NCBI RefSeq assembly: GCF_017433805.1
Contig: NZ_JAFRGN010000040.1
Location: forward strand, 96,039-160,038
Source: Butyrivibrio sp.
Lineage (GTDB): Bacteria > Bacillota > Clostridia > Lachnospirales > Lachnospiraceae
Reading direction: 5' to 3'
Length of the DNA: 64,000 bases
Below the pieces are notes generated by a model, which saw only the letters and a list, made by a program, of their open reading frames with translations, did not search any database and was not told where the DNA came from. Within the stretch, counting starts at the first letter, position 1. The number at the start of each line of letters is the position of its first letter. This document shows, in pieces, positions 1 through 64,000 of the stretch. Both the position numbers and the translations under genes were made by a program.

Positions 1-52
1 CAATATTCTCCTGCTCGTTATAGCAAGGCACAATAACGCTTAACAGTTCCAT
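1..52 (-). CDS. Family 2 glycosyltransferase, N-terminal fragment (cut by window edge)
   Basis: Only 17 codons lie inside the window. They read from an ATG into the start of a GT-A glycosyltransferase: MELLSVIVPCYNEQENI, matching the first strand and nucleotide-sugar loop (SVIVPCYNE) of family 2 enzymes of the dolichyl-phosphate-mannose synthase/GtrB type. A GGGAG ribosome site sits about 6-9 bases upstream of the ATG. The rest lies to the left of the window. Its place beside GDP-fucose genes suggests surface-polysaccharide or lipid-linked sugar work. The donor sugar cannot be told. Confidence 0.75.
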   Translation of the reverse strand, partial: MELLSVIVPCYNEQENI

Positions 53-174
53 TACAATTCTCCCAAATACATTTTCTATTGATAGCGCATTCAACGCATA
101 GTAGCGCAATCCTACCAAGTATTTTACACTTATCCACCAGTTCTTTCAATGGTTTACAACTTCGGTAATTTCGC

Positions 175-1035
175 TTATTTCCACTGTAGTCTGTACTCCA
201 AAGGACTTATTCCTTCTATTTGCTTGAATATCCTTGAGAAATAGTAAAGCGGCGTTATTCCACATCTTACCCCAATCTCTTCAACAGTCTCATCTGTGAA
301 TCTCAGCATCTGCTTGGCATGGGTAATCCTAGTTATCAGAAGATAATTAATAATAGATGTTCCGTACTGTTCCTTGAATCCTCTGGACAATGTGTACTTA
401 TTTATAAGAAACATATCTGCCAGCATATCCAGACTTATCTTTTCCTGATAATGGGTATCAAGATAATCTTTGAGGTTCATGAGCGTCTGGGAGTTATTGT
501 TAACAGGTGCAGCATCAGGATTCCAGCTAAAGCTCATCAAAAAAGTTATGAGCTTACCCAAATATTCATTGATACGGATATCTCTGATGTAGTCAGAAGA
601 TCTTGCTATTGTGTTTATCTCCTCCCATATTCTATGAGCTTCAAGGCTTGTACCTGGCTGAAAAACCGGCTGTCCACCTCTTTCCACATATTTCAGATAT
701 ATTGGGAGCATGCTGTCTCCGTTGAAATGGATCCACTCAAGGGCCCACAAATCTTCTGAGGTTCTGTGAAGATATGGATTCTTACAGTTAATAAACACGC
801 AGTCCCCGGTTTTAACCATATACTCTCTTCCGTTATAATCCAGCGTTCCACTTCCCTCTTTTACATAAAAAAAGAGAAACGAATCAAGATTCTGTCTCTT
901 GCTGGCGTGGGTTTTCCTAGCTTTAAGCGCGCCTATTTCCTGCAAATACATAAGATTGGACTTGGCAAATTCAGATGGAGTATACAGCATTCTGTCTGAT
1001 GACACATACTCGCCCTGAAACAATTTTTCCTGCAT
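175..1035 (-). CDS. AraC-family transcriptional regulator
   Basis: This is a 286-residue one-component regulator. Residues about 45-150 form the cupin-like AraC ligand pocket (GSGTLDYNGREY, then a WIHFNG segment). Residues about 185-286 carry the double helix-turn-helix: KISLDMLADMFLINKYTLSR, then ETVEEIGVRCGI and the closing YFSRIFKQIEGISPLEYR. Such proteins normally sense sugars and regulate neighbouring carbohydrate genes. An AGGAGA ribosome site lies 8 bases before the ATG. It is divergent from gmd, with a 222-base shared intergenic region. Control of gmd-fcl or of the glycosyltransferase is an inference; the effector is unknown. Confidence 0.93.
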   Translation of the reverse strand: MQEKLFQGEYVSSDRMLYTPSEFAKSNLMYLQEIGALKARKTHASKRQNLDSFLFFYVKEGSGTLDYNGREYMVKTGDCVFINCKNPYLHRTSEDLWALEWIHFNGDSMLPIYLKYVERGGQPVFQPGTSLEAHRIWEEINTIARSSDYIRDIRINEYLGKLITFLMSFSWNPDAAPVNNNSQTLMNLKDYLDTHYQEKISLDMLADMFLINKYTLSRGFKEQYGTSIINYLLITRITHAKQMLRFTDETVEEIGVRCGITPLYYFSRIFKQIEGISPLEYRLQWK

Positions 1036-1103
1036 ACGTCGATTTCTCCTGCATTTAATAGTTTGTTTAGCATTTTTATAAAAACGTTATATTGATTCTT
1101 TTA

Positions 1104-1134
1104 TTGCAAATTACGATGATATCTACAGTATAAT
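1104..1134 (+). promoter_or_regulatory. Candidate promoter for gmd-fcl
   Basis: A perfect TATAAT (1129-1134) is preceded by TTGCAA (1104-1109) with a 19-base spacer, which is long for a housekeeping sigma factor, so the -35 is weak or the promoter needs an activator. It leaves a 5' leader of roughly 115 bases. The divergent AraC gene makes activator dependence plausible. The rest of the 222-base intergenic region is AT-rich with no clear hairpin. Confidence 0.4.
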
Positions 1135-1257
1135 TACCTCGTCAAGATAATGCAAATAAAAATCAAGAAAGTGAATTTGCACAGCAGAGCTTAGACAATA
1201 TAATAAGCAGGAAATATGCAAATATTATTCTTTATTTATTATTGAGAGGAAAACAAT

Positions 1258-2349
1258 ATGGCTAAAAAAGCACTTATTACTGGTATAACTGGTCAGGATG
1301 GATCTTACCTTGCTGAGTTCCTTCTTGAGAAAGGTTATGACGTTCACGGTATCATCCGTAGATCATCTGTAGACTACAGAGAGAGAATTGCACACCTTGA
1401 GGGACATCCTAACTTCCACCTTCATTATGGTGACCTTGGCGATTCAATGAGCATCCTTGGCGTTGTTGGTAAGGTTCGCCCAGACGAGATCTACAACCTC
1501 GCAGCTCAGTCACACGTTCAGGTATCTTTCGATTCACCTGAGTTCACAGCTGATGTTGATGCTACTGGTGTTCTTAGAGTACTCGAGGCTGTTCGTCAGT
1601 GCGGTCTTGCTGATACATGCCGTATCTACCAGGCTTCTACATCAGAGCTCTATGGTAAGGTTGAGGCAGTTCCTCAGAGTGAGACAACACCTTTCCACCC
1701 ATACAGCCCATATGCTGTAGCTAAGCTTTATGGTTACTGGATCATCAAGGAGTATCGTGAAGCTTACAACATGTTCTGCTGCTCAGGTATTCTTTTCAAC
1801 CACGAGTCAGAGAGAAGAGGCGAGACATTCGTTACACGTAAGATCACTCTTGCTGCCAGCAGAATCGCTCAGGGCAAGCAGGATAAGCTTTATCTTGGTA
1901 ACCTTTCATCACTTCGTGACTGGGGTTATGCTAGAGACTATGTTGAGTGTATGTGGCTCATCCTTCAGAACGACAAGCCAGAAGATTTCGTAATCGCTAC
2001 TGGTGTTCAGCATTCAGTTCGTGAGTTCGCACAGCTTGCATTCCACTACGCTGGTATCGAGCTTGAGTTCAAGGGCGAAGGCGCTGATGAGAAGGGTTAT
2101 GACAAGGCTACAGGTAAGGTTCTTGTTGAGGTTTCACCTGACTTCTACAGACCTACAGACGTTGTTAACCTTTTAGGTGATCCTACTAAGGCTAAAGAGA
2201 AGCTTCACTGGAATCCACAGACAACTTCTTTCGAAGACCTTGTAAGAATCATGGTTGAGCACGATATGAAGAAGGTTGCTGTTGAGAGAGCCAACGAGCA
2301 CGTAAAGTTCAACCTTGCTGAGTTCCTTGAGAAGGGTATCGACAAGTAA
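1258..2349 (+). CDS. gmd: GDP-mannose 4,6-dehydratase
   Basis: It converts GDP-D-mannose to GDP-4-keto-6-deoxy-D-mannose, the first committed step of GDP-L-fucose synthesis in the cytoplasm. The 363-residue length is normal. The NADP-binding loop TGITGQDG is at 8-15, the catalytic TSELYG at 128-133, and the YxxxK pair at Y152/K156 (YAVAK). The family signature [18 protein letters not shown] follows. An AGAGG ribosome site precedes the ATG by 8 bases. Codon use is strongly biased (CTT, GGT, GCT), like dnaK here, suggesting high expression. It is followed after 40 bases by fcl, so both steps are likely co-transcribed. Confidence 0.98.
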
Positions 2350-2389
2350 TTTAAGCTAATCATTTAAATTGATATTGGAGATCTTACAG

Positions 2390-3331
2390 ATGGAAAAGAA
2401 TTCTAAAATATATGTAGCAGGCCATCGTGGAATGGTAGGCTCTGCAATCGTTCGTGAGCTTAATAAGCAGGGTTATAACAACATTATTACCCGTACACAT
2501 AAGGAACTTGATCTCACAAGACAGGATCAGGTTGAGAAGTTTTTTGAAGAAGAAAAGCCAGAGTATGTATTCCTCGCAGCTGCCAAGGTTGGTGGTATCA
2601 TGGGTAACTCAGAAGCTCTTGCAGATTTCATGTATGAGAACATGATCCTTGAGATGAACGTTATCCACTCAGCATGGAAGAACGGCTGTAAAAAGGTAGA
2701 ATTCCTTGGTTCATCATGCATTTATCCTAGAATGGCTCCTCAGCCAATGAAGGAGAACTGCCTCCTTACATCTGAGCTCGAGAAGACCAATGAGGCTTAT
2801 GCTCTTGCCAAGATTTCTGGTCTTAAATACTGCGAGTACCTTAACAAGCAGTACGGCACAGATTACATTTCAGTAATGCCAACAAACCTTTATGGTCCTA
2901 ATGATAACTATCATCCAACACATTCACACGTACTTCCAGCTCTTATCCGTCGTTTCCACGAAGCTAAAGAGCAGAACCTTCCTTATGTAACATGTTGGGG
3001 AGATGGAAGCCCACTTCGTGAATTCCTCTATGTTGATGACCTTGCAAACCTCTGTGTATTCCTTATGAACAACTACAGTGGTGATGAGACAGTCAACGCA
3101 GGAACAGGTAAAGAGCTTACTATTAAGGAGCTTACAGAAAAGGTTGCTTCTATCGTAGGTTACACAGGTGAGATTCGTTGGGATCCTACCAAGCCAAACG
3201 GAACACCACGTAAACTTCTTGATGTTTCCAAGGCTGAAAAGCTCGGCTGGAAGTATACTACTGAGCTTGATGACGGTATTCGCCTTGCTTATGAGGATTT
3301 CCTTAACAATCCTATGAGAGCAGAGCGCTAA
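2390..3331 (+). CDS. fcl: GDP-L-fucose synthase (epimerase/reductase)
   Basis: This bifunctional 3,5-epimerase/4-reductase turns the Gmd product into GDP-L-fucose with NADPH. The protein has 313 residues. It shows GHRGMVG at 11-17, SSCIYP at 108-113 and YxxxK at Y137/K141 (YALAK), all diagnostic for the family, and FLYVDDLA further on. The start is set at the ATG preceded by TTGGAG; an in-frame TTG seven codons earlier lacks a ribosome site. Together with gmd it forms a complete GDP-mannose to GDP-fucose module. A fucosyltransferase is not seen here and presumably lies outside the window. Confidence 0.97.
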
Positions 3332-3370
3332 TCGCATCACAATATAATAAAGTGCTTTTGATTCATACAA

Positions 3371-3399
3371 AAGGCCATACGGTAATACCGCATGGCCTT
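3371..3399 (+). terminator. Hairpin terminator after fcl
   Basis: The outer stem AAGGCCAT/ATGGCCTT encloses an inner CGGT/ACCG stem. The tail is A/T-rich rather than a clean U run. It lies between the convergent fcl and CAP-protein genes and may serve both strands. Confidence 0.7.
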
Positions 3400-3429
3400 A
3401 TCTATTATCATTATAATCTCTGCAACATC

Positions 3430-3867
3430 TCAACGAAATTCACATACTATAAAGGTCTCTCCATTGTCATTGCTATAATATGCAATCCCAACTGAGGAAA
3501 AAGTGCTACGAACAACATTAGCATAATGCTTGGGACTAAGCGTCCACGCATATACTACATTTTCAGGTTTCTGCTGAGTCATGGTAACAGCATGCGCAAG
3601 ATTCTCACCATTAGTCAGCTTGGATACTGTATACCAGGCCTTACCATTGGGACGTATATGAGAAAACTTCTGGGAACATTCTACAGCCCGAATTTCAGCT
3701 ATATCCTGTAGATCTTCATCCACAGTAAAAGCCTCAAGTCCAGCTGATTCTCTCACTGCATTCATCAAAGTAAGAACATCATCTTCATTTGATGCCTTAG
3801 CAGTGATCGGATCAAAGAACATTGCTACTGTTAAAAAAGTCATTAAAAATGCTAAAGCCTTCTTCAT
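3430..3867 (-). CDS. Secreted CAP-domain protein (SCP/PR1 family)
   Basis: This is a 145-residue exported protein. Residues 1-25 are a signal peptide (positive MKK, hydrophobic core, TAKA cleavage region). The rest is a compact CAP domain: LMNAVRESAGLEAF, AEIRAVECSQKFSHIRPNG with the conserved SHIRP strand, then ENLA and a VYAWTLSPKHYANVV helix corresponding to the family W..SP.H...ml motif. Bacterial CAP proteins are extracytoplasmic and mostly of unknown function. The closing strand FIVCEF is intact. An AGGGGGAT ribosome site precedes the ATG. It appears monocistronic. Confidence 0.88.
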   Translation of the reverse strand: MKKALAFLMTFLTVAMFFDPITAKASNEDDVLTLMNAVRESAGLEAFTVDEDLQDIAEIRAVECSQKFSHIRPNGKAWYTVSKLTNGENLAHAVTMTQQKPENVVYAWTLSPKHYANVVRSTFSSVGIAYYSNDNGETFIVCEFR

Positions 3868-3911
3868 AAAGTATCCCCCTTATCTAGCAGATCGGGTTGT
3901 CCTTTTACCTA

Positions 3912-3940
3912 CTAATATGATACTTTACCCAGGCTTGCAA
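3912..3940 (-). promoter_or_regulatory. Candidate promoter for the CAP-protein gene
   Basis: Read on the minus strand, TTGCAA (3935-3940) and TATTAG (3912-3917) are separated by 17 bases and lie about 45 bases upstream of the start codon. The -10 matches consensus at four of six positions. Confidence 0.4.
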
Positions 3941-4013
3941 AATTTAATTATGCACTATATTTAATACATTTTTATACATTATTTAACTTTATAAAGATTT
4001 TTTCAGAAATTTT

Positions 4014-5816
4014 TCACTCCTCTGAAACTGGAGCAAATCCGCTTGTAACATCATATCCCATAAACTGGATTTCCTGGCTCATATCCCTGGTAGCTGCAGG
4101 GAAATACTCATAGCCAATCCTGTCATCTCCCGTAGGATAATAAAAAGTAACACCTGATATTTCAAAAGATGCAACTTCATAATGTCCGTAATCCTGCTGA
4201 ATAAGGAAGTTTCTTGCATTAAAGGATGGAATGTCATCTCTCACAAGATATGCCCCCTTATAAATAAGCCATGCTATAAATATTACTGTTACTACCGTAA
4301 TTGATTTTTTGGCCAACTCACTCTCATATCCTACATAGTTGAACAGACGAATCAATAATCGCCCAAATATTATGGCAAAAGTAAGATATACATACACCAC
4401 TCCATATCTGATAAGAGGCGCTGTAAAGAGCCAGAAAAGAAGACAGGCAACCATAGTACCACTTATAGTCAGGAAATCTGCAAAATTAACCATCCTGCGG
4501 TCGCTGATGCTAAACACCTTATTATCTGCAATACCAGCCTTCTTGTTAATATAAATTGCAAAGAAATAAATGAGGCATGCGATATATACTACAACCGCCA
4601 CAATATCCATTATGAGCATAATCTTGTTAATGCCATGTATGCCAGCAAACCATGGACCAATCCACTCCTTAAAAGACATATCTCCATAAGTAGCAACATC
4701 AGTAAAGCCTCTTCCAAAGGTCTTTATCTCTTTGGCATCATACTCAGCAAGCCCCTTTGGAATCTTCCATGCAACATCAAAAAGGTCCACAGAAGTAAAT
4801 GGATATACCAGCCAGCCAGATATGACCACATTTCGGATAAGAAATGGTGCAACTATTATAAAGGCCAGCAGAACAGATAATCCCAGTGCTTTCATTTTAT
4901 TTGTATTTCTGTTTGTCAGAAGTCTGTGTATAGGAATTATAGTCAAAATCAGAATTGGCGCTGCAGACAGCTTAATAGTAACTGCATACACTCCCAAAAG
5001 AGACAACATAATATAAGGCACATATGAACGCTCGTGCTTAACATTCATATCAAGCCATCTGATGACAATATAAAAAACTATTGTGGACAAAAAGTAATCA
5101 GATGCCGGAGCCACCATCTCATCAAAAATGGTAAAGAGGTAGAAAATCCCCATCACTCTGGCAAAATCAGATAATATCGGCTGCCCTCTTCTGACAATAT
5201 CCTTGATATCAAGGCACTGCCATGCAAGCATAAGCGCACAGAATCCCGCCATAACATGGAAAGATCTTCCTCCAAGAAAACTCATGCTATAAAGAGCAGA
5301 CAACGGAAAAGATGCACTATTATAAGCAAGCCTCACATGAAGATTACCCAGTCCCCTGATAAGTCCATAATCTTCAATCCAATGGATTGCCTGAGCATGG
5401 TACAGATCAGAGTCGTAATGCATGATTCCATGTGAAGTGCCATAGGCCATGATCAAAAAGACAACAAGATAGTAATAGCCGCTACGACCAGAAACAAACA
5501 GACGCAGAATATCTGTAACATCTGACTTCAGCTCATCTCTGTAGTAAATAGCTATTACAATACAGAAAGCCACCATCAGGACATTGGCCACAAGGCCAAC
5601 ACCCTCAAAAAGACTATAAATCTCGGCATATATTGTATTAACTACAAGGCCTGCAATAATGTAGCTGGCCCTGAAATGCGCATTATATTTTTTGTATGTA
5701 CCCTTAGCTTTCTGAGAATGCATACAATCTAGTGAGGTTATGAATTTGAGTAATGCAAAGCCAGTTAAATAAGTTGTGGCTATCACATATATCCAAATGA
5801 GTACAACAGATAGCAT
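4014..5816 (-). CDS. Polytopic membrane protein, GT-C-like (possible LIC_10190-type family)
   Basis: The protein has 600 residues with about 12 hydrophobic segments from the N-terminus on and a soluble C-terminal tail of roughly 70 residues. After the fourth helix an extracytoplasmic loop carries an acidic motif, HYDSDLYHAQAIHWIEDYG, followed by GLGNLHVRLAYNSASFPLSA. A conserved Asp in the first large loop is the usual catalytic feature of GT-C transferases that use polyprenyl-phosphate sugars. I recall a similar loop in the LIC_10190 membrane family but cannot check it. It follows the DUF212 gene by 29 bases and rfbD upstream, suggesting envelope-glycan work. The substrate is unknown. Confidence 0.6.
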   Translation of the reverse strand: MLSVVLIWIYVIATTYLTGFALLKFITSLDCMHSQKAKGTYKKYNAHFRASYIIAGLVVNTIYAEIYSLFEGVGLVANVLMVAFCIVIAIYYRDELKSDVTDILRLFVSGRSGYYYLVVFLIMAYGTSHGIMHYDSDLYHAQAIHWIEDYGLIRGLGNLHVRLAYNSASFPLSALYSMSFLGGRSFHVMAGFCALMLAWQCLDIKDIVRRGQPILSDFARVMGIFYLFTIFDEMVAPASDYFLSTIVFYIVIRWLDMNVKHERSYVPYIMLSLLGVYAVTIKLSAAPILILTIIPIHRLLTNRNTNKMKALGLSVLLAFIIVAPFLIRNVVISGWLVYPFTSVDLFDVAWKIPKGLAEYDAKEIKTFGRGFTDVATYGDMSFKEWIGPWFAGIHGINKIMLIMDIVAVVVYIACLIYFFAIYINKKAGIADNKVFSISDRRMVNFADFLTISGTMVACLLFWLFTAPLIRYGVVYVYLTFAIIFGRLLIRLFNYVGYESELAKKSITVVTVIFIAWLIYKGAYLVRDDIPSFNARNFLIQQDYGHYEVASFEISGVTFYYPTGDDRIGYEYFPAATRDMSQEIQFMGYDVTSGFAPVSEE

Positions 5817-5845
5817 TAACTAATAGCCCCCACACATCATAATAT

Positions 5846-6301
5846 TTAGAAGTTACAGATAATTATTCCAACTACAACACCAAGAATTGCTCCGAACAGT
5901 ACCTGAAGAGGTGTATGGCCTACAAATTCCTTGAGTTTTTCTTCTACAGGAATATCACTGTCAAGCTCCTGGAACCAATCCATCATGTTGTTGATAACCT
6001 TGGCCTGAATTCCAGTCTCTCTTCTAACGCCCATAGCATCGTGCATAACAATAAGTGCCAGGACACCTGATATAGCAAATTCAAAACTTCCTGCTCCAAA
6101 GCTATAAAACGTACTGGTAACAAGGGCCATAACTGTAGCAGAATGTGAACTAGGCATTCCACCATCACCAGTAAGTCTTTCAGCGTTAAATTCCTTGTTA
6201 ACAAGAACGTATATTATTGTCTTAAGAACCTGTGCTGATAACCATCCAAAGAATGCTGCAACAAGTATCCTATTGCTAAATAAATCATTAAAAAACCGCA
6301 T
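5846..6301 (-). CDS. Divergent PAP2/DUF212 membrane protein (YuiD-like)
   Basis: This 151-residue integral membrane protein has about four helices. GGMPSSHSATV at 48-57 resembles the core of the phosphatidic-acid-phosphatase/vanadium-haloperoxidase fold, and a later HDAMGVRRETG carries the Arg and acidic residues kept in the DUF212 family. Canonical PAP2 members remove phosphate from lipid pyrophosphates; activity of DUF212 members is not well established. It lies 28 bases after rfbD and ahead of the GT-C-like gene, so recycling of a lipid carrier in glycan export is a reasonable guess only. Confidence 0.85.
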   Translation of the reverse strand: MRFFNDLFSNRILVAAFFGWLSAQVLKTIIYVLVNKEFNAERLTGDGGMPSSHSATVMALVTSTFYSFGAGSFEFAISGVLALIVMHDAMGVRRETGIQAKVINNMMDWFQELDSDIPVEEKLKEFVGHTPLQVLFGAILGVVVGIIICNF

Positions 6302-6329
6302 AAAGCAAAATCTCCACTACTTCCTCAAA

Positions 6330-7199
6330 TTAAAGAAGCTCTTTTAAGTATTCCTCAATAGCATCATGCCAATCAGCAAACATGTAATCGGATGTAAGCT
6401 TAAGCATGTAGTTCTCAAGAATACTATATGCTGGTCTTGGAGCAGCCTGAGGATTCTTCTCGAGATACTGCGCTGTAGTAACATGATTAACCTTTGTTGT
6501 CTTGCCAGCAATTCTGAATATCTCGTCTGTGAAATCAGCCCAGTTAGTAGAGCCTTCACATGTACCATGGAATACACCATAGTTATCCGTTGGGAAAAGA
6601 TATGCTATAGCCTTAGCGAGTTCCTTAGCACTTGTAGGCGTTCCCTGCTGATCCATAACAACGCTGATCTCATCCATCCTCTCTGAAAGTCCAAGCATTG
6701 TCTTAACAAAATTCTTGCCATCACCATAGAGCCATGCTGTTCTGACGATAAAGAATCTGTCTGCAAACTGCTTAACAAATTCCTCACCTGCAAGCTTGGT
6801 CTTACCATATACACTTACAGGACCAGTCTTATCAAACTCTACATAAGGTCTTGTTCCATTTCCTTCAAATACGTAATCAGTTGATACATGAACAAGCTTG
6901 GATCCAACCTCAGTAGCTGCTATAGCAAGGTTTCTTGGGCCAATAGCATTTATCTTGTATGAAAGATCAACATCTGATTCCTGCTTATCAACAGCTGTAT
7001 ATGCGGCGCAGTTGATGATTGCAGAAGGCTTAACCTCTCTTGCAAGCTTAATTACATTATCAACATTTGTGATATCAAGCGGTGTAATGCCCTCGCCTTC
7101 AAATACATCAGTATTAACGATCTCATACTTACCAGCAAGTTCCTTGTTAATAGCTCTTCCAAGCTGTCCATTGCAGCCTGTTACAATTATCTTCTCCAT
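6330..7199 (-). CDS. rfbD: dTDP-4-dehydrorhamnose reductase
   Basis: It catalyses the last step of dTDP-L-rhamnose synthesis, reducing dTDP-4-keto-L-rhamnose with NAD(P)H. The protein has 289 residues. The Rossmann motif GCNGQLG is at 8-14, STDYVFEG at 106-113 and the catalytic YxxxK at Y131/K135 (YGKTK). RTAWLYG and the TPTSAKELA segment are typical of RfbD. The rfbA, rfbB and rfbC partners are not in the window. It is first in a tight three-gene run with the DUF212 and GT-C-like membrane proteins. Confidence 0.96.
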   Translation of the reverse strand: MEKIIVTGCNGQLGRAINKELAGKYEIVNTDVFEGEGITPLDITNVDNVIKLAREVKPSAIINCAAYTAVDKQESDVDLSYKINAIGPRNLAIAATEVGSKLVHVSTDYVFEGNGTRPYVEFDKTGPVSVYGKTKLAGEEFVKQFADRFFIVRTAWLYGDGKNFVKTMLGLSERMDEISVVMDQQGTPTSAKELAKAIAYLFPTDNYGVFHGTCEGSTNWADFTDEIFRIAGKTTKVNHVTTAQYLEKNPQAAPRPAYSILENYMLKLTSDYMFADWHDAIEEYLKELL

Positions 7200-7229
7200 A
7201 GTAGCAAAACCTTCCTAAAATCAACGTAA

Positions 7230-7253
7230 GCGGACGGCATCTCTGCCGTCCGC
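7230..7253 (-). terminator. GC-rich hairpin between the YerB-like gene and rfbD
   Basis: A perfect 10-base-pair stem GCGGACGGCA/TGCCGTCCGC with a TCTC loop lies just after the YerB-like stop codon. No U-tract follows on the minus strand, so it could be a weak terminator or an mRNA 3'-end stabiliser separating the c-di-AMP operon from rfbD. Confidence 0.55.
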
Positions 7254-7273
7254 AGTATTCTAATTTAATAGCA

Positions 7274-8470
7274 TCAGTCTTCGTAAGTTGTTCCATTCAC
7301 TTCAAACTTAGAGAAAGAACCGCCCTTTTCCTGTACAACAAAGATCATTGTCTTACCAGTGTTAAAAGTAATCTCCTGACCATTGTCATCATAGTACTTG
7401 GTTGGAGCATAATCTGCTGTCTTTTCCCAAGTCATATGGATCATCTTACCCTTTGTGATGTAATATCCATCTCTTGTCTTGTCATGCATCTGATATGCAA
7501 GATATCCGTTAGAATCACGAACTTCGTGATATGTTCTCTGAATTACAACGTTTGCAAATGCAAGCTGTTCGCCTGTTACAGCATCTTTCTGAGCATCGCC
7601 ATACAAAGTCTTAAGATATACTTCCTTCTCAGGATCATACTTAAGCGCTGACTTAGTTACAGGATAGCAACCAGCCATATCGATCTCTGTAGCTTCTACA
7701 GCATCTGGATAGTCTTCCAGAGTATTAGGATTGGTATAGCCTGTAAATGTAAAGTGAGGGCCTTCCTGGAAGTACTCAGTTCTATGTGTCTTGGAATAAC
7801 CGGCCTTTTCAATAGCTGATGCAACATGAGAGCCATCTGTGAATGCAGTATGCTCTGATGTGCTTCCCTCTGGAACTCTGAAGAATGCGCCGTAGTCAGG
7901 GCCCATTGCCTTACCACCAACACCGTTCAGGTTATCAACATCATCAACACCATCTGGTCTGTTCTTACCTGTCAGAACACCGCTAACGTATAATTCAGGA
8001 CCACCAAAGTGAACGATAACTGGATCATACTCAAGCGCTGCATAAATGAAGTAATCACGGATACTTCTGATATTACCGATTCTATCAAGACCTTCCCAGT
8101 TCTCGAGAATACCCATCTGACGGCTCATGCTGCCCTCTTCCATGATCTCATAGAAAACTGCAACATTGCTAAGTCCGTACTGTGGCTGAGCCTCTTTGTT
8201 AATTGGATACATTACTGCAAGTGGTCTGTTAGTATTAACTGCTTCATCAACCCACTCATTAGTGAAATAACTTCTTACCATGCCTTCCTGAGGTGGCATG
8301 TCTTCATTAGACTCCTCAACAGAAGCTTCTACACTAGCCTCTACAACAGGTGCTACATCTTCTAGTTTCTCAATGCTGATACCAACTACTGCATCATCAT
8401 CAGAGCTTCCGCAACCAATCAGCATAGCAGCTGTTAATCCAGCCAGCAACAAAGCTTTAAATCTTTTCAT
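7274..8470 (-). CDS. DUF3048 (YerB-like) lipoprotein
   Basis: This 398-residue exported lipoprotein belongs to the YerB/DUF3048 family. Residues 1-19 form a lipoprotein signal (KRF, hydrophobic stretch, LIGC lipobox). A Ser/Glu-rich linker follows, then the DUF3048 N-terminal domain (RPLAVMYPINKEAQPQYGLS) and its C-terminal domain (ENV-type AFANVVIQRT, then GYYITKGKMIHMTWEK). The family is extracytoplasmic and of uncertain function. The start is placed at the Met before KRF because AGGGGAAG lies 9 bases upstream; an earlier in-frame Met would overlap ptsH and spoil the signal peptide. It is the last gene of the recD2-to-ptsH run. Confidence 0.93.
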   Translation of the reverse strand: MKRFKALLLAGLTAAMLIGCGSSDDDAVVGISIEKLEDVAPVVEASVEASVEESNEDMPPQEGMVRSYFTNEWVDEAVNTNRPLAVMYPINKEAQPQYGLSNVAVFYEIMEEGSMSRQMGILENWEGLDRIGNIRSIRDYFIYAALEYDPVIVHFGGPELYVSGVLTGKNRPDGVDDVDNLNGVGGKAMGPDYGAFFRVPEGSTSEHTAFTDGSHVASAIEKAGYSKTHRTEYFQEGPHFTFTGYTNPNTLEDYPDAVEATEIDMAGCYPVTKSALKYDPEKEVYLKTLYGDAQKDAVTGEQLAFANVVIQRTYHEVRDSNGYLAYQMHDKTRDGYYITKGKMIHMTWEKTADYAPTKYYDDNGQEITFNTGKTMIFVVQEKGGSFSKFEVNGTTYED

Positions 8471-8498
8471 TTTAAACAACTTCCCCTTTTGTCTTATT

Positions 8499-8762
8499 TT
8501 ACTCGCCAAGGCCATTTTCAATTGCTTCCACAAGAGCATCCATTGCTTCCTGCTCGTCTGGGCCTTCGCACTTAAATTCTAATTCATCTCCACACTTGAT
8601 GCACGCACCAAGAACACTGAGAACACTCTTAGCATTAGCAGTGTTTTCACCATAACTGAACGTTATATGTGATTTGAAGTTCATCGCAACCTTACACAGA
8701 TTTCCCGCAGGTCTTAAGTGCAAACCTGTAGGATTAGTAATCACTACTTTCTGGCTAACCAT
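8499..8762 (-). CDS. ptsH: Phosphocarrier protein HPr
   Basis: This 87-residue cytoplasmic HPr passes phosphate from enzyme I to PTS EIIA. H15 (GLHLRPAG, 13-20) is the phospho-acceptor with R17 beside it. S46 (NAKSVLSVLGA) is the regulatory site for HPr kinase, so it can take part in carbon-catabolite control. The start codon is one base past the glmM stop; AGGAGG lies inside the end of glmM, implying translational coupling. An earlier in-frame Met would overlap glmM by 32 bases and lacks a ribosome site. Enzyme I is not adjacent, which is unusual; ptsH sits instead with amino-sugar and c-di-AMP genes. Confidence 0.96.
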   Translation of the reverse strand: MVSQKVVITNPTGLHLRPAGNLCKVAMNFKSHITFSYGENTANAKSVLSVLGACIKCGDELEFKCEGPDEQEAMDALVEAIENGLGE

Positions 8763-8763
8763 A

Positions 8764-10113
8764 TTACAGCATAACCTCCTCAATGAGCTTAGCAAGTTTT
8801 TTGGCTTCGTCCTCTATCTGATTCTGATCTTTACCCTCTATCATTACTCTTACAAGAGGCTCAGTTCCTGATGGTCTGATAAGAACTCTTCCATCTCCGG
8901 CAAACTGTTTTTCAAGATCAGCGATTGCTCCTGCAATCTCAGGATATTCCATATAGGAATCCTTTTTGTGTGTAGGTACATGTGCATTCACAAGTGCCTG
9001 AGGCATAACTTCCATAACCTTGGCAAGTTCTGACAGTGGCTTGCCTGTGGAAACCATTACTTCTAACAGGTGAAGAGCTGATAACAATCCATCGCCTGTT
9101 GTATTATCATCAAGGAAAATAATGTGTCCAGACTGCTCTCCGCCAAGATTAGCTCCGATCTCTTTCATATGCTCAAGAACATATCTGTCACCAACCTTAG
9201 TCTTATCTACTCTGATTCCTTCTCTTTCTGCCATCTTGAAGAATCCAAGATTACTCATGACAGTAGCAACTATAGTATCGTTGGCAAGCTTGCCCTTTTC
9301 TTTCATAAACTTACCGATGATAGCCATGATCTCATCGCCATCAACCATTTTACCATTCTCATCAACAGCAAGGAATCTGTCAGCGTCTCCATCGAAAGCA
9401 AGTCCAATATTAGCCTTCTCAGTTACAACTCTGCCCATTAATTCTTCCATGTGAGTTGAACCACAACCAGCGTTGATATTTGTTCCATCTGGATTATTGT
9501 GGATTACTACAACCTCTGCACCAAGCTGTCTGATTGCCTCTACAGATGTATAGTAGGAAGCACCTTCAGCACAGTCCATAACAACCTTCATGCCAGAAAG
9601 GTTGATATCTACAGCATTAAGATTGTGGTTGATATACTCTTCTCTGGCATCAGTACGATTCTTGATCTTACCAACACCTGCTCCGGTTGGCATCTTGACG
9701 CCTTCCATATTATTTCTGATAAGCTCTTCAATCTCATCTTCCATAGCATCAGGAAGCTTGAATCCGTTTGCATCAAAGAATTTGATTCCGTTGAATTCCA
9801 TAGGGTTATGTGATGCAGAGATAACAACACCTGCATCTACACGATATTTTCTAGTAAGATATGCAACAGCTGGTGTAGGAATGATTCCTACATTTACTAC
9901 ATCAGCTCCAACTGAGCATGCTCCAGCCATAAGTGCGCTTGCCAACATGTCTCCAGAAAGTCTTGTGTCACATCCAACCATGATAGTAGGTCTGTGATTA
10001 ACTTCTTTAGAAAGGACATATGCGCCGGCCTGGCCAAGCTGCATAGCAAGTAATGGAGTGAGTTCGTCGTTAGCAACTCCTCTGACGCCATCTGTTCCAA
10101 ATAATCTACTCAT
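8764..10113 (-). CDS. glmM: Phosphoglucosamine mutase
   Basis: It interconverts glucosamine-6-phosphate and glucosamine-1-phosphate, feeding UDP-GlcNAc and peptidoglycan synthesis. The 449-residue length is standard. The N-terminus FGTDGVRG is at 5-12, the active serine S101 in ISASHNP, the metal loop DGDADR in the middle, and the phosphate-binding RPSGTEPLVRVM near the end. It follows cdaR by 13 bases; cdaA-cdaR-glmM is the conserved Firmicutes arrangement in which GlmM and CdaR modulate the diadenylate cyclase. Confidence 0.98.
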   Translation of the reverse strand: MSRLFGTDGVRGVANDELTPLLAMQLGQAGAYVLSKEVNHRPTIMVGCDTRLSGDMLASALMAGACSVGADVVNVGIIPTPAVAYLTRKYRVDAGVVISASHNPMEFNGIKFFDANGFKLPDAMEDEIEELIRNNMEGVKMPTGAGVGKIKNRTDAREEYINHNLNAVDINLSGMKVVMDCAEGASYYTSVEAIRQLGAEVVVIHNNPDGTNINAGCGSTHMEELMGRVVTEKANIGLAFDGDADRFLAVDENGKMVDGDEIMAIIGKFMKEKGKLANDTIVATVMSNLGFFKMAEREGIRVDKTKVGDRYVLEHMKEIGANLGGEQSGHIIFLDDNTTGDGLLSALHLLEVMVSTGKPLSELAKVMEVMPQALVNAHVPTHKKDSYMEYPEIAGAIADLEKQFAGDGRVLIRPSGTEPLVRVMIEGKDQNQIEDEAKKLAKLIEEVML

Positions 10114-10126
10114 AATTAAAACCTCT

Positions 10127-11410
10127 TTAATCTAATTCTTTAACTGTAACATATACACTTACAGCAGATTTACAATATACACCATCTGGTACGTTCCACA
10201 CAATAGGACCTGTATATGTACCAGGAGTCAACTCTTCCAGCTCATTAACAGACAAAATATCACTTACTCTGACTGTTCCAGTGATGTCTGATGGATTAAT
10301 AGCATTTAAATTAGCTCTAAGTCCCTGCAGAGTCAGTGAAATCTGATCGTATTCACTATCGTCTACAAATATCTCATATCCATCAACTGCCCCATCTATC
10401 GCAATCTTATTGGTACTGATCTCGAATGTTTCTTCTACAACAGCACCAATGTAAACAACAACTGACGCAGTACCATTGAAATCACTATCTCCAAATACCG
10501 CTCCCGTAGGAAGTGATTTAGTCAGATCAATTGTAGTTGTAAGATTGCCTGTAAGACCAGTTACATCCAGATTCTCATCTGTTACTTCCAGTACATTAAG
10601 CCCTGAAATAACACTGCTCCTGCCCGCCACAAGTACCTCAGAAGGAGTACTGTCTATCTGACCGGTAAGGGCATATCCATTAGCAGGCTCACCTTCTACA
10701 GTGTATTTGACAGGAATATATTTGGTCTCAAGGATCTGAATATTAACCCTAACAGACTTAATATTCATGGTCACACCCTGCTGAGATGTATCCAGTGGAT
10801 TTCCATCATAGTCATACAAAACGATATCTGCATCCGTTCCAATGTTGGATGTAAATCCAGTTACGTCAACATCAACCGCAGCCTTAGCTACGCTGTTGAT
10901 GAAGGACTCTGGTCCACTTATCCTGACCATATTCTGCTCAGTTGTAACATCTCCGATAATATATCCATCCGAAACCGTTCCAGATGTAGTCGCTGTAAGT
11001 GCAAGGCTCTTGCTGGCCTTTCTCTCAACATTGAGCTTGACCACATCAGAACTAAGAATGATCTTGTCAATCTTGTCATAATACTTGTTGGTCACACAAT
11101 CGATGCTAACTGTATTAAGACTTGATAACTTCTGAATATCAGCAGTCGCAACAATATTGCTCTGACTAAGAGAATCAATTACGCCTCTTGGCGCATAGAT
11201 AGTCACAGAGCTAATGGTGTCGCTTCCATCAAGTACTGTATATACCTGACCTTTATCAGTTATTAAGTTTCCGTTTTTGATTGATACTGGGACATTGGTA
11301 TATCTGACAGAGATAACCGGATCATTGATATTAGTAACCAAAAACCACACAATCACTGCAAATATAAGCGATGCCAGTTTTAATCCCCAGTTGGCCGTTA
11401 TCCTCTTCAT
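10127..11410 (-). CDS. cdaR: CdaA regulatory protein CdaR (YbbR-domain)
   Basis: This 427-residue protein is anchored by one N-terminal membrane helix (residues about 8-28) with an extracytoplasmic region of about four YbbR repeats (for example VRYTNVPVSIKNGNL, then PVKYTVEGEPANGYALTG). In Firmicutes, CdaR binds the diadenylate cyclase CdaA and alters its activity. Its start overlaps the end of cdaA by 4 bases, indicating translational coupling. No catalytic motif is expected or seen. Confidence 0.94.
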   Translation of the reverse strand: MKRITANWGLKLASLIFAVIVWFLVTNINDPVISVRYTNVPVSIKNGNLITDKGQVYTVLDGSDTISSVTIYAPRGVIDSLSQSNIVATADIQKLSSLNTVSIDCVTNKYYDKIDKIILSSDVVKLNVERKASKSLALTATTSGTVSDGYIIGDVTTEQNMVRISGPESFINSVAKAAVDVDVTGFTSNIGTDADIVLYDYDGNPLDTSQQGVTMNIKSVRVNIQILETKYIPVKYTVEGEPANGYALTGQIDSTPSEVLVAGRSSVISGLNVLEVTDENLDVTGLTGNLTTTIDLTKSLPTGAVFGDSDFNGTASVVVYIGAVVEETFEISTNKIAIDGAVDGYEIFVDDSEYDQISLTLQGLRANLNAINPSDITGTVRVSDILSVNELEELTPGTYTGPIVWNVPDGVYCKSAVSVYVTVKELD

Positions 11411-12264
11411 CTCTTAGCCCTGGCCTTTCTGGCAAAATGTTTAACCGGAGCCTCAGTCTTGTGCTTGTTCTGAATGAATCTCAAGCGCTCACGCAGTCTG
11501 TCACTATCAACTGCTCTCTCCAGCTCTCCCTCATACGCAACACTTATTTTACCTGTTTCCTCAGATACAATAATTGTAAGAGAATCTGTTGCCTCAGAAA
11601 CGCCGATACCAGCACGGTGTCTTGTTCCAAGTTCCTTACCGATTCCCATATTATCTGACAGAGGAAGATAACATGTAGCCGATGTAACTCTGTCTCCTCT
11701 GATAATTACTGCTCCATCATGTAGCGGAGTGTTATGTTCGAAAATATTGATAAGGAGCTGACTGGTAACTATACCATCAACATCAATTCCTGTGCGCTCA
11801 TACTCAGTAAGAGGATGATTCTGCTCAATAACTATCAGTGCTCCAGTTCTCACCTTACCCATTTCTACGCAGGCTCTTGTGATCTCATTAAGAGTCTTGT
11901 CAGAAAATCTCTCCTCAGTCCTGCCATCACCTATAGCAAACAGGTTTGCAAAAAAGTTCTTACGCCCCAATTCTTCCAGTGCCTTTCGAAGTTCCGGCTG
12001 CAAAATAACAACCATGGCTGTAATAGCGATACCAATTACCTTTTCAACAATCCACAAAATGGTGGACATGTTGAAAATTGCTGCGATAAGTATAAACACG
12101 ACAATAACTATGACCCCTTTTAACAGGGACCATAGTCTGGTATCCTTCGCCCAAACCAGAATGTGATATACCAGAAATGCGATAATAAAGATTTCCAGTA
12201 CATCGAAGAACCTGATAGTAGGCATATGTAAAGTTGTTCTGTTAATATCAAAGAGAAAATCCAT
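11407..12264 (-). CDS. cdaA: Diadenylate cyclase CdaA (c-di-AMP synthase)
   Basis: It makes cyclic di-AMP from two ATP at the membrane. The protein has 285 residues. Three transmembrane helices occupy about 20-90, and the DAC domain carries both catalytic motifs: DGA at 183-185 (LHDGAVIIRGD) and RHR at 215-217 (GTRHRAGIGVSE). c-di-AMP controls potassium and osmolyte uptake and wall homeostasis. It heads the cdaA-cdaR-glmM-ptsH set and is preceded after 22 bases by an unknown membrane protein on the same strand. Confidence 0.97.
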   Translation of the reverse strand: MDFLFDINRTTLHMPTIRFFDVLEIFIIAFLVYHILVWAKDTRLWSLLKGVIVIVVFILIAAIFNMSTILWIVEKVIGIAITAMVVILQPELRKALEELGRKNFFANLFAIGDGRTEERFSDKTLNEITRACVEMGKVRTGALIVIEQNHPLTEYERTGIDVDGIVTSQLLINIFEHNTPLHDGAVIIRGDRVTSATCYLPLSDNMGIGKELGTRHRAGIGVSEATDSLTIIVSEETGKISVAYEGELERAVDSDRLRERLRFIQNKHKTEAPVKHFARKARAKR

Positions 12265-12286
12265 ATGCTACAATATTTCCTTTATA

Positions 12287-13231
12287 TCATCTGCGCCTAT
12301 CTTTGGCACGGTTAATTCTCTTTACTCTTCTATCTGGTGTAGAAACTGTAACCTTAGGTACAGCCTTTACATAGTAGTAGTAATCGTCATCTTCAAACTG
12401 AACCTTTTCAGTTCTGCTATAGTCCACGTTAAATGCAAAGAACTCCACAACGAGCATCAGTGCTGCAGATACAATTGTTCCCAGAATGACACCAAAGAAA
12501 GAAATCTGTGTCTCAAGAACAAGATCGCCAATGAGCATACAAACAATAATACTGATAGCTCCGGCAGCAATTGCTATTCTCCAGGAATAATCAATTGAAG
12601 CTCTGCGGATAATATATACAACGATGAGTGCAACAGCAAAAGCTATTATCATCACAAGCATTGTCTTGTCGCCAAGGATTCCCTTGAGTACTGACTGGAA
12701 CTGGTTAGATGCTTCCTCAACATCTGTTCCGATCTTGCCAACGCTGTTACCAGCTGCAAAATAATTGATCATATACGCAATTACAAGTCCAAATGACACT
12801 GATACAACTGAAGTAGGCAATCCCAAAAGTCCCATTGCAAGAGGCATAACATAAGGGATATGCAAAAAGAAGAAGATTGGTGTCAAAAGAACTGCCAGTG
12901 TATCTCTTGGTGAAAATCTGAAATACAGAAGAAACATCAAAAGAAATACAATCGCTACTATAAGGGCACTCTCAACAGCTGCAGAATATAAATGTCCCAG
13001 AATAAACGCAGCAGCAATAAACACTATAAAGTTAGCAGGCAAAATAGCGCACAAAAGTGAAGCCATCAAAACAATAGCGATATTATTAAGTGGCTGCATA
13101 TAACCAAGCTTGTTATTGATGATACCAATAGTGATCAATGCTAAGAGAAACTTCCAGATATAGGCTATGTAAGTTTCGTTCTTGATATAAAATTTACTGA
13201 TGTATTGCTTAAGTTCCAATAATGAAGTCAT
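12287..13231 (-). CDS. Conserved polytopic membrane protein of unknown function upstream of cdaA
   Basis: The protein has 314 residues with about 8-9 hydrophobic helices grouped as 20-150 and 190-270. A soluble loop (about 165-185, SVGKIGTDVEEASNQFQSVL) sits between them. The cytoplasmic tail holds a DDDYYYY cluster and then a very basic end (VKRINRAKDRRR). I do not recognise a family with confidence. No ATP-binding or catalytic motif is visible. AAGGATTG precedes the ATG, and the gene lies between the 131-residue membrane protein (5 bases) and cdaA (22 bases), so a role with the c-di-AMP machinery is an inference from position. Confidence 0.8.
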   Translation of the reverse strand: MTSLLELKQYISKFYIKNETYIAYIWKFLLALITIGIINNKLGYMQPLNNIAIVLMASLLCAILPANFIVFIAAAFILGHLYSAAVESALIVAIVFLLMFLLYFRFSPRDTLAVLLTPIFFFLHIPYVMPLAMGLLGLPTSVVSVSFGLVIAYMINYFAAGNSVGKIGTDVEEASNQFQSVLKGILGDKTMLVMIIAFAVALIVVYIIRRASIDYSWRIAIAAGAISIIVCMLIGDLVLETQISFFGVILGTIVSAALMLVVEFFAFNVDYSRTEKVQFEDDDYYYYVKAVPKVTVSTPDRRVKRINRAKDRRR

Positions 13232-13235
13232 ATTA

Positions 13236-13631
13236 TCAATCCTTTTTCTCGTACATTCTAGCTAGTTTTTTTAAATTGCCATAATATGCCTTCATACTCT
13301 TTCGCATTTTGGTATATCGAACGGAATAAATGACATATGTTGCAAGTGAATACACGCCAACAAGCAGGAGGTAGTATATTAACCACTTCCTGCCTACTGA
13401 CAATAAATTCTCTGTATTGTAGAGGTCTGATAAAACCTCCTCAAATTTACATAGAACATAGGTCCCAAGAAAAATACAATACACGATCGTCGCACTTATC
13501 ACTGACTTGATTATGTTATATCCTACATAATCGCTCTTAAAATATGTGTTGATCGCGTCATTCTTCTTGCCTTCACGATCTATGAACGCAGTCATCTTGG
13601 TCATCAAAATGACTTTTTCTTCATCTAACAT
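13236..13631 (-). CDS. Small two-helix membrane protein of unknown function
   Basis: This 131-residue protein has two hydrophobic helices (about 39-60 and 84-105) joined by an acidic loop (FEEVLSDLYNTEN), with charged ends (KKNDAINTYFKSD before, KMRKSMKAYYGNLKKLARMYEKKD after). Both ends probably lie in the cytoplasm. No family is recognised. It is packed between the YvyF-like gene (9 bases) and the larger membrane protein (4 bases), so the two membrane proteins could act together. Confidence 0.72.
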   Translation of the reverse strand: MLDEEKVILMTKMTAFIDREGKKNDAINTYFKSDYVGYNIIKSVISATIVYCIFLGTYVLCKFEEVLSDLYNTENLLSVGRKWLIYYLLLVGVYSLATYVIYSVRYTKMRKSMKAYYGNLKKLARMYEKKD

Positions 13632-13640
13632 TGCTGCTCC

Positions 13641-14048
13641 TTATGTATCCAGGAAGCGCATTCCGGCCTTAGCCTCTTTCTTAACTGGCTGCTGAATCTG
13701 AGGCTGAGGTTTAGCGATACTCTGATTCAGGTTGTTCGCCATTGAGCCTTTACATTTAGCACAAAATCTTCCTGTCTGAATAAGCTCTCCACACTTCTCA
13801 CACTGAAGCTGAATTGGAGAATCACTTGTAAACATGAGACGCTCTTCACGAATCCACTGCTGTAACTGTTTGCTAGTTACACCATTGTCTTCGCAAATCT
13901 GCCTGAGCCCCGCACGCGGATTATCGACGATGTACTGCTTTACCTTTTGGAAATCTTCCTCAATAGCTTTCTTGCATGGATCGCAAATAGGCTGACCTCC
14001 AATGTAATTGAACATTTTACCGCATCTTGCACAATTCCGTAAGTTCAT
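13641..14048 (-). CDS. YvyF-like flagellar operon protein (TIGR03826 type)
   Basis: This 135-residue cytoplasmic protein has an N-terminal CxxC...CxxC zinc site (NCARCGKMF and ICDPCKK), a helix-turn-helix-like middle (GLRQICEDNGVTSKQLQQWIREERL) and a second zinc ribbon (CEKCGELIQTGRFCAKCKG). This layout matches the YvyF proteins found near comF and flagellar genes in Bacilli. The Bacillus neighbours comF and yvyF are kept here, although flgM does not follow. GGAGGT lies 8 bases before the ATG. Confidence 0.85.
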   Translation of the reverse strand: MNLRNCARCGKMFNYIGGQPICDPCKKAIEEDFQKVKQYIVDNPRAGLRQICEDNGVTSKQLQQWIREERLMFTSDSPIQLQCEKCGELIQTGRFCAKCKGSMANNLNQSIAKPQPQIQQPVKKEAKAGMRFLDT

Positions 14049-14067
14049 ATAGTGACCTCCGTTTATT

Positions 14068-14838
14068 TTAAGTAGTTTGCCCGATTGCCAACGTCAAAAA
14101 ATAAATCCTGCTGACCCCCGCAATCCGAAACTCGTGGGCGATCTCGTCAATAGTACTTCCAGTTGTATAGATGTCATCGATAATAAGTATGCATTTAAAT
14201 TTTACATCATTTTGGGCTATATTAAAAGCCTTTTTCAAATTATTGCGACGCCCGCGAGCGTCTAATTTCTTCATTGGAAGCGTATTTTTATTCCTTTTTA
14301 TTACATTTTTATAAACTGGAATTCCACATTCTCTTCCAACCATATTGGCGAACACATCCGCCTGATTGTACCCTCTTTTTATCTCTTTGGCCCGGTACAT
14401 CGGAACAGGTATTATCGCATCAATTCCAAGACTAAGCAGTTCTTTTCCAAGATGCCTTTGAACCGCCTTGCCGTAAAAACTGGCGTATTCCTGCCTTCCC
14501 ATGTACTTGAACTTGTAAATGGAGCCTGAAATGCTCCTGTAATCAAAAACAGAAAATCCCCTGTCAAATACATGCCTGATTCTCCTGCAATCTCCGCAGT
14601 ATTCCTGTTCGCTCTCAGAAGAAGCAAGCAGCTTGCCACACTTCATGCAGGTAGCACCCCTGACATATCTTATCTTCCGGGCACAAGCCTCATGAATAAG
14701 CCTTCCAGACCGCAATTTTCCATTTTTAATTTCTACTACAGGCAATAGCTTGTCGCATATCGGACAGTGCCTTGGATAAATTGAACCAAGAACCCCGTCC
14801 CCCAGGTCCAAAAAGCTATCACTAAAACTCTTAAACAT
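14068..14838 (-). CDS. comF: ComF-family phosphoribosyltransferase-like protein
   Basis: The N-terminal double zinc finger (CPICDKL, then CMKCGKLL and CGDC) is followed by a type I phosphoribosyltransferase domain with the PRPP loop IIDDIYTTGST at about 219-229. ComF proteins take part in natural DNA uptake in Bacillus and Haemophilus. Enzymatic activity is not established. The 256-residue length is usual. The ATG overlaps the recD2 stop by 8 bases (an in-frame TTG lies one codon earlier), so the two are probably translated together. Confidence 0.93.
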   Translation of the reverse strand: MFKSFSDSFLDLGDGVLGSIYPRHCPICDKLLPVVEIKNGKLRSGRLIHEACARKIRYVRGATCMKCGKLLASSESEQEYCGDCRRIRHVFDRGFSVFDYRSISGSIYKFKYMGRQEYASFYGKAVQRHLGKELLSLGIDAIIPVPMYRAKEIKRGYNQADVFANMVGRECGIPVYKNVIKRNKNTLPMKKLDARGRRNNLKKAFNIAQNDVKFKCILIIDDIYTTGSTIDEIAHEFRIAGVSRIYFLTLAIGQTT

Positions 14839-17101
14839 CAAAAAACTCTACTATCCTATCCATTAACCCTGTGTATTTCTTGAGCTGCTGCTCATTTTCC
14901 ACCATGCTAAAAAGTGTCTGGCTGCTGCCAAGGATACATACAGTACTCTTAGCTCTGGTCACAGCAGTATACAGAAGATTCCTGTTAAGGAGCATTCTCG
15001 GTCCTCCCAGTATAGGCATGATAACAGCCGGGTACTCACTTCCCTGGGACTTATGAATAGTAATGGCATAGGAAAGCTCTATCTCGTCCAGATCAGAGAA
15101 TGGATATCTGACACGTCTGTGTTCATCATATTCAACCACCAGCTCCTGGGAATATTCGTTGATCTCCCTGACTATACCCATATCTCCGTTGAAAATACCC
15201 ATTCCGGAATCGATAGCCACATTGTATTTACCAACAACTTCCCACTGAGCCTGATAATTATTTCTGATCTGCATGACCTTGTCGCCCTCGCGGATTATCT
15301 GGTCGCCATAGGCATGCTCTTTTTTGGACGGATCCGGAGGATTCAGATACTCCTGCAACACAAGATTTAACTGGATTGCCCCAAGAGGTCCCTTTCTCAT
15401 AGGTGTCAGCACCTGAATATCATAGGAATCAGCCCCAACATACCCAGGGAGCTTATCTCTAATGAGCTGGATCATGTGCTTGTAAATGACATTGCTGTCA
15501 TCTCTTTCCAGGAAAAAGAAATCCTTACTCTTATTATCAAGCACAGGCTTCTCACCATTGTGAATCCTGTGAGCATTCATAACTATGTCACTCTCTTCAG
15601 CCTGACGGAAAATCTTCTGAAGTATAATGGTCGGAAACTTACCACTTCCAATAAGGTCTTTTAACACCTGCCCCGGTCCTACGCTAGGAAGCTGCGAACT
15701 ATCTCCAACAAGTATCAGATGCGTGCCAGGTACAAGTGCCTTTAACAGGGCGTAAAAGAGATGGATGTCAACCATAGACATCTCGTCTATGATGATAGCG
15801 TCTGCCTCAAGAGGGTTGTCCCTGTTCTTCTCAAAATGAACACCACCAGAGCGGCTGTCATCATCGTCGCTCACCTGACCAGACACCTCCAGGAGTCTGT
15901 GGATAGTTCTGGCCTCATAGCCGGTTGCCTCTGTCATTCTCTTGGCAGCTCTTCCCGTAGGCGCAGCCAACATAATATCAAGACCTTCACTGGCATAGTA
16001 ATTGATAATTGTATTGATGGTTGTAGTCTTACCGGTACCAGGCCCTCCGGTTATAATGACTATTCCATTAGAAATACTCTTGAGAACTGCTTCGCGCTGA
16101 AGATCATCCAGCATTACGCCTCGCTTATTCTCTATATCCTTGATTCTGTCCAGATATCGCCTCTGCTCCTCCTCTGTTACAGAATCCACCAGATTAAGCC
16201 CTTCTAGCATAGCTGCGCAGCCCTGCTCCTCATAGTAATAGCTGGCAGCATAGATCTGATTCTCATTCTTGCAGACAAGCTTTTTGTCCATCATGAGATT
16301 GCCGATCTGGGTCTTAATACTCTCACTATCTATAACGCTCTGAGGACCGCCAGATAATATCTCAATCGTCCTGTCTATTAGCTGCTCTATTGGCAGATAT
16401 GTATTGCCATCAAGAGAAGCCTGTAAAAGACTATACAAAATACCTGACTTTATACGATATTCGGAATCAACAGCGATTCCAACCTTACCTGCAATCTCAT
16501 CCGCTGTTTTAAAGCCCACTCCACTGATATCGTCCGCAAGCTGATATGGATTCTCTTTGATAATGGCATATATTCTGTTGCCATATTTGCCAAAGATTTT
16601 AACTGCAAGCGTATTGCTGATGCCGTATTGCTGCAAAAAGATCATGGCATCTCGCATCTCTCTTTTCTCAGCCATTTGCACAGCTATATCAATGGCCTTT
16701 TTCTCACTGATTCCTTTGATCTCAGCAAGACGCTCTGGTTCATCCTCAATTATTCTAAAGGTATCATCACCGAATTTCTTGACGATTCTGGCTGCCAGTG
16801 CCTCTCCAATACCCTTGATGGCGCCAGAACCAAGATATCGCCGCATAGAAACCGCATCCTCAGGAACAACAACCTTAAAGTTGGAAACCTTGAGCTGTTC
16901 TCCATATACAGGGTGAGTAACAAACGTCCCCTGAATCTCAAGGCTGTCACCAACATCTGCGTCCTTGAAGTTGCCGGTACAGATGATCTCTTCATCCTCA
17001 GAGATCAGATTGATAACGCCGTAACCATTCTCAGCATTCTTGTATATAAAATGTTCAATATATCCTTTTATAATCTCGTTCTCATTTTCCATAATAGGCA
17101 T
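14831..17101 (-). CDS. recD2: RecD2-family DNA helicase (YrrC-like)
   Basis: This 756-residue SF1B 5'-3' helicase has the long N-terminal region typical of RecD2: an OB-like part, then helix-hairpin-helix repeats (GIGEALAARIVKKFG, GVGFKTADEIAGKVG). Walker A GGPGTGKTTT is at about 350-359. Later come DEMSMVD (Walker B), GDSSQLPSVGPG and the C-terminal ITIHKSQGSEYP and NLLYTAVTRAK motifs. RecD2 works in replication-linked repair and mismatch-repair fidelity, without RecBC. Met1 and Met4 are both possible starts; neither has a clear ribosome site. Confidence 0.95.
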   Translation of the reverse strand: MPIMENENEIIKGYIEHFIYKNAENGYGVINLISEDEEIICTGNFKDADVGDSLEIQGTFVTHPVYGEQLKVSNFKVVVPEDAVSMRRYLGSGAIKGIGEALAARIVKKFGDDTFRIIEDEPERLAEIKGISEKKAIDIAVQMAEKREMRDAMIFLQQYGISNTLAVKIFGKYGNRIYAIIKENPYQLADDISGVGFKTADEIAGKVGIAVDSEYRIKSGILYSLLQASLDGNTYLPIEQLIDRTIEILSGGPQSVIDSESIKTQIGNLMMDKKLVCKNENQIYAASYYYEEQGCAAMLEGLNLVDSVTEEEQRRYLDRIKDIENKRGVMLDDLQREAVLKSISNGIVIITGGPGTGKTTTINTIINYYASEGLDIMLAAPTGRAAKRMTEATGYEARTIHRLLEVSGQVSDDDDSRSGGVHFEKNRDNPLEADAIIIDEMSMVDIHLFYALLKALVPGTHLILVGDSSQLPSVGPGQVLKDLIGSGKFPTIILQKIFRQAEESDIVMNAHRIHNGEKPVLDNKSKDFFFLERDDSNVIYKHMIQLIRDKLPGYVGADSYDIQVLTPMRKGPLGAIQLNLVLQEYLNPPDPSKKEHAYGDQIIREGDKVMQIRNNYQAQWEVVGKYNVAIDSGMGIFNGDMGIVREINEYSQELVVEYDEHRRVRYPFSDLDEIELSYAITIHKSQGSEYPAVIMPILGGPRMLLNRNLLYTAVTRAKSTVCILGSSQTLFSMVENEQQLKKYTGLMDRIVEFFDV

Positions 17102-17110
17102 TATAGCACA

Positions 17111-17152
17111 ATAAAAAGCGCGTAATCCTTAATATTTCTTAAGAATTACGCG
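17111..17152 (-). terminator. Rho-independent terminator after the flagellar genes
   Basis: The stem CGCGTAAT/ATTACGCG continues after one mismatch through CTTAA/TTAAG. On the minus strand it is followed by CTTTTTAT. It ends the mbl-flgF-flgG-flgJ run and separates it from recD2. Confidence 0.85.
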
Positions 17153-17172
17153 TTATTATGATCATATCCTTT

Positions 17173-17595
17173 TTATTCTTCGACACCCTCTGTCACAGTA
17201 CCGCTGGAAGCGGCTTCCGGAGCAGTTGGGATATCATAATTTCTCTTGAGATTTTCATACAGCATCTGTGCAAAGCCATTACTCTGCGTATCTACGGCTG
17301 TTCCACATATATCCTGAAGCGTCTCACCTTTAAAGTAATCAACCAGAGTGCTTGTGGATCTGTCCTGTGGATCTGGCTTGAGGGAATCTACTGACTTCTG
17401 CATTTCTTTGAACATCTGCTCTAAAAAGTATGCCTCGAAGCTCTTACATGCAGCCCAAAGCTCATCATCAGATGACTTCTCTGACACATTTTTGAGCTTG
17501 TTCTGTATCATCGTAGCCGATGCGTTTTTGCTCTCGTTTACAGCATATTCAGTTAACGCAGTGGCATTAAGTCCACTAATATCTAATCCTGCCAT
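17173..17595 (-). CDS. Rod-binding protein, FlgJ N-terminal domain type
   Basis: This 140-residue protein matches the rod-capping N-terminal domain of FlgJ: ELWAACKSFEAYFLEQMFKEMQKSV, then TLVDYFKGETLQDICG and a final GFAQMLYENLKRNY. It lacks the C-terminal muramidase domain of proteobacterial FlgJ, as is common in Firmicutes. It would help assemble the flagellar rod in the periphery of the cell. The start is taken at the Met preceded by AGGGGG at 6 bases; a Met two codons earlier abuts that site. It follows the FlgG-like gene by 21 bases. Confidence 0.88.
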   Translation of the reverse strand: MAGLDISGLNATALTEYAVNESKNASATMIQNKLKNVSEKSSDDELWAACKSFEAYFLEQMFKEMQKSVDSLKPDPQDRSTSTLVDYFKGETLQDICGTAVDTQSNGFAQMLYENLKRNYDIPTAPEAASSGTVTEGVEE

Positions 17596-17616
17596 AGTCA
17601 TCCCCCTAAGCTAAGA

Positions 17617-18447
17617 TTATCTCTTAAGTCCATTAGCAGTCTGCATCATCTCATCTGTTGTCTGGATTGCTGTTGAGTTCATTTCATATGCTCTCTGAGC
17701 AACGATCAGGTTAACCATCTCAGTAGCAACGTTTACATTAGAGCCCTCAAGGTATCCCTGAACGATCTCACTCTTCTTGATTCCGCCAGCTGCTGTTGAC
17801 TCATTGATAGCTGCTCCACTTGCAGGAGTCTCCATAAATGCTACGCTGCCGACTCTCTCAAGACCTTCTCTGTTAGGGAACTGCCACAATCCGATCTGGA
17901 AACCAAGGTCCTGAGGAACACCTGCTTCATCAGGATAATAAATCTTGCCATCGCCGGCGATTGTAATACGGCTGGCAACTCTGTTTCCGTCAACCGTAAT
18001 TTCTTTTCCTGTAGTATCCAGAACCTTGTTACCTTCTGAAGTAGTCAGAACAAGAGATGTTCCACCAGCATCAGCAAGAGCCCAGCTGAAGTTACCATTA
18101 CGTGTGTAGAGCTGAGTTGTTCCATCACTATCAAAATAACTAAAGAATCCATCGCCACTGATAGCCAGAGCTGCTGGGTTATCATTAGTCAAAAAAGATC
18201 CCTGCTTAAAATACTGATTTATGGACGCAACACGAGTACCCAAACCTACCTGTGAAGTAACTGGTTTGGGAGCGCCATTAGCTGTAGTTGTAACTGTCTG
18301 AAGTTCCTGATACAGGAGAGATTTAAACTGAGCACCCTGTGCCTTATATCCTGCAGTATTAACATTGGCTAGGTTGTTAGATATAGTATCTACATTAGTC
18401 TGCTGGGCGTTCATACCCGTTGCAGCGGACCATAAACTTCTTACCAT
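17617..18447 (-). CDS. flgG: Flagellar basal-body rod/hook protein FlgG-like
   Basis: This 276-residue structural protein of the distal rod begins MVRSLWSAATGMNAQQ and carries the rod-protein signature ISNNLANVNTAGYKAQ near residue 25. Its middle domain has SGDGFFSYFD, and its C-terminus has the conserved GSNVNVATEMVNLIVAQRAY and QTTDEMMQTANGL. Rod proteins are exported by the flagellar type III system and have no signal peptide. GGAGGTGG lies 5 bases before the start. It is the FlhP counterpart in the Bacillus mbl-flhO-flhP arrangement. Confidence 0.94.
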   Translation of the reverse strand: MVRSLWSAATGMNAQQTNVDTISNNLANVNTAGYKAQGAQFKSLLYQELQTVTTTANGAPKPVTSQVGLGTRVASINQYFKQGSFLTNDNPAALAISGDGFFSYFDSDGTTQLYTRNGNFSWALADAGGTSLVLTTSEGNKVLDTTGKEITVDGNRVASRITIAGDGKIYYPDEAGVPQDLGFQIGLWQFPNREGLERVGSVAFMETPASGAAINESTAAGGIKKSEIVQGYLEGSNVNVATEMVNLIVAQRAYEMNSTAIQTTDEMMQTANGLKR

Positions 18448-18566
18448 AAGCCACCTCCGATTTCGATAATACCTATATTACCGTCCTCCGTGACTGGTAA
18501 TCTTTGTTCTATCTTTATATCGGCCTGAGAACTAGTAGACTTTATTAAAATTTTCTAAATTTTAGA

Positions 18567-19400
18567 TCAGACTTTTCCTATCTGGTTAACTGCTATTTCC
18601 AAAGTGCCATCAATAGTGGTGATCATTCTCTGGTTGGTGTCATAATTTCTCTGTGTTGCGATCATGTTGACCATCTCATCAACAACAGAGACATTGGACT
18701 GTTCAAGAAAGCCTGAATAAACTTTGGCATTAGCCACAACCTCTGCTCCAGCATCATCTCCTGCAGGAATGTATAAATTCTCGCCGTAGTGAAGGAGGTT
18801 ATCATAGCTTATTCTTCCATCAGGATAAACAGTCGCCTCAAAGTCATAAACACCGATCTTGGCTACGACATTACCATCCTGAATGATATTTCCAAGAGTA
18901 TCAACCTCTACAGGAAGGTTAGGATCCATCTGAATGTGGCTTCCGCCATCATCAAGGACAAAATCACCATCCTGAGTTGTAAGCACTCCATCAATATTCA
19001 TGGTAAAGCATCCATCTCTGGTGTACATTACATCCATCTCACCAGCCGTATCTCTTTCGATATTGACGGCCTTATTAGTATATTCCACAGCAAAAAAGCC
19101 ACGTCCACCAATAGCGAAGTCGAAGGTATTCTTAGTCTCCTTCATAGGCCCTTCGCTCCAGTCAACGTAGCCCTCTCCAATTTTAACACCAGGATTAATG
19201 ATGCCCAGTCCACGTGCAGTGTATAGAGCATCAGTATAATCCTTTATTTTCAGTGCAAGCTGGTCACTAAAAGCCTGCGCTGTTAATCCTTCTTTTTTGT
19301 ATCCGTTAGTATTGGCATTCGCAAGATTGTTGGTCAGCACATCCATTCTGCGCTGTTCATTGATCATTCCTGTGTAAGCAGTGTAAAGACCTTTTACCAT
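18567..19400 (-). CDS. Flagellar hook-basal body protein FlgF/FlhO-like
   Basis: This 277-residue rod-family protein starts MVKGLYTAYTGMINEQRR with LTNNLANANTNGYKKEG near 22-38, GGRGFFAVEYTN in the middle and QSNVSVVDEMVNMIATQRNY with a short terminal helix at the C-terminus. It is a paralogue of the FlgG-like protein downstream and corresponds by position to FlhO. The two genes are separated by 119 bases in which I see nothing clear. It would form part of the proximal rod. Confidence 0.9.
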   Translation of the reverse strand: MVKGLYTAYTGMINEQRRMDVLTNNLANANTNGYKKEGLTAQAFSDQLALKIKDYTDALYTARGLGIINPGVKIGEGYVDWSEGPMKETKNTFDFAIGGRGFFAVEYTNKAVNIERDTAGEMDVMYTRDGCFTMNIDGVLTTQDGDFVLDDGGSHIQMDPNLPVEVDTLGNIIQDGNVVAKIGVYDFEATVYPDGRISYDNLLHYGENLYIPAGDDAGAEVVANAKVYSGFLEQSNVSVVDEMVNMIATQRNYDTNQRMITTIDGTLEIAVNQIGKV

Positions 19401-19456
19401 CCAATTTTCCTCATACCATCCTGGTCTTATCTACTATTCAATCCGTGAATAGGGTA

Positions 19457-20449
19457 TTAATCCTCATGGTAACCAACGATAAATTCAACGTAACGACCTG
19501 TTCCAATAGCAACTGCTGTCATAGGGTCCTCTGCTGTCATAGTGTTGATGCCTGTCTTGGAATAGATAAGATCCTCAAGTCCACGAAGAAGTGCGCCACC
19601 GCCTGTAAGAACGATTCCTCTGTCGGCGATATCAGCTGCAAGCTCAGGTGGAGTGTTCTCAAGAACACTGTGGATAGCTTCGATAATCTGTGATGTAGGT
19701 TCTCTGAGCGCTTCCTCTGTCTCCTCAGATGATACTCTTACAGTCTTAGGAAGACCTGTTACAAGGTTTCTACCTCTGACATCCATGTAATCATCCTCAG
19801 CACGTGGGTAAGCTGATCCAATCTTGATCTTAATATCTTCTGCAGTACGATCACCGATGAGAAGATTGTGCTTCTTTCTCATGTAACGAACGATAGCTTC
19901 GTCGAAATCGTCTCCTGCAACCTTAACTGATGTACTAACAACTGTTCCACCAAGTGAGATAACTGCGATATCAGAAGTACCACCACCGATATCAACGATC
20001 ATGTTACCACATGGCTTGGTGATGTCGATTCCAGCTCCGATAGCAGCTGCAATAGGCTCCTCGATAGTCTTAACGTCCCTTGCTCCGCAAAGTCTTGTAG
20101 CATCCTCAACGGCCTTCTTCTCAACTTCTGTAGCACCACTTGGTACACATACAGCGATGAATGGCTTACGATGGATTCTGCGGCCGATAGCCTTCTTGAT
20201 GAAGTATCTCATCATCTGCTCTGTAATCTTGTAGTTGGAAATAACTCCCTGTCTAAGAGGTCTTACAGCAACGATGTTACCAGGTGTACGGCCAAGCATA
20301 AGTCTTGCATCCTCACCTATTGCCTTGATCTCTTCTGTATCTCTGTCATAAGCCACAACTGATGGCTCTTTAAGTACTACGCCCTTACCTCTGATATAAA
20401 CAAGTACAGAGGCTGTACCTAAATCAATTCCAATATCTGCGTACTGCAT
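19457..20449 (-). CDS. mbl: Rod shape-determining actin homologue (MreB/Mbl)
   Basis: This 330-residue bacterial actin organises lateral wall synthesis at the membrane. The phosphate-1 loop GIDLGTASVLVY is at 7-18, with the phosphate-2 and adenosine motifs IVDIGGGTSDIAV and GIVLTGGGALLRGL. It starts with YADIGIDLG, without a long amphipathic N-terminus. Placing beside FlhO/FlhP-like genes favours the Mbl name over MreB, and mreC/mreD are absent. A long structured region separates it from uvrA upstream. Confidence 0.93.
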   Translation of the reverse strand: MQYADIGIDLGTASVLVYIRGKGVVLKEPSVVAYDRDTEEIKAIGEDARLMLGRTPGNIVAVRPLRQGVISNYKITEQMMRYFIKKAIGRRIHRKPFIAVCVPSGATEVEKKAVEDATRLCGARDVKTIEEPIAAAIGAGIDITKPCGNMIVDIGGGTSDIAVISLGGTVVSTSVKVAGDDFDEAIVRYMRKKHNLLIGDRTAEDIKIKIGSAYPRAEDDYMDVRGRNLVTGLPKTVRVSSEETEEALREPTSQIIEAIHSVLENTPPELAADIADRGIVLTGGGALLRGLEDLIYSKTGINTMTAEDPMTAVAIGTGRYVEFIVGYHED

Positions 20450-20575
20450 ATTTCCTAAGTACCCCTTTCAAATGTAAAGCAAAACTTCTAGTTCTGCTAA
20501 TTAGCTCATAATATCATTTCGATTATAAACCAAAATATGCACTTTTTAAAGAGGCAAATATTTCTATTCACATCA

Positions 20576-20735
20576 GAATCACGCACTTGCTGCGTGATTC
20601 GTAAGAATATGATGCAAGAGTGAGGGGCGATCTTTTGCGAAGCAAAACTCTAATATCGCCCTGAATTCTACTATGAGCAGTCGTATGACTGTGAATAGTA
20701 GAATGCAAATATCTCCGCTTAGTATATCGGCGGGT
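20576..20735 (-). other. Cluster of four successive hairpins between uvrA and mbl
   Basis: This 294-base gap holds no convincing gene. It contains a perfect stem GAATCACGCA/TGCGTGATTC (20576-20600), then GGGCGAT/ATCGCCC (20625-20661) with an inner TTTTGC/GCAAAA, then ATTCTACTA/TAGTAGAAT (20665-20704) with an inner CAGTC/GACTG, and a looser GCAAA/TTTGC-bounded stem that encloses a CCGC/GCGG pair (20705-20740). All four would form in the minus-strand transcript between the uvrA stop and mbl start. It may be a structured RNA, a tandem terminator/attenuator or an interspersed repeat. Confidence 0.6.
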
Positions 20736-20743
20736 TTGCGCAG

Positions 20744-23641
20744 TTACTTTAGCATTTTTTTGATATATGCACCGGTGTATGACTTCTTGCACTTGGCAAC
20801 TTCCTCAGGAGTTCCGGACACAACTACTGTTCCGCCGCCAGAACCACCCTCAGGTCCCATATCGATGATATAATCGCCAGTCTTGATAACATCAAGATTG
20901 TGCTCAATGACAACTACCGTGTTGCCCTGCTCTACAAGCTTGTGCATGATCTTGACCAGTTTCTGAACATCCGCAAAGTGAAGACCAGTAGTAGGCTCAT
21001 CCAAAATGTAAACCGTCTTACCAGTTCCAACCTTACTGAGCTCTGTAGCCAGCTTGATACGCTGAGCTTCACCACCTGACAGCTCAGTACTTGGCTGTCC
21101 AAGCTTGATATAACCAAGTCCTACATCATACAGAGTCTGAATCTTGCGCTTGATAGTCTTAACATTCTCAAAGAAGCCCAGTGCCTCTTCAACAGTCATA
21201 TCAAGAACATCATAAATGCTCTTGCCCTTATACTTAACTTCCAGAGTCTCGTGATTATATCTCATTCCCTTACATACTTCGCAAGGAACGTATACGTCCG
21301 GAAGGAAATGCATCTCGATCTTGATGATTCCGTCACCGCCGCAGGCTTCACATCTACCGCCCTTGACGTTAAAAGAAAATCTGCCCTTCTTGTAGCCTCT
21401 TGCCTTAGCATCAGGAGTTCCGGCAAAGAGATCCCTTATCATGTCAAAAACACCTGTGTATGTGGCAGGGTTAGATCTTGGTGTTCTACCAATAGGTGAC
21501 TGGTCAATAGCAATAACCTTATCCACCTGATCAAGCCCCTCTATATCCTTGTGCTTGCCAGGGATGCATCTTGCCCTATTGAGGTCTCTTGCAAGACGCT
21601 TATACAATATCTCATTGACCAGTGAACTCTTACCTGAGCCTGAAACACCAGTTACTATAGTCATGACTCCAAGTGGAATCTGAACATCAATATTCTTGAG
21701 GTTATTTTCCTGCGCTCCAATAACCTTGATAAAGCCTGTAGGTTTTCTCCTGTCTGCTGGCACCTCAATCTTGAGCTTGCCTGACAGATACTGGCCGGTA
21801 ATAGACTCTTTTACCTGCATGATCTCTTCTGCAGTACCAGTAGCTACGATCTTACCACCGTGTGAGCCTGCTCCAGGGCCAACATCCACGATATAATCTG
21901 CTGCCCTCATGGTATCCTCATCATGCTCTACAACAATAAGGGTATTGCCTAAATCTCTCAGATTCTTGAGGGTATTAAGGAGCTTGTCATTATCCCTCTG
22001 ATGAAGACCGATACTAGGCTCATCCAGGATGTAGCATACTCCACAAAGTCCTGAACCAATCTGTGTTGCAAGCCTGATTCTCTGCGCTTCACCACCAGAA
22101 AGAGTACCTGTAGCTCTTGAAAGAGACAGATAATCAAGACCTACATCGATGAGGAATCCAACTCTTGCCCTTATCTCCTTGAGTACCTGGGCACCGATGA
22201 CCATCTGCTGCTCAGACAGATTAAGGTTCTCAAGATAATCATGAAGCTCACCGATGGACATGGATGTGATCTCATAGATATTCTTGTCGTCTACTGTTAC
22301 AGCCAGTGATTCCTTCTTAAGTCTCTGACCACCGCAGAGCTGACAAGGAGTGATTCTCATATACTCCTCATACTCAGCCTTCATGTTCTCAGAGAAGGTC
22401 TCTTTATATCTCTGCTCAACATTCTTGATAAGTCCATCAAAAAGAACTGGATAATCGCCAACACCCCTGCTGCCCTCATAGTGTACATTAACCATCTTGT
22501 CAGCACCGTGGATCAGCATGTGACGTACATTCTCAGGAAGATCCTGATATGGAGTATCAAGGCTAAACTTATAAGCCTTGGCAAGAGCCTTGAGCGTAGC
22601 GTTAGTGAAGCTTCCCTCTTTGTTGGAGGACTGCCAGCCCATAACTACGATACATCCATCATTAAGAGAAAGACTCTTATCAGGGATCATCAGATCCTCA
22701 TCAAACTCCATCTTGTAACCAAGTCCGAAACAGTCCGGGCATGCACCAAATGGGTTGTTAAAAGAAAAGCTTCTTGGTTCAATCTCTGGAATACTGACAC
22801 CACAATCCGGGCATGCAAAATTTTGGCTAAAGCTAAGCTCCTCGCCATCTATAACATCCACAAGAAGAAGCCCATCTGCCAGTGCAAGAGCACTCTCAAC
22901 AGAGTCTGTAAGTCTCCTTCTGAGGTTCTCATTATCCTTGTGAACTACAATTCTATCTACAATGATCTCAATAGAGTGCTTGATGTTCTTATCAAGCTTG
23001 ATCTCTTCCTCTGAGATCTCATACTGGCTTCCGTCAATTCTGGCTCTCACATAGCCTGCTCTTCTGGCTCTGTCCAGAGTCTTGGCATGCTCACCCTTTT
23101 TACCTCTTACTACAGGTGCCATGATCTGAAGCTTAGTATCCTCACCAAGAGACATGATCTGATCGCACATTTCATCAACAGTCTGGCGTCTTATTTCTCT
23201 TCCGCAGTTAGGGCAGTGTGGAATACCAATTCTGGCATACAAAAGTCTGAAATGGTCATAAATCTCAGTAACTGTACCAACTGTTGATCTAGGGTTCTTG
23301 TTGGTAGACTTCTGATCAATAGAGATAGTAGGTGAAAGTCCCTCTATTCTCTCAACATTCGGCTTGTCCATCTGTCCCAGGAACATTCTGGCATAGGAAG
23401 ACAATGACTCCATATAGCGTCTCTGTCCTTCTGCAAAAATTGTATCGAAGGCAAGAGAAGACTTGCCAGAGCCGGAAAGACCTGTAAATACAGTGAGTGT
23501 CTCCCTTGGAATCTTGACACTTACATTCTTGAGATTATGTTCATTGGCACCACGAACCCTGATATAGTCATGAATATCAGAGGGCAAAATCCTCTTGGTC
23601 GTGGTATTCTTCTTGGTCATCTTACTATTTTCAACTGTCAT
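20744..23641 (-). CDS. uvrA: Excinuclease ABC subunit A
   Basis: This 965-residue damage-recognition ATPase of nucleotide excision repair acts with UvrB. Two ABC modules are present, with P-loops GLSGSGKSS at 54-62 and GVSGSGKSS in the second half, two signature motifs ([13 protein letters not shown] and [13 protein letters not shown]), and zinc modules (CPNCGRE, CPDCG...[14 protein letters not shown]...CEVCKG). CGGAGC lies 6 bases upstream of the start. It follows uvrB by 40 bases, so it is probably under the same LexA control. Confidence 0.98.
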
Positions 23642-23681
23642 AATATGCTCCGATTAATACTAATTCACACAGTGATATTTA

Positions 23682-25673
23682 TTACTTACCTTCAGTCAGG
23701 TCATTAAGAATCTTCTTAAGCTCTATCATCTGATCACGCAGCGTAGCAGCAGTCTCGAAATCCAGCTCCGTAGCAGCTTTCTTCATCTTCTTTTGAACCT
23801 GTCCGATGAGTTTCTCAAGCTCTGCCTGATCCATAGACTCAGGATCCTTCTCAAACTTAACCTCTTCCTTGGCAACGGCCTTGGTCACAGCGATAAGATC
23901 ACGAACTGCCTTCTTGATAGTCTGTGGCGTGATGCCATGCTCCTCATTGTACTTCTCCTGAATCGCACGACGCCTCTTGGTCTCATCAATGGCCTTCTGC
24001 ATAGATTCTGTCATGTTATCAGCATACATGATAACCCGGCCTTCAGAGTTTCTGGCTGCTCGTCCAATAGTCTGAATAAGCGATGTCTCAGATCGTAGGA
24101 ACCCCTCTTTATCCGCATCAATAATAGCAACCAGCGAAATCTCAGGAATATCAAGACCTTCTCTTAGAAGGTTAATGCCGACGAGAACATCAAATACATC
24201 AAGTCGCATATCTCTGATGATTTCTGATCTCTCAAGAGTATCGATATCTGAATGCAGGTACTTAACCCTGATTCCTGACTCTGCAAGATATTCTGTCAAG
24301 TCCTCAGCCATTCTCTTAGTAAGGGTTGTTACAAGAACCTTGTTCTTCTTATCAACTTCTGTCCTGATCTCACCAATGAGATCGTCAATCTGTCCCTCAA
24401 CCGGCCTTACGGAGATTTCTGGATCCAAAAGACCTGTAGGCCTGATTACCTGCTCTGTCCTAAGGAGTTCATGTTCCTCCTCATACTTACCAGGAGTAGC
24501 AGAACAAAACAACATCTGATCTATATGAGACTCAAACTCTTCAAAGTTAAGAGGTCTGTTGTCAAGCGCAGATGGAAGTCTGAAGCCATAGTCAACCAGA
24601 GTAAGCTTCCTACTCCTGTCGCCGTGATACATGGCTCCAACCTGAGGAATAGTCATATGTGACTCATCCACAATTATCAAAAAGTCCCTGTCAAAGAAGT
24701 CCAAAAGCGTAAGAGGTGGTTCACCAGGCTTCATAAAATTAAGGTGTCTTGAGTAGTTCTCAATACCCGAGCAAAAGCCAGTCTCCCTCATCATCTCAAC
24801 ATCAAAATTAGTACGCTCAGATATTCTCTGAGCCTCAATAAGCCTGTCTTCCCCCTTAAAGAACTTGATCTGCTCCTCAAGCTCCTTCTCAATATTGTCG
24901 CAGGCCATATTGATCTTCTCCTGTGGAACAACATAGTGAGAAGCAGGATAAATCATAACGTGAGACAGCTCACTTCTGACCTTGGCTGTAACAGGCTCAA
25001 CCTCACAGATTCTATCTATCTCATCTCCAAAGAACTCAACACGGATCAGATAATCATCAGCATTAGCTGGGAAAATCTCGATTGTATCTCCGCGCACCCT
25101 GAAGTTACATCTGCTAAGCTCCAGATCATTACGATTATACTGAATAGCCACCAGCTCTTTGATCGTCTCATCTCTATCCTTGCGCATCCCAGGACGCAGA
25201 GAAATAGACATCCCCTTAAATTCCTCAGGGCTACCAAGACCATAGATACATGACACACTGGCAACAACAATTACATCCTTGCGCTCTGCAAGAGATGCTG
25301 TTGCCGAGAGTCTGAGCTTATCTATCTCGTCATTGATAGATGAATCCTTGGCAATATACGTATCTGTCTGGGGAACATAAGCCTCTGGCTGATAATAGTC
25401 ATAGTAAGATACAAAGTACTCAACAGCATTCTCCGGGAAGAATTCCTTCATCTCGCCGTAGAGCTGTCCTGCCAGAGTTTTATTATGAGAAATGATCAGC
25501 GTAGGCTTCTGCAGAGCCTGTATAACATTGGCCATGGTAAAAGTCTTACCAGATCCTGTTACTCCCAGAAGAGTCTCAAACTGATTGCCAGCCTTGAACC
25601 CCTCAACCAGCTCCTTAATAGCCTGTGGCTGATCACCTGTAGGTTTAAAATCACTATGTAACTTGAACTCCAT
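23682..25673 (-). CDS. uvrB: Excinuclease ABC subunit B
   Basis: The protein has 663 residues, the normal length. UvrB verifies lesions and loads UvrC. Walker A GVTGSGKT is at 37-44. The damage-probing beta-hairpin ([19 protein letters not shown]), DESH, SATPG and the helicase end TIGRAARN follow. The C-terminal UVR domain ([15 protein letters not shown]) contacts UvrC. The start is set at the ATG opening [15 protein letters not shown] because a TTG 12 codons earlier has no ribosome site. A LexA box and a 17-spaced promoter lie upstream. Confidence 0.97.
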
Positions 25674-25742
25674 CTTGCCCGCTTTCTCGTGAAATCGTTC
25701 AACGTCCAATTCAATAAATCACAATTAATTCGTCATGGAGCA

Positions 25743-25771
25743 AGTATAACATCATTAAAAATATATGTCTA
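25743..25771 (-). promoter_or_regulatory. Promoter of uvrB-uvrA
   Basis: On the minus strand TAGACA (25766-25771) and TATACT (25743-25748) are separated by exactly 17 bases, about 70 bases upstream of the uvrB ATG. A LexA box sits 9 bases upstream of the -35. Confidence 0.65.
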
Positions 25772-25780
25772 TAATTTTAG

Positions 25781-25792
25781 GAACATATGTTC
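25781..25792. promoter_or_regulatory. LexA (DinR) operator of uvrBA
   Basis: GAACATATGTTC is a perfect palindrome matching the Gram-positive SOS box core GAAC-N4-GTTC. It lies just upstream of the uvrB promoter and between uvrB and the end of the preceding operon, so uvrBA should be induced by DNA damage. Confidence 0.85.
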
Positions 25793-25811
25793 AGTGCAGA
25801 TCATTAAATCA

Positions 25812-26051
25812 CTATAAATTCAGCGAATCATAGGTATAAACCAGATCCTGCTCAATTACAAAATCATCCTCTGAAAACTCCTCACTGTAATCTATCGCTT
25901 CCAGAAGCCTTGTGGTACACATAGCTGCTGTTGCCTTGCCTTCAACCGCTTTGACAGGCTCTTCACCTTCATTTCCCAGAAGGCTTCCAATTCCAAGTAT
26001 CACCACCAGCGCAATCATCACGATTGCGAAAGTATAAACAAAAATCATCAT
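25812..26051 (-). CDS. Small single-helix membrane protein downstream of the kinase
   Basis: This 79-residue protein has one N-terminal hydrophobic helix (about 4-25), an acidic hinge (GNEGEEPVKAVEGK) and a soluble tail rich in Glu and Asp (EAIDYSEEFSEDDFVIEQD). No family is recognised. Its start overlaps the kinase stop by 4 bases, which strongly implies co-translation with the kinase and phosphatase. It could be a partner or substrate of the kinase; that is inference. Confidence 0.7.
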   Translation of the reverse strand: MMIFVYTFAIVMIALVVILGIGSLLGNEGEEPVKAVEGKATAAMCTTRLLEAIDYSEEFSEDDFVIEQDLVYTYDSLNL

Positions 26052-27034
26052 TCTATATCTATAACCTCGTCATTCTCGTTAAACAAATAATTCTCAATCC
26101 ACAACCTGGCGTAGCCAAGCCTTATTCTCACAGCAGGGAGTCTTGCAGACATATCCGCAGTAGCATAATCTGTCAGTTCCTCACCCTTTATGATTCCCGC
26201 AGATATGATCAGTGATAAGCATGAAGCCAGCGCCATTACCTTTAAAGCACCCTTAATCTTTCTAAGCTTCTTTCTCTTTGGCAGCGCCCCCAGTTCCTCC
26301 TGAATCTCTTTAAAAGACCTGAATCTATCCTCTCTGTCTGCTCTTGTGCACTTCTCAACTATCCCCAAAAGGTCCTGTGAAATTCCTTTGACTCCATTTT
26401 TCTTGTAATTAACCACAGCGTCCATGTCCCTTGTATCAACTCCTGATACCAGCTGCAAAAGAGTCATTCCAAAGCAGAAAATATCCGTTCTGGGATCAGT
26501 CTGTCCCAGATATCCAAACTGCTCTGGCGCCGCAAACCCAAGCGTTCCCAGGTTCAGTGTATCTGCCCTCTCACCTCTTTCATAGAACCTGGCTGCGCCA
26601 TAATCAATAAGACTAACATGACCATCTGGCTTCATAACGATATTGGCAGGCTTAAGGTCCCTGTATATTATTGGAGAACGTCTCCCATGAAGATATCTCA
26701 TAATCCCAGCAAGCTCATATGCTATTCGTAGAGCATCCTTCTCAGCAAATGTTCCCTTTGTCAAAAGAACTTTCTCAAGACTGTTACCCGGCACATACTC
26801 CAGTACTATTTCTTCAGGGCTTCTCTTATAAAGCTTTGGAATTGCCTCATGATCAAGCCCCTCCAGAACTCTACTCTCATTAAAAAGGTTCTTTTTCTCT
26901 ATTTCATCCAGCTCGCCTTCAGCGGATTTGCACCTCTTTATGGTCACAAGCTGCCCTGACTCTATCTCTTTTCCCAGAAAAGCATTGCAATTTCCGTCAC
27001 TGCCAAGAGGCTTAATAATCTCATATCCTTCCAT
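26048..27034 (-). CDS. Membrane-anchored Ser/Thr protein kinase without PASTA repeats
   Basis: This 328-residue Hanks-type kinase has the ATP lysine K33 (VTIKRCK), catalytic loop YRDLKPAN at 124-131 (D126, K128, N131), and D144 in a DYG motif where most kinases have DFG. GTLGFAAPEQFG follows as the activation and APE region. After about residue 235 there is a basic stretch, one transmembrane helix (about 264-282) and a 46-residue outer tail with no PASTA repeat. The start is placed at EGYEIIKPLG, preceded by GTGAGG; an earlier frame Met lies inside the phosphatase gene. It forms a unit with the PP2C gene upstream (7 bases). Confidence 0.92.
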   Translation of the reverse strand: MEGYEIIKPLGSDGNCNAFLGKEIESGQLVTIKRCKSAEGELDEIEKKNLFNESRVLEGLDHEAIPKLYKRSPEEIVLEYVPGNSLEKVLLTKGTFAEKDALRIAYELAGIMRYLHGRRSPIIYRDLKPANIVMKPDGHVSLIDYGAARFYERGERADTLNLGTLGFAAPEQFGYLGQTDPRTDIFCFGMTLLQLVSGVDTRDMDAVVNYKKNGVKGISQDLLGIVEKCTRADREDRFRSFKEIQEELGALPKRKKLRKIKGALKVMALASCLSLIISAGIIKGEELTDYATADMSARLPAVRIRLGYARLWIENYLFNENDEVIDIE

Positions 27035-27041
27035 ATCAGCC

Positions 27042-27824
27042 TCACATTTCCAGGCACATGGCAGCCACAGTAATATTATCGTCCTCGGATTTATCCTTTG
27101 CCTTGTCCGCAAGCTTCCTGCACTGTTCCAGCATTTCTTCATCCGTAATGCACATCTGAGGGCAGAGCTTTGTCCTTAGATCCTCAGCTTCAAGAGTTCT
27201 CCAAAAGCCATCACTGCAGGCAACTATCGTAGTATTTCCTTTTAAGACGCCCTTTTTGATCTCGGGCACAGGCGCATGTGCTGTTCCTAGACACTGAAGT
27301 AAAACAGACTTCTCCTCATCACTTGCCGCTTCACTTTCAGAAACAAGTCCCTTATCCAGCTTATCCTGAACCACGCTCTGATCCTTGGTAAGTCGGTCCA
27401 CTTCCTTGGCACTTACTGCATATAGCCTGGAATCTCCCACATTTACAGACAGGTACTTATTTCCGATCTGCAAAAGAGCTGTCAGCGTAGTTCCAAGCTG
27501 AACATTCCTGTGCTTACCATATCTTTTCAAGTCGCCATTTATTCTTCTGATCATTCTGTCAAAAGAGCCTTCTACAGCTTCCCATAGGTCTTTTTCCGAC
27601 AGATTCTGCAAAAGACTGAGCTCCTCATGAAACCAGGATTCCAAAGTCCTGATAGCTTTACAGCTTGCCACTTCGCCTTTGGACAGGCCTCCCATACCAT
27701 CACACACAGCAACAAGAGATATTCTTCCATGATTCTTTGTATTGGCCACTTTGATAAGTGCCGCGTCCTGGTTAACATCTCTGGTTGTTCCCACATCAGT
27801 ATAAATACATGCTTTTACTTTCAT
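27042..27824 (-). CDS. PP2C-family Ser/Thr protein phosphatase
   Basis: This 260-residue cytoplasmic metal-dependent phosphatase keeps the PP2C metal ligands: TRDVNQD near 14-20, VCDGMGG near 39-45, VNVGDSRLYAV in the middle, ACSDG and DDNITV near the end. It presumably reverses phosphorylation by the adjacent kinase, as with PrpC/PrkC, and its gene comes first in the three-gene unit. A direct repeat of GCTCGAAT and an A-rich stretch lie upstream. The physiological target is unknown. Confidence 0.93.
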   Translation of the reverse strand: MKVKACIYTDVGTTRDVNQDAALIKVANTKNHGRISLVAVCDGMGGLSKGEVASCKAIRTLESWFHEELSLLQNLSEKDLWEAVEGSFDRMIRRINGDLKRYGKHRNVQLGTTLTALLQIGNKYLSVNVGDSRLYAVSAKEVDRLTKDQSVVQDKLDKGLVSESEAASDEEKSVLLQCLGTAHAPVPEIKKGVLKGNTTIVACSDGFWRTLEAEDLRTKLCPQMCITDEEMLEQCRKLADKAKDKSEDDNITVAAMCLEM

Positions 27825-27919
27825 AACTTCCTTTCCTTACCAAATATTGCCTAAACAAAAATGGAAAAAACGCTCGAATCGAGCTGCTCGAATGGGAGAA
27901 TCCCCAATCTTCTGATAAT

Positions 27920-27950
27920 AAAAAATGACTGTGCCAAAAAGCACAGTCAT
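27920..27950 (-). terminator. Rho-independent terminator after ctpA
   Basis: A perfect ATGACTGTGC/GCACAGTCAT stem with a 6-base loop is followed on the minus strand by TTTTTATTA. It ends the ftsE-ftsX-pcsB-like-ctpA operon. Confidence 0.9.
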
Positions 27951-27970
27951 GAATAATACTATTTATGTTT

Positions 27971-29251
27971 TTATTTGTCAAGCAGGTCCTTCATAACCTC
28001 TTTAGCCTTGTTAAGCTGAGTATCTGTCTTGTCCTCAGCATAGGCCTCGGCATCATATTCAACCTCTACATCAGGCTCAATACCAACACCGTGGATATTG
28101 ATTCCATTAGGAGTAAAGTAGTTGCTAACTGTAAGCTTAACAGCTGTACCATCTCTCAGATCAAAGATTCTCTGAACAATTCCCTTACCATAAGTTGTCT
28201 TACCAACAAGCTTACCAAGGTTATAATCCTTGATAGCTCCAGCAAGGATCTCACTGGCACTTGCTGAATACTGGTTAACCAGAACAACTACAGGTATATC
28301 GATCTTGTTCTGTCCATCGCAGGTATAGTCTTCTCTGTTGCCGTCTCTATCCTCTGTGTAAACGATAACACCTTCAGGAAGGAGCTGTCTTGCTATATCA
28401 CATACAGTAGAAAGATTGCCACCTGGGTTAGACCTAAGGTCAATGATAAGTCCCTCTATGTTCTGAGCTCTGAGATCAGCCATTCCTTCTACAAACTGTG
28501 AATATGTAACCTCATCAAACTCTGTGATCTTAAGATATCCGATATTATCATCAAACACTTCTGTGCTAACAGTAGGAACCTCAATCTGAGCACGCTCTAC
28601 ATCTACCTCTACATCGTTAGCAACGCCGGTTCTGATAAGTGTCAGATGAACTGTAGTGCCTGCCTCGCCCTTAATAAGGCTTACAACTTCCTCAAGGGAA
28701 AGTCCCTGAGTTGACTCTTTGTTAATCTCATAAATAATATCGTCAACACACAGTTCTGCAGCTTCCGCAGGGCTTCCAGGCATAACACCTGATATTCTTG
28801 CCATATTTATGCTGTTATCAAAGCTGACATACGCGCCAATACCGTAGTAAATACCCTTGGTACTGTTCATCATCTCGTCCAGTTCTTCTTCTGTGTAATA
28901 AACAGAATATGGATCTCCAAGGGAATCCATAAGCCCCTTGTACATTCCATCTGCTTCATCCTGGACATCAATGTCTGTCTTGTAGTAATAAGTATCAATT
29001 ACATCCTCAAGAGCCTGAATCTTACCAAGTGTTTCCTCATTCAGGATCTTGCTCTGAGCACTTATTCCAAGAATCGAAGCCATTCCAGTCTTAAATACAT
29101 ACAACAGAGAAAAAACAGCTATTGCCACAACCAGAACTGACGCCAGAAAACCTATAAGAATTCCGGCAATAAATCTTCTGGTAAGCCTGTCATCTTTTTT
29201 CTCTGCTTCCACTACTACAGTAGTAGCTTCCGGCATATTATTACTATCCAA
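27971..29251 (-). CDS. Carboxy-terminal processing protease (S41, CtpA-like)
   Basis: This 426-residue serine protease has one N-terminal membrane helix (about 27-50), a PDZ domain (GSPAEAAELCVDDIIYEINK) and the S41 catalytic domain. The nucleophile lies in SASASEI near 330 and the base lysine in GKTTYGKG near 355. RSNPGGNL is the oxyanion region. It acts outside the membrane, trimming proteins at their C-termini. The start is a TTG preceded by AGAGGTGG at 6 bases; the first ATG, five codons in, has no ribosome site. It follows the PcsB-like gene, whose product could be a substrate. Confidence 0.93.
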   Translation of the reverse strand: MDSNNMPEATTVVVEAEKKDDRLTRRFIAGILIGFLASVLVVAIAVFSLLYVFKTGMASILGISAQSKILNEETLGKIQALEDVIDTYYYKTDIDVQDEADGMYKGLMDSLGDPYSVYYTEEELDEMMNSTKGIYYGIGAYVSFDNSINMARISGVMPGSPAEAAELCVDDIIYEINKESTQGLSLEEVVSLIKGEAGTTVHLTLIRTGVANDVEVDVERAQIEVPTVSTEVFDDNIGYLKITEFDEVTYSQFVEGMADLRAQNIEGLIIDLRSNPGGNLSTVCDIARQLLPEGVIVYTEDRDGNREDYTCDGQNKIDIPVVVLVNQYSASASEILAGAIKDYNLGKLVGKTTYGKGIVQRIFDLRDGTAVKLTVSNYFTPNGINIHGVGIEPDVEVEYDAEAYAEDKTDTQLNKAKEVMKDLLDK

Positions 29252-29271
29252 ATTAATCCACCTCTAATAAG

Positions 29272-30495
29272 TTATTTGAGATAATTCCATGGGCTTACAT
29301 AAGCTCCATTTAATCTTACACCAAAATGGAGATGATTTCCTGTTGATCTTCCAGTTGAACCTACGGCTGCAATCTTGGTTCCAGCTGAGACATCCTGTCC
29401 CTTTGAAACATAAAGCGCTGAACAGTGCATATAAACAGTATATAGTCCGCCGCCATGATTGATCATTACGTAGTTACCCATTGATCCCTCATAAGCCGCT
29501 GCAACAACTGTTCCAGCATACGCTGCCAGGATTGGCGAACCACCAGGAGCTGCCAGGTCTATACCATTATGCATCTTCTCGATTCCAAGAGTAGGATGCA
29601 CTCGCATTCCGTAGTTATCTGAAATCCTTGTATATTTAGGACAAGGCCATGTAAACATGCCTCCGTCATAGGTATATCTGCTGTAAAGTGCCTCTTTGTC
29701 AGCCGCAACTTCTCTTTCAAGAGCTGCAATCGCTGCATTCTCAGCCTTGATCTCAGCTTCATATTCCTTAATAGCAGCTTCTTTATCTGTAATGCTGGCC
29801 TGAACGCTATTAAGCTCGGCACTCTTCTGATTCAAAAGACTCTCAAGATTAGCCTGTTCGGCCTCTTTAGCTTCCTTGGCTTCATCAAGAGTTGCCTTCT
29901 CCTCTTCCAAAGCCTCCTTGGTAAGAGTTATAAGCCTTGTTGTCGCCTTATACTCCTCAAGCTTGGCCCTGTCATAAGCTGATAAGCTCTCAATATAATC
30001 AGCCTTATTGAGCATTTCAGCAAAAGAACCAGATTCCATCACCAGTTCCAGATATATAGTATTGCCACGCTCATACATGAACTTGATACGCTTTTTCATA
30101 GCCTCGTACTGGTTCTTTTGTACTTCCTCGGCCTCAGCAAGCTCCTGAGTTGTGGTCTCTATCTGTCCCTCTTTTACGGTGATCTGCTCATCGAGGGAAT
30201 CTATATTCTGCTGTACATCAGTAAGTGAAGCATCAATCTTGGTAATATAACTATTAAGGTTGGATTTACTAGTCTCCAGATCCTTCTTAACTTTTTCAAG
30301 GTCCGTCTTGGTCTTCTTTAGGGAATCACGTTCTTTTTTGGCGTTAGATATCTGTTCTTCCTTGGCCTTAATACTCTCCTCCGTTACATCTGCATGAGAG
30401 ATAACAGTGTTATTGCCCCAAAGAGAAACCACCATTACTATACTCAATAATGCGTATAGCATTCTCTTTTTCTTAACTGATAACAATCTGCTCAA
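29272..30495 (-). CDS. EnvC/PcsB-like coiled-coil M23 peptidoglycan hydrolase
   Basis: This 407-residue secreted protein has a signal peptide at about 1-36, a long Lys/Glu-rich coiled coil at about 37-270, and a LytM/M23 domain at about 290-407. The zinc ligands look intact: HNGID near 307 and HLHFG near 387. In Firmicutes and Proteobacteria such proteins are driven by FtsEX during septum splitting. Here it directly follows ftsX (24 bases), which supports the same role. The start is taken as the TTG preceded by AAAGGAAG; the next Met is 11 codons in. Confidence 0.92.
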   Translation of the reverse strand: MSRLLSVKKKRMLYALLSIVMVVSLWGNNTVISHADVTEESIKAKEEQISNAKKERDSLKKTKTDLEKVKKDLETSKSNLNSYITKIDASLTDVQQNIDSLDEQITVKEGQIETTTQELAEAEEVQKNQYEAMKKRIKFMYERGNTIYLELVMESGSFAEMLNKADYIESLSAYDRAKLEEYKATTRLITLTKEALEEEKATLDEAKEAKEAEQANLESLLNQKSAELNSVQASITDKEAAIKEYEAEIKAENAAIAALEREVAADKEALYSRYTYDGGMFTWPCPKYTRISDNYGMRVHPTLGIEKMHNGIDLAAPGGSPILAAYAGTVVAAAYEGSMGNYVMINHGGGLYTVYMHCSALYVSKGQDVSAGTKIAAVGSTGRSTGNHLHFGVRLNGAYVSPWNYLK

Positions 30496-30519
30496 AACGA
30501 ATAAACTTCCTTTTCTGAA

Positions 30520-31416
30520 TCACACATGCAAATGCTTTCTGACTGTTGTAAAACTTCCGAAGAAACCAATACCAATACCAAGAGCCAGAGAAATTGGTAT
30601 CAATTTGTTATAAACAACTTCAACAGGCAAAAAGTTCAGCAGGGAGCTGAGCATAGTAAACTTGGAAGCAACATATTCAATAGCCTTGGTATAAACGAAG
30701 TATACGATAACAAGTGGTATGATTGATCCGAAGATTCCGATCAGAATACCTTCAACCACGAATGGTGCTCTTACAAAAAAGTCTGTTGCACCAATATATT
30801 TCATGATATTGATCTCGTCTTTACGCACAGAAATACCCATAGTAACAGTGTTGCTGATAAGGAATATAGATACCAGCAAAAGAATTACTATAATACCTCC
30901 GGAAACATAAGCAATAAGCTTATTAACTCCGCTAAGAGTTGTTGCTGTAACCTCTGACCTGTTGACTGATCTTACAACGCTAATAGATTCTGCATAGGTA
31001 ACAAGTGCAGGCTGAAGGGATACATCACTTAAATAAATCTGAAGATTGGCAGAATCTGCAAGAGGATTCTCTGTAAATCCATCTGAATAATCGCCAAGAT
31101 ACTGCTCTTTGAAGCCTTCCCATGCCTCCTCAGCAGATACATAAACTATCTCTCTGACCTCTGCTCTGTTCTCAAGGTCACTCTTAACTGCAAGAATCTG
31201 ATCCTCTGTAGTGCCCTCATTAAAGAACACAGTTACAGATACTCCCTCCTCTGCAGTCTTAACTACATGCTGAAAGTTAGTGATGATAGCATAAAACAAT
31301 CCAAACAGGAACAAACACGCACTTATAGTTGCGATAGATGCCAGTGTGTACCATTTATTTCTGCCAAGGTTCTTAAAACCTTGTCCAATCGTGTAAAAGA
31401 AACTATTAATCCTCAT
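30520..31416 (-). CDS. ftsX: Cell-division ABC transporter permease FtsX
   Basis: This 298-residue integral membrane protein has four helices: one near 20-45, a large extracytoplasmic loop of about 120 residues, and three more from about 170. The N-terminus INSFFYTIGQGFKNLGRNKW and the ISVRKDEINIMKYIGATDFFVRAPF segment are typical of FtsX. The outer loop would bind the PcsB-like hydrolase encoded next. The start overlaps the ftsE end by 11 bases. Confidence 0.96.
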   Translation of the reverse strand: MRINSFFYTIGQGFKNLGRNKWYTLASIATISACLFLFGLFYAIITNFQHVVKTAEEGVSVTVFFNEGTTEDQILAVKSDLENRAEVREIVYVSAEEAWEGFKEQYLGDYSDGFTENPLADSANLQIYLSDVSLQPALVTYAESISVVRSVNRSEVTATTLSGVNKLIAYVSGGIIVILLLVSIFLISNTVTMGISVRKDEINIMKYIGATDFFVRAPFVVEGILIGIFGSIIPLVIVYFVYTKAIEYVASKFTMLSSLLNFLPVEVVYNKLIPISLALGIGIGFFGSFTTVRKHLHV

Positions 31417-32146
31417 CGATGTACATACCTTCTTCCTCGTCTTCTATAATGACGCCCTTTTTCATGGTAATAACTCGCTTCTTCATGGCATTAACGATCT
31501 CTCTGTTATGTGTTACCACAATAACAGTTGTACCGTTCTCATTAATCTGCTCCATGAGCTTCATAATCTCCCATGAATTGTTAGGATCAAGGTTTCCTGT
31601 TGGCTCGTCAGCAAGCAAAATAGCAGGTCTGTTGACCAGCGCTCTTGCAAGTGCAACTCTCTGCTGCTCACCACCTGATAACTGATTGATCTTACTCTTA
31701 TACTTACCTGCCAGGTTAACTGTAGCAAGTATTGATGGTACATTTCTCTTGATCTCTCTGGAAGGAGTCTGTACGATTCTCTGCGCGAAAGCAACATTCT
31801 CGTATACGTTCCTGTCCTTGAGAAGTCTGAAATCCTGGAAAACAATTCCAAGGTTTCTTCTAAACTTAGGAATCTTGCTGTGCTTGATTCTCCTGAGGTT
31901 GTATCCCAGAACAGTTATCTCACCATCTGTAGGTACAAGCTCACGCAAAAGAAGCTTGATCAGTGTAGACTTACCTGATCCACTGTCTCCCACAATAAAA
32001 ACAAATTCACCCCTCTTGATATGAAGGGTGACTCCGTTTAATGCAGGCGCACCCGTAGAATAAGATTTAGTCACATTTTCGAGTGTGATAACCTCATCCT
32101 CAGGAATCTGCCTGTTTATTCTCTTTCTTCTATATCCTCTTTCCAT
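31406..32146 (-). CDS. ftsE: Cell-division ATP-binding protein FtsE
   Basis: This 246-residue ABC ATPase partners with FtsX. Walker A GDSGSGKST lies near 53-61, the signature LSGGEQQRVALARAL near 155 and Walker B LLADEPTGNLDP near 180. There is a short basic N-terminal extension (MERGYRRKRINRQ) before the usual ENVTKSY start. GGGGGAGAG upstream of the first ATG supports that longer form. It is the first gene of a four-gene division and wall-hydrolysis operon. Confidence 0.96.
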   Translation of the reverse strand: MERGYRRKRINRQIPEDEVITLENVTKSYSTGAPALNGVTLHIKRGEFVFIVGDSGSGKSTLIKLLLRELVPTDGEITVLGYNLRRIKHSKIPKFRRNLGIVFQDFRLLKDRNVYENVAFAQRIVQTPSREIKRNVPSILATVNLAGKYKSKINQLSGGEQQRVALARALVNRPAILLADEPTGNLDPNNSWEIMKLMEQINENGTTVIVVTHNREIVNAMKKRVITMKKGVIIEDEEEGMYIDED

Positions 32147-32181
32147 AATAACTCTCCCCCGGAAAAGTTTATTTCAATTTA

Positions 32182-33264
32182 TCAAGTAAACCTCTCCATG
32201 TACTTCATGTATCTTACAACCATAAGCGCGATCTTGAAGGTGATCGCATCATCGAACACTCTAAGGTCCAGTCCTGTACTCTTCTGTAACTTATCAAGTC
32301 TGTATACCAGTGTATTTCTGTGTATAAAGAGCTGTCTTGAAGTCTCAGAAACATTAAGGCTGTTCTCAAAGAACTTGTCTATAGTGGTAAGTGTCTCCTG
32401 ATCGAAGTCGTCTGGATTTCTTCCCCCGAATATTTCCTTGATAAACATCTTGCAAAGAGGTATTGGCAACTGGTAGATCAAACGACCAATTCCTAGCTCG
32501 CTGTAGCAGATTACTTTTCTCTCATCAAAGAAGATCTTGCCTACATCAAGAGCCATCTTGGCCTCTTTGTAAGAACGTGATACTTCCTTGATCTCGCCTA
32601 CTACAGTTCCGTAAGCTACTCTTACGCCACTAAGTCCCTCTTTTTCCAATGTCTGAAGCATTTCCTCTGCAACCTTGGAAATCTCGGAAGGTTTGAGCAT
32701 GTCTGTGACATCCTTTACCACAATGACATTATCCTCATCAACCTCTGTTACAAAATCATTGCCATTTCCAAAATGAGTTCTGGTGATTTCCAGCGCGTTG
32801 TTGTCACGGCCATTAACAGACTCGATGATCATTGCCACTCTCTTGGCATCAGTCTGTATATGAAGTTTCTTGGCTCTACTGTAAATATCAACCAAAAGAA
32901 GGTTATCAAGAAGGAGATTCTTGATGAAGTTATCCTTGTCGAATCTCTCCTTGTAAGCCACCAAAAGACTCTGTATCTGGTATGCAATCATCTTGCCCAG
33001 CATATAAGTGTTCTCTCCACTACCAGTACAGATGAGAATGTACTCAAGTTGCTGTTCATCATAAATTTTGAAATATTGATGTCCCTGGATCTCCTGGGAA
33101 TCAGCTGGAGAATCCACGAAATTCCTTGCAGCCACTGAAACATTGCCTATATCAGTAGATGTAGAAGCAACCTCCTTGCCATCAATATCAAGCACACATA
33201 AATCTACGTGTGCGATAGTCTTTAATCCATCAATTGTGTTCTGGAGAATTTGATTAGAAATCAT
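32182..33264 (-). CDS. PucR/CdaR-type (sugar diacid regulator) transcriptional regulator
   Basis: The protein has 360 residues. The N-terminal part (1-120) resembles the sugar-diacid-recognition sensor region (AHVDLCVLDIDGKEVASTS). A GGDEF-like degenerate middle follows. The C-terminal PucR-type helix-turn-helix is LNVSETSRQLFIHRNTLVYRLDKLQKSTG near 310-340. Such regulators usually activate catabolic genes; the ligand is unknown. It lies upstream of ftsE on the same strand, 35 bases apart. The divergent region to the YjfB gene is about 284 bases. Confidence 0.88.
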   Translation of the reverse strand: MISNQILQNTIDGLKTIAHVDLCVLDIDGKEVASTSTDIGNVSVAARNFVDSPADSQEIQGHQYFKIYDEQQLEYILICTGSGENTYMLGKMIAYQIQSLLVAYKERFDKDNFIKNLLLDNLLLVDIYSRAKKLHIQTDAKRVAMIIESVNGRDNNALEITRTHFGNGNDFVTEVDEDNVIVVKDVTDMLKPSEISKVAEEMLQTLEKEGLSGVRVAYGTVVGEIKEVSRSYKEAKMALDVGKIFFDERKVICYSELGIGRLIYQLPIPLCKMFIKEIFGGRNPDDFDQETLTTIDKFFENSLNVSETSRQLFIHRNTLVYRLDKLQKSTGLDLRVFDDAITFKIALMVVRYMKYMERFT

Positions 33265-33443
33265 TTATCACTCTTTCTGCAACCAGATAATACGCTGCGA
33301 TAATAAAAACTAAAGATATTTTAATATAAATGTACAAAAAAATCTACAACTTTATAGGCGTTTTTTGTTCATTTTTTCAATTTCATCGTCAAAACTAACA
33401 AAAACAGACCATGTTTTTTGTGGGGAAGAATGCTGATGCTCAC

Positions 33444-33470
33444 TTAAGCTTTCAGATATATGACCGATAT
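33444..33470 (+). promoter_or_regulatory. SigD (sigma-28) type promoter for the YjfB-like gene
   Basis: TTAA (33444-33447), a 15-base spacer and ACCGATAT (33463-33470) match the flagellar sigma consensus TAAA-N15-GCCGATAA closely. It lies about 80 bases before the start codon of a motility-associated gene. The rest of the 284-base divergent region to the PucR-type gene shows AT-rich sequence only. Confidence 0.8.
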
Positions 33471-33548
33471 AAAAGATAGGATAAAGTGTATATGTGCACA
33501 GGTCCCATCGGGATCTGGAGATACATTGCAACTGCACAGGAGGTGCTT

Positions 33549-33737
33549 ATGGATATACCCGCTTTATCAATGGCATTATCTCAGAACAAAGTTCTGAACG
33601 ATTTCGGCGTAGCGATGTTGTCTAAGAGTCTTGATACTATGGAGAGCGCTGGAGAAGCGCTAGTATCAACAATAGACTCCGCAGCTGAATTGTCTGTGAA
33701 CCCCAATGTCGGCGCAAACTTCGATATCAGAATCTGA
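33549..33737 (+). CDS. YjfB-family putative motility protein
   Basis: This 62-residue soluble protein begins MDIPALSMALSQNKVLNDFGVAML and continues as a helix with a conserved Asp/Ser-rich segment, the pattern of the small YjfB family associated with motility. AGGAGGTG lies 5 bases before the ATG, which settles the start over an earlier in-frame Met 21 codons upstream that would fall in the leader. The SigD-type promoter supports co-expression with late flagellar genes. Function is otherwise unknown. Confidence 0.88.
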   Translation: MDIPALSMALSQNKVLNDFGVAMLSKSLDTMESAGEALVSTIDSAAELSVNPNVGANFDIRI

Positions 33738-33746
33738 GAAGCAAAA

Positions 33747-33777
33747 GATCCCCATAGCCATCGTGGTTATGGGGATC
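33747..33777. terminator. Bidirectional hairpin terminator between YjfB and CPBP genes
   Basis: The near-perfect stem GATCCCCATAGCCA/TGGTTATGGGGATC has a short loop. A T-rich tail (ATTTTTATTT) follows on the plus strand after a few bases, and A-rich sequence precedes it, so it can serve both convergent genes. Confidence 0.85.
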
Positions 33778-33788
33778 TCCATTTTTAT

Positions 33789-34715
33789 TTAGATAATTCC
33801 TGCAGAAAAAAACATGAACGCCACAGCTATGACCATAGCAATGATCAACGGAATAGTAACGAGCTTGTATCCCTGCTTCCTGGTATGCGGAATATTAACA
33901 AGAAATTCTTTTCTTCCTTCCAGATCAGAAATCTTCCTGACTATCAGAACCGCAAGCGTTGTAAACATGACGGCTGCTAGGAAAAGATATGCGTGATAGA
34001 TAATCGCAGTGGCCGTCCCCCCAAGTTCTCCGATGTAATCATTAGCAAGCTCTGTAGCCTCATCAATCGCATCACTATTAGCAAACATCATTATAACTTC
34101 TATGGTATTGAACACAGCGTGAGCTATGAAGGATGCAAGCACTGTTCCTGTGGCCTCATACAAAAGAGCCAGCATAACGCCCATAACTGCTCCATACGCA
34201 AACTGGTTGAAGTTCATATGCATCATGCCGAAAAGAATAGAGGACAATACTATGGATCCCACGATTCTTCCTGTTCTCTGGTAGCTCTGAAGGATAACTC
34301 CCCTGAACACCACCTCTTCTACCAGCGGTCCAAGAATACCGATTGAAAGCAGCATAACCCACATTGGCATAGCCAGTACATCATCACTTATAGCCGTTAC
34401 AGTATTCTCCACGAACAGCATCGAAACCGAATTCACAAAGGCCACAAGTGGGAAAAGAGTGATCACATAAATCACTATAAAAAACACCGACTTGGCTTGC
34501 AATTTGCGAAATGGGATCAGCACAGAAAGCTTTTCTCCGCTGTACAAAACCGCCGCAAGTGCCGGTATCAACACAACAGCCTCACTCAGAACATTATTCA
34601 TCAGAATAGATATTTCTGCACCGCCGTTGAGATACCACAAAGAAAGAACAATAACGAGACCAATCGTCGCAAGAATCATATACAAATATGCTCTGTTTGC
34701 TCTTCTGTAATCCAT
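33789..34715 (-). CDS. CPBP-family intramembrane metalloprotease
   Basis: The 308-residue protein has about eight membrane helices. It carries the Rce1/CPBP motifs: EEVVFRG near 140-146, then FGMMHMN (His) and HAVFNTIE (His) in later helices. Members cleave or bind peptides in the membrane and often act in bacteriocin immunity or processing; the role here is not shown by the neighbours. It sits alone between the YjfB terminator and cvfB (27 bases upstream), the same strand as cvfB. Confidence 0.92.
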   Translation of the reverse strand: MDYRRANRAYLYMILATIGLVIVLSLWYLNGGAEISILMNNVLSEAVVLIPALAAVLYSGEKLSVLIPFRKLQAKSVFFIVIYVITLFPLVAFVNSVSMLFVENTVTAISDDVLAMPMWVMLLSIGILGPLVEEVVFRGVILQSYQRTGRIVGSIVLSSILFGMMHMNFNQFAYGAVMGVMLALLYEATGTVLASFIAHAVFNTIEVIMMFANSDAIDEATELANDYIGELGGTATAIIYHAYLFLAAVMFTTLAVLIVRKISDLEGRKEFLVNIPHTRKQGYKLVTIPLIIAMVIAVAFMFFSAGII

Positions 34716-34742
34716 CCAGCCTTACCTCGAATATTATCTGTA

Positions 34743-35573
34743 TTAAATCTTATCTATACTGTCTTTGCCTATCGTAATGCGGCCCTCCTTGAGAAGACGT
34801 CCAACCGCACGCTTGAACTCATTTTTACTCATCTGAGTCTTCTCTCTGATAAGCTCTGGTGAAGCCTTGTCAGTAAATGGAAGTTTTCCACCACCAGCTT
34901 CGATCATTCCCATGAGCTTCTCTGCATCAGCATCCATCTGAAGGTAAGCCTTCTCACGAATACTGAGGTTAAGCCTTCCATCCTCTTTAACAGAAGTGAT
35001 TCTGGCATTAACGCTGTCACCAATCTTGACATTGCCAAAGAGCTCCTTTTTAGGAATAAGTCCTGAATAAATATCATCTACAGCCACAAAAGCTCCAAAA
35101 TTATCACTGAGCTCATATACAGTTCCAATAACCTTGTCGTCCTTGGAATATGGGCTGTTACACTTCAAATATGGATATACATTCATAGTTACAGCAAGAC
35201 GGCTGCTCTTATCCACATACAGCGCGCACAGAACTTCCTCTCCAGCTCTGACCTTTCTGGTCTGCTCTCTAAATGGGAGAAGGACATCCTTCTCAAGACC
35301 CCAATCCATGAATGCTCCGATCTTACTGGTCTCCTTGACCTTGAGCACTCTCACATCGCCCAGCATAATCTTGGGCTCTTTGGTTGTGGCAATAAGTCTG
35401 TCATCTGAGTCCTTGTAGATAAATACTTCAATCTCTGATCCAATCTCAGTATTCTGTGGACCCTGTTTGATCGGTAAAAGAACTTTCTCTTCTGAGCCTT
35501 CTTCTGCAAGGTAAACACCGAAGTCTACCTTCTTAACTACTGATAATTTCTGTTTCTCTCCAAGCTTAATCAT
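34743..35573 (-). CDS. cvfB: S1 RNA-binding protein of the CvfB family
   Basis: This 276-residue cytoplasmic protein has three S1-like beta barrels (VVKKVDFGVYLAEE, KIGAFMDWGLEKDVLLP, NFGAFVAVDDIYSGLIPKKE) and a C-terminal winged helix (LIREKTQMSKNEFKRAVGRL). This is the YitL/CvfB architecture, linked to RNA binding and virulence control in Staphylococcus. The start is placed at MIKLGEKQKL, with AGGACGG upstream; a Met nine codons earlier has no ribosome site. Confidence 0.92.
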   Translation of the reverse strand: MIKLGEKQKLSVVKKVDFGVYLAEEGSEEKVLLPIKQGPQNTEIGSEIEVFIYKDSDDRLIATTKEPKIMLGDVRVLKVKETSKIGAFMDWGLEKDVLLPFREQTRKVRAGEEVLCALYVDKSSRLAVTMNVYPYLKCNSPYSKDDKVIGTVYELSDNFGAFVAVDDIYSGLIPKKELFGNVKIGDSVNARITSVKEDGRLNLSIREKAYLQMDADAEKLMGMIEAGGGKLPFTDKASPELIREKTQMSKNEFKRAVGRLLKEGRITIGKDSIDKI

Positions 35574-35647
35574 AATGTCTTCCGTCCTTTCTTTGGGCAT
35601 GTATTACACATGCATAAAACATACTACAGATTATTACTATATATAAC

Positions 35648-36373
35648 TCAGTCCACCTTGATCTGAACCACACATACCGGTTCCTTGTCCTTATCGTTAA
35701 GGCTGACTGTATATACCTTATTATCCCCCATATTACTCTTAATCACAACCGGATAAAGAACATCCCCTAAAAGAGCCTGTTTCTTGTATTCTGCCCTAAG
35801 TGACACCACATTTCTATTCTTGTCACTAAGGCTCTCAAGGGCCATTCTGATATACTGGCCATTGTTAACGTGATTATTGGTATCGAGGTGATGCTTTCTT
35901 ACAACAATTTCCTCGCTGCTATAGCTCTCACCTTCAGGAATTGCAATCTTTCTATCCTGATAGTCCATTTCAATCTTATTTTCAACAGGATATGCGGCTA
36001 TTATCTCAGGCGTAACCCTTGTAGGAACACCCTTTTCAAAGTCAAACAATGTCCAAACCGAATTCGCCACAGCAAGCATTTCACCCTCTTTGGTCTTCAT
36101 AAAGAAATTACGAAGTCCCATAGGGCCTTTTAGTGTATAAGGGATGGTTCCGATAGTCACTTCCTCGCAGAGCTTTGGAAGTCTCTTTATCTCTATCTGC
36201 CAGGAATTAAGCACCCAGGCAATTCCTCTTTCCTTAAGATACTCCATTGTGGCTGGACCATCCTGAGTCTGGAAGGTTGAGCAGTCCTGAAAGTAATCAA
36301 TCAGAGATTCTATTGTTAAAACAGCGCTACTATCTACTTCGCTATATCTGATCCTGGAATCAAAAGAATACAT
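35648..36373 (-). CDS. Acyl-ACP thioesterase
   Basis: This 241-residue double-hotdog enzyme releases fatty acids from acyl carrier protein. The first hotdog begins YSFDSRIRYSEVDSS, has WVLNSWQIEIKRLP, and the second has HHLDTNNHVNNGQYIRMA carrying the conserved Asn and His. The start is the ATG with GGAGGGG 4-5 bases upstream; a GTG four codons earlier overlaps that site. It lies 47 bases before cvfB on the same strand. Substrate chain length cannot be read from sequence. Confidence 0.93.
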   Translation of the reverse strand: MYSFDSRIRYSEVDSSAVLTIESLIDYFQDCSTFQTQDGPATMEYLKERGIAWVLNSWQIEIKRLPKLCEEVTIGTIPYTLKGPMGLRNFFMKTKEGEMLAVANSVWTLFDFEKGVPTRVTPEIIAAYPVENKIEMDYQDRKIAIPEGESYSSEEIVVRKHHLDTNNHVNNGQYIRMALESLSDKNRNVVSLRAEYKKQALLGDVLYPVVIKSNMGDNKVYTVSLNDKDKEPVCVVQIKVD

Positions 36374-36398
36374 AGTCCCCTCCACGCTAATTTAGGTA

Positions 36399-36433
36399 TA
36401 AAAAAAACGAGATTGTTTGGAATCAATCTCGTT
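36399..36433 (-). terminator. Rho-independent terminator after tRNA-Gln
   Basis: The perfect AACGAGATTG/CAATCTCGTT stem has an 8-base loop and, on the minus strand, is followed by a run of T's. It lies a few bases past the tRNA 3' end. Confidence 0.92.
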
Positions 36434-36439
36434 TCAAAG

Positions 36440-36512
36440 CTGGGCTAGTAGGATTCGAACCTACGTAATGACGGAGTCAGAGTCCGTTGCCTTACCGCTT
36501 GGCGATAGCCCA
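36440..36512 (-). tRNA. tRNA-Gln (anticodon CTG)
   Basis: The cloverleaf is complete: acceptor TGGGCTA/TAGCCCA, a D arm around AAGCGGTAAGGC, the anticodon stem ACGGA/TCCGT with loop CTCTGAC giving CTG, and a T arm with GGTTCGAATCC. The discriminator is G73, as expected for Gln. No CCA is encoded. It reads CAG codons. It is a single gene, with glnN upstream and its own terminator. Confidence 0.96.
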
Positions 36513-36605
36513 TCGACAAGAAATGATTATACGGAAGTTTATTTAAAAATGCAAGTATTTTTTTAAAAAATTTTTAAATTAATTTTTTTATTTATAATTT
36601 ATATA

Positions 36606-36634
36606 GCGAAACACGCTCCCAGAGCGCATTTCGC
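36606..36634 (-). terminator. Hairpin after glnN
   Basis: GCGAAA/TTTCGC encloses GCTC/GAGC. The minus-strand 3' side continues into an extremely A/T-rich stretch reaching the tRNA. The clean U-run is missing, so its terminator activity is only likely. The 150-base gap holds nothing else. Confidence 0.55.
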
Positions 36635-36662
36635 CATTTTTAACATTTTCAAAAAAGTATGA

Positions 36663-38774
36663 TCAACCCTCAAATAAAAGATCAGCATAAGTTGGGAATG
36701 GCCAATCTTTTTTATCTACAAGCATCTCAAGAGCATCAGCAGGCTCTCTGAGTGCTGCCATTACAGGTCTAACCTTATCCTTATAGAAGAAAGCAAGTTC
36801 TCTCTGATCTGAAATCTTAGCAGCCTTAGCCTCAAGCTTCTTGAGATCATCAAGAGCCTTCTTCATCTTGCTAAGGTTACTCTGAATTTCCTTAAGCTCA
36901 TCAGTCTGAACTGAAGCATCAACTCCAGCAGCCTTGATAGCATTAACATCGCCAGCAAGTCTTCCAGCATACTTCATAACAGCTGGAATGATCTGCTTGG
37001 ATGCCATATCGATCATAGTAAGAGCTTCAATATTGATAGTCTTGGCATATGACTCGAAAATAATCTCTTTTCTGGACTCAAGCTCTGTCTTGGTATATAC
37101 ACCAAAGCTCTCAAAGAGCTCAATAGCCTTCTTGGTAGTAAGTGTATCAGCAGCTTCAATAGTAGATGCGATGTTAGGAAGTCCACGTCTCTTAGCCTCT
37201 TCTACCCATGCATCTGAATATCCATCGCCGTTGAAAATAATTCTCTGATGATCTGTAAGGTATTCCTTGATCAGATCATGTACTGCCTCATCAAAATTCT
37301 TGGCCTTTTCAAGCTTATCAGCTGCCTCACAGAAAGCCTCAGCAACAATAGTGTTGAGAGTTGTGTTGGAGCTGGCCATAGAATCAGATGAGCCAACCAT
37401 TCTGAACTCGAACTTATTACCTGTGAAAGCAAATGGTGATGTTCTGTTTCTGTCAGTAGCGTCTTTTTCAAACTCAGGAAGTGTAGAAACACCTGTCTTG
37501 AGCTTGCCACCTCTCTTACTGGACTTGGCAACACCTGTCTCAATAAGCTGTCTTACTACATCCTCAAGCTGCTCTCCAAGGAATACAGAAATAATAGCTG
37601 GAGGAGCCTCGTTAGCACCAAGTCTGTGGTCATTACCAACATCTGATGCACTCTGTCTGAGAAGATCTGCGTGAGTATCAACTGCCTTGAGGATACAAGC
37701 CAGTACAAAAAGGAACTGAATATTCTTATTAGGAGTATCACCTGGATCAAGAAGGTTAACTCCGTCATCTGTGCAAAGAGACCAGTTATCATGCTTACCA
37801 GAACCATTTACACCTGCAAATGGCTTCTCGTGAAGAAGACATCTCATGTGGTGATGCTCAGCTACACGCTTCATAGTCTCCATGATGATCTGGTTGTGAT
37901 CTACTGCAATATTGGCTGTCTCATAAACTGGAGCAAGCTCATGTTGTCCAGGAGCAACCTCATTGTGCTGTGTCTTGTCAGGAACGCCGAGCTTCCAGAG
38001 TTCAACATTGAGATCCTTCATGAACTCTCCAACTCTCTCACGGATTACACCAAAGTAGTGATCCTCCATCTCCTGACCCTTAGGTGGCTGAGCACCAAAA
38101 AGTGTTCTGCCAGTGAAGATAAGGTCTTCACGCTTCATGGACTTATCCCAGTCCACAAGGAAATACTCCTGCTCAGGACCAACAGATACGTTGACCCTTG
38201 TAGCTGTAGTATTGCCAAAAAGTCTTACGATTCTAAGAGCCTCTCTGTTAATAGCCTCCATGGAACGAAGAAGCGGAGTCTTCTTATCAAGAGCCTCTAC
38301 TGTATATGAACAGAAAGCTGTAGGAATGCAAAGTGTCACACCTGCGCCAGATTCCTTGAGGAAAGCTGGTGAAGTAATATCCCAGGTTGTATAACCTCTT
38401 GCCTCGAATGTGGCACGAAGTCCTCCTGAAGGGAACGAAGAAGCATCAGGCTCACCCTTAATGAGCTCCTTGCCCGAAAATGATGTGATCATTCGTCCGT
38501 CCTTGTCAGCGCTGCCAACAAATGAGTCATGCTTCTCAGCAGTAATACCTGTAAGTGGCTGGAACCAATGAGTATAGTGAGTAGCACCGTGTTCTACAGC
38601 CCACTCCTTCATCGCATTAGCTACTACATCAGCTGATTCCTTGGACAACTCTCCGCCATGCTCTGTAACATTTACAACTTCCTTGTAAACATTCTTAGGC
38701 AGACGCTCTCTCATCTTGGCAAGTGTAAAGACATTCTGTCCGAATATCTCTTCAACATTTACATTGTTCCCCAT
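36663..38774 (-). CDS. glnN: Type III glutamine synthetase
   Basis: This approximately 703-residue GSIII makes glutamine from glutamate, ammonia and ATP. Length (about 700) and motifs mark type III rather than type I: MRERLPKNVYKEV near the N-terminus, SFPSGGLRATFEARGYT, PEQEYFLVD, GVNGSGKHDNWSL and the long C-terminal helical part. It lacks the adenylylation context of type I. Two in-frame Mets (four codons apart) are possible starts; the second has slightly better spacing to AAAGGA. It is monocistronic, with its own promoter. Butyrivibrio-type organisms commonly use GSIII as a main ammonia-assimilation enzyme. Confidence 0.97.
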   Translation of the reverse strand: MGNNVNVEEIFGQNVFTLAKMRERLPKNVYKEVVNVTEHGGELSKESADVVANAMKEWAVEHGATHYTHWFQPLTGITAEKHDSFVGSADKDGRMITSFSGKELIKGEPDASSFPSGGLRATFEARGYTTWDITSPAFLKESGAGVTLCIPTAFCSYTVEALDKKTPLLRSMEAINREALRIVRLFGNTTATRVNVSVGPEQEYFLVDWDKSMKREDLIFTGRTLFGAQPPKGQEMEDHYFGVIRERVGEFMKDLNVELWKLGVPDKTQHNEVAPGQHELAPVYETANIAVDHNQIIMETMKRVAEHHHMRCLLHEKPFAGVNGSGKHDNWSLCTDDGVNLLDPGDTPNKNIQFLFVLACILKAVDTHADLLRQSASDVGNDHRLGANEAPPAIISVFLGEQLEDVVRQLIETGVAKSSKRGGKLKTGVSTLPEFEKDATDRNRTSPFAFTGNKFEFRMVGSSDSMASSNTTLNTIVAEAFCEAADKLEKAKNFDEAVHDLIKEYLTDHQRIIFNGDGYSDAWVEEAKRRGLPNIASTIEAADTLTTKKAIELFESFGVYTKTELESRKEIIFESYAKTINIEALTMIDMASKQIIPAVMKYAGRLAGDVNAIKAAGVDASVQTDELKEIQSNLSKMKKALDDLKKLEAKAAKISDQRELAFFYKDKVRPVMAALREPADALEMLVDKKDWPFPTYADLLFEG

Positions 38775-38831
38775 GTAATTCCACATTCCTTTCGCACGAT
38801 TTATTAGATTAAAAGCTAAAAAAACAATTTC

Positions 38832-38859
38832 ATATTACAACAAGATAGAAAAAACTCAA
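38832..38859 (-). promoter_or_regulatory. Candidate promoter of glnN
   Basis: On the minus strand TTGAGT (38854-38859), a 16-base spacer and TAATAT (38832-38837) lie about 58 bases before the start codon. The match is moderate. No obvious nitrogen-control operator was found. Confidence 0.35.
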
Positions 38860-38879
38860 ATACTTTTTTATCGTAAAAA

Positions 38880-40145
38880 TCACATGCAACAATCAGGAAC
38901 GTCATCCTCTAAAGGAGCTTCCTTGGATTTTACGCGGAGAATATCATACTTTTCAGGTGTCTCTGACAACTTGACAAAAAGAGTCTGCTTGGAATGAGGA
39001 CATGATTCTACAGGAGTTCCATCCTCTGCAAACATAGCCTCAACCTTAACATTAACGTCTGTTCCATCAGGCTTCATGATCTCTATATCATCACCCACAG
39101 AGAACTTGTTTCTCTGCTCAAACTTAGCATAGCCTCTGTCATCTATTTCGCTGACAATACCCAAATAAATGTACTCATTTACATATGTATTATTGTCATA
39201 GATCTGAGCCTCATCACTAGGCTTACCAAAGTAGAAGCCTGTAGTGAACTGTCTATAAGTACACTTTGAAATCTGATCAAGATACCAAGGCATATTCTCT
39301 CTGTATTTTTCCTCAGATTCAAAGAAGTCATCAATAGCTTTTCTATAGGTTCTTGCAACTGTAGCAACATAGAGCGCAGTCTTCATTCTGCCCTCGATCT
39401 TGCAGCTGTCAATCCTTGCATCTACCATCTCTGGAATATGCTCGATCATGCACAGATCCTTGGAGTTAAAGATATATGTTCCTCTCTCATTCTCATATAC
39501 AGGAAGATATTCTCCAGGTCTTTTCTCTTCTACTACAGAGTACTTCCATCTGCATGGATGAGTACACGCTCCCTTATTGGCATCTCTGCCTGTAAAGTAA
39601 TTGGAAAGAAGGCATCTTCCAGAATAAGAGATACACATAGCGCCATGAATAAAGCATTCCATTTCAAGGTCCTCAGGAATCCTTGAAGTAATCTCTTTAA
39701 TCTCGCGAAGTGACAATTCTCTTGCAGCAACTACTCTCTTAGCTCCAAGATCATGCCAGAAATTATAAGTCTCGTAGTTAGTGTTATTAGCCTGTGTAGA
39801 TACATGGATATCAATTTCAGGACAGATTTTTCTGGCCTTCATGAAAATACCCGGATCAGCAATGATAAGGGCATCAGGCTTGAGCTCTTTGAGTTCATGA
39901 AGGTATTTATCCACACCATCAAGGTCATAGTTGTGAGCCAGGATGTTAACTGTTACATGCACTTTAACTCCATGAGCATGCGCAAACTCGATACCTTCCT
40001 TCATTTCTTCGGGGCTAAAGTTCTTGGCCTTGGCACGAAGTCCAAAGGCGTCTCCACCGATATATACTGCGTCTGCGCCAAAAATAACAGCTGTTTTCAA
40101 AACTTCCAAACTGCTTGCTGGAATTAATAATTCTGGTTTTCTCAT
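38880..40145 (-). CDS. trhP: Peptidase U32-family tRNA hydroxylation protein (TrhP/YrrO-like)
   Basis: This 421-residue protein of the U32 family is not expected to be a peptidase. YrrO-type members help hydroxylate U34 of tRNA, using prephenate. It starts RKPELLIPASSLEVLKTA and shows GADAVYIGGDAFGLRAKA, HGAMCISYSGRCLLSNYFTGR and CTHPCRW, where the cysteines could bind an iron-sulfur cluster. The start favoured here has GGAGA 6 bases upstream; an ATG four codons earlier is also possible. The trmR-like gene is upstream on the same strand, as in Bacillus yrrM-yrrN-yrrO, but YrrN is missing here. Confidence 0.9.
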   Translation of the reverse strand: MRKPELLIPASSLEVLKTAVIFGADAVYIGGDAFGLRAKAKNFSPEEMKEGIEFAHAHGVKVHVTVNILAHNYDLDGVDKYLHELKELKPDALIIADPGIFMKARKICPEIDIHVSTQANNTNYETYNFWHDLGAKRVVAARELSLREIKEITSRIPEDLEMECFIHGAMCISYSGRCLLSNYFTGRDANKGACTHPCRWKYSVVEEKRPGEYLPVYENERGTYIFNSKDLCMIEHIPEMVDARIDSCKIEGRMKTALYVATVARTYRKAIDDFFESEEKYRENMPWYLDQISKCTYRQFTTGFYFGKPSDEAQIYDNNTYVNEYIYLGIVSEIDDRGYAKFEQRNKFSVGDDIEIMKPDGTDVNVKVEAMFAEDGTPVESCPHSKQTLFVKLSETPEKYDILRVKSKEAPLEDDVPDCCM

Positions 40146-40194
40146 TGATTTCTCCATACTTCTAAAACAAATTAATACATCATTTAACTATATA

Positions 40195-40836
40195 TCAAAG
40201 CCTTACTGAGAGCGTCATTCCATCTCCGACAGTCAGAATAACTGTATTCAAAGCATCATTGTGCTTAAGCTCATATAGATATTCTCTCATTCTTGCGTGA
40301 ATAGTCCTATCTCTTCTGGTAACAGCAAATCTAGACTCTATTACATCTCCATCCTGAAGAACATTATCCGAGACTAATAATCCACCTTTATTAAGAATCC
40401 TAAGACAATCAGGCAGGAAATTTATGTACTGCCCTTTTGCTGCATCCATAAAAATAAAATCATACCCTGGGGATAGCGTTTTGAGAATTTCTGTCGCATC
40501 ACCTTCCAAGAGTGTGATTTTATGATTAGTGTCGTACTGTATAAAGTTCTGTTTTGCTACAGGAATACGCTTTTCAAATTTCTCTATGGTCGTAATCTTT
40601 GTATCATCGCTACTATATTCTGCCATCAGAAGTGCAGAAAAACCAACAGCACAGCCAACCTCAAGAATGTTCTTGGGATTAGACTGAGCCATAAGAAACT
40701 TCAAAAGTGCCTGTGTATCCTTACGAATAATGGGAACGTCTCCGTCCTTGGCTTTCTTTTCCAATTCATCAAGATAAGGCGCATTGCCCGGATCCAGTGA
40801 ATTAATAAAAGCCGTCATTCTGTCCTGTTCAACCAC
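40195..40836 (-). CDS. trmR: O-methyltransferase, TrmR/YrrM-like (tRNA 5-hydroxyuridine methyltransferase)
   Basis: This 213-residue class I SAM enzyme is of the COMT-like family. VPIIRKD precedes the SAM motif ILEVGCAVGFSALLMAEY; FIFMDAAKG and LVSDNVL are the metal/catalytic loops. Next to trhP it most likely methylates 5-hydroxyuridine at tRNA position 34 to 5-methoxyuridine. The start is the least certain point: a GTG with GAGGAA 7 bases upstream gives a 9-residue lead like Bacillus YrrM; an ATG six codons later is the alternative. The GTG form overlaps the preceding gene by 8 bases. Confidence 0.85.
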   Translation of the reverse strand: MVEQDRMTAFINSLDPGNAPYLDELEKKAKDGDVPIIRKDTQALLKFLMAQSNPKNILEVGCAVGFSALLMAEYSSDDTKITTIEKFEKRIPVAKQNFIQYDTNHKITLLEGDATEILKTLSPGYDFIFMDAAKGQYINFLPDCLRILNKGGLLVSDNVLQDGDVIESRFAVTRRDRTIHARMREYLYELKHNDALNTVILTVGDGMTLSVRL

Positions 40837-41290
40837 CGTTTGTTTCCTCTTGAGCCTCAGTTTCGGCGCCCTCTGTCTCTTCAGAAGACTCCTCACTTGC
40901 CTGGCTACTTACTTCTGTTGTTCCGATAGAGCCTGCAGCCATTATCTGGAGCATCTCCTCCGGAGTCATGGCAGTGCTCAGTTCATATGTGCCAGGAGTT
41001 TCAAGTCCATGATAATCTGAAAACTTCTCCTGGAGCTTAAATAAGTTTTTGTCTGTAATAAGTCCTACGCTTGCAAGCTTATCTGCTATTGTACTTGCAG
41101 AGTCGCCTTCTGAAATAGTCACAGTCACAGCTCTGCCTGTTCCGGAAGAAACAGGAACCTGATTAAAAATGTGATATCCATACTCGTAGGCCATCTTGGA
41201 ATATCTGCTGATCAGCATAACAACAATAATAACAAATGCAATTTTAACCGCTGCGTCAAGCAGACCAAGAACGAATTTTCTAACACTCAT
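40829..41290 (-). CDS. MltG-like LysM-subdomain protein without the transglycosylase domain
   Basis: This 153-residue protein has one N-terminal membrane helix (about 10-30), then a module like the LysM-like part of MltG: VTISEGDSASTIADKLASVGLI, FKLQEKF and PGTYELSTAMTPEEMLQIM. A Ser/Glu-rich tail follows and the protein ends where the YceG catalytic domain with its Glu would begin. It occupies the mltG (yrrL) slot next to yrrM/yrrO-like genes. No frameshift remnant is visible downstream. Function may be binding or regulation of wall glycan without cleavage. Confidence 0.8.
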   Translation of the reverse strand: MSVRKFVLGLLDAAVKIAFVIIVVMLISRYSKMAYEYGYHIFNQVPVSSGTGRAVTVTISEGDSASTIADKLASVGLITDKNLFKLQEKFSDYHGLETPGTYELSTAMTPEEMLQIMAAGSIGTTEVSSQASEESSEETEGAETEAQEETNGG

Positions 41291-41317
41291 TGGTCTCTCC
41301 CAGACCTAGCCAGTCTA

Positions 41318-42997
41318 TCAATAGTTAGTATCCATAATGATAGGCATGATCATAGGTCTTCTCTTTGTCTTTTTCCAAATATAATCACTAAGGGCATCCT
41401 TAACAATGCTCTTGAGCTTACCCCAATCTGTAATACCCTTATCCAGTGCCTCTGTAACATCATCAAGAACAAGGTCAGTAGCATCATCAATCAGCTTGTC
41501 TGACTCTCTTACATATACAAAGCCTCTGGAAACTATACTTGGTCCGGATACGAGCTGTCCGCTCTCCTTATCGATTCCAAATACAACTATTACAATACCA
41601 TCTTCAGCCAAATGTTGTCTATCTCTCAGTACAACATTACCAACGTCGCCAACGCCAAGTCCGTCTACAAGAATCGCTCCTACAGGAACCTTACCCTTAA
41701 CCTTGGCACTCTCTTCATCCATCTCGAGAACCTCTCCGGAATGAAGAATAAAGATATTCTCCTTGGGTATTCCGAGGTCTCTTGCAATATTAGCCTGAGC
41801 AATGAGATGTCTGTACTCACCATGGACAGGAATAGAATACTTAGGCTTAACAAGAGTATAAATAAGCTTGATATCCTCCTGGCATGCATGTCCTGATACA
41901 TGTACATCCTGGAAAATAACATCAGCGCCCTTCATCTGAAGCTCGTTGATGATGTTAGTAACAGCCTTCTCATTACCTGGAATAGGATGAGACGAGAAAA
42001 TAACAGTGTCTCCAGCACCAATAGAAAGCTTTCTGTGCTGTCCGTTAGCCATTCTGCTAAGAGCAGCCATACTCTCTCCCTGGCTTCCTGTTGTAATGAT
42101 AACCGTCTTGTTCTCAGGATAATCCTTGAGATGTTCAATATCTATAAGCGTATTATCAGGAATCTGAATACACTCAAGTTTCTGAGCAATATCAATAATG
42201 CTGACCATGCTACGGCCTTCTACCACAACCTTACGGCCACATTTATGAGCAGTATTGATGATCTGCTGAACTCTGTCAACATTGGACGCAAAGGTAGCTA
42301 CTATGATTCGATTGTTCTCGTGCTCATCAAAAAGAGATGCAAGAGCTCTTCCTACAGTCTTCTCAGAAGCTGTAAATCCTGGTCTCTCTGCATTTGTTGA
42401 ATCACACATAAGTGCCAGAACACCTTTTTTACCAATCTCAGCAAATCTCTGAAGATCGATCGGATCTCCATAAACAGGAGTGTAGTCAACCTTGAAGTCT
42501 CCAGTGTGTACAACGATACCAGCAGGTGAATAGATTGCCAGCGCTGCAGCATCAACAATAGAGTGGTTTGTTCTGATAAACTCAACTCTGAACTGTCCAA
42601 GATTGATGGACTGCCCAAATTTAACCACTTTTCTTCTGGTTGTCTTAAGAAGATTATGTTCCTCAAGCTTGTGCTCGATGATACCCATAGTCAGTCTTGT
42701 GGCGTAAATAGGAATGTTCAGCTCATGAAGGACATAGGGAAGCGCACCGATGTGATCCTCGTGTCCATGAGTGATAACAAAACCCTTAACCTTATCAATA
42801 TTCTCCTGTAAGTAGGTGATATCAGGGATTACAAGGTCAATTCCCAACATGTCGTCGTCAGGAAAAGACAAACCGCAGTCCACCACAATAATACTGTCCT
42901 CATATCTGAAGGCAGTGATGTTCATTCCAATCTGCTCAAGGCCACCTAAAGGGATGACCTGCAGCTTGGACTCATTTTCAATTTTCTTTTTACTCAA
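41318..42997 (-). CDS. rnj: Ribonuclease J
   Basis: This 559-residue metallo-beta-lactamase/beta-CASP nuclease has 5'-3' exonuclease and endonuclease activity in mRNA decay and rRNA maturation. HGHEDH at 77-82 is the zinc motif, followed by GDFKVDYTP, MCDSTNAERPGFT, and in the beta-CASP part TTGSQGE and SGHA. The C-terminal domain is present. The start is well placed at the lysine-rich MSKKKIENESK. It lies 27 bases upstream of the MltG-like gene. Confidence 0.96.
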   Translation of the reverse strand: MSKKKIENESKLQVIPLGGLEQIGMNITAFRYEDSIIVVDCGLSFPDDDMLGIDLVIPDITYLQENIDKVKGFVITHGHEDHIGALPYVLHELNIPIYATRLTMGIIEHKLEEHNLLKTTRRKVVKFGQSINLGQFRVEFIRTNHSIVDAAALAIYSPAGIVVHTGDFKVDYTPVYGDPIDLQRFAEIGKKGVLALMCDSTNAERPGFTASEKTVGRALASLFDEHENNRIIVATFASNVDRVQQIINTAHKCGRKVVVEGRSMVSIIDIAQKLECIQIPDNTLIDIEHLKDYPENKTVIITTGSQGESMAALSRMANGQHRKLSIGAGDTVIFSSHPIPGNEKAVTNIINELQMKGADVIFQDVHVSGHACQEDIKLIYTLVKPKYSIPVHGEYRHLIAQANIARDLGIPKENIFILHSGEVLEMDEESAKVKGKVPVGAILVDGLGVGDVGNVVLRDRQHLAEDGIVIVVFGIDKESGQLVSGPSIVSRGFVYVRESDKLIDDATDLVLDDVTEALDKGITDWGKLKSIVKDALSDYIWKKTKRRPMIMPIIMDTNY

Positions 42998-43057
42998 ATT
43001 TATTCCTCCATAAATAATAGGCGGAGATGTAGAACAGGATATTAACCAAAGTCCCCG

Positions 43058-43321
43058 TTAAATATCCAGATCTATATCATCCTCAGCAAGGAGCTTGCGA
43101 AATACACCTGCAACTGCCTCAAGTTCCAGGTCATCGTCTACGATCGCATAAAGCGCCTGCTCATCTTTAATATCGGAGTCGTCGCGCAGAATAAGCGCTT
43201 CTCCGTCACCATCTTCCTCATCTGTGACAAGAAGGTAAGTCTTGGCACCAATAACAGTCTGTTCCAAACAATAAAATTCTACTGGCTCTTCGCCATCTGG
43301 ACTAAAAATAATCTTTTCCAA
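43058..43321 (-). CDS. DUF1292 family protein
   Basis: This 87-residue acidic cytoplasmic protein has the DUF1292 pattern: an opening strand MEKIIFSPDGEEPVEFYCLEQT, the central YLLVTDEEDGDGEALILR and an acidic end. The family is usually near ruvX and ireB in Firmicutes, which is the case here. Its function is unknown. The start is a TTG with GGAGA about 6 bases upstream. Confidence 0.9.
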   Translation of the reverse strand: MEKIIFSPDGEEPVEFYCLEQTVIGAKTYLLVTDEEDGDGEALILRDDSDIKDEQALYAIVDDDLELEAVAGVFRKLLAEDDIDLDI

Positions 43322-43360
43322 AATATTCTCCGTTCATATAAATCTGTCAGCAATCACAGA

Positions 43361-43792
43361 TTATTTACCCTTGTCCTCAGCATTATCCAGATAATCCTGA
43401 AGTATGATCTGCGCTGCTATCATATCTACGTATTCTTTTCTGTCTCGTCCCTTAATACCGGCCTCATCCATAATCTCGTCAGCTTCTACCGTTGTGAGAC
43501 GTTCATCCCACATAATAACAGGTATACCTGTTCTTCTCTCGATCTTGTCCTTGAATTCCAGGCATAACTGTGAGCGCTCAGAGGGAGTCTGGTCCATATT
43601 GAGTGGAAGCCCCAGAACAATCTTGGTAACCCCATACTCAACAATAAGCTCCTCAATGCGCGCTAAAGTTCTTCGTAATTTATTTTCCTCTTTTCTACGG
43701 ATAATCTCTCGCCCCTGAGCTGTCAATAAAAGCTCATCACTAATAGCGACTCCAACTGTCTTGGAACCGTAGTCAAGACCCATAATACGCAT
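43361..43792 (-). CDS. ruvX: RuvX/YqgF putative Holliday-junction resolvase
   Basis: This 143-residue RNase H-like protein has the opening MRIMGLDYGSKTVGVAISD, the strand KIVLGLPLNMDQ and the catalytic-region motif WDERLTTVEAD with a terminal DMIAAQIILQDYL helix. YqgF proteins are linked to 16S rRNA 5'-end processing and possible Holliday-junction cutting. The start follows the ireB stop by one base and has AGGAAG, so the two are coupled. Confidence 0.95.
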   Translation of the reverse strand: MRIMGLDYGSKTVGVAISDELLLTAQGREIIRRKEENKLRRTLARIEELIVEYGVTKIVLGLPLNMDQTPSERSQLCLEFKDKIERRTGIPVIMWDERLTTVEADEIMDEAGIKGRDRKEYVDMIAAQIILQDYLDNAEDKGK

Positions 43793-43793
43793 A

Positions 43794-44069
43794 TTACTTC
43801 CTAGCCCAATCGTTGCTCTTGATGTACTCTGTGAGCATCTCCTCTACGAGCTCATCACGCTCAACCTTCATGATAAGGCTTCTTGCTCCCTGATGGCTTG
43901 TGATATATGTAGGATCTCCAGACATAATATATCCAACAATCTGGTTAACCGGATTATATCCCTTCTCTAAAAGAGCATCATAAACTACAGAGAGAACCTT
44001 CTTAACACCAGTTTCTGGTTCAACCTCAACCTTAAAATATTGGGTATTTCCTAAATCCTGATCTGCCAT
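43794..44069 (-). CDS. ireB: IreB-family regulatory phosphoprotein
   Basis: The 91-residue protein matches the IreB/YrzL (DUF965) family nearly throughout: [10 protein letters not shown] near the start, [20 protein letters not shown] and [16 protein letters not shown]. In Enterococcus, IreB is phosphorylated by a PASTA kinase on N-terminal threonines; here the N-terminus holds only T9 (GNTQYF). Typical neighbours ruvX and DUF1292 follow downstream. A kinase/phosphatase pair exists about 17 kb away in the window, but lacks PASTA repeats. Confidence 0.95.
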
Positions 44070-44164
44070 ATCTATTCTCCATTCGTTATTTATTTTGAGA
44101 GAGTAAACTCATCTGCTCTCTTAACATCCAATTGCATATACACATTAATTCTACACTAACAAAT

Positions 44165-45529
44165 TTAAATAAGCAACGTATCCGAATTGATGAAGCCGCG
44201 AATAGCCTCTGTTGTGAGGTTTCCGGAAACTGCACTCTCAAATCTCTCACTTCCTTCGAGAACAGCAACTCTGACATATCTGTCAGTATGTCCGATCATA
44301 TATCGCTTTCCTTTTATTTCCTCGCAGTCTTCCCAGAGAACGCCTACTTTTTCTCCGATAAAAGAGTTTCTGTAGATCTCAGACTGTTCTTTGGTAAGCT
44401 TAAGAAGCACTTCACTTCTGGCAGTTTTCTCTCTGTCTGTAAGCTGCTCCTTCATGCCTGCTGCCACTGTTCCCTTTCTAGGGGAATATTTGAACACGTG
44501 CATCTCGTAGAAGTTGATCTTCTCTACAAAGGCTCTGCACTCCTCGAATTCTTCCTCTGTTTCTCCAGGGAATCCAACGATAACATCAGTTGTTATAGCC
44601 GGTCTGTCAAAGGCTTCTCTAAGAAGTCTTACACCCTCCTCAAACTCTGCAGCTGTATAATGTCTGTTCATTCTCTTGAGGACAGAATCACAGCCACTCT
44701 GAAGTGACAGATGGAAATGTGGACAAAGCTTATCTATTGCAGCAAGTCTCTTGGTATTCTCAGGTGTAACAAGCCTTGGTTCAATGGATCCAAGTCTTAT
44801 TCTCTCAATTCCGGATATATCAGCAATCTTTTCAACAAGATCTACCAGCATTGGCTGTCCCTTATCAACTCCATAGGAGCCAATATGGATACCAGTCAGA
44901 ACAACCTCTTTACACCCCTTCTGAACAAGTCCCTTGATCTCAGCAAGAACGTCCTCCATCTCTCTGCTGCGGACTCTTCCTCTAGCGTAAGGAATAACGC
45001 AGTAAGAGCAGAACTGATTACAGCCATCCTGAATCTTGATATATGCCCTTGTGTGTTCAGGCATCTCAGACAGCTGCATCTCCTCGTATTCATTGGTGTG
45101 GTTGATATCTATGATAGAAGTTCCGCCAATAGTCTTGTCATCATACTCTCCTCTGGCTTCCAGGAAAGTGTTCAATATTTCAACAATTTCCGCCTTCTTG
45201 TTATTACCTACAGCAAGGTCAACACATTCATCCTTCTTGACTCCGTCGATACCAGTCTCAACATAACATCCGACAGCTACTACGATAGAATCAGGATTCT
45301 CTTTCTTGGCTTTGTGAAGCATCTGGCGAGATTTCCTGTCCGCAATATTTGTTACAGTGCAAGTATTGATGATATAGATGTCTGCCTTATCGGTAAACTG
45401 AACAATCTCACAGCCAGCTTCCCTAAGTCTTATGGACATTACATCCATCTCATAGCTATTAACTTTGCAGCCAAGGTTGTGTAGTGCAACCCTCATTCCG
45501 TTAACGTTATTTGGTGTATTGTTTAACAT
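44165..45529 (-). CDS. mtaB: tRNA (t6A37) methylthiotransferase MtaB
   Basis: This 454-residue radical-SAM enzyme turns t6A37 into ms2t6A37 in tRNAs reading ANN codons. N-terminal cluster cysteines are at C21, C57 and C88, the radical-SAM CxxxCxxC at C170/C174/C177 (CNQFCSYC), and the C-terminal TRAM domain is in YRNSFIGEKVGVLWE. In Bacillus, mtaB follows rsmE in the dnaK operon; here it stands apart, with desulfurase and thiI between. Met1 has a weak ribosome site; Met12 is the alternative start. Confidence 0.95.
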   Translation of the reverse strand: MLNNTPNNVNGMRVALHNLGCKVNSYEMDVMSIRLREAGCEIVQFTDKADIYIINTCTVTNIADRKSRQMLHKAKKENPDSIVVAVGCYVETGIDGVKKDECVDLAVGNNKKAEIVEILNTFLEARGEYDDKTIGGTSIIDINHTNEYEEMQLSEMPEHTRAYIKIQDGCNQFCSYCVIPYARGRVRSREMEDVLAEIKGLVQKGCKEVVLTGIHIGSYGVDKGQPMLVDLVEKIADISGIERIRLGSIEPRLVTPENTKRLAAIDKLCPHFHLSLQSGCDSVLKRMNRHYTAAEFEEGVRLLREAFDRPAITTDVIVGFPGETEEEFEECRAFVEKINFYEMHVFKYSPRKGTVAAGMKEQLTDREKTARSEVLLKLTKEQSEIYRNSFIGEKVGVLWEDCEEIKGKRYMIGHTDRYVRVAVLEGSERFESAVSGNLTTEAIRGFINSDTLLI

Positions 45530-45586
45530 TTTACCTAATCTCTCGTAATTTTATATAAAACTCATTTTCTTTTGGGTCTTAAGTCA

Positions 45587-45615
45587 TTGACTTTTATCTT
45601 TTCTACGTATACTAT
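45587..45615 (+). promoter_or_regulatory. Promoter of the HPr-like gene
   Basis: TTGACT (45587-45592) and TACTAT (45610-45615) are separated by exactly 17 bases, about 29 bases upstream of the start codon. It lies in the short divergent region to mtaB. Confidence 0.75.
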
Positions 45616-45643
45616 AAATGTAAAAGAAGGAGGTATTTGCTCA

Positions 45644-45874
45644 ATGAAGACCGTTAAAATTTCTTTAAATTCTATCGATAAGGTTAAATCTTTTGTAAAC
45701 GATATTACGAAGTTCGATTACGATTTCGATCTCGTTTCAGGAAGATACGTTATCGACGCTAAGTCTATTATGGGTATTTTCTCATTGGATCTTTCTAAGC
45801 CAATCGATCTCAATATCCATGCAGAAGACGGAGCAGATGAGGTTCTTGAGATTCTCAAGCCTTATATGATCTAA
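45644..45874 (+). CDS. Small HPr-like protein lacking the phosphorylatable His
   Basis: This 76-residue protein aligns with the HPr fold. It keeps a segment like the serine region of HPr (DAKSIMGIFSLDLSKPIDL, near 38-56) and the end helix (ADEVLEILKPYM). Where HPr has GLHARPA with the catalytic His there is only SLNSIDKVKSFVNDI, so it cannot carry PTS phosphate. This resembles Crh-like regulatory paralogues. AGGAGGT lies 9 bases before the ATG. It is divergent from mtaB and monocistronic. A true HPr is encoded elsewhere in the window. Confidence 0.85.
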   Translation: MKTVKISLNSIDKVKSFVNDITKFDYDFDLVSGRYVIDAKSIMGIFSLDLSKPIDLNIHAEDGADEVLEILKPYMI

Positions 45875-45912
45875 TTCTTAATGGATTAGATCCATTTCAA
45901 AAAGATATTACA

Positions 45913-45946
45913 GACCATCCTAAACTTCGGTTTAAGATGGTCTTTT
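45913..45946 (+). terminator. Rho-independent terminator after the HPr-like gene
   Basis: GACCATC-TAAAC pairs with GTTTA-GATGGTC around a stable TTCG loop (one mismatch), then TTTT. It runs up to the thiI stop codon on the other strand and may also stop that transcript. Confidence 0.9.
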
Positions 45947-45953
45947 CGTTTCC

Positions 45954-47156
45954 TTATTTCTCGATTGTGATAATCTCATCAGTCTCAAGAGCCACTTTCA
46001 TAAGCTCATCAATCTTCTCTGCGAGGTTCTCCTCGTGTTTCTTGATAATATCAAGTCTTGGCTTGGTTACAGGATGCTTGGCAACGAATATTGTGCAACA
46101 GTCCTCATATGGAAGGATAGATGTCTCGTAAGCATCGATCTTAACAGAGATATCAACAATGTCCTGCTTGTCAAAAGCGATAAGTGGTCTATAAACAGGC
46201 ATATCAGTTACAACCTCGCCTGTGCACATAATGCTCTGCATTGTCTGAGATGCAACCTGTCCAATACTCTCACCTGTGATAAGTCCCATACAGCCAGTCT
46301 GGCCTGCGATGATATCAGCGATCTTCATCATATATCTTCTCATGATGATAGTAAGCTCATCATGTGGACACTTCTCATAAATGTACATCTGAATGTCAGT
46401 AAAGTTGATAACATGAAGTCTTACCTTACCTGTGTATTTAGCTACAACTCCGGCAAGATCAACAACCTTCTGCTTAGCCTGCTCACTAGTATATGGTGGT
46501 GCATTGAAATAGATCGCCTCTATATCAACACCTCTTTTTGCAACCATGTATCCGGCAACAGGAGAATCGATTCCACCTGACAAAAGAAGCATTGCCTTAC
46601 CAGCTGTTCCAATTGGCATTCCACCTGGTCCAGGAATGATCTCAGAGAAAATATTAAGTTTCTCTCTAAGCTCTACATTTAAAAGGATCTCAGGATTATG
46701 CACATCAACCTTCATATCCTCATATGCATCAAGGATCCTTGCGCCAAGCTCAGCGCCCATCTCCATTGAATCCATAGGATAGCTCTTATCTACTCTGCGG
46801 ACCTTAACTTTAAAGGTCTTGTGCTTGTCTGGGTAAACTCCATCGATGAAATCAAGAACTGCCTTAGTAACACCGTCGATATCAGGAAGGTGGTTCTCTC
46901 CATCTCTGTTGATAGTAACAGCTGGGCAGATTCCAGTAACGCCAAATACTGTTCCAAGCTGATCTACAACCTCATTGAAATCAAAGCCTTCAGCCTCGAT
47001 GTAGATTCTTCCTGCAACTCTAGATACGCTAAAAGAGCCATCGCACTTAGCAAGGACTCTCTCTATCTGCTTAACAAGGGCTTCTTCAAAAATGTATCTG
47101 TTCTTACCCTTAACTCCGATCTCTGCATACTTGATTATAAAAGCATGGTACTGCAT
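45954..47156 (-). CDS. thiI: tRNA 4-thiouridine synthase ThiI
   Basis: This 400-residue enzyme adenylates and thiolates U8 of tRNA using sulfur from a cysteine desulfurase. An N-terminal ferredoxin-like/THUMP region (EIGVKGKNRYIFEE onward) is followed by the PP-loop LSGGIDSPVAGY near 192-203. There is no C-terminal rhodanese domain, as in Bacillus. The start is set at QYHAFIIKYAEIG, with GGAAGGAAAG upstream; an earlier in-frame Met overlaps the desulfurase gene. The adjacent desulfurase is the expected sulfur donor. Confidence 0.95.
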   Translation of the reverse strand: MQYHAFIIKYAEIGVKGKNRYIFEEALVKQIERVLAKCDGSFSVSRVAGRIYIEAEGFDFNEVVDQLGTVFGVTGICPAVTINRDGENHLPDIDGVTKAVLDFIDGVYPDKHKTFKVKVRRVDKSYPMDSMEMGAELGARILDAYEDMKVDVHNPEILLNVELREKLNIFSEIIPGPGGMPIGTAGKAMLLLSGGIDSPVAGYMVAKRGVDIEAIYFNAPPYTSEQAKQKVVDLAGVVAKYTGKVRLHVINFTDIQMYIYEKCPHDELTIIMRRYMMKIADIIAGQTGCMGLITGESIGQVASQTMQSIMCTGEVVTDMPVYRPLIAFDKQDIVDISVKIDAYETSILPYEDCCTIFVAKHPVTKPRLDIIKKHEENLAEKIDELMKVALETDEIITIEK

Positions 47157-47176
47157 AAAACTTTCCTTCCTAATGG

Positions 47177-48334
47177 TTAGTGGCGGTAGAATTTCCTCAT
47201 AGTGTCTACCTGTGAACAAAGTGTATCCAATAAATAATCTATCTCTTCTCTGGTTGTCATAACCGACATACTGATACGGATCGTTGACTCCAGGAGATTC
47301 TTATCAAGTCCAATAGCCTTGAGCGTATCAGAAATGTGTGGGTTATTAGAAGTGCAGGCGCTTCCCGCAGAAACATAAATTCCTTTGCTGCTGAGCATGT
47401 TAAGGACAGTCTCTGCCGCCAGACCTCTGATAGATACGCTCACAATGTGTGGCGCACCCTTGGAAACCTCAGGTCCATTTATCTGAATATCAGTCAATCT
47501 CTCATTTAAAGAGTCAACAAGATATTTCTTGAGTTCATATAACTGCGCAATATGCTGGTCAAAGTCTGTGTAGCACATCTTGGCAGCGAGCGCTAAGCCC
47601 ACGATACCAGGCACATTCTCGGTTCCAGATCTCATTCCCTTCTGCTGACCACCGCCATAGCATATAGGCACGATCTTAGTTCCCTTTTTGATATATAAAA
47701 ATCCGATTCCCTTAGGTCCATGAATCTTGTGTCCAGACACAGATAAAAGATCTATGTTCATGCTCCTGGGTCTGATAAGCACTTTACCATAAGCCTGAAC
47801 CGCATCTACATGGAATACAATGTTAGGATTGATAGACTTGATAATGCGTCCAGCTTCCTCAATAGGTTCTATGGCACCGATCTCGTTATTAACAAACATC
47901 ATTGATACAAGAATAGTATCTGGTCTGATGGCAGCCTTGAGGTCTTCAATATCTACTACTCCGTCTGGTCCAACAGGAAGGTAGGTTGTCTCAAATCCTT
48001 CTTTTTCCAAAAAGGTTGTTGTCTCCTGAATAGCAGGATGCTCGATTGAAGTTGTGATGATATGCTGTCCGCGCCACTTGTTGGCTCTTGCAGCGCCTAT
48101 GATAGCCAGGTTATCTGATTCTGTTCCACCTGAAGTAAAGATTATCTCCTGTGGATCAACCTTAAGTGTAGTAGCTATCGTCTCTCTTGCCTTTGCTACT
48201 CTGTCAGTGGAAACTGCTCCCATGTGATGAACACTTGAGGCATTTCCGTATTCTTCTGTCATTGTCTTAACTACAGCAGCTGCCACTTCATCAAAGGCTC
48301 TGGTTGTAGCTGAATTGTCTAAATATGCTTCCAT
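47177..48334 (-). CDS. Cysteine desulfurase (NifS/IscS-like, probable ThiI partner)
   Basis: This 385-residue PLP enzyme releases sulfur from cysteine. The N-terminus YLDNSATT, SGHKIHGPKGIGF with the PLP lysine near 200, and GSACTSNN with the active cysteine near 326 are all present. Length and start match. It directly precedes thiI (20 bases), as with Bacillus NifZ-ThiI, so tRNA thiolation is the likely main role rather than iron-sulfur assembly. rsmE lies 49 bases upstream on the same strand. Confidence 0.93.
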   Translation of the reverse strand: MEAYLDNSATTRAFDEVAAAVVKTMTEEYGNASSVHHMGAVSTDRVAKARETIATTLKVDPQEIIFTSGGTESDNLAIIGAARANKWRGQHIITTSIEHPAIQETTTFLEKEGFETTYLPVGPDGVVDIEDLKAAIRPDTILVSMMFVNNEIGAIEPIEEAGRIIKSINPNIVFHVDAVQAYGKVLIRPRSMNIDLLSVSGHKIHGPKGIGFLYIKKGTKIVPICYGGGQQKGMRSGTENVPGIVGLALAAKMCYTDFDQHIAQLYELKKYLVDSLNERLTDIQINGPEVSKGAPHIVSVSIRGLAAETVLNMLSSKGIYVSAGSACTSNNPHISDTLKAIGLDKNLLESTIRISMSVMTTREEIDYLLDTLCSQVDTMRKFYRH

Positions 48335-48383
48335 TTCTCTGATTACCTTAAATTACATAATTACTAGCTGATATGGCATTGTA

Positions 48384-49136
48384 TCACTTCTCAAGATGAT
48401 ACATAAGCCATGAAATAATCGTAAATCCCGCTGTCTCTGTACGCAAAATTCTCTTTCCAAGCGTAATTGGCATTATACCATTTTCCATGCAAAGGTCAAT
48501 CTCCTGCTCAGAAAAGCCACCTTCCGGTCCGATAAATATAGCAATGCTCTGTCCAGGCTCAATAGCCTCAATAAGTCGCTTAGTCTCTTCTATTCCCTTG
48601 GCATTCTCGTACGGAATGAGCTTAACATCCATACTCTTTGCCATCTCTACTGCCTGCTTCATAGTCATAGGCATAGTAACTTCCGGAATAATAGCCCTCT
48701 TGCTCTGCTTGGCTGCAGCCTCGGAAATAGCCTGCCATCTCTTTATCTTGTTCTCTGCCTTCTTTTCATCAAGCTTAACAACGCATCTCTTGGTAGACAT
48801 TGGAATAACCTGAAATGCACCGAGTTCAACCGCCTTCTGAATGATAAGCTCCATCTTATCCACCTTGGGAAGCCCCTGGAAAAGATATATCTTGGAAGGA
48901 AGCTCGTTACCAACCTTCTCGATGAAGCATAGCTTACCTATAACGCTGGAATCAGTAATCTCTTCGATCTCGTAAAAGATCTCCTTACCCTCGTCATCGT
49001 CTCTTATGCTGACAGAAAACTGTTCTCCCTTCTGCATTCGAAGAACATTAGCTATATGATTGTAATCATTTCCTGTAATCTCAACATTTTTAAAGTCAGG
49101 TGTGAGCTGACTGTTCTCAACAAAAAAGTGATACAT
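48384..49136 (-). CDS. rsmE: 16S rRNA (uracil-1498-N3)-methyltransferase
   Basis: This 250-residue SPOUT enzyme methylates U1498 of 16S rRNA. FIGPEGGFSEQEIDL and LGKRILRTETA are the SAM/knot motifs. The N-terminal PUA-like part begins YHFFVENSQ. The start overlaps the prmA stop by one base (TGATG), so translation is coupled. The order dnaJ-prmA-rsmE is conserved in Firmicutes. Confidence 0.96.
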   Translation of the reverse strand: MYHFFVENSQLTPDFKNVEITGNDYNHIANVLRMQKGEQFSVSIRDDDEGKEIFYEIEEITDSSVIGKLCFIEKVGNELPSKIYLFQGLPKVDKMELIIQKAVELGAFQVIPMSTKRCVVKLDEKKAENKIKRWQAISEAAAKQSKRAIIPEVTMPMTMKQAVEMAKSMDVKLIPYENAKGIEETKRLIEAIEPGQSIAIFIGPEGGFSEQEIDLCMENGIMPITLGKRILRTETAGFTIISWLMYHLEK

Positions 49137-50173
49137 CAGTTTTTCCTCGAAGTGATTGAAACCCAGTCTCCCTGATGATGGATCTCAAGAATCTCAAGTC
49201 CAGCATCAAGATGCGCTTTTTTAACCTCTTCCTCTTTGGTGTTAATAATACCAGATGTTATGTAAATACCACCCTGTTTGAGCTGATTCAAAATAACTGG
49301 AGTAAGAGGAACAAGGACATTGGCAAGAATATTGGCAACTACAATATCATACTTGTCATAGCCAACTGTATCCTGAACCTTCTTGTCATCGATGATATTA
49401 CCGATCATCATGTCAAACTTATCAGCTGGAATTCCGTTGTTCTCCATGTTCTCTTTAACTGCAGGAACTGCGCACTTATCAAGGTCAGTACCCACAGCGT
49501 GCTTGGCACCAAACATAAGAGCAAGGATTGATAAAACACCGCTTCCTGTTCCTACATCGAGAAGCTCTGTCTCAGGAGTTACATACTTCTTGAGCATTCT
49601 GATGCAGAGCTGTGTTGTCTCATGCATACCTGTTCCAAAAGCTGTTCCTGGATCAATATGCAGAACCATTTCAGCCTTATCCTTGTCGTCCTGTGTTTCC
49701 TTCTCCCAGGAAGGAATAACAAGAATGTCGTCTATATAGAACTTGTGGAAATACTGCTTCCAGTTGTTGATCCAATCTATATCCTCTGTAACATCTACAG
49801 AAATAGTGCCATCTCCGATATCCGAGAAGCTCTTAAGTTCATCAAGCTTCTCTCTGATAGCAGCCTGCATCTGCTCTGGGGTTCTCTTTTCCTTGACGTA
49901 TTCACCGTCTTCATTTGGAACTTCAACAGTAAGGTTGTTCTCATCATCAATCTCAACAAAGAAATTAAGATAAGCCACACCACTCTCTATTCCGCTATCT
50001 TTTTCATCTGGCTCAAGCTCTGGAGCATCAATGAACATCTGCTCCTTGTCAGCAGCTGAAAGAGGAGCATTATCCTCAATCTGTGCTCCCTCTAAGCCTA
50101 TATCCTCTAAATAACTTATGATGATATCTTCAGATTCCTCATTAGTACGTACTCTAAATCTCATCCATTTCAT
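49136..50173 (-). CDS. prmA: Ribosomal protein L11 methyltransferase
   Basis: This SAM enzyme methylates L11. The 345-residue protein is about 30 residues longer than the Bacillus enzyme because of an acidic insertion near 45-90 (EPDEKDSGIE and neighbours). The C-terminal catalytic domain has LLDVGTGSGVLSILA, and DIVVANILANVLVPL carries the conserved N-I-L-A-N substrate motif. GAGGG lies about 9 bases before the ATG. A 102-base gap separates it from dnaJ. Confidence 0.95.
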   Translation of the reverse strand: MKWMRFRVRTNEESEDIIISYLEDIGLEGAQIEDNAPLSAADKEQMFIDAPELEPDEKDSGIESGVAYLNFFVEIDDENNLTVEVPNEDGEYVKEKRTPEQMQAAIREKLDELKSFSDIGDGTISVDVTEDIDWINNWKQYFHKFYIDDILVIPSWEKETQDDKDKAEMVLHIDPGTAFGTGMHETTQLCIRMLKKYVTPETELLDVGTGSGVLSILALMFGAKHAVGTDLDKCAVPAVKENMENNGIPADKFDMMIGNIIDDKKVQDTVGYDKYDIVVANILANVLVPLTPVILNQLKQGGIYITSGIINTKEEEVKKAHLDAGLEILEIHHQGDWVSITSRKN

Positions 50174-50275
50174 ATAATCAGCCCTCTATACTATAAACGC
50201 ACAAATACTTCCGTAGTTAAATATACACTACTTTAACTACGGAAGTATAACATATCTGTCAATTAATTATGAATT

Positions 50276-51451
50276 TTACTTGAAGAATCCCTTCTTCTTT
50301 TTGCCGCCGTTGTCTGGGCCCTTATCATCACTGCTACCCATAACTCTGTCAGCTGCGCCAAGGGAATCTCCTGTCTTCTCATCAAACTGCTTGAGAAGGT
50401 CTTTGGCTTCCTTGGAAATCTTCTCAGGAATCTGAACTACAAGAGTTACATAGTGATCTCCTCTTGTATCCTTGTCTCTGAGTGAAGGAACACCCTTACC
50501 ACGAAGTCTTACTCTTGTATCAGTCTGAGTTCCAGGCTTAACGTCATAAGCAACCTTACCATCTACTGTATCAATGATAACTGTGCCACCAAGTGTAGCA
50601 ATAGCAAATGACATAGGAACTACAGAATAGATATCGTAGCCTTCTCTTTGGAAGATAGGATGATCTGATACAACAACCTCAACCAGGAGGTCTCCTCTAG
50701 GTCCGCCATTGATTCCTGGCTCACCCTTTTCTCTGATTCTGACACTCTGGCCATTATCTATACCTGCTGGAATAGTAACCTTGATCTTCTTCCTGCTGGC
50801 AATATATCCTGTTCCGTGGCAATCTACGCACTTCTCCTTGATAACCTTACCAGTACCACCACACTCTGGACATGTTTGAACATTTCTGACTGTTCCAAAG
50901 AATGACTGCTGTGTATATACAATCTGTCCCTTACCACCGCACTTAGAACATGTCTGAGCAGTAGTTCCTGGCTTAGCACCTGTACCATGACATGTAGGGC
51001 ATGGATCCTTGATAGTAAGCTCAAGCTCTTTCTCACATCCAAATACAGCCTCGAGGAATGTAATTCTCACGCTGGCACGCAAATTAGCTCCCTTGGAAGG
51101 GCCTGTTCTTGCTCCGCCTCTGGATCTGCCACCGCCAAAGAAATCCCCAAAGATATCACCAAAAATATCTCCGAAATCAGCTCCATTGAAATCAAAGCCG
51201 CCAAAGCCGCCCTGACCACCATCGAAGGCAGCATGACCAAACTGATCATACTGACGTCTCTTCTCTGGATCACTCAGTACAGCGTATGCCTCTGATGCTT
51301 CCTTGAATTTCTCGGCCGCTTCCGCATCTCCAGGATTCATATCTGGATGATACTTCTTGGCAAGCACTCTGTATGCCTTTTTAATTTCGTCCTCACTGGC
51401 ACCCTTGCTGACGCCAAGGACTTCATAATAATCACGCTTCTGTTCTGCCAT
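50276..51451 (-). CDS. dnaJ: Chaperone DnaJ
   Basis: This 391-residue Hsp40 co-chaperone of DnaK has a J domain at 1-70 with HPD ([11 protein letters not shown]), a Gly/Phe-rich linker, four zinc-finger repeats ([32 protein letters not shown]) and the C-terminal substrate-binding part, ending in a lysine-rich tail. It is the last chaperone gene of the hrcA-grpE-dnaK-dnaJ operon. A hairpin lies in the 111-base gap after dnaK. Confidence 0.98.
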
Positions 51452-51481
51452 ATTACTCCTGAATATATCTAAATAATAAGC

Positions 51482-51527
51482 ATACTGCTACTACCCACCA
51501 CACCTTCGCAGTGGATAGTAACAGTAT
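51482..51527 (-). other. Long imperfect hairpin between dnaK and dnaJ
   Basis: ATACTG-TACTA-CCAC pairs with GTGG-TAGTA-CAGTAT, with two single mismatches and a 12-base loop. It has no U-tract. It could reduce dnaJ transcription or be an mRNA-processing/stability element between the two chaperone genes. Confidence 0.55.
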
Positions 51528-51562
51528 AATACCATCATCAGTAAAATGAAATGTGAAAAGAG

Positions 51563-53464
<1,902 letters not shown>

Positions 53465-53503
53465 TTATCAATTATTCATGTCGCTGGATCTCTCCAGTAT
53501 TAT

Positions 53504-54202
53504 TTATGCGGTAACACCTACCATGCTATGTCTGAGCACGGTGTCGTGGAACATATATCCCTTTTGAAGTTCCTGTGCAACTACTCCTGATTCATACTCC
53601 TGACTCTCAACCTGCATTACTGCATTGTGAAGATTAGGATCGAATTCCTTACCCACAGCTTCAATAGGGGTTACTCCAAGATCCTCAAGCTGTTTAACAA
53701 GCTGCTTGTATATCTTGTTCATACCATCTGCAAAAGCTCCATCTTTTTCTTCTTCTGGAACTGCTGCGAGACCTCTCTCAAAATTATCTATTACAGGAAG
53801 GAGCTTCTCAAGGACATTACTCTGGCCCTGCTCAAACATCTGAGCCTTCTCTTTTTCCGTTCTCTTCCTGAAGTTATCGAACTCAGCCATCTGACGAAGA
53901 ACTTTGTCATTGAGTTCGTCAACTTTTTCCTTAAGTGGATCTTTCTTATCCTTCTTGGCAAAAGGATTCTTTTTCTTGTGTTCCTTATCTTCCTTGCCTT
54001 CAGCGCTTTCATCAGAAGCTTTTTCTGTATTTTCCTCTGTATCAGCTTCCTCAGCCCTAGACTCTTCTGCTTCGGCCTTCTCAGCCTCTGCAGCCTCGTT
54101 CTCAGCTTTCTCTTTGGCTTCTTCCTCAAGTTCTTCCATGATATTCTCAAGGACCTCTTTGTCCTGCTCGCTGACTGGCTTCTTGTTCTCTGTGTTACTC
54201 AA
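53504..54202 (-). CDS. grpE: Nucleotide exchange factor GrpE
   Basis: This 232-residue DnaK nucleotide-exchange factor begins with an unusually long Glu/Lys/Ala-rich region (about 1-90) before the coiled coil EKVDELNDKVLRQMAEFDNFRKRTEKEK. The beta-domain end has VGKEFDPNLHNAVMQVE and DTVLRHSMVGV, both GrpE hallmarks. It lies between hrcA (48 bases) and dnaK. Confidence 0.96.
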   Translation of the reverse strand: MSNTENKKPVSEQDKEVLENIMEELEEEAKEKAENEAAEAEKAEAEESRAEEADTEENTEKASDESAEGKEDKEHKKKNPFAKKDKKDPLKEKVDELNDKVLRQMAEFDNFRKRTEKEKAQMFEQGQSNVLEKLLPVIDNFERGLAAVPEEEKDGAFADGMNKIYKQLVKQLEDLGVTPIEAVGKEFDPNLHNAVMQVESQEYESGVVAQELQKGYMFHDTVLRHSMVGVTA

Positions 54203-54250
54203 ATCAACTGCCTCCTAAAAAACTTTCTATATCAATTTGCGCTCCATAAG

Positions 54251-55282
54251 CTAGTTCTTCTTGTACAAGTCATCAAGCGCATGTCTCATATTCTTAAGTG
54301 TCGAGATTACCTTGTCGTAATCCATTCTCTTAGGACCGATGATACCAACGGTTCCCTTCATACCATCTCCAAGCTCGTAGGTAGCTGTTACCACGCTACA
54401 ATCCTTCATAGCCTGAACTGGAGTCTCATTACCGATATAAACCTGGATGCCTGTCTCCTCTGTCTCAGCTGAAAGAGTTCCCTCTACAATACTGGACAGA
54501 TCCTTGGTATCCTCAAAGGTACTGATCAGTTCGCTTGCCTTGGTAGAATCTGTAAGCTCAGGATACTTGAAGATATTCATCGTGCCACTTGTGTAGATCT
54601 GAAGATCTTCATCAGCTGTTATGGACTCAGCAGCTGCATCAATGACATTACCAATGATCTCACTGTGTATTCCCGCTTCCTGCTTGACTGCAGCAATCAG
54701 TCCCAGGTTAATATCCTCAACTGCAAGACCATCAAGCCTTGTATTCATGAGAATGTTGAGCTTGAGCATTGTGGCATCATCCAGAACTTCCTCAACTGGA
54801 ATGATCTTGTTCTTGATTACGTTGCCTTCTATTACGATAGTAGCAAGAAGGTGCTCATCATCAACCTTGGATATCTGTATGAATTTAAGTTTGTTCTTCC
54901 TGATCTGAGGCGCTGAGATCATTGTGGCGTAATTAGTATCAATCGCCAGTGTCTTGGCTACCTGTTTGAGAAGATTCTCAAGCTTCGCTTCCTTATCAAG
55001 AAGCATCTCCTTCATGTTCTCAACTTCCTGTTCCTTATCCCTGAGCATCTCGTCTACATATACTCTGTAGCCCTGATCTGAAGGGATACGACCAGCTGAT
55101 GTATGAGGCTGAAGAATAAGCCCCATTTCCTCAAGGTCTGCCATCTCATTTCTGATAGTAGCTGAGCTAAGATTAAGATCTGTATACTTGGAAATTGTGC
55201 GGCTGCCTACTGGCTCGCCTGTCTCCAAATAGTTCTTAACTATAGCATGAAGAATTTTTCTTTTTCTCTCGTCTAATTCCAT
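54251..55282 (-). CDS. hrcA: Heat-inducible transcription repressor HrcA
   Basis: This 343-residue repressor binds the CIRCE operator upstream. An N-terminal winged helix (DERKRKILHAIVKNYLETGEPVGS) precedes the GAF-like and dimerisation region. SSATIRNEMADLEEMGLI is the recognition segment, and IGPKRMDYDKVISTL near the C-terminus is typical. The start is placed at MELDERKRK, with AGGAAGGG upstream; a Met 11 codons earlier lacks a ribosome site. It is first in its operon and autoregulated. Confidence 0.97.
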   Translation of the reverse strand: MELDERKRKILHAIVKNYLETGEPVGSRTISKYTDLNLSSATIRNEMADLEEMGLILQPHTSAGRIPSDQGYRVYVDEMLRDKEQEVENMKEMLLDKEAKLENLLKQVAKTLAIDTNYATMISAPQIRKNKLKFIQISKVDDEHLLATIVIEGNVIKNKIIPVEEVLDDATMLKLNILMNTRLDGLAVEDINLGLIAAVKQEAGIHSEIIGNVIDAAAESITADEDLQIYTSGTMNIFKYPELTDSTKASELISTFEDTKDLSSIVEGTLSAETEETGIQVYIGNETPVQAMKDCSVVTATYELGDGMKGTVGIIGPKRMDYDKVISTLKNMRHALDDLYKKN

Positions 55283-55339
55283 AAGCCCTTCCTCTGCATT
55301 CACCGGTAAATTCATTGGAATGGTATATTTTTTGGAGTG

Positions 55340-55366
55340 TTAGCACTCACTTCATTTGAGTGCTAA
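55340..55366. promoter_or_regulatory. CIRCE operator
   Basis: TTAGCACTC-N9-GAGTGCTAA is a perfect match to the CIRCE inverted repeat bound by HrcA. It lies between the promoter and the hrcA start, so it controls hrcA-grpE-dnaK-dnaJ and whatever reads through into prmA-rsmE. Confidence 0.98.
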
Positions 55367-55381
55367 CATCTTCTGTATCAT

Positions 55382-55410
55382 AAATTATCACTATGAAGCT
55401 CTCATGTCAA
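55382..55410 (-). promoter_or_regulatory. Promoter of the hrcA-dnaK operon
   Basis: On the minus strand a consensus TTGACA (55405-55410) is followed after 15-17 bases by GATAAT or TAATTT (55382-55389). The CIRCE operator starts about 16 bases downstream of the -10, the normal arrangement. Confidence 0.7.
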
Positions 55411-55456
55411 CATTACATTTGTAAAATAACTGTTAATTTCTTTTCCTTATATATAA

Positions 55457-55493
55457 AAAAGAAATAGGAGCCTGCTCAAAATGAACAGACTCC
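55457..55493 (-). terminator. Terminator of the protease-cohesin operon
   Basis: On the minus strand GGAGTCTGTTC/GAGCAGGCTCC (with two G-T pairs) and a 5-base loop is followed by ATTTCTTTTTT. It ends transcription after the cohesin-like gene, before the heat-shock promoter. Confidence 0.9.
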
Positions 55494-55509
55494 CATCTTT
55501 TTCTGAATA

Positions 55510-56319
55510 TTAGTTACCAATTACAGCTGCAAGTAAGCTCTGAACTTTGATAGATACAGGCTCAGATGCTTCTGAGTATACCTTCTCGTTCTTTTCATAC
55601 TGCTGGTAAGCAACAACTTTGTAGTAATAAGTTCTATTCTTATTTACCCAAACGTTTGTATAGCTGTTACCCTTAGTTGAACCAACTACTCCGTATTCTC
55701 CATCCTTGGATGCTGAACGATAAACTGTGTAACCGTCAGCAGCTGGATCCTCATCCCATTCTATTTCTACGCCAAGAACAGACTGTGAAAGTGTTACATT
55801 CTGAGGAGCCTTAAGCTCAGGTCTTCCAACTTCAACAACATCCTCAAGGAAAAGATCAGAAACAACATCCTTCTCGCCATCGCTAAGCTGGAATATTTCT
55901 GCTCTGAGAGCTGTCTCCTGCTTCTCAACACCTACATTAACCTTGAATGTAATAGTGATAAGATCGCCCTTTACGTATTTGCCCATATCGTGTACGAATG
56001 CGTAAGAAGCACCTGCACGCTCGCCTTCCTTGTAATCCTTATTGAAATCCTTTTCTTCGAAATTGACATTTCCCTTAGCCTTAACAAGTGTAAGTACTGC
56101 TGGATCATATGTAACTGCCAATCTTCCATCAGTTACTCTTGTCTTATCAAGCTTAACTTCATATGTAACAACAGGATCACTTTCCTTACCTGAAACAGTT
56201 GCTACTGTATGAACTGGTGCACTGTCAGCCGCATGTACAGCTGTTGCAGGCAGTCCAGTAAAAAGAATAAGTGAAGTCATTCCGAGAACGAATGCTCTTT
56301 TAATAGTCTTAATCATCAT
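55510..56319 (-). CDS. Secreted protein with cohesin-like and FN3 domains
   Basis: This 269-residue exported protein has a signal peptide at about 1-31 (ending AVHAAD). Residues about 38-165 look like a cohesin fold: YEVKLDKTRVTDGRLAVTYD, DPAVLTLVKAKGN, GDLITITFKVN and EIFQLSDGEKDV. An FN3 domain is at about 172-262 (GVEIEWDEDPAADGYTVYR, YYYKVVAYQ). There is no visible LPXTG or membrane anchor. Its start lies inside the end of the protease gene (11-base overlap, AGGAGG within the protease codons), so the two are translationally coupled. Binding the protease's dockerin-like module is an inference. Confidence 0.8.
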   Translation of the reverse strand: MMIKTIKRAFVLGMTSLILFTGLPATAVHAADSAPVHTVATVSGKESDPVVTYEVKLDKTRVTDGRLAVTYDPAVLTLVKAKGNVNFEEKDFNKDYKEGERAGASYAFVHDMGKYVKGDLITITFKVNVGVEKQETALRAEIFQLSDGEKDVVSDLFLEDVVEVGRPELKAPQNVTLSQSVLGVEIEWDEDPAADGYTVYRSASKDGEYGVVGSTKGNSYTNVWVNKNRTYYYKVVAYQQYEKNEKVYSEASEPVSIKVQSLLAAVIGN

Positions 56320-59300
56320 TCTCTCCTCCTTCTGTAGCCTCTTCTGAAGCTGCCTCTGCAGATGCCTCTGAATCCTCTACATTAGTTTCTGAAGAAGCCT
56401 CTACAGCTTCTTCTTTCTCTTCTTCATTTGTGATATCAAACAGTACTTCCTCTGTTGAATCCTCAACAGCCTCATCTACTGTCTCATCTGTGCTAGCCTC
56501 AACTGTTGAAGCATCCTCTGAACTCTCAACTGTTGCAGAATCCTCTGGATCCTCTTCATCATTTCTGCCACCACGCTTTGTAACTGTTACCTTTACTTCT
56601 GCTGTAAGGTGGTTGCCTTCTTCATCAGTATAAACTGTTGTAACCTTAACAACAGTCTCGCCTTCCTTAACACCAGTGATGACACCGCTCTGGTTTACTG
56701 TAGCAATCTTTGTATCCTCAGATGACCACTCAACTTCATCATAGCCTTCTTCAAGCCATCTAGGACCAACTGTCGCATTTACCTGAACTCTGCTACGCTC
56801 TCTTACAGTAACTTCTGACTGGTCAACAGAGATCTCTGATACATACTTGGTATCAGCATGTCCTGTGTTGTTGAAGCGGTATACTGAACCGTTAAGAGCA
56901 TAGTCGAATACTTCTACATAGAATACATCTGCTGGGGCTTCGATAGCTACAGGTACCTCAGCACCCTTTTCTGTCTGATTTACAGAATATTTGCCAAGGA
57001 TATTTCCATCCTTATCAAGTACAAGTACAGCAGCAGTATATCTGTTATCCTGAAGAACAATCTCAAACTTACCATCTTCTAACATGTAAGCGTCTGTAAT
57101 TTCTGGATCAGTGTTATCGATAGTAAGAGGTGTTGTAATGTAAAGTCCCTTACCTGTAAGTGTAGAAGCATCTTCTACATCATCATAGTAACTAGGAACT
57201 GCTTCGATAGTAACGTCAACTTCTACATCGTCTGCAAGAGGGTTACCCTCCGCATCAGTACCTGCCCAGTGAAGATCCTGCCACTGAATGTAGTTCTCCC
57301 ACTGACCCTGGTAAATGAATGCTGCATAGTTCTCATATTCTGTATGATCGAAATACTTCTCTCCAGTATTTCTATCAGTAATAGTCATGATTACTCTGCT
57401 AGCATTTCTGATAAGTGAGTAGTACATGCTACCAAGTGCTGTTCCGTTAACTGAACTAATTGCATTTCTGTCTGGAATATACTGGTCATCATCTGTGAAG
57501 AGGTTAGGGATGTAGTACATCTCGTTATCATCAGAGAAATCACCATATGGGTATATTGACAGGAAGTTAGTCTTAGCCATTCCTACGTAAGACTGTCCGC
57601 CGTAATTATCATTGTGCATTGCTTCCATGAAGTCGAAGTTATCATACATTGATGAATCCATCCAGCTTCCATAGAAAGCAAGGAAAGGAACTGAAAGGTC
57701 AACATTACCATTTACATAAACGAAACCGTCTACATAAATACCATTTTCAAATCCTGCAAGATATGCTCTGTCAGAATCTGAAAGTGTGATCTGAACATCG
57801 ATCTTTGTGCTGTCAGTAACCTTAACAAGCTTAAGATCAAGGTTTGCTACATTAGCCTTACCATGAAGCTGTCTTCCAAGGAGATATACGTCCTTAGTAT
57901 TAAGAACACCATCCTTATTAAGGTCGAAGTATTCCTGGTTCTGCTCAATTACAGGAACATCAACTGAACCATTGATTGCCTGAAGGAAGATCTTTCTATC
58001 TGCTCCATCTACGGCACCATCCTCATTAACATCGTATACAAGACCTGCATCGCTTGATGTAAATGATACTGATGGCTTAAGTTCATGTGATCTACCCATG
58101 AAGAATGTTACGCCTGATGAATTATAGAGTTCCTCTGTCAATACAGAAGAGTCAAGTACATAGTACTGAGGAACATCTGTCAGGTTATAAACATCAAATG
58201 AGAAGCTATAGTTACCAGTCTTCTCAGGATCATCTCCAAGAACAGCCTTAACCTTACCGTCGTTGCCAGCCTTGTCGCCAACAAGAATATATGAAGGAGA
58301 AGTTACTGCATTGTAAACATTTGCAAGACCTGCACCCTGCGATCTAGGTGAGAACTCAGGAGCGCTTGCATCGTTACCCTCGTGAAGAGGAATAGCTGTT
58401 GCCATTAAGAGAGACTGAGCAAGTGTACGAACTGAAAGACCAGTCTTGTCAGCAAGACCATTCTCACGGATATACTGCTCTACAAGTGCACTCTGACCTG
58501 AAATAGAAGGAGCAGCCATAGATGTTCCACTCATAAGGCCATATGTACCATTGTCTCTTGTTGAATAGATGTTTCCACCTGGTGCTGTGATTTCTGGCTT
58601 AAGATCAAGAGTTCCTGGTACACCATATGATGAGAAGTCACTCATTGTATAGCCATCAGCTGTATCAACCTTAACACCGATCTGAGATGTTACTGTAAGT
58701 GTTCCAGCAAAGGCTTTCTCAGCAATCTGCTCAGAAGAAGCTGCAACGCTCTCAGCATCTGCAAGTGTGATGGACACGCATGGGATAACAGCTGTGCTTC
58801 CCTGAAGTGTCATGCTGATTGTACCTGGCTGATTGTTGTAGATTACGCAAGCCTTAGCGCCAGCTGCTTCAGCGTTCATCTGCTTGTTACCAAATGTGAT
58901 CTCACCACGCTGAACAAATACGATCTTATCTGTAACATCGATACCCTCGTAGTCCTCAGGAAGACCCTTACCTGAAATAAGAACGAATGGATACTCAGTT
59001 CCATTGCCGTTTACATCAAGTGTCTCGAACTTAGGAGCGTATGTATCGCTACCATCTGAATAGAAGATCTTCTTGCCATCAGCTGTTGCAAAGTAGTTAC
59101 CAACCATTCCGTTATTAACAGCACTAGCAACTGTAAGAGCATTTGTGTAAGATCCAGGTGATCCTACTGTATCCATGTTAACATCCTTGCTAAGGTTAAC
59201 TCCAAATGATGAGTCATCAGCCCAACGTCCTGAGTTACCAGCTGAGATGGATACTACTGTGCTTGTTCCCTCGAGCTTCTTGAAGATATCATTGATATAA

Positions 59301-60586
59301 TCCTCAGAATCTGAAGAATAACCAGCAGCACTTGAACCAAGTGAAAGGTTAACTACATCAGCCTTAAGAAGGAGAGCATCCTCGATAGCTGCCATGTAGT
59401 CATCACTGTATGCGCCACCATTTGAGCCAAATACCTTCATGGTAATAAGCTGTGCATCAGGAGCAATACCTACAACGCCAACCTGCTGTCTTCCGTAGCC
59501 ACCTTCGTCGCTTCCGTCAGGAACATAGTAGTTAGCTGTTGAGATACCAGATACGTGTGTACCATGGTCACCCTGGTCATCGTTATCATGTGTTACATCA
59601 AGGTTCTTATCTACATAGTTAAATGCAAATGGAATCTTTTCATTAAGATAAAGATCTTCAGCAGAAACGCCTGCGCTTCTCTGTGAAACGTTAAGATTAG
59701 GAAGAACATTTGCGATCTCTTCAGCTGTAAGAAGTGAATAATCAGCAACTGTCTTACCTGCAGCTTCTGCTGTCTCACTTAAGTGAGCATCAAAAGCACC
59801 AGCATCGAAAGATGGATGATCTGCATCAATACCTGTATCGATGATAGCAATTCTTGTGCCTGCTCCTGTATAACCAGTAGCCCAAGCAGAGTAGCTTCCT
59901 ACCATATCACCAGAAGTGATAGTCATAGGCTCTACTGTCTCCTGTGGGTCATACTTCTGAGCAACGTAAACAGCTGCTACACCGTCAACATTTACGATAT
60001 TTTCAATATCCTTGTAAGCAACATCTGCTGATACAGCGTTTGTAATGATAGACAGGTTGTAGTTGACATCAAGCTCTTCTCCATCAAGAGCTTCCTCTGA
60101 AATCTTCTCAATTGTCTCTTCCTGCTCAGCAATGATACTCTCAGAAAGATTCATAGCCTCACTGTTATCAGCAAGGTTCTCTGTGTCATATCCCTTATCA
60201 AGGACAGCATCGCCTTCCATAACGATGATGACACGAGTCTGTTCCTCTGGATCCTTCTCCTCTACAGGCAGCTCTGTTACTTCCCCATCAAGAGCTGTTG
60301 AAAGATCTTCAAGTCCTTCTTCCTTAGGATCAACCTTCTCAAATAAAGGCGCATCCTTTGACTCAGCTTCTTCTACAGACGCATCTTCTGTAGCTTCATC
60401 TGTAGCGGCTTCTGCTTCTTCAGAAGCTTCCTGCTCGTCTACTTCGAAAACCACCTCTTCTTCGCTAGAAGAAAGAGAAGCTGCATCGTCCCCAGAAGTA
60501 GCTGCAGCAGTGATAACATTAGTAAATGCAAAAGATGCACTTAAGATCACTGCGAGCACCCTAGCGGGTCCAACTTTTCTTTTCAT
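56309..60586 (-). CDS. Large secreted subtilisin-like protease (S8) with dockerin-like and Big_2 modules
   Basis: This 1,425-residue secreted protein has a signal peptide (about 1-30), an acidic low-complexity part and an I9-like propeptide (about 115-215). The S8 triad is D250 (IIDTGID), H341 (DHGTHVSG) and S689 (SGTSMAAP). A PA insert lies near 515-640. A C5a-peptidase-like region follows. Residues about 846-906 carry two Ca-binding repeats, DVNEDGAVDGADRKIFLQAI and DLNKDGVLNTKDVYLLGRQL, as in a type I dockerin. A Big_2 domain is at about 1247-1332, then a Glu/Ser-rich acidic tail, without LPXTG. The start is the ATG with GGAGGAAA upstream; a GTG five codons earlier overlaps that site. Confidence 0.92.
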   Translation of the reverse strand: MKRKVGPARVLAVILSASFAFTNVITAAATSGDDAASLSSSEEEVVFEVDEQEASEEAEAATDEATEDASVEEAESKDAPLFEKVDPKEEGLEDLSTALDGEVTELPVEEKDPEEQTRVIIVMEGDAVLDKGYDTENLADNSEAMNLSESIIAEQEETIEKISEEALDGEELDVNYNLSIITNAVSADVAYKDIENIVNVDGVAAVYVAQKYDPQETVEPMTITSGDMVGSYSAWATGYTGAGTRIAIIDTGIDADHPSFDAGAFDAHLSETAEAAGKTVADYSLLTAEEIANVLPNLNVSQRSAGVSAEDLYLNEKIPFAFNYVDKNLDVTHDNDDQGDHGTHVSGISTANYYVPDGSDEGGYGRQQVGVVGIAPDAQLITMKVFGSNGGAYSDDYMAAIEDALLLKADVVNLSLGSSAAGYSSDSEDYINDIFKKLEGTSTVVSISAGNSGRWADDSSFGVNLSKDVNMDTVGSPGSYTNALTVASAVNNGMVGNYFATADGKKIFYSDGSDTYAPKFETLDVNGNGTEYPFVLISGKGLPEDYEGIDVTDKIVFVQRGEITFGNKQMNAEAAGAKACVIYNNQPGTISMTLQGSTAVIPCVSITLADAESVAASSEQIAEKAFAGTLTVTSQIGVKVDTADGYTMSDFSSYGVPGTLDLKPEITAPGGNIYSTRDNGTYGLMSGTSMAAPSISGQSALVEQYIRENGLADKTGLSVRTLAQSLLMATAIPLHEGNDASAPEFSPRSQGAGLANVYNAVTSPSYILVGDKAGNDGKVKAVLGDDPEKTGNYSFSFDVYNLTDVPQYYVLDSSVLTEELYNSSGVTFFMGRSHELKPSVSFTSSDAGLVYDVNEDGAVDGADRKIFLQAINGSVDVPVIEQNQEYFDLNKDGVLNTKDVYLLGRQLHGKANVANLDLKLVKVTDSTKIDVQITLSDSDRAYLAGFENGIYVDGFVYVNGNVDLSVPFLAFYGSWMDSSMYDNFDFMEAMHNDNYGGQSYVGMAKTNFLSIYPYGDFSDDNEMYYIPNLFTDDDQYIPDRNAISSVNGTALGSMYYSLIRNASRVIMTITDRNTGEKYFDHTEYENYAAFIYQGQWENYIQWQDLHWAGTDAEGNPLADDVEVDVTIEAVPSYYDDVEDASTLTGKGLYITTPLTIDNTDPEITDAYMLEDGKFEIVLQDNRYTAAVLVLDKDGNILGKYSVNQTEKGAEVPVAIEAPADVFYVEVFDYALNGSVYRFNNTGHADTKYVSEISVDQSEVTVRERSRVQVNATVGPRWLEEGYDEVEWSSEDTKIATVNQSGVITGVKEGETVVKVTTVYTDEEGNHLTAEVKVTVTKRGGRNDEEDPEDSATVESSEDASTVEASTDETVDEAVEDSTEEVLFDITNEEEKEEAVEASSETNVEDSEASAEAASEEATEGGENDD

Positions 60587-60736
60587 ACACGTTTCCTCCA
60601 CTCATTATTTATAAAAAGCACTTATAAAAAAGTACGTTTTTATCAGCTTTCCGTAAATGTCTGACAAAACTAATCTGGTTTAAAGCGCCGCCCCATTATC
60701 GCTTTTAAGTGGTAAAGCATTTTGACTAAAAAAAGT

Positions 60737-60756
60737 AGACATATATTAATATGTCT
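60737..60756. promoter_or_regulatory. Inverted repeat at the start of the protease leader
   Basis: AGACATAT and ATATGTCT flank a 4-base ATTA centre, about 5 bases downstream of the predicted transcription start. It could be an operator or a 5' hairpin. A second stem AAAGCG/CGCTTT lies further down the same leader. Confidence 0.45.
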
Positions 60757-60767
60757 AGCGTATCTAT

Positions 60768-60796
60768 AGTTTAAAAGCCATATTAATTTAAGTCAA
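60768..60796 (-). promoter_or_regulatory. Promoter of the protease-cohesin operon
   Basis: On the minus strand TTGACT (60791-60796) and TAAACT (60768-60773) are separated by 17 bases. They leave a 5' leader of about 175 bases before the protease start, in which the inverted repeat and other stems lie. The 337-base gap to the DUF6465 gene holds no other gene. Confidence 0.6.
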
Positions 60797-60862
60797 GAAA
60801 ATATTAACAGATTCTAAAGAAATTCTAAATTTAAAATATTATAGCTGTCTATAACAAATAAT

Positions 60863-60901
60863 TAAGCCCCAGATAGTTGCTGTGCAACCACCCAGGGCTT
60901 A
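60863..60901 (-). terminator. Hairpin terminator after the DUF6465 gene
   Basis: TAAGCCC/GGGCTTA encloses a small GTTGC/GCAAC stem. On the minus strand the hairpin is followed by AATTATTTGTTATAG, a weak U-rich tail. Confidence 0.7.
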
Positions 60902-60923
60902 TCATCTAAATATTTTTCAGAAA

Positions 60924-61445
60924 TTATAAACCGTAGTTACCAAGTTCCTTGTCGTTAACTACAAAGTAAACTGTGTTCTCTTCAGGCTTAACATAAAGGT
61001 CAAGCTTCTTGATGTCTGCAATGTTCTTGCCCATATCGAACTGATATACATTCTCAGCATTCTCTCTAAGAGTATCGAATGTAACATTCTTGTCAGCATA
61101 CTGAAGTACGATGTTAGTCTTAACAGCTGCTGTTGCTGCCTTAGCAGGTGCCTTCTTAGCTGCAGGCTTCTTAGCTGCTGTAGCTGTCTTCTTGGCAGGT
61201 GCCTTCTTAGCTGGTGCTGCTGTCTTCTTATCTTCAGCCTTCTTAACTGCAGGTTTCTTAGCAGTCTTAGCTGGTGCCTTTTTAACTGCAGGCTTCTTAG
61301 CTGGTGCTACTGCCTTCTTAACCTCAGCCTTAGCTTCTGTCTTAACTTCAGCCTTAACCTCAGCCTTCTTAGCCTCTGTAACTACTGGTGTCTTAATTGC
61401 TGCAACAGGTTTAACCGCTGCTACTGCTTTCTTGATCTCAGCCAT
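60924..61445 (-). CDS. DUF6465 family, histone-H1-like Ala/Lys-rich protein
   Basis: This 173-residue protein has an N-terminal 110 residues made of Ala/Lys/Pro/Val repeats (AKKAPAKK, VKKAPAK, AAKKPAAKK), like the C-tail of histone H1 or bacterial HU extensions. The C-terminal 60 residues are a compact domain (VLQYADKNVTFDTL, DLYVKPEENTVYFVVND) that I match to DUF6465. Nucleic-acid or envelope binding through the basic tail is plausible; function is not established. GAGGAGGAG lies before the ATG, and a good promoter lies upstream. It is monocistronic. Confidence 0.85.
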   Translation of the reverse strand: MAEIKKAVAAVKPVAAIKTPVVTEAKKAEVKAEVKTEAKAEVKKAVAPAKKPAVKKAPAKTAKKPAVKKAEDKKTAAPAKKAPAKKTATAAKKPAAKKAPAKAATAAVKTNIVLQYADKNVTFDTLRENAENVYQFDMGKNIADIKKLDLYVKPEENTVYFVVNDKELGNYGL

Positions 61446-61526
61446 TTTCTCTTCTCCTCCTCGTCAGAAAAAAATCACTAAAAAGTAATGTGACTCGCTA
61501 AAACAATAAAGTGGTTTACGAAATAG

Positions 61527-61555
61527 AGTTTACACCCCTTAATCCGCATTGTCAA
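61527..61555 (-). promoter_or_regulatory. Promoter of the DUF6465 gene
   Basis: On the minus strand TTGACA (61550-61555) and TAAACT (61527-61532) are separated by 17 bases, about 80 bases before the start codon. The same -10 (TAAACT) occurs before the protease gene. Confidence 0.65.
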
Positions 61556-61601
61556 CGCATTCTCGTCCAAAAGTAGAAGATTCATTCAGCAATATTGCGG
61601 T

Positions 61602-62789
61602 TTATCTATACACCTCATTCACAAACTGCCTAAGTCTCACCATTGCACGCTCTACTTTCTCTGTATCGATGCAATAAGCCATTCTAAAGAAGCCTGGTGC
61701 TCCAAAACCGTCTGTGGGCACGAAGATCAGATCATAGTCCTTAGCTTTTTTACAGAATTCAATCGAACTCTCCTCAAGTGACTTAGGCATGATATAGAAA
61801 GTTCCACCTGGCTTAACAACAGTAAATCCAAGATCAACAAGAGTATCATAGATAATGTTCATGTTGGTCTCATATACAGAAAGATCTGCAGTCATGCCAC
61901 ATACCTTGGCTACAGCCTGCTGTATGATTGAAGGTGGGCAGTTATGTCCTGTACCTCTGGAAATCTGTCCGCACATAGGAACGATGAATTCAGCACCGTC
62001 ACAAGCAGGATTAACAGCTACATAGCCAATTCTTTCTCCAGGAAGAGATAATGACTTGGAAAAAGAGTAGCAGCTGAGTGTATTGTCATAGAACTTGGAA
62101 ACATAAGGAGCATCTGCGCCCTTAAATACGATTTCCCTATATGGTTCATCAGACAAAAGATAAATTGTATGGCCATACTCCTTGGATTTATCTGTAAGTA
62201 TCTGAGAAAGTCTTGTGAGTGTCTCAGTAGAATAAGCAACTCCAGATGGGTTGTTAGGTGTGTTGACCAGAACAGCCATAACCTTCTCATTCATCATCTC
62301 AAGGAATTTATCAAAATTGATCTGGAAAGTTTCTGTATCAGCTGGAACCACACTAAGCTTCAGACCAGCACCTGTGATATATGGGCCATATTCAGGGAAG
62401 AAAGGTGCAAAAGCAAGTACCTCATCTCCTGGCTCTGTAACCGCTCTGACAGCATGAGCTATTGCACCTGCAGCTCCTGTAGTAGGAAAGATATGCTCTG
62501 GACCATAATTCATTCCAAAGCGCTCATTTAAAGACTCTGCTATCCTCTCTTTATAAAGAGGATTACCAAGACTAGGTGTATATCCGTGAAGTGTCATTGT
62601 ATCCTCGTTCTCAAGGAGTCTTATCATCTCATCAGTAAACTCCTGTGGAACAGCAACACTTGGATTACCTAAACTAAAATCAAAAACATTTTCATAGCCG
62701 ATTTCCTTGCCCCTTGCTGTAGCATACTCTGACAGTTCTCGGATAACCGACTTAGCTCCCAACATCTTTTTGTAGCTCTCGTTGATCAT
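61602..62789 (-). CDS. PLP-dependent aminotransferase (class I/II)
   Basis: This 395-residue fold-type I aminotransferase is of the aspartate/aromatic type. NTPNNPSGVAY, LSDEPYREIVF and SYSFSKSLSLPGERIGYVAV with the PLP lysine near 245 are the class I motifs; FFRMAYCID carries the substrate Arg. The N-terminus starts INESYKKMLGAKSVIRELSEYA, and the segment FDFSLGNPSVAVP is typical of a subgroup annotated as pyridoxal-phosphate aminotransferases. The amino donor is not known. It is probably monocistronic. Confidence 0.93.
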   Translation of the reverse strand: MINESYKKMLGAKSVIRELSEYATARGKEIGYENVFDFSLGNPSVAVPQEFTDEMIRLLENEDTMTLHGYTPSLGNPLYKERIAESLNERFGMNYGPEHIFPTTGAAGAIAHAVRAVTEPGDEVLAFAPFFPEYGPYITGAGLKLSVVPADTETFQINFDKFLEMMNEKVMAVLVNTPNNPSGVAYSTETLTRLSQILTDKSKEYGHTIYLLSDEPYREIVFKGADAPYVSKFYDNTLSCYSFSKSLSLPGERIGYVAVNPACDGAEFIVPMCGQISRGTGHNCPPSIIQQAVAKVCGMTADLSVYETNMNIIYDTLVDLGFTVVKPGGTFYIMPKSLEESSIEFCKKAKDYDLIFVPTDGFGAPGFFRMAYCIDTEKVERAMVRLRQFVNEVYR

Positions 62790-62833
62790 ACCCTTCCTCC
62801 ATTACCTTTTTATTTGCGGTCTATTATAACACG

Positions 62834-62866
62834 AAAGGACCTCTTTAAAAGAGGTCCTTTTTTATC
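62834..62866. terminator. Bidirectional hairpin terminator near the small peptide gene
   Basis: AAAGGACCTCTT pairs perfectly with AAGAGGTCCTTT around a short loop, with a T run on the plus strand and a shorter TTT on the minus strand. It stands between the peptide gene and the aminotransferase gene. Confidence 0.8.
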
Positions 62867-62889
62867 ATCATGTCGTTATTATAATTTGA

Positions 62890-63078
62890 TCAGTCTCTAT
62901 CTGTGAACTTCTTGGTCTCACTAGTGAAGGTTCCCGCAGCTGCAACATCCATCAGATCATCATCTGACAAGACCTGTGCCTTGGGATATCTCGAGTCAAC
63001 GTCTGCAATAATATCTGCAAGTTCACTGTTTCCAGCAAATTTTTGAAAATCAAAGAGTCTTGATAATTTCTTCTCCAT
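62890..63078 (-). CDS. Small peptide with a double-glycine/RiPP-leader-like segment
   Basis: This 62-residue peptide has a charged helical N-terminus (MEKKLSRLFDFQKFAGN), a middle helix (LADIIADVDSRY), then VLSDDDLMDVAAAG, which resembles the E/D-L-S-D-x-x-L-x-x-V-x-G-G end of double-glycine and Nif11-type leaders. A 13-residue hydrophilic tail (TFTSETKKFTDRD) follows, containing Ser, Thr and Lys but no Cys. The start is the Met with AGGAGG 7 bases upstream; an earlier in-frame Met is in the leader. It has its own promoter and terminator. No modification enzyme is visible here, so RiPP status is tentative. Confidence 0.7.
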   Translation of the reverse strand: MEKKLSRLFDFQKFAGNSELADIIADVDSRYPKAQVLSDDDLMDVAAAGTFTSETKKFTDRD

Positions 63079-63130
63079 TATATGCCTCCTGTTGATATAA
63101 TTCAGATGCACTTGTTTTCTTTTTCAACTA

Positions 63131-63159
63131 TTTATACGAATGCAAAAGAATTATGGCAA
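63131..63159 (-). promoter_or_regulatory. Promoter of the small peptide gene
   Basis: On the minus strand TTGCCA (63154-63159) and TATAAA (63131-63136) are separated by 17 bases, about 53 bases before the start codon, which supports independent expression of the peptide. Confidence 0.7.
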
Positions 63160-63178
63160 ATCTTTTTTATAGTATAAC

Positions 63179-64000
63179 TCACTCTTCGAAATCATCAAAC
63201 TCTTTCTTTTTATTAAGATGATCTTTGTACATCTTTTCGCCAGTTGCTCCAAGGACAGCTATGATAAGAAGCCACCACCAGCTCTTCTTCTGTGGAATAG
63301 TATCAGACTCTGCTGACACAGCAAGTGCTGTATTTTCATCTTCTATAGTAACAAGCTGTTCTTCATCTGATACAACCTGCGTTGTTTCTTTTACAGAAAC
63401 ATCTTGTGCCTCAGATGCAAGTGGAGCGCCCTCTTCTTCGATAAATACAGCTTCCTCAGTATTTCCTGCAACTCCTGCACCATCGGATGTATATCCTGTC
63501 TGTTCCACTGTATAAGAAGCGCCGGTATCTCCAGCATCTGCCAGGGTCATATTCTCAATAGCCACAGCGTCTGCTGCATTTGTTCCGCGAGCATTCTGTA
63601 TAGCGGTAGCTGCTGTTACTGCGCCCGTTGCTGCGCTAGCTATCTCACTTGCTGCTGTTGTTCCACCGCCTTGAGCATCCCTCTGGCCTCCACCAGTTTC
63701 ACCCTGCTCTATAGCATCTTCTATGATACTCATCGCTACCGGCGTAAGTCTTCCTATTGTATTCTTAAGGTCATTAGCAGCCGCTGTCAGTTTACCTTCA
63801 AGTTCATCAGCCTTGGTCTGGGCTTCTTTTACCTTACCATCAGCATCCTTCTTGAGGTCATTCAGCTCTTTTAACAGATTAGAAACAGTAAGGCCATTTA
63901 ATCTCACAGCCTCAGCTTCATCCACCTTAAGTCCCAGATAGCCTGCGATATCTGTAACTCCAAGTACATCTACGGCCTTGAGCGACTTTCTGGTATTCTG
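63179..64000 (-). CDS. C-terminal part of a membrane-anchored protein (5' end outside the window)
   Basis: The open frame continues to the window edge, giving at least 273 residues. The edge residues read QNTRKSLKAVDVLGVTDIAG, before YLGLKVDEAEAVRLNG. A coiled-coil-like part (about 30-90 of the visible part, LLKELNDLKKDADGKVKEAQ) precedes a Gly/Ala/Thr-rich linker and an acidic region. The end has one transmembrane helix (SWWWLLIIAVLGATGEKMY) and a short basic tail, a C-terminal anchor without LPXTG. An in-frame GTG at 63925 has no ribosome site, so it is not the start. Its family is not recognised. Confidence 0.8.
   Translation of the reverse strand, partial: QNTRKSLKAVDVLGVTDIAGYLGLKVDEAEAVRLNGLTVSNLLKELNDLKKDADGKVKEAQTKADELEGKLTAAANDLKNTIGRLTPVAMSIIEDAIEQGETGGGQRDAQGGGTTAASEIASAATGAVTAATAIQNARGTNAADAVAIENMTLADAGDTGASYTVEQTGYTSDGAGVAGNTEEAVFIEEEGAPLASEAQDVSVKETTQVVSDEEQLVTIEDENTALAVSAESDTIPQKKSWWWLLIIAVLGATGEKMYKDHLNKKKEFDDFEE

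Follow-up and report, generated by a model that had tools for sequence, protein, structure and literature searches.

Cohesin and dockerin modules are mostly read as parts of cellulosomes. Pairs of these modules outside cellulosomes are already a known kind, and a protease with a cohesin of its own, as described here, is a variant of that kind. In Clostridium perfringens, GH84C is a glycosidase with a cohesin that binds the dockerins of other secreted enzymes; its cohesin-FN3 module (2w1n) is non-cellulosomal and has the order, cohesin then FN3, of the partner protein described below. Unlike GH84C, the present cohesin is a separate small protein co-encoded with a single dockerin-bearing protease. 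Among cell-envelope subtilases of the C5a peptidase, SpyCEP and lactocepin type, the streptococcal ones are held by a sortase anchor and are not known to carry a dockerin; the present protease differs from them in carrying a dockerin and in having no LPxTG motif in its last 150 residues.

Peptidase, cohesin and dockerin, the same parts as in the fused relatives described below, are joined in one chain in ScaO/ScaP-type scaffoldins of Acetivibrio and Clostridium alkalicellulosi, according to the accessible parts of the reports (PMC3413522, PMC6780208, PMC11557425). In these parts, a subtilisin-like S8 peptidase is given for scaffoldin-type proteins of A. cellulolyticus (in a legend) and A. mesophilus. 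Such scaffoldins belong to large cellulosome systems, with 44 cohesins and 142 dockerin proteins in C. alkalicellulosi according to the same excerpts, whereas the present genome has one match of each. The dockerin of ScaO2 and of the A. mesophilus protein lies behind the cohesin, and that of the present protease lies instead inside an Fn3-like domain. Dockerin subtilases with the architectures Subt-(Dockerin_1)2 and Sub_N-Subt-PA-Dockerin have also been described in the accessible part of PMC2605481. Like the present protease, they combine a subtilisin domain with a dockerin, in one case with a PA domain, but they are presented as single proteins; the accessible text names no cohesin partner or neighbour, and the word 'cohesin' is absent from it. 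In the single-cohesin surface system of Ruminococcus albus, the cohesin is considered a means of fixing dockerin enzymes on the cell and not of building a scaffold; a large number of dockerins share few cohesins there (PMC6118326, accessible part). No such gene pair appeared in the titles and abstract starts of the literature matches listed, which cover subscription literature thinly, and absence from print is not claimed.

The pair described here lies in a window of 64,000 nucleotides, the whole stretch of DNA of the gut bacterium Butyrivibrio sp. that was analysed. It is read, as probable on balance, as a dedicated one-to-one cohesin-dockerin pair in which the partner serves the protease as a detachable docking subunit, probably for the cell surface. 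The two parts of this statement differ in strength: that the partner cohesin binds the protease dockerin is considered highly likely, and that it retains the protease at the cell surface, argued by analogy, is an even call, so the joint statement is placed between them. The features of the locus are as follows.

56309..60586, minus strand: S8 subtilase with an inserted dockerin, 1425 aa (open reading frame, ribosome-binding site, Pfam)
60497..60586, minus strand: signal-peptide-like N-terminus of the protease, about aa 1-30 (sequence by eye)
58328..59866, minus strand: Peptidase_S8 catalytic domain, aa 241-753 (Pfam PF00082, E = 2.6e-42)
58748..58975, minus strand: PA domain within the catalytic domain, aa 538-613 (Pfam PF02225)
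57662..58297, minus strand: Fn3-like (fn3_5-type) host domain of the dockerin, about aa 764-975 (AlphaFold model, PDB matches)
57866..58036, minus strand: type I dockerin with two calcium loops, aa 851-907 (PF00404)
56639..56842, minus strand: Big_2 Ig-like domain, aa 1249-1316 (PF02368)
56312..56599, minus strand: acidic low-complexity C-terminal tail of the protease (translation)
56325..56329, minus strand: Shine-Dalgarno GGAGG of the partner gene, within the last protease codons (sequence)
55510..56319, minus strand: cohesin-FN3 partner, 268 or 269 aa (open reading frame, co-occurrence)
56230..56319, minus strand: signal-peptide-like N-terminus of the partner, about aa 1-30 (sequence by eye)
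55858..56205, minus strand: cohesin domain of the partner (PF00963, model compared with solved cohesins)
55537..55821, minus strand: fibronectin type III domain of the partner
55513..55542, minus strand: short amphipathic C-terminal tail of the partner (alignment, tail listing, short helix in the model)

The protease gene starts with the ATG at 60586, preceded by GGAGG, and ends with the TAA at 56311-56309; the catalytic motifs DTG, HGTH and GTSMAAP are seen in its translation. The order S8, PA and Fn3-like is that of C5a-peptidase-like S8 subtilases (Pfam, PDB structure matches), and the PDB neighbours of the AlphaFold model of the protease segment are C5a peptidase and SpyCEP. Judged by sequence and model, the protease is thus a C5a-peptidase/lactocepin-like S8 subtilase. 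It fell short of NF040553, the family of the LPXTG-anchored peptidases SGO_0316/SGO_0317, scoring 185 bits over aa 45-819 only against a cut-off of 1400. The protease has its own stretch between signal and catalytic domain, for which an Inhibitor_I9 match just below the cut-off was found in the orthologue L127.

Both tandem calcium loops of type I dockerin pattern, noticed in the earlier note from the sequence alone, are present in the protease, and PF00404 matches above its cut-off of 22.9 (30.7 bits, E = 3.6e-7 in the Pfam scan; 37.2 bits, E = 1.2e-8 in the genome-wide search). Only the borders given for the domain had to be moved, from aa 846-906 to aa 851-907. In all 28 distinct dockerins that our own HMM picked at E ≤ 1e-20, the calcium ligands of both loops are D or N at positions 1, 3 and 5 and D at position 12. 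Positions 10-11 of the second loop are nearly invariant as well (T in 28 of 28, K in 26 of 28). With a dockerin profile, all nine PDB matches at E ≤ 0.01 were dockerins of cellulosomal enzymes, and EF-hand_7 remained below its cut-off in the protease; a plain EF-hand in place of a dockerin was rejected on these two results. Single-sequence searches of PDB (53 sequences, E ≤ 1) placed a dockerin at the top, with designed trefoil proteins and troponin C weaker.

The internal rather than C-terminal position seen in the earlier note was also found, and according to the model it can be stated more closely: the dockerin is not merely internal but inserted into the Fn3-like beta-sandwich behind the catalytic domain. 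When the dockerin was deleted in silico, fn3_5 went from unlisted to 21.8 bits (cut-off 27.6). A shifted and longer control deletion gave 21.7 bits, and in both cases the fn3_5 match runs across the joined ends, so the test points to an insert in this region and leaves its borders unfixed.

The next gene had been expected to encode a cohesin-like domain plus FN3, and the expectation held, with PF00963 at or over its cut-off and a cohesin-FN3 fold, rather than another beta fold, predicted for the product. The proposed HMM checks thus placed the dockerin above and the cohesin at or above the Pfam cut-off. The cohesin match is marginal in the Pfam scan, where its 24.1 bits equal the cut-off of 24.1, and reached 26 bits (E = 2.3e-5) in the genome-wide search. 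No PDB cohesin was found by sequence at E ≤ 1 with a 25-sequence partner profile, and the partner cohesin is, by sequence, divergent. The FN3 domain was not listed by the Pfam scan; it resembles a solved Fn3 protein at E = 0.0049 with the single sequence and E = 1.8e-8 with a profile. Both folds are predicted with high confidence (model compared with solved cohesins), residues 1-26 being of low confidence. The top Foldseek match of the model is 2w1n, the solved cohesin-FN3 double module, with E = 3.9e-7, in a list where two of 50 rows are cohesins and tandem FN3 proteins score equally high.

The partner starts at the ATG at 56319 or at 56316, and its stop ends at 55510. The overlap of the two genes reported in the earlier note is therefore present, and its length, given there as 11 bases, is 11 or 8 depending on which ATG is used. 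Among 25 distinct protease/partner junctions, 21 overlap and 21 have a Shine-Dalgarno-like motif in the last protease codons; of the four without overlap, three were probably mis-started at a later ATG by the script and the fourth belongs to the distant locus L131.

Downstream of the pair, the minus strand of the window carries a hrcA-grpE-dnaK-dnaJ-prmA-like run at 49136-55315, named by eye. The hrcA-grpE-dnaK genes adjoin the pair downstream in several Butyrivibrio, and other neighbours are found in Pseudobutyrivibrio. Upstream, at 60924-61445 (minus strand), is a gene for a protein of 173 aa that includes a long stretch rich in lysine, alanine and proline, resembling the tail of histone H1; genes of this kind precede the pair in L070, L076 and L084. 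An open-ended coiled-coil-like protein with the C-terminal hydrophobic stretch SWWWLLIIAVLGATG is encoded at 63179-64000, also on the minus strand.

Across the whole genome (3.45 Mb, 98% complete), one cohesin match and one dockerin match were found, and these are the pair itself. Being the only matches in 3.45 Mb, they argue that the pairing is not due to chance. Neither a scaffoldin with several cohesins (PF00963, one match) nor several dockerin-bearing enzymes (PF00404, one match) were found genome-wide; the lack of a scaffoldin remarked on in the earlier note thus extends to the genome, and a cellulosome was ruled out by the single cohesin and single dockerin match.

Frequent occurrence of either gene alone, which had been named as a sign against the pairing, was not seen in 79 genomes of the genus (own included). 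Partner and protease were each found in 20 of the 79, and the 20 are identical (partner profile E ≤ 1e-40, protease profile E ≤ 1e-20, lists compared by eye); since adjacent genes co-occur regardless of function, this agreement is weaker than it appears. In a 61-genome sample of the genus (own included), 13 genomes were dockerin-positive with one match each, in every case this protease. All 10 cohesin matches were this partner, and the cohesin exceeded the PF00963 cut-off in six of the 61 genomes. Loss of the dockerin in G163 and G207, which gave no Pfam match, was considered and rejected, as the domain was present by eye and by our own dockerin HMM, seeded with relatives. The named genome collection gave 22 loci, of which 18 match most of the partner, L078 matches residues 1-170, and L081-L083 match the FN3 only. 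A dockerin protease lies directly upstream of the partner cohesin in all 19 named loci of Butyrivibrio and Pseudobutyrivibrio, including L071, whose protease is cut by a contig end; several of these contigs recur in the 79-genome set, and the two counts cannot be treated as independent. The pair is kept in several different gene neighbourhoods among the named loci.

The lack of an anchor on either protein, which the earlier note had pointed out, was borne out and also applies to hydrophobic C-terminal segments: none was found in the last 150 aa of the protease (best 19-residue mean hydropathy 0.53) or in the last 100 aa of the partner (0.83). The window partner ends in QSLLAAVIGN and differs from the KKFFGLFG-type tail seen in 23 of the 28 partner tails listed, a tail that may or may not touch the membrane. 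With no visible anchor on either Butyrivibrio protein, surface retention is argued by analogy. One genome with the pair, G211, is that of the rumen strain B. proteoclasticus B316, and its protease is letter-identical to the B316-named P0021 from residue 6. Cell-bound serine protease activity is known for B316 from the accessible part of the literature, which reports the strain without scaffoldin or cohesin components of cellulosome assembly. P0021 is probably Bpr_I2629, the known cell-bound serine protease.

A search with the protease segment gave 1027 homologues. Among the best 120 listed, our own HMMs detected a dockerin in all 120 and a cohesin in one, P0121; the dockerin HMM was seeded by 53 of the listed proteases and the cohesin HMM by the partner family, so the seeds score by construction. 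P0121 is a one-chain form: the protease can be aligned with its residues as far as 1181, and the partner with its C-terminus (29% over 153; two-protein comparison, E = 1e-8). The alignment with the partner extends over an apparent remnant of a signal peptide, and a hydrophobic segment follows the cohesin at the end of the chain. P0121 represents four sequences on one contig, and a frameshift artefact is possible.

A second search, from the fused protein P0018, gave 490 homologues. By our own HMMs, 107 of the 120 listed have a dockerin, 87 a cohesin and 80 both; 27 have a dockerin and no detected cohesin, seven the reverse and six neither. SLH domains are present in many of them (precomputed Pfam list). 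The proteins P0139-P0258 are S8-type proteases of 1406-3417 aa, often with SLH or leucine-rich repeats; an inserted dockerin and a near-C-terminal cohesin were detected in 80 of these 120 (own HMMs), and from their sequences they look self-docking. The Pfam cohesin model was not listed by hmmscan in five of five fused homologues, P0121 included, nor in P0018; the P0018 cohesin exceeded the cut-off in the genome search (27.7 bits), and the other fused calls rest on our own cohesin HMM.

Separate forms with an anchor-like end also occur. In L131, the gene after a protease 39% identical to the window protease encodes a cohesin protein of 320 aa (27.6 bits), at whose C-terminus a TM-like stretch was recognised by eye. 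As far as sequence comparison goes, the pair is thus not an isolated oddity, since related proteases have a cohesin within their own chain or in an adjacent protein that ends in an anchor-like segment.

The same design was seen by eye with a different enzyme at L130:869-6221, where a 1507-aa pectinase-like protein with a C-terminal dockerin precedes a cohesin protein of 265 aa that has a TM-like segment at its C-terminus. Scanned with our own HMMs, L130 and L134 showed a cohesin only and L132 neither domain. Among the large dockerin proteins L140-L145, the same HMMs found a dockerin without cohesin in L140 and neither in the other five.

At the family level, 150 genomes of Lachnospiraceae, one per genus, were searched; 59 had a cohesin match, 53 a dockerin match and, by our reading of the lists, 39 both. 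A dockerin lay within 5 kb of a cohesin in 26 genomes, in a common reading frame in seven. About 0.14 genomes would be expected with random placement of one dockerin and one cohesin per genome, and the true random expectation is higher, because dockerins number up to 27 in a few genomes. One layout, a dockerin frame of 533-887 aa adjoining a cohesin frame of 485-763 aa, is shared by 17 of the 26 (among the 39 genomes with both). Examples are L033, L034, L037, L051 and L058. Of three dockerin-side proteins scanned, one was glucosaminidase-like below the cut-off (E = 0.0016); both cohesin-side proteins scanned matched the cohesin model, one of them below the cut-off. The layout may represent a second class of one-enzyme/one-cohesin pairs, with cell-wall hydrolases as possible enzymes. 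From these neighbour counts, one-enzyme/one-cohesin neighbours seem to be a recurrent layout, of which the protease pair is one branch.

The protease and its partner are predicted to join one-to-one via a calcium-dependent cohesin-dockerin joint. Since the dockerin belongs to the Fn3-like domain adjoining the catalytic domain, the partner would attach at the side of the enzyme body and not on its tail. The gene overlap and embedded ribosome-binding site suggest that the two proteins are made together, and the relatives with an anchor-like segment after the cohesin suggest that the partner may hold the protease on the cell surface or close to it. The final attachment in Butyrivibrio is perhaps via the FN3 and the short C-terminal tail, and the product would be a two-part protease working outside the cell. 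The position of the dockerin, right after the catalytic domain, would also suit a partner that binds it for catalysis, with the FN3 as a substrate-binding exosite near the active site and the complex free in the medium. Such an exosite role has been proposed for the Fn domains of C5a peptidase, C5a peptidase and SpyCEP are the PDB neighbours, and neither protein shows an anchor. Nevertheless, a purely catalytic role is judged rather unlikely in view of the hydrophobic segment after the cohesin in relatives and of the cell-bound activity known for B316 from the accessible reports.

The translational overlap makes coupled amounts likely, and the Pfam scan of the partner gave no enzymatic domain; both would be in keeping with a partner that is secreted along with the protease as a maturation factor or inhibitor and keeps hold of it via the dockerin until release. 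Such a role appears improbable, however, as the cohesin is a permanent domain in the one-chain relatives and the protease has its own pre-catalytic stretch with the near-threshold Inhibitor_I9 match. It is very improbable that the two proteins do not bind each other at all, the dockerin being a calcium-stabilised structural insert, the cohesin binding otherwise and the operon being merely co-inherited. The setting of the dockerin within a domain and the divergence of the cohesin favour this, but no other dockerin or cohesin was found as an alternative mate in the genome or the 61-genome sample, and the pair is kept across several neighbourhoods and fused in relatives.

The docking-subunit reading of the Butyrivibrio pair may have a wider counterpart, which is put forward tentatively, at slightly less than even confidence: in a large protease clade of gut Clostridia, cohesin and dockerin would serve as the enzyme's own clasp and not as a scaffold, and the window pair would be the split form of a self-docking protease. 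The dockerin would sit in the protease body, and the cohesin would come either from the far end of the chain, so that the protein closes into a loop or links up with its neighbours, or as a clip-on subunit encoded by an overlapping gene.

In the window genome, one dockerin and one cohesin are the entire system, co-encoded and co-inherited and serving a protease. A dockerin in the enzyme body is an unusual geometry, which protein engineers employing the cohesin-dockerin joint could use. For B316, a cohesin partner would give the cell-bound state of the protease a testable mechanism, and the pair offers a testable account of how a proteolytic genus of the rumen may retain a subtilase on its cells although no anchor is visible.
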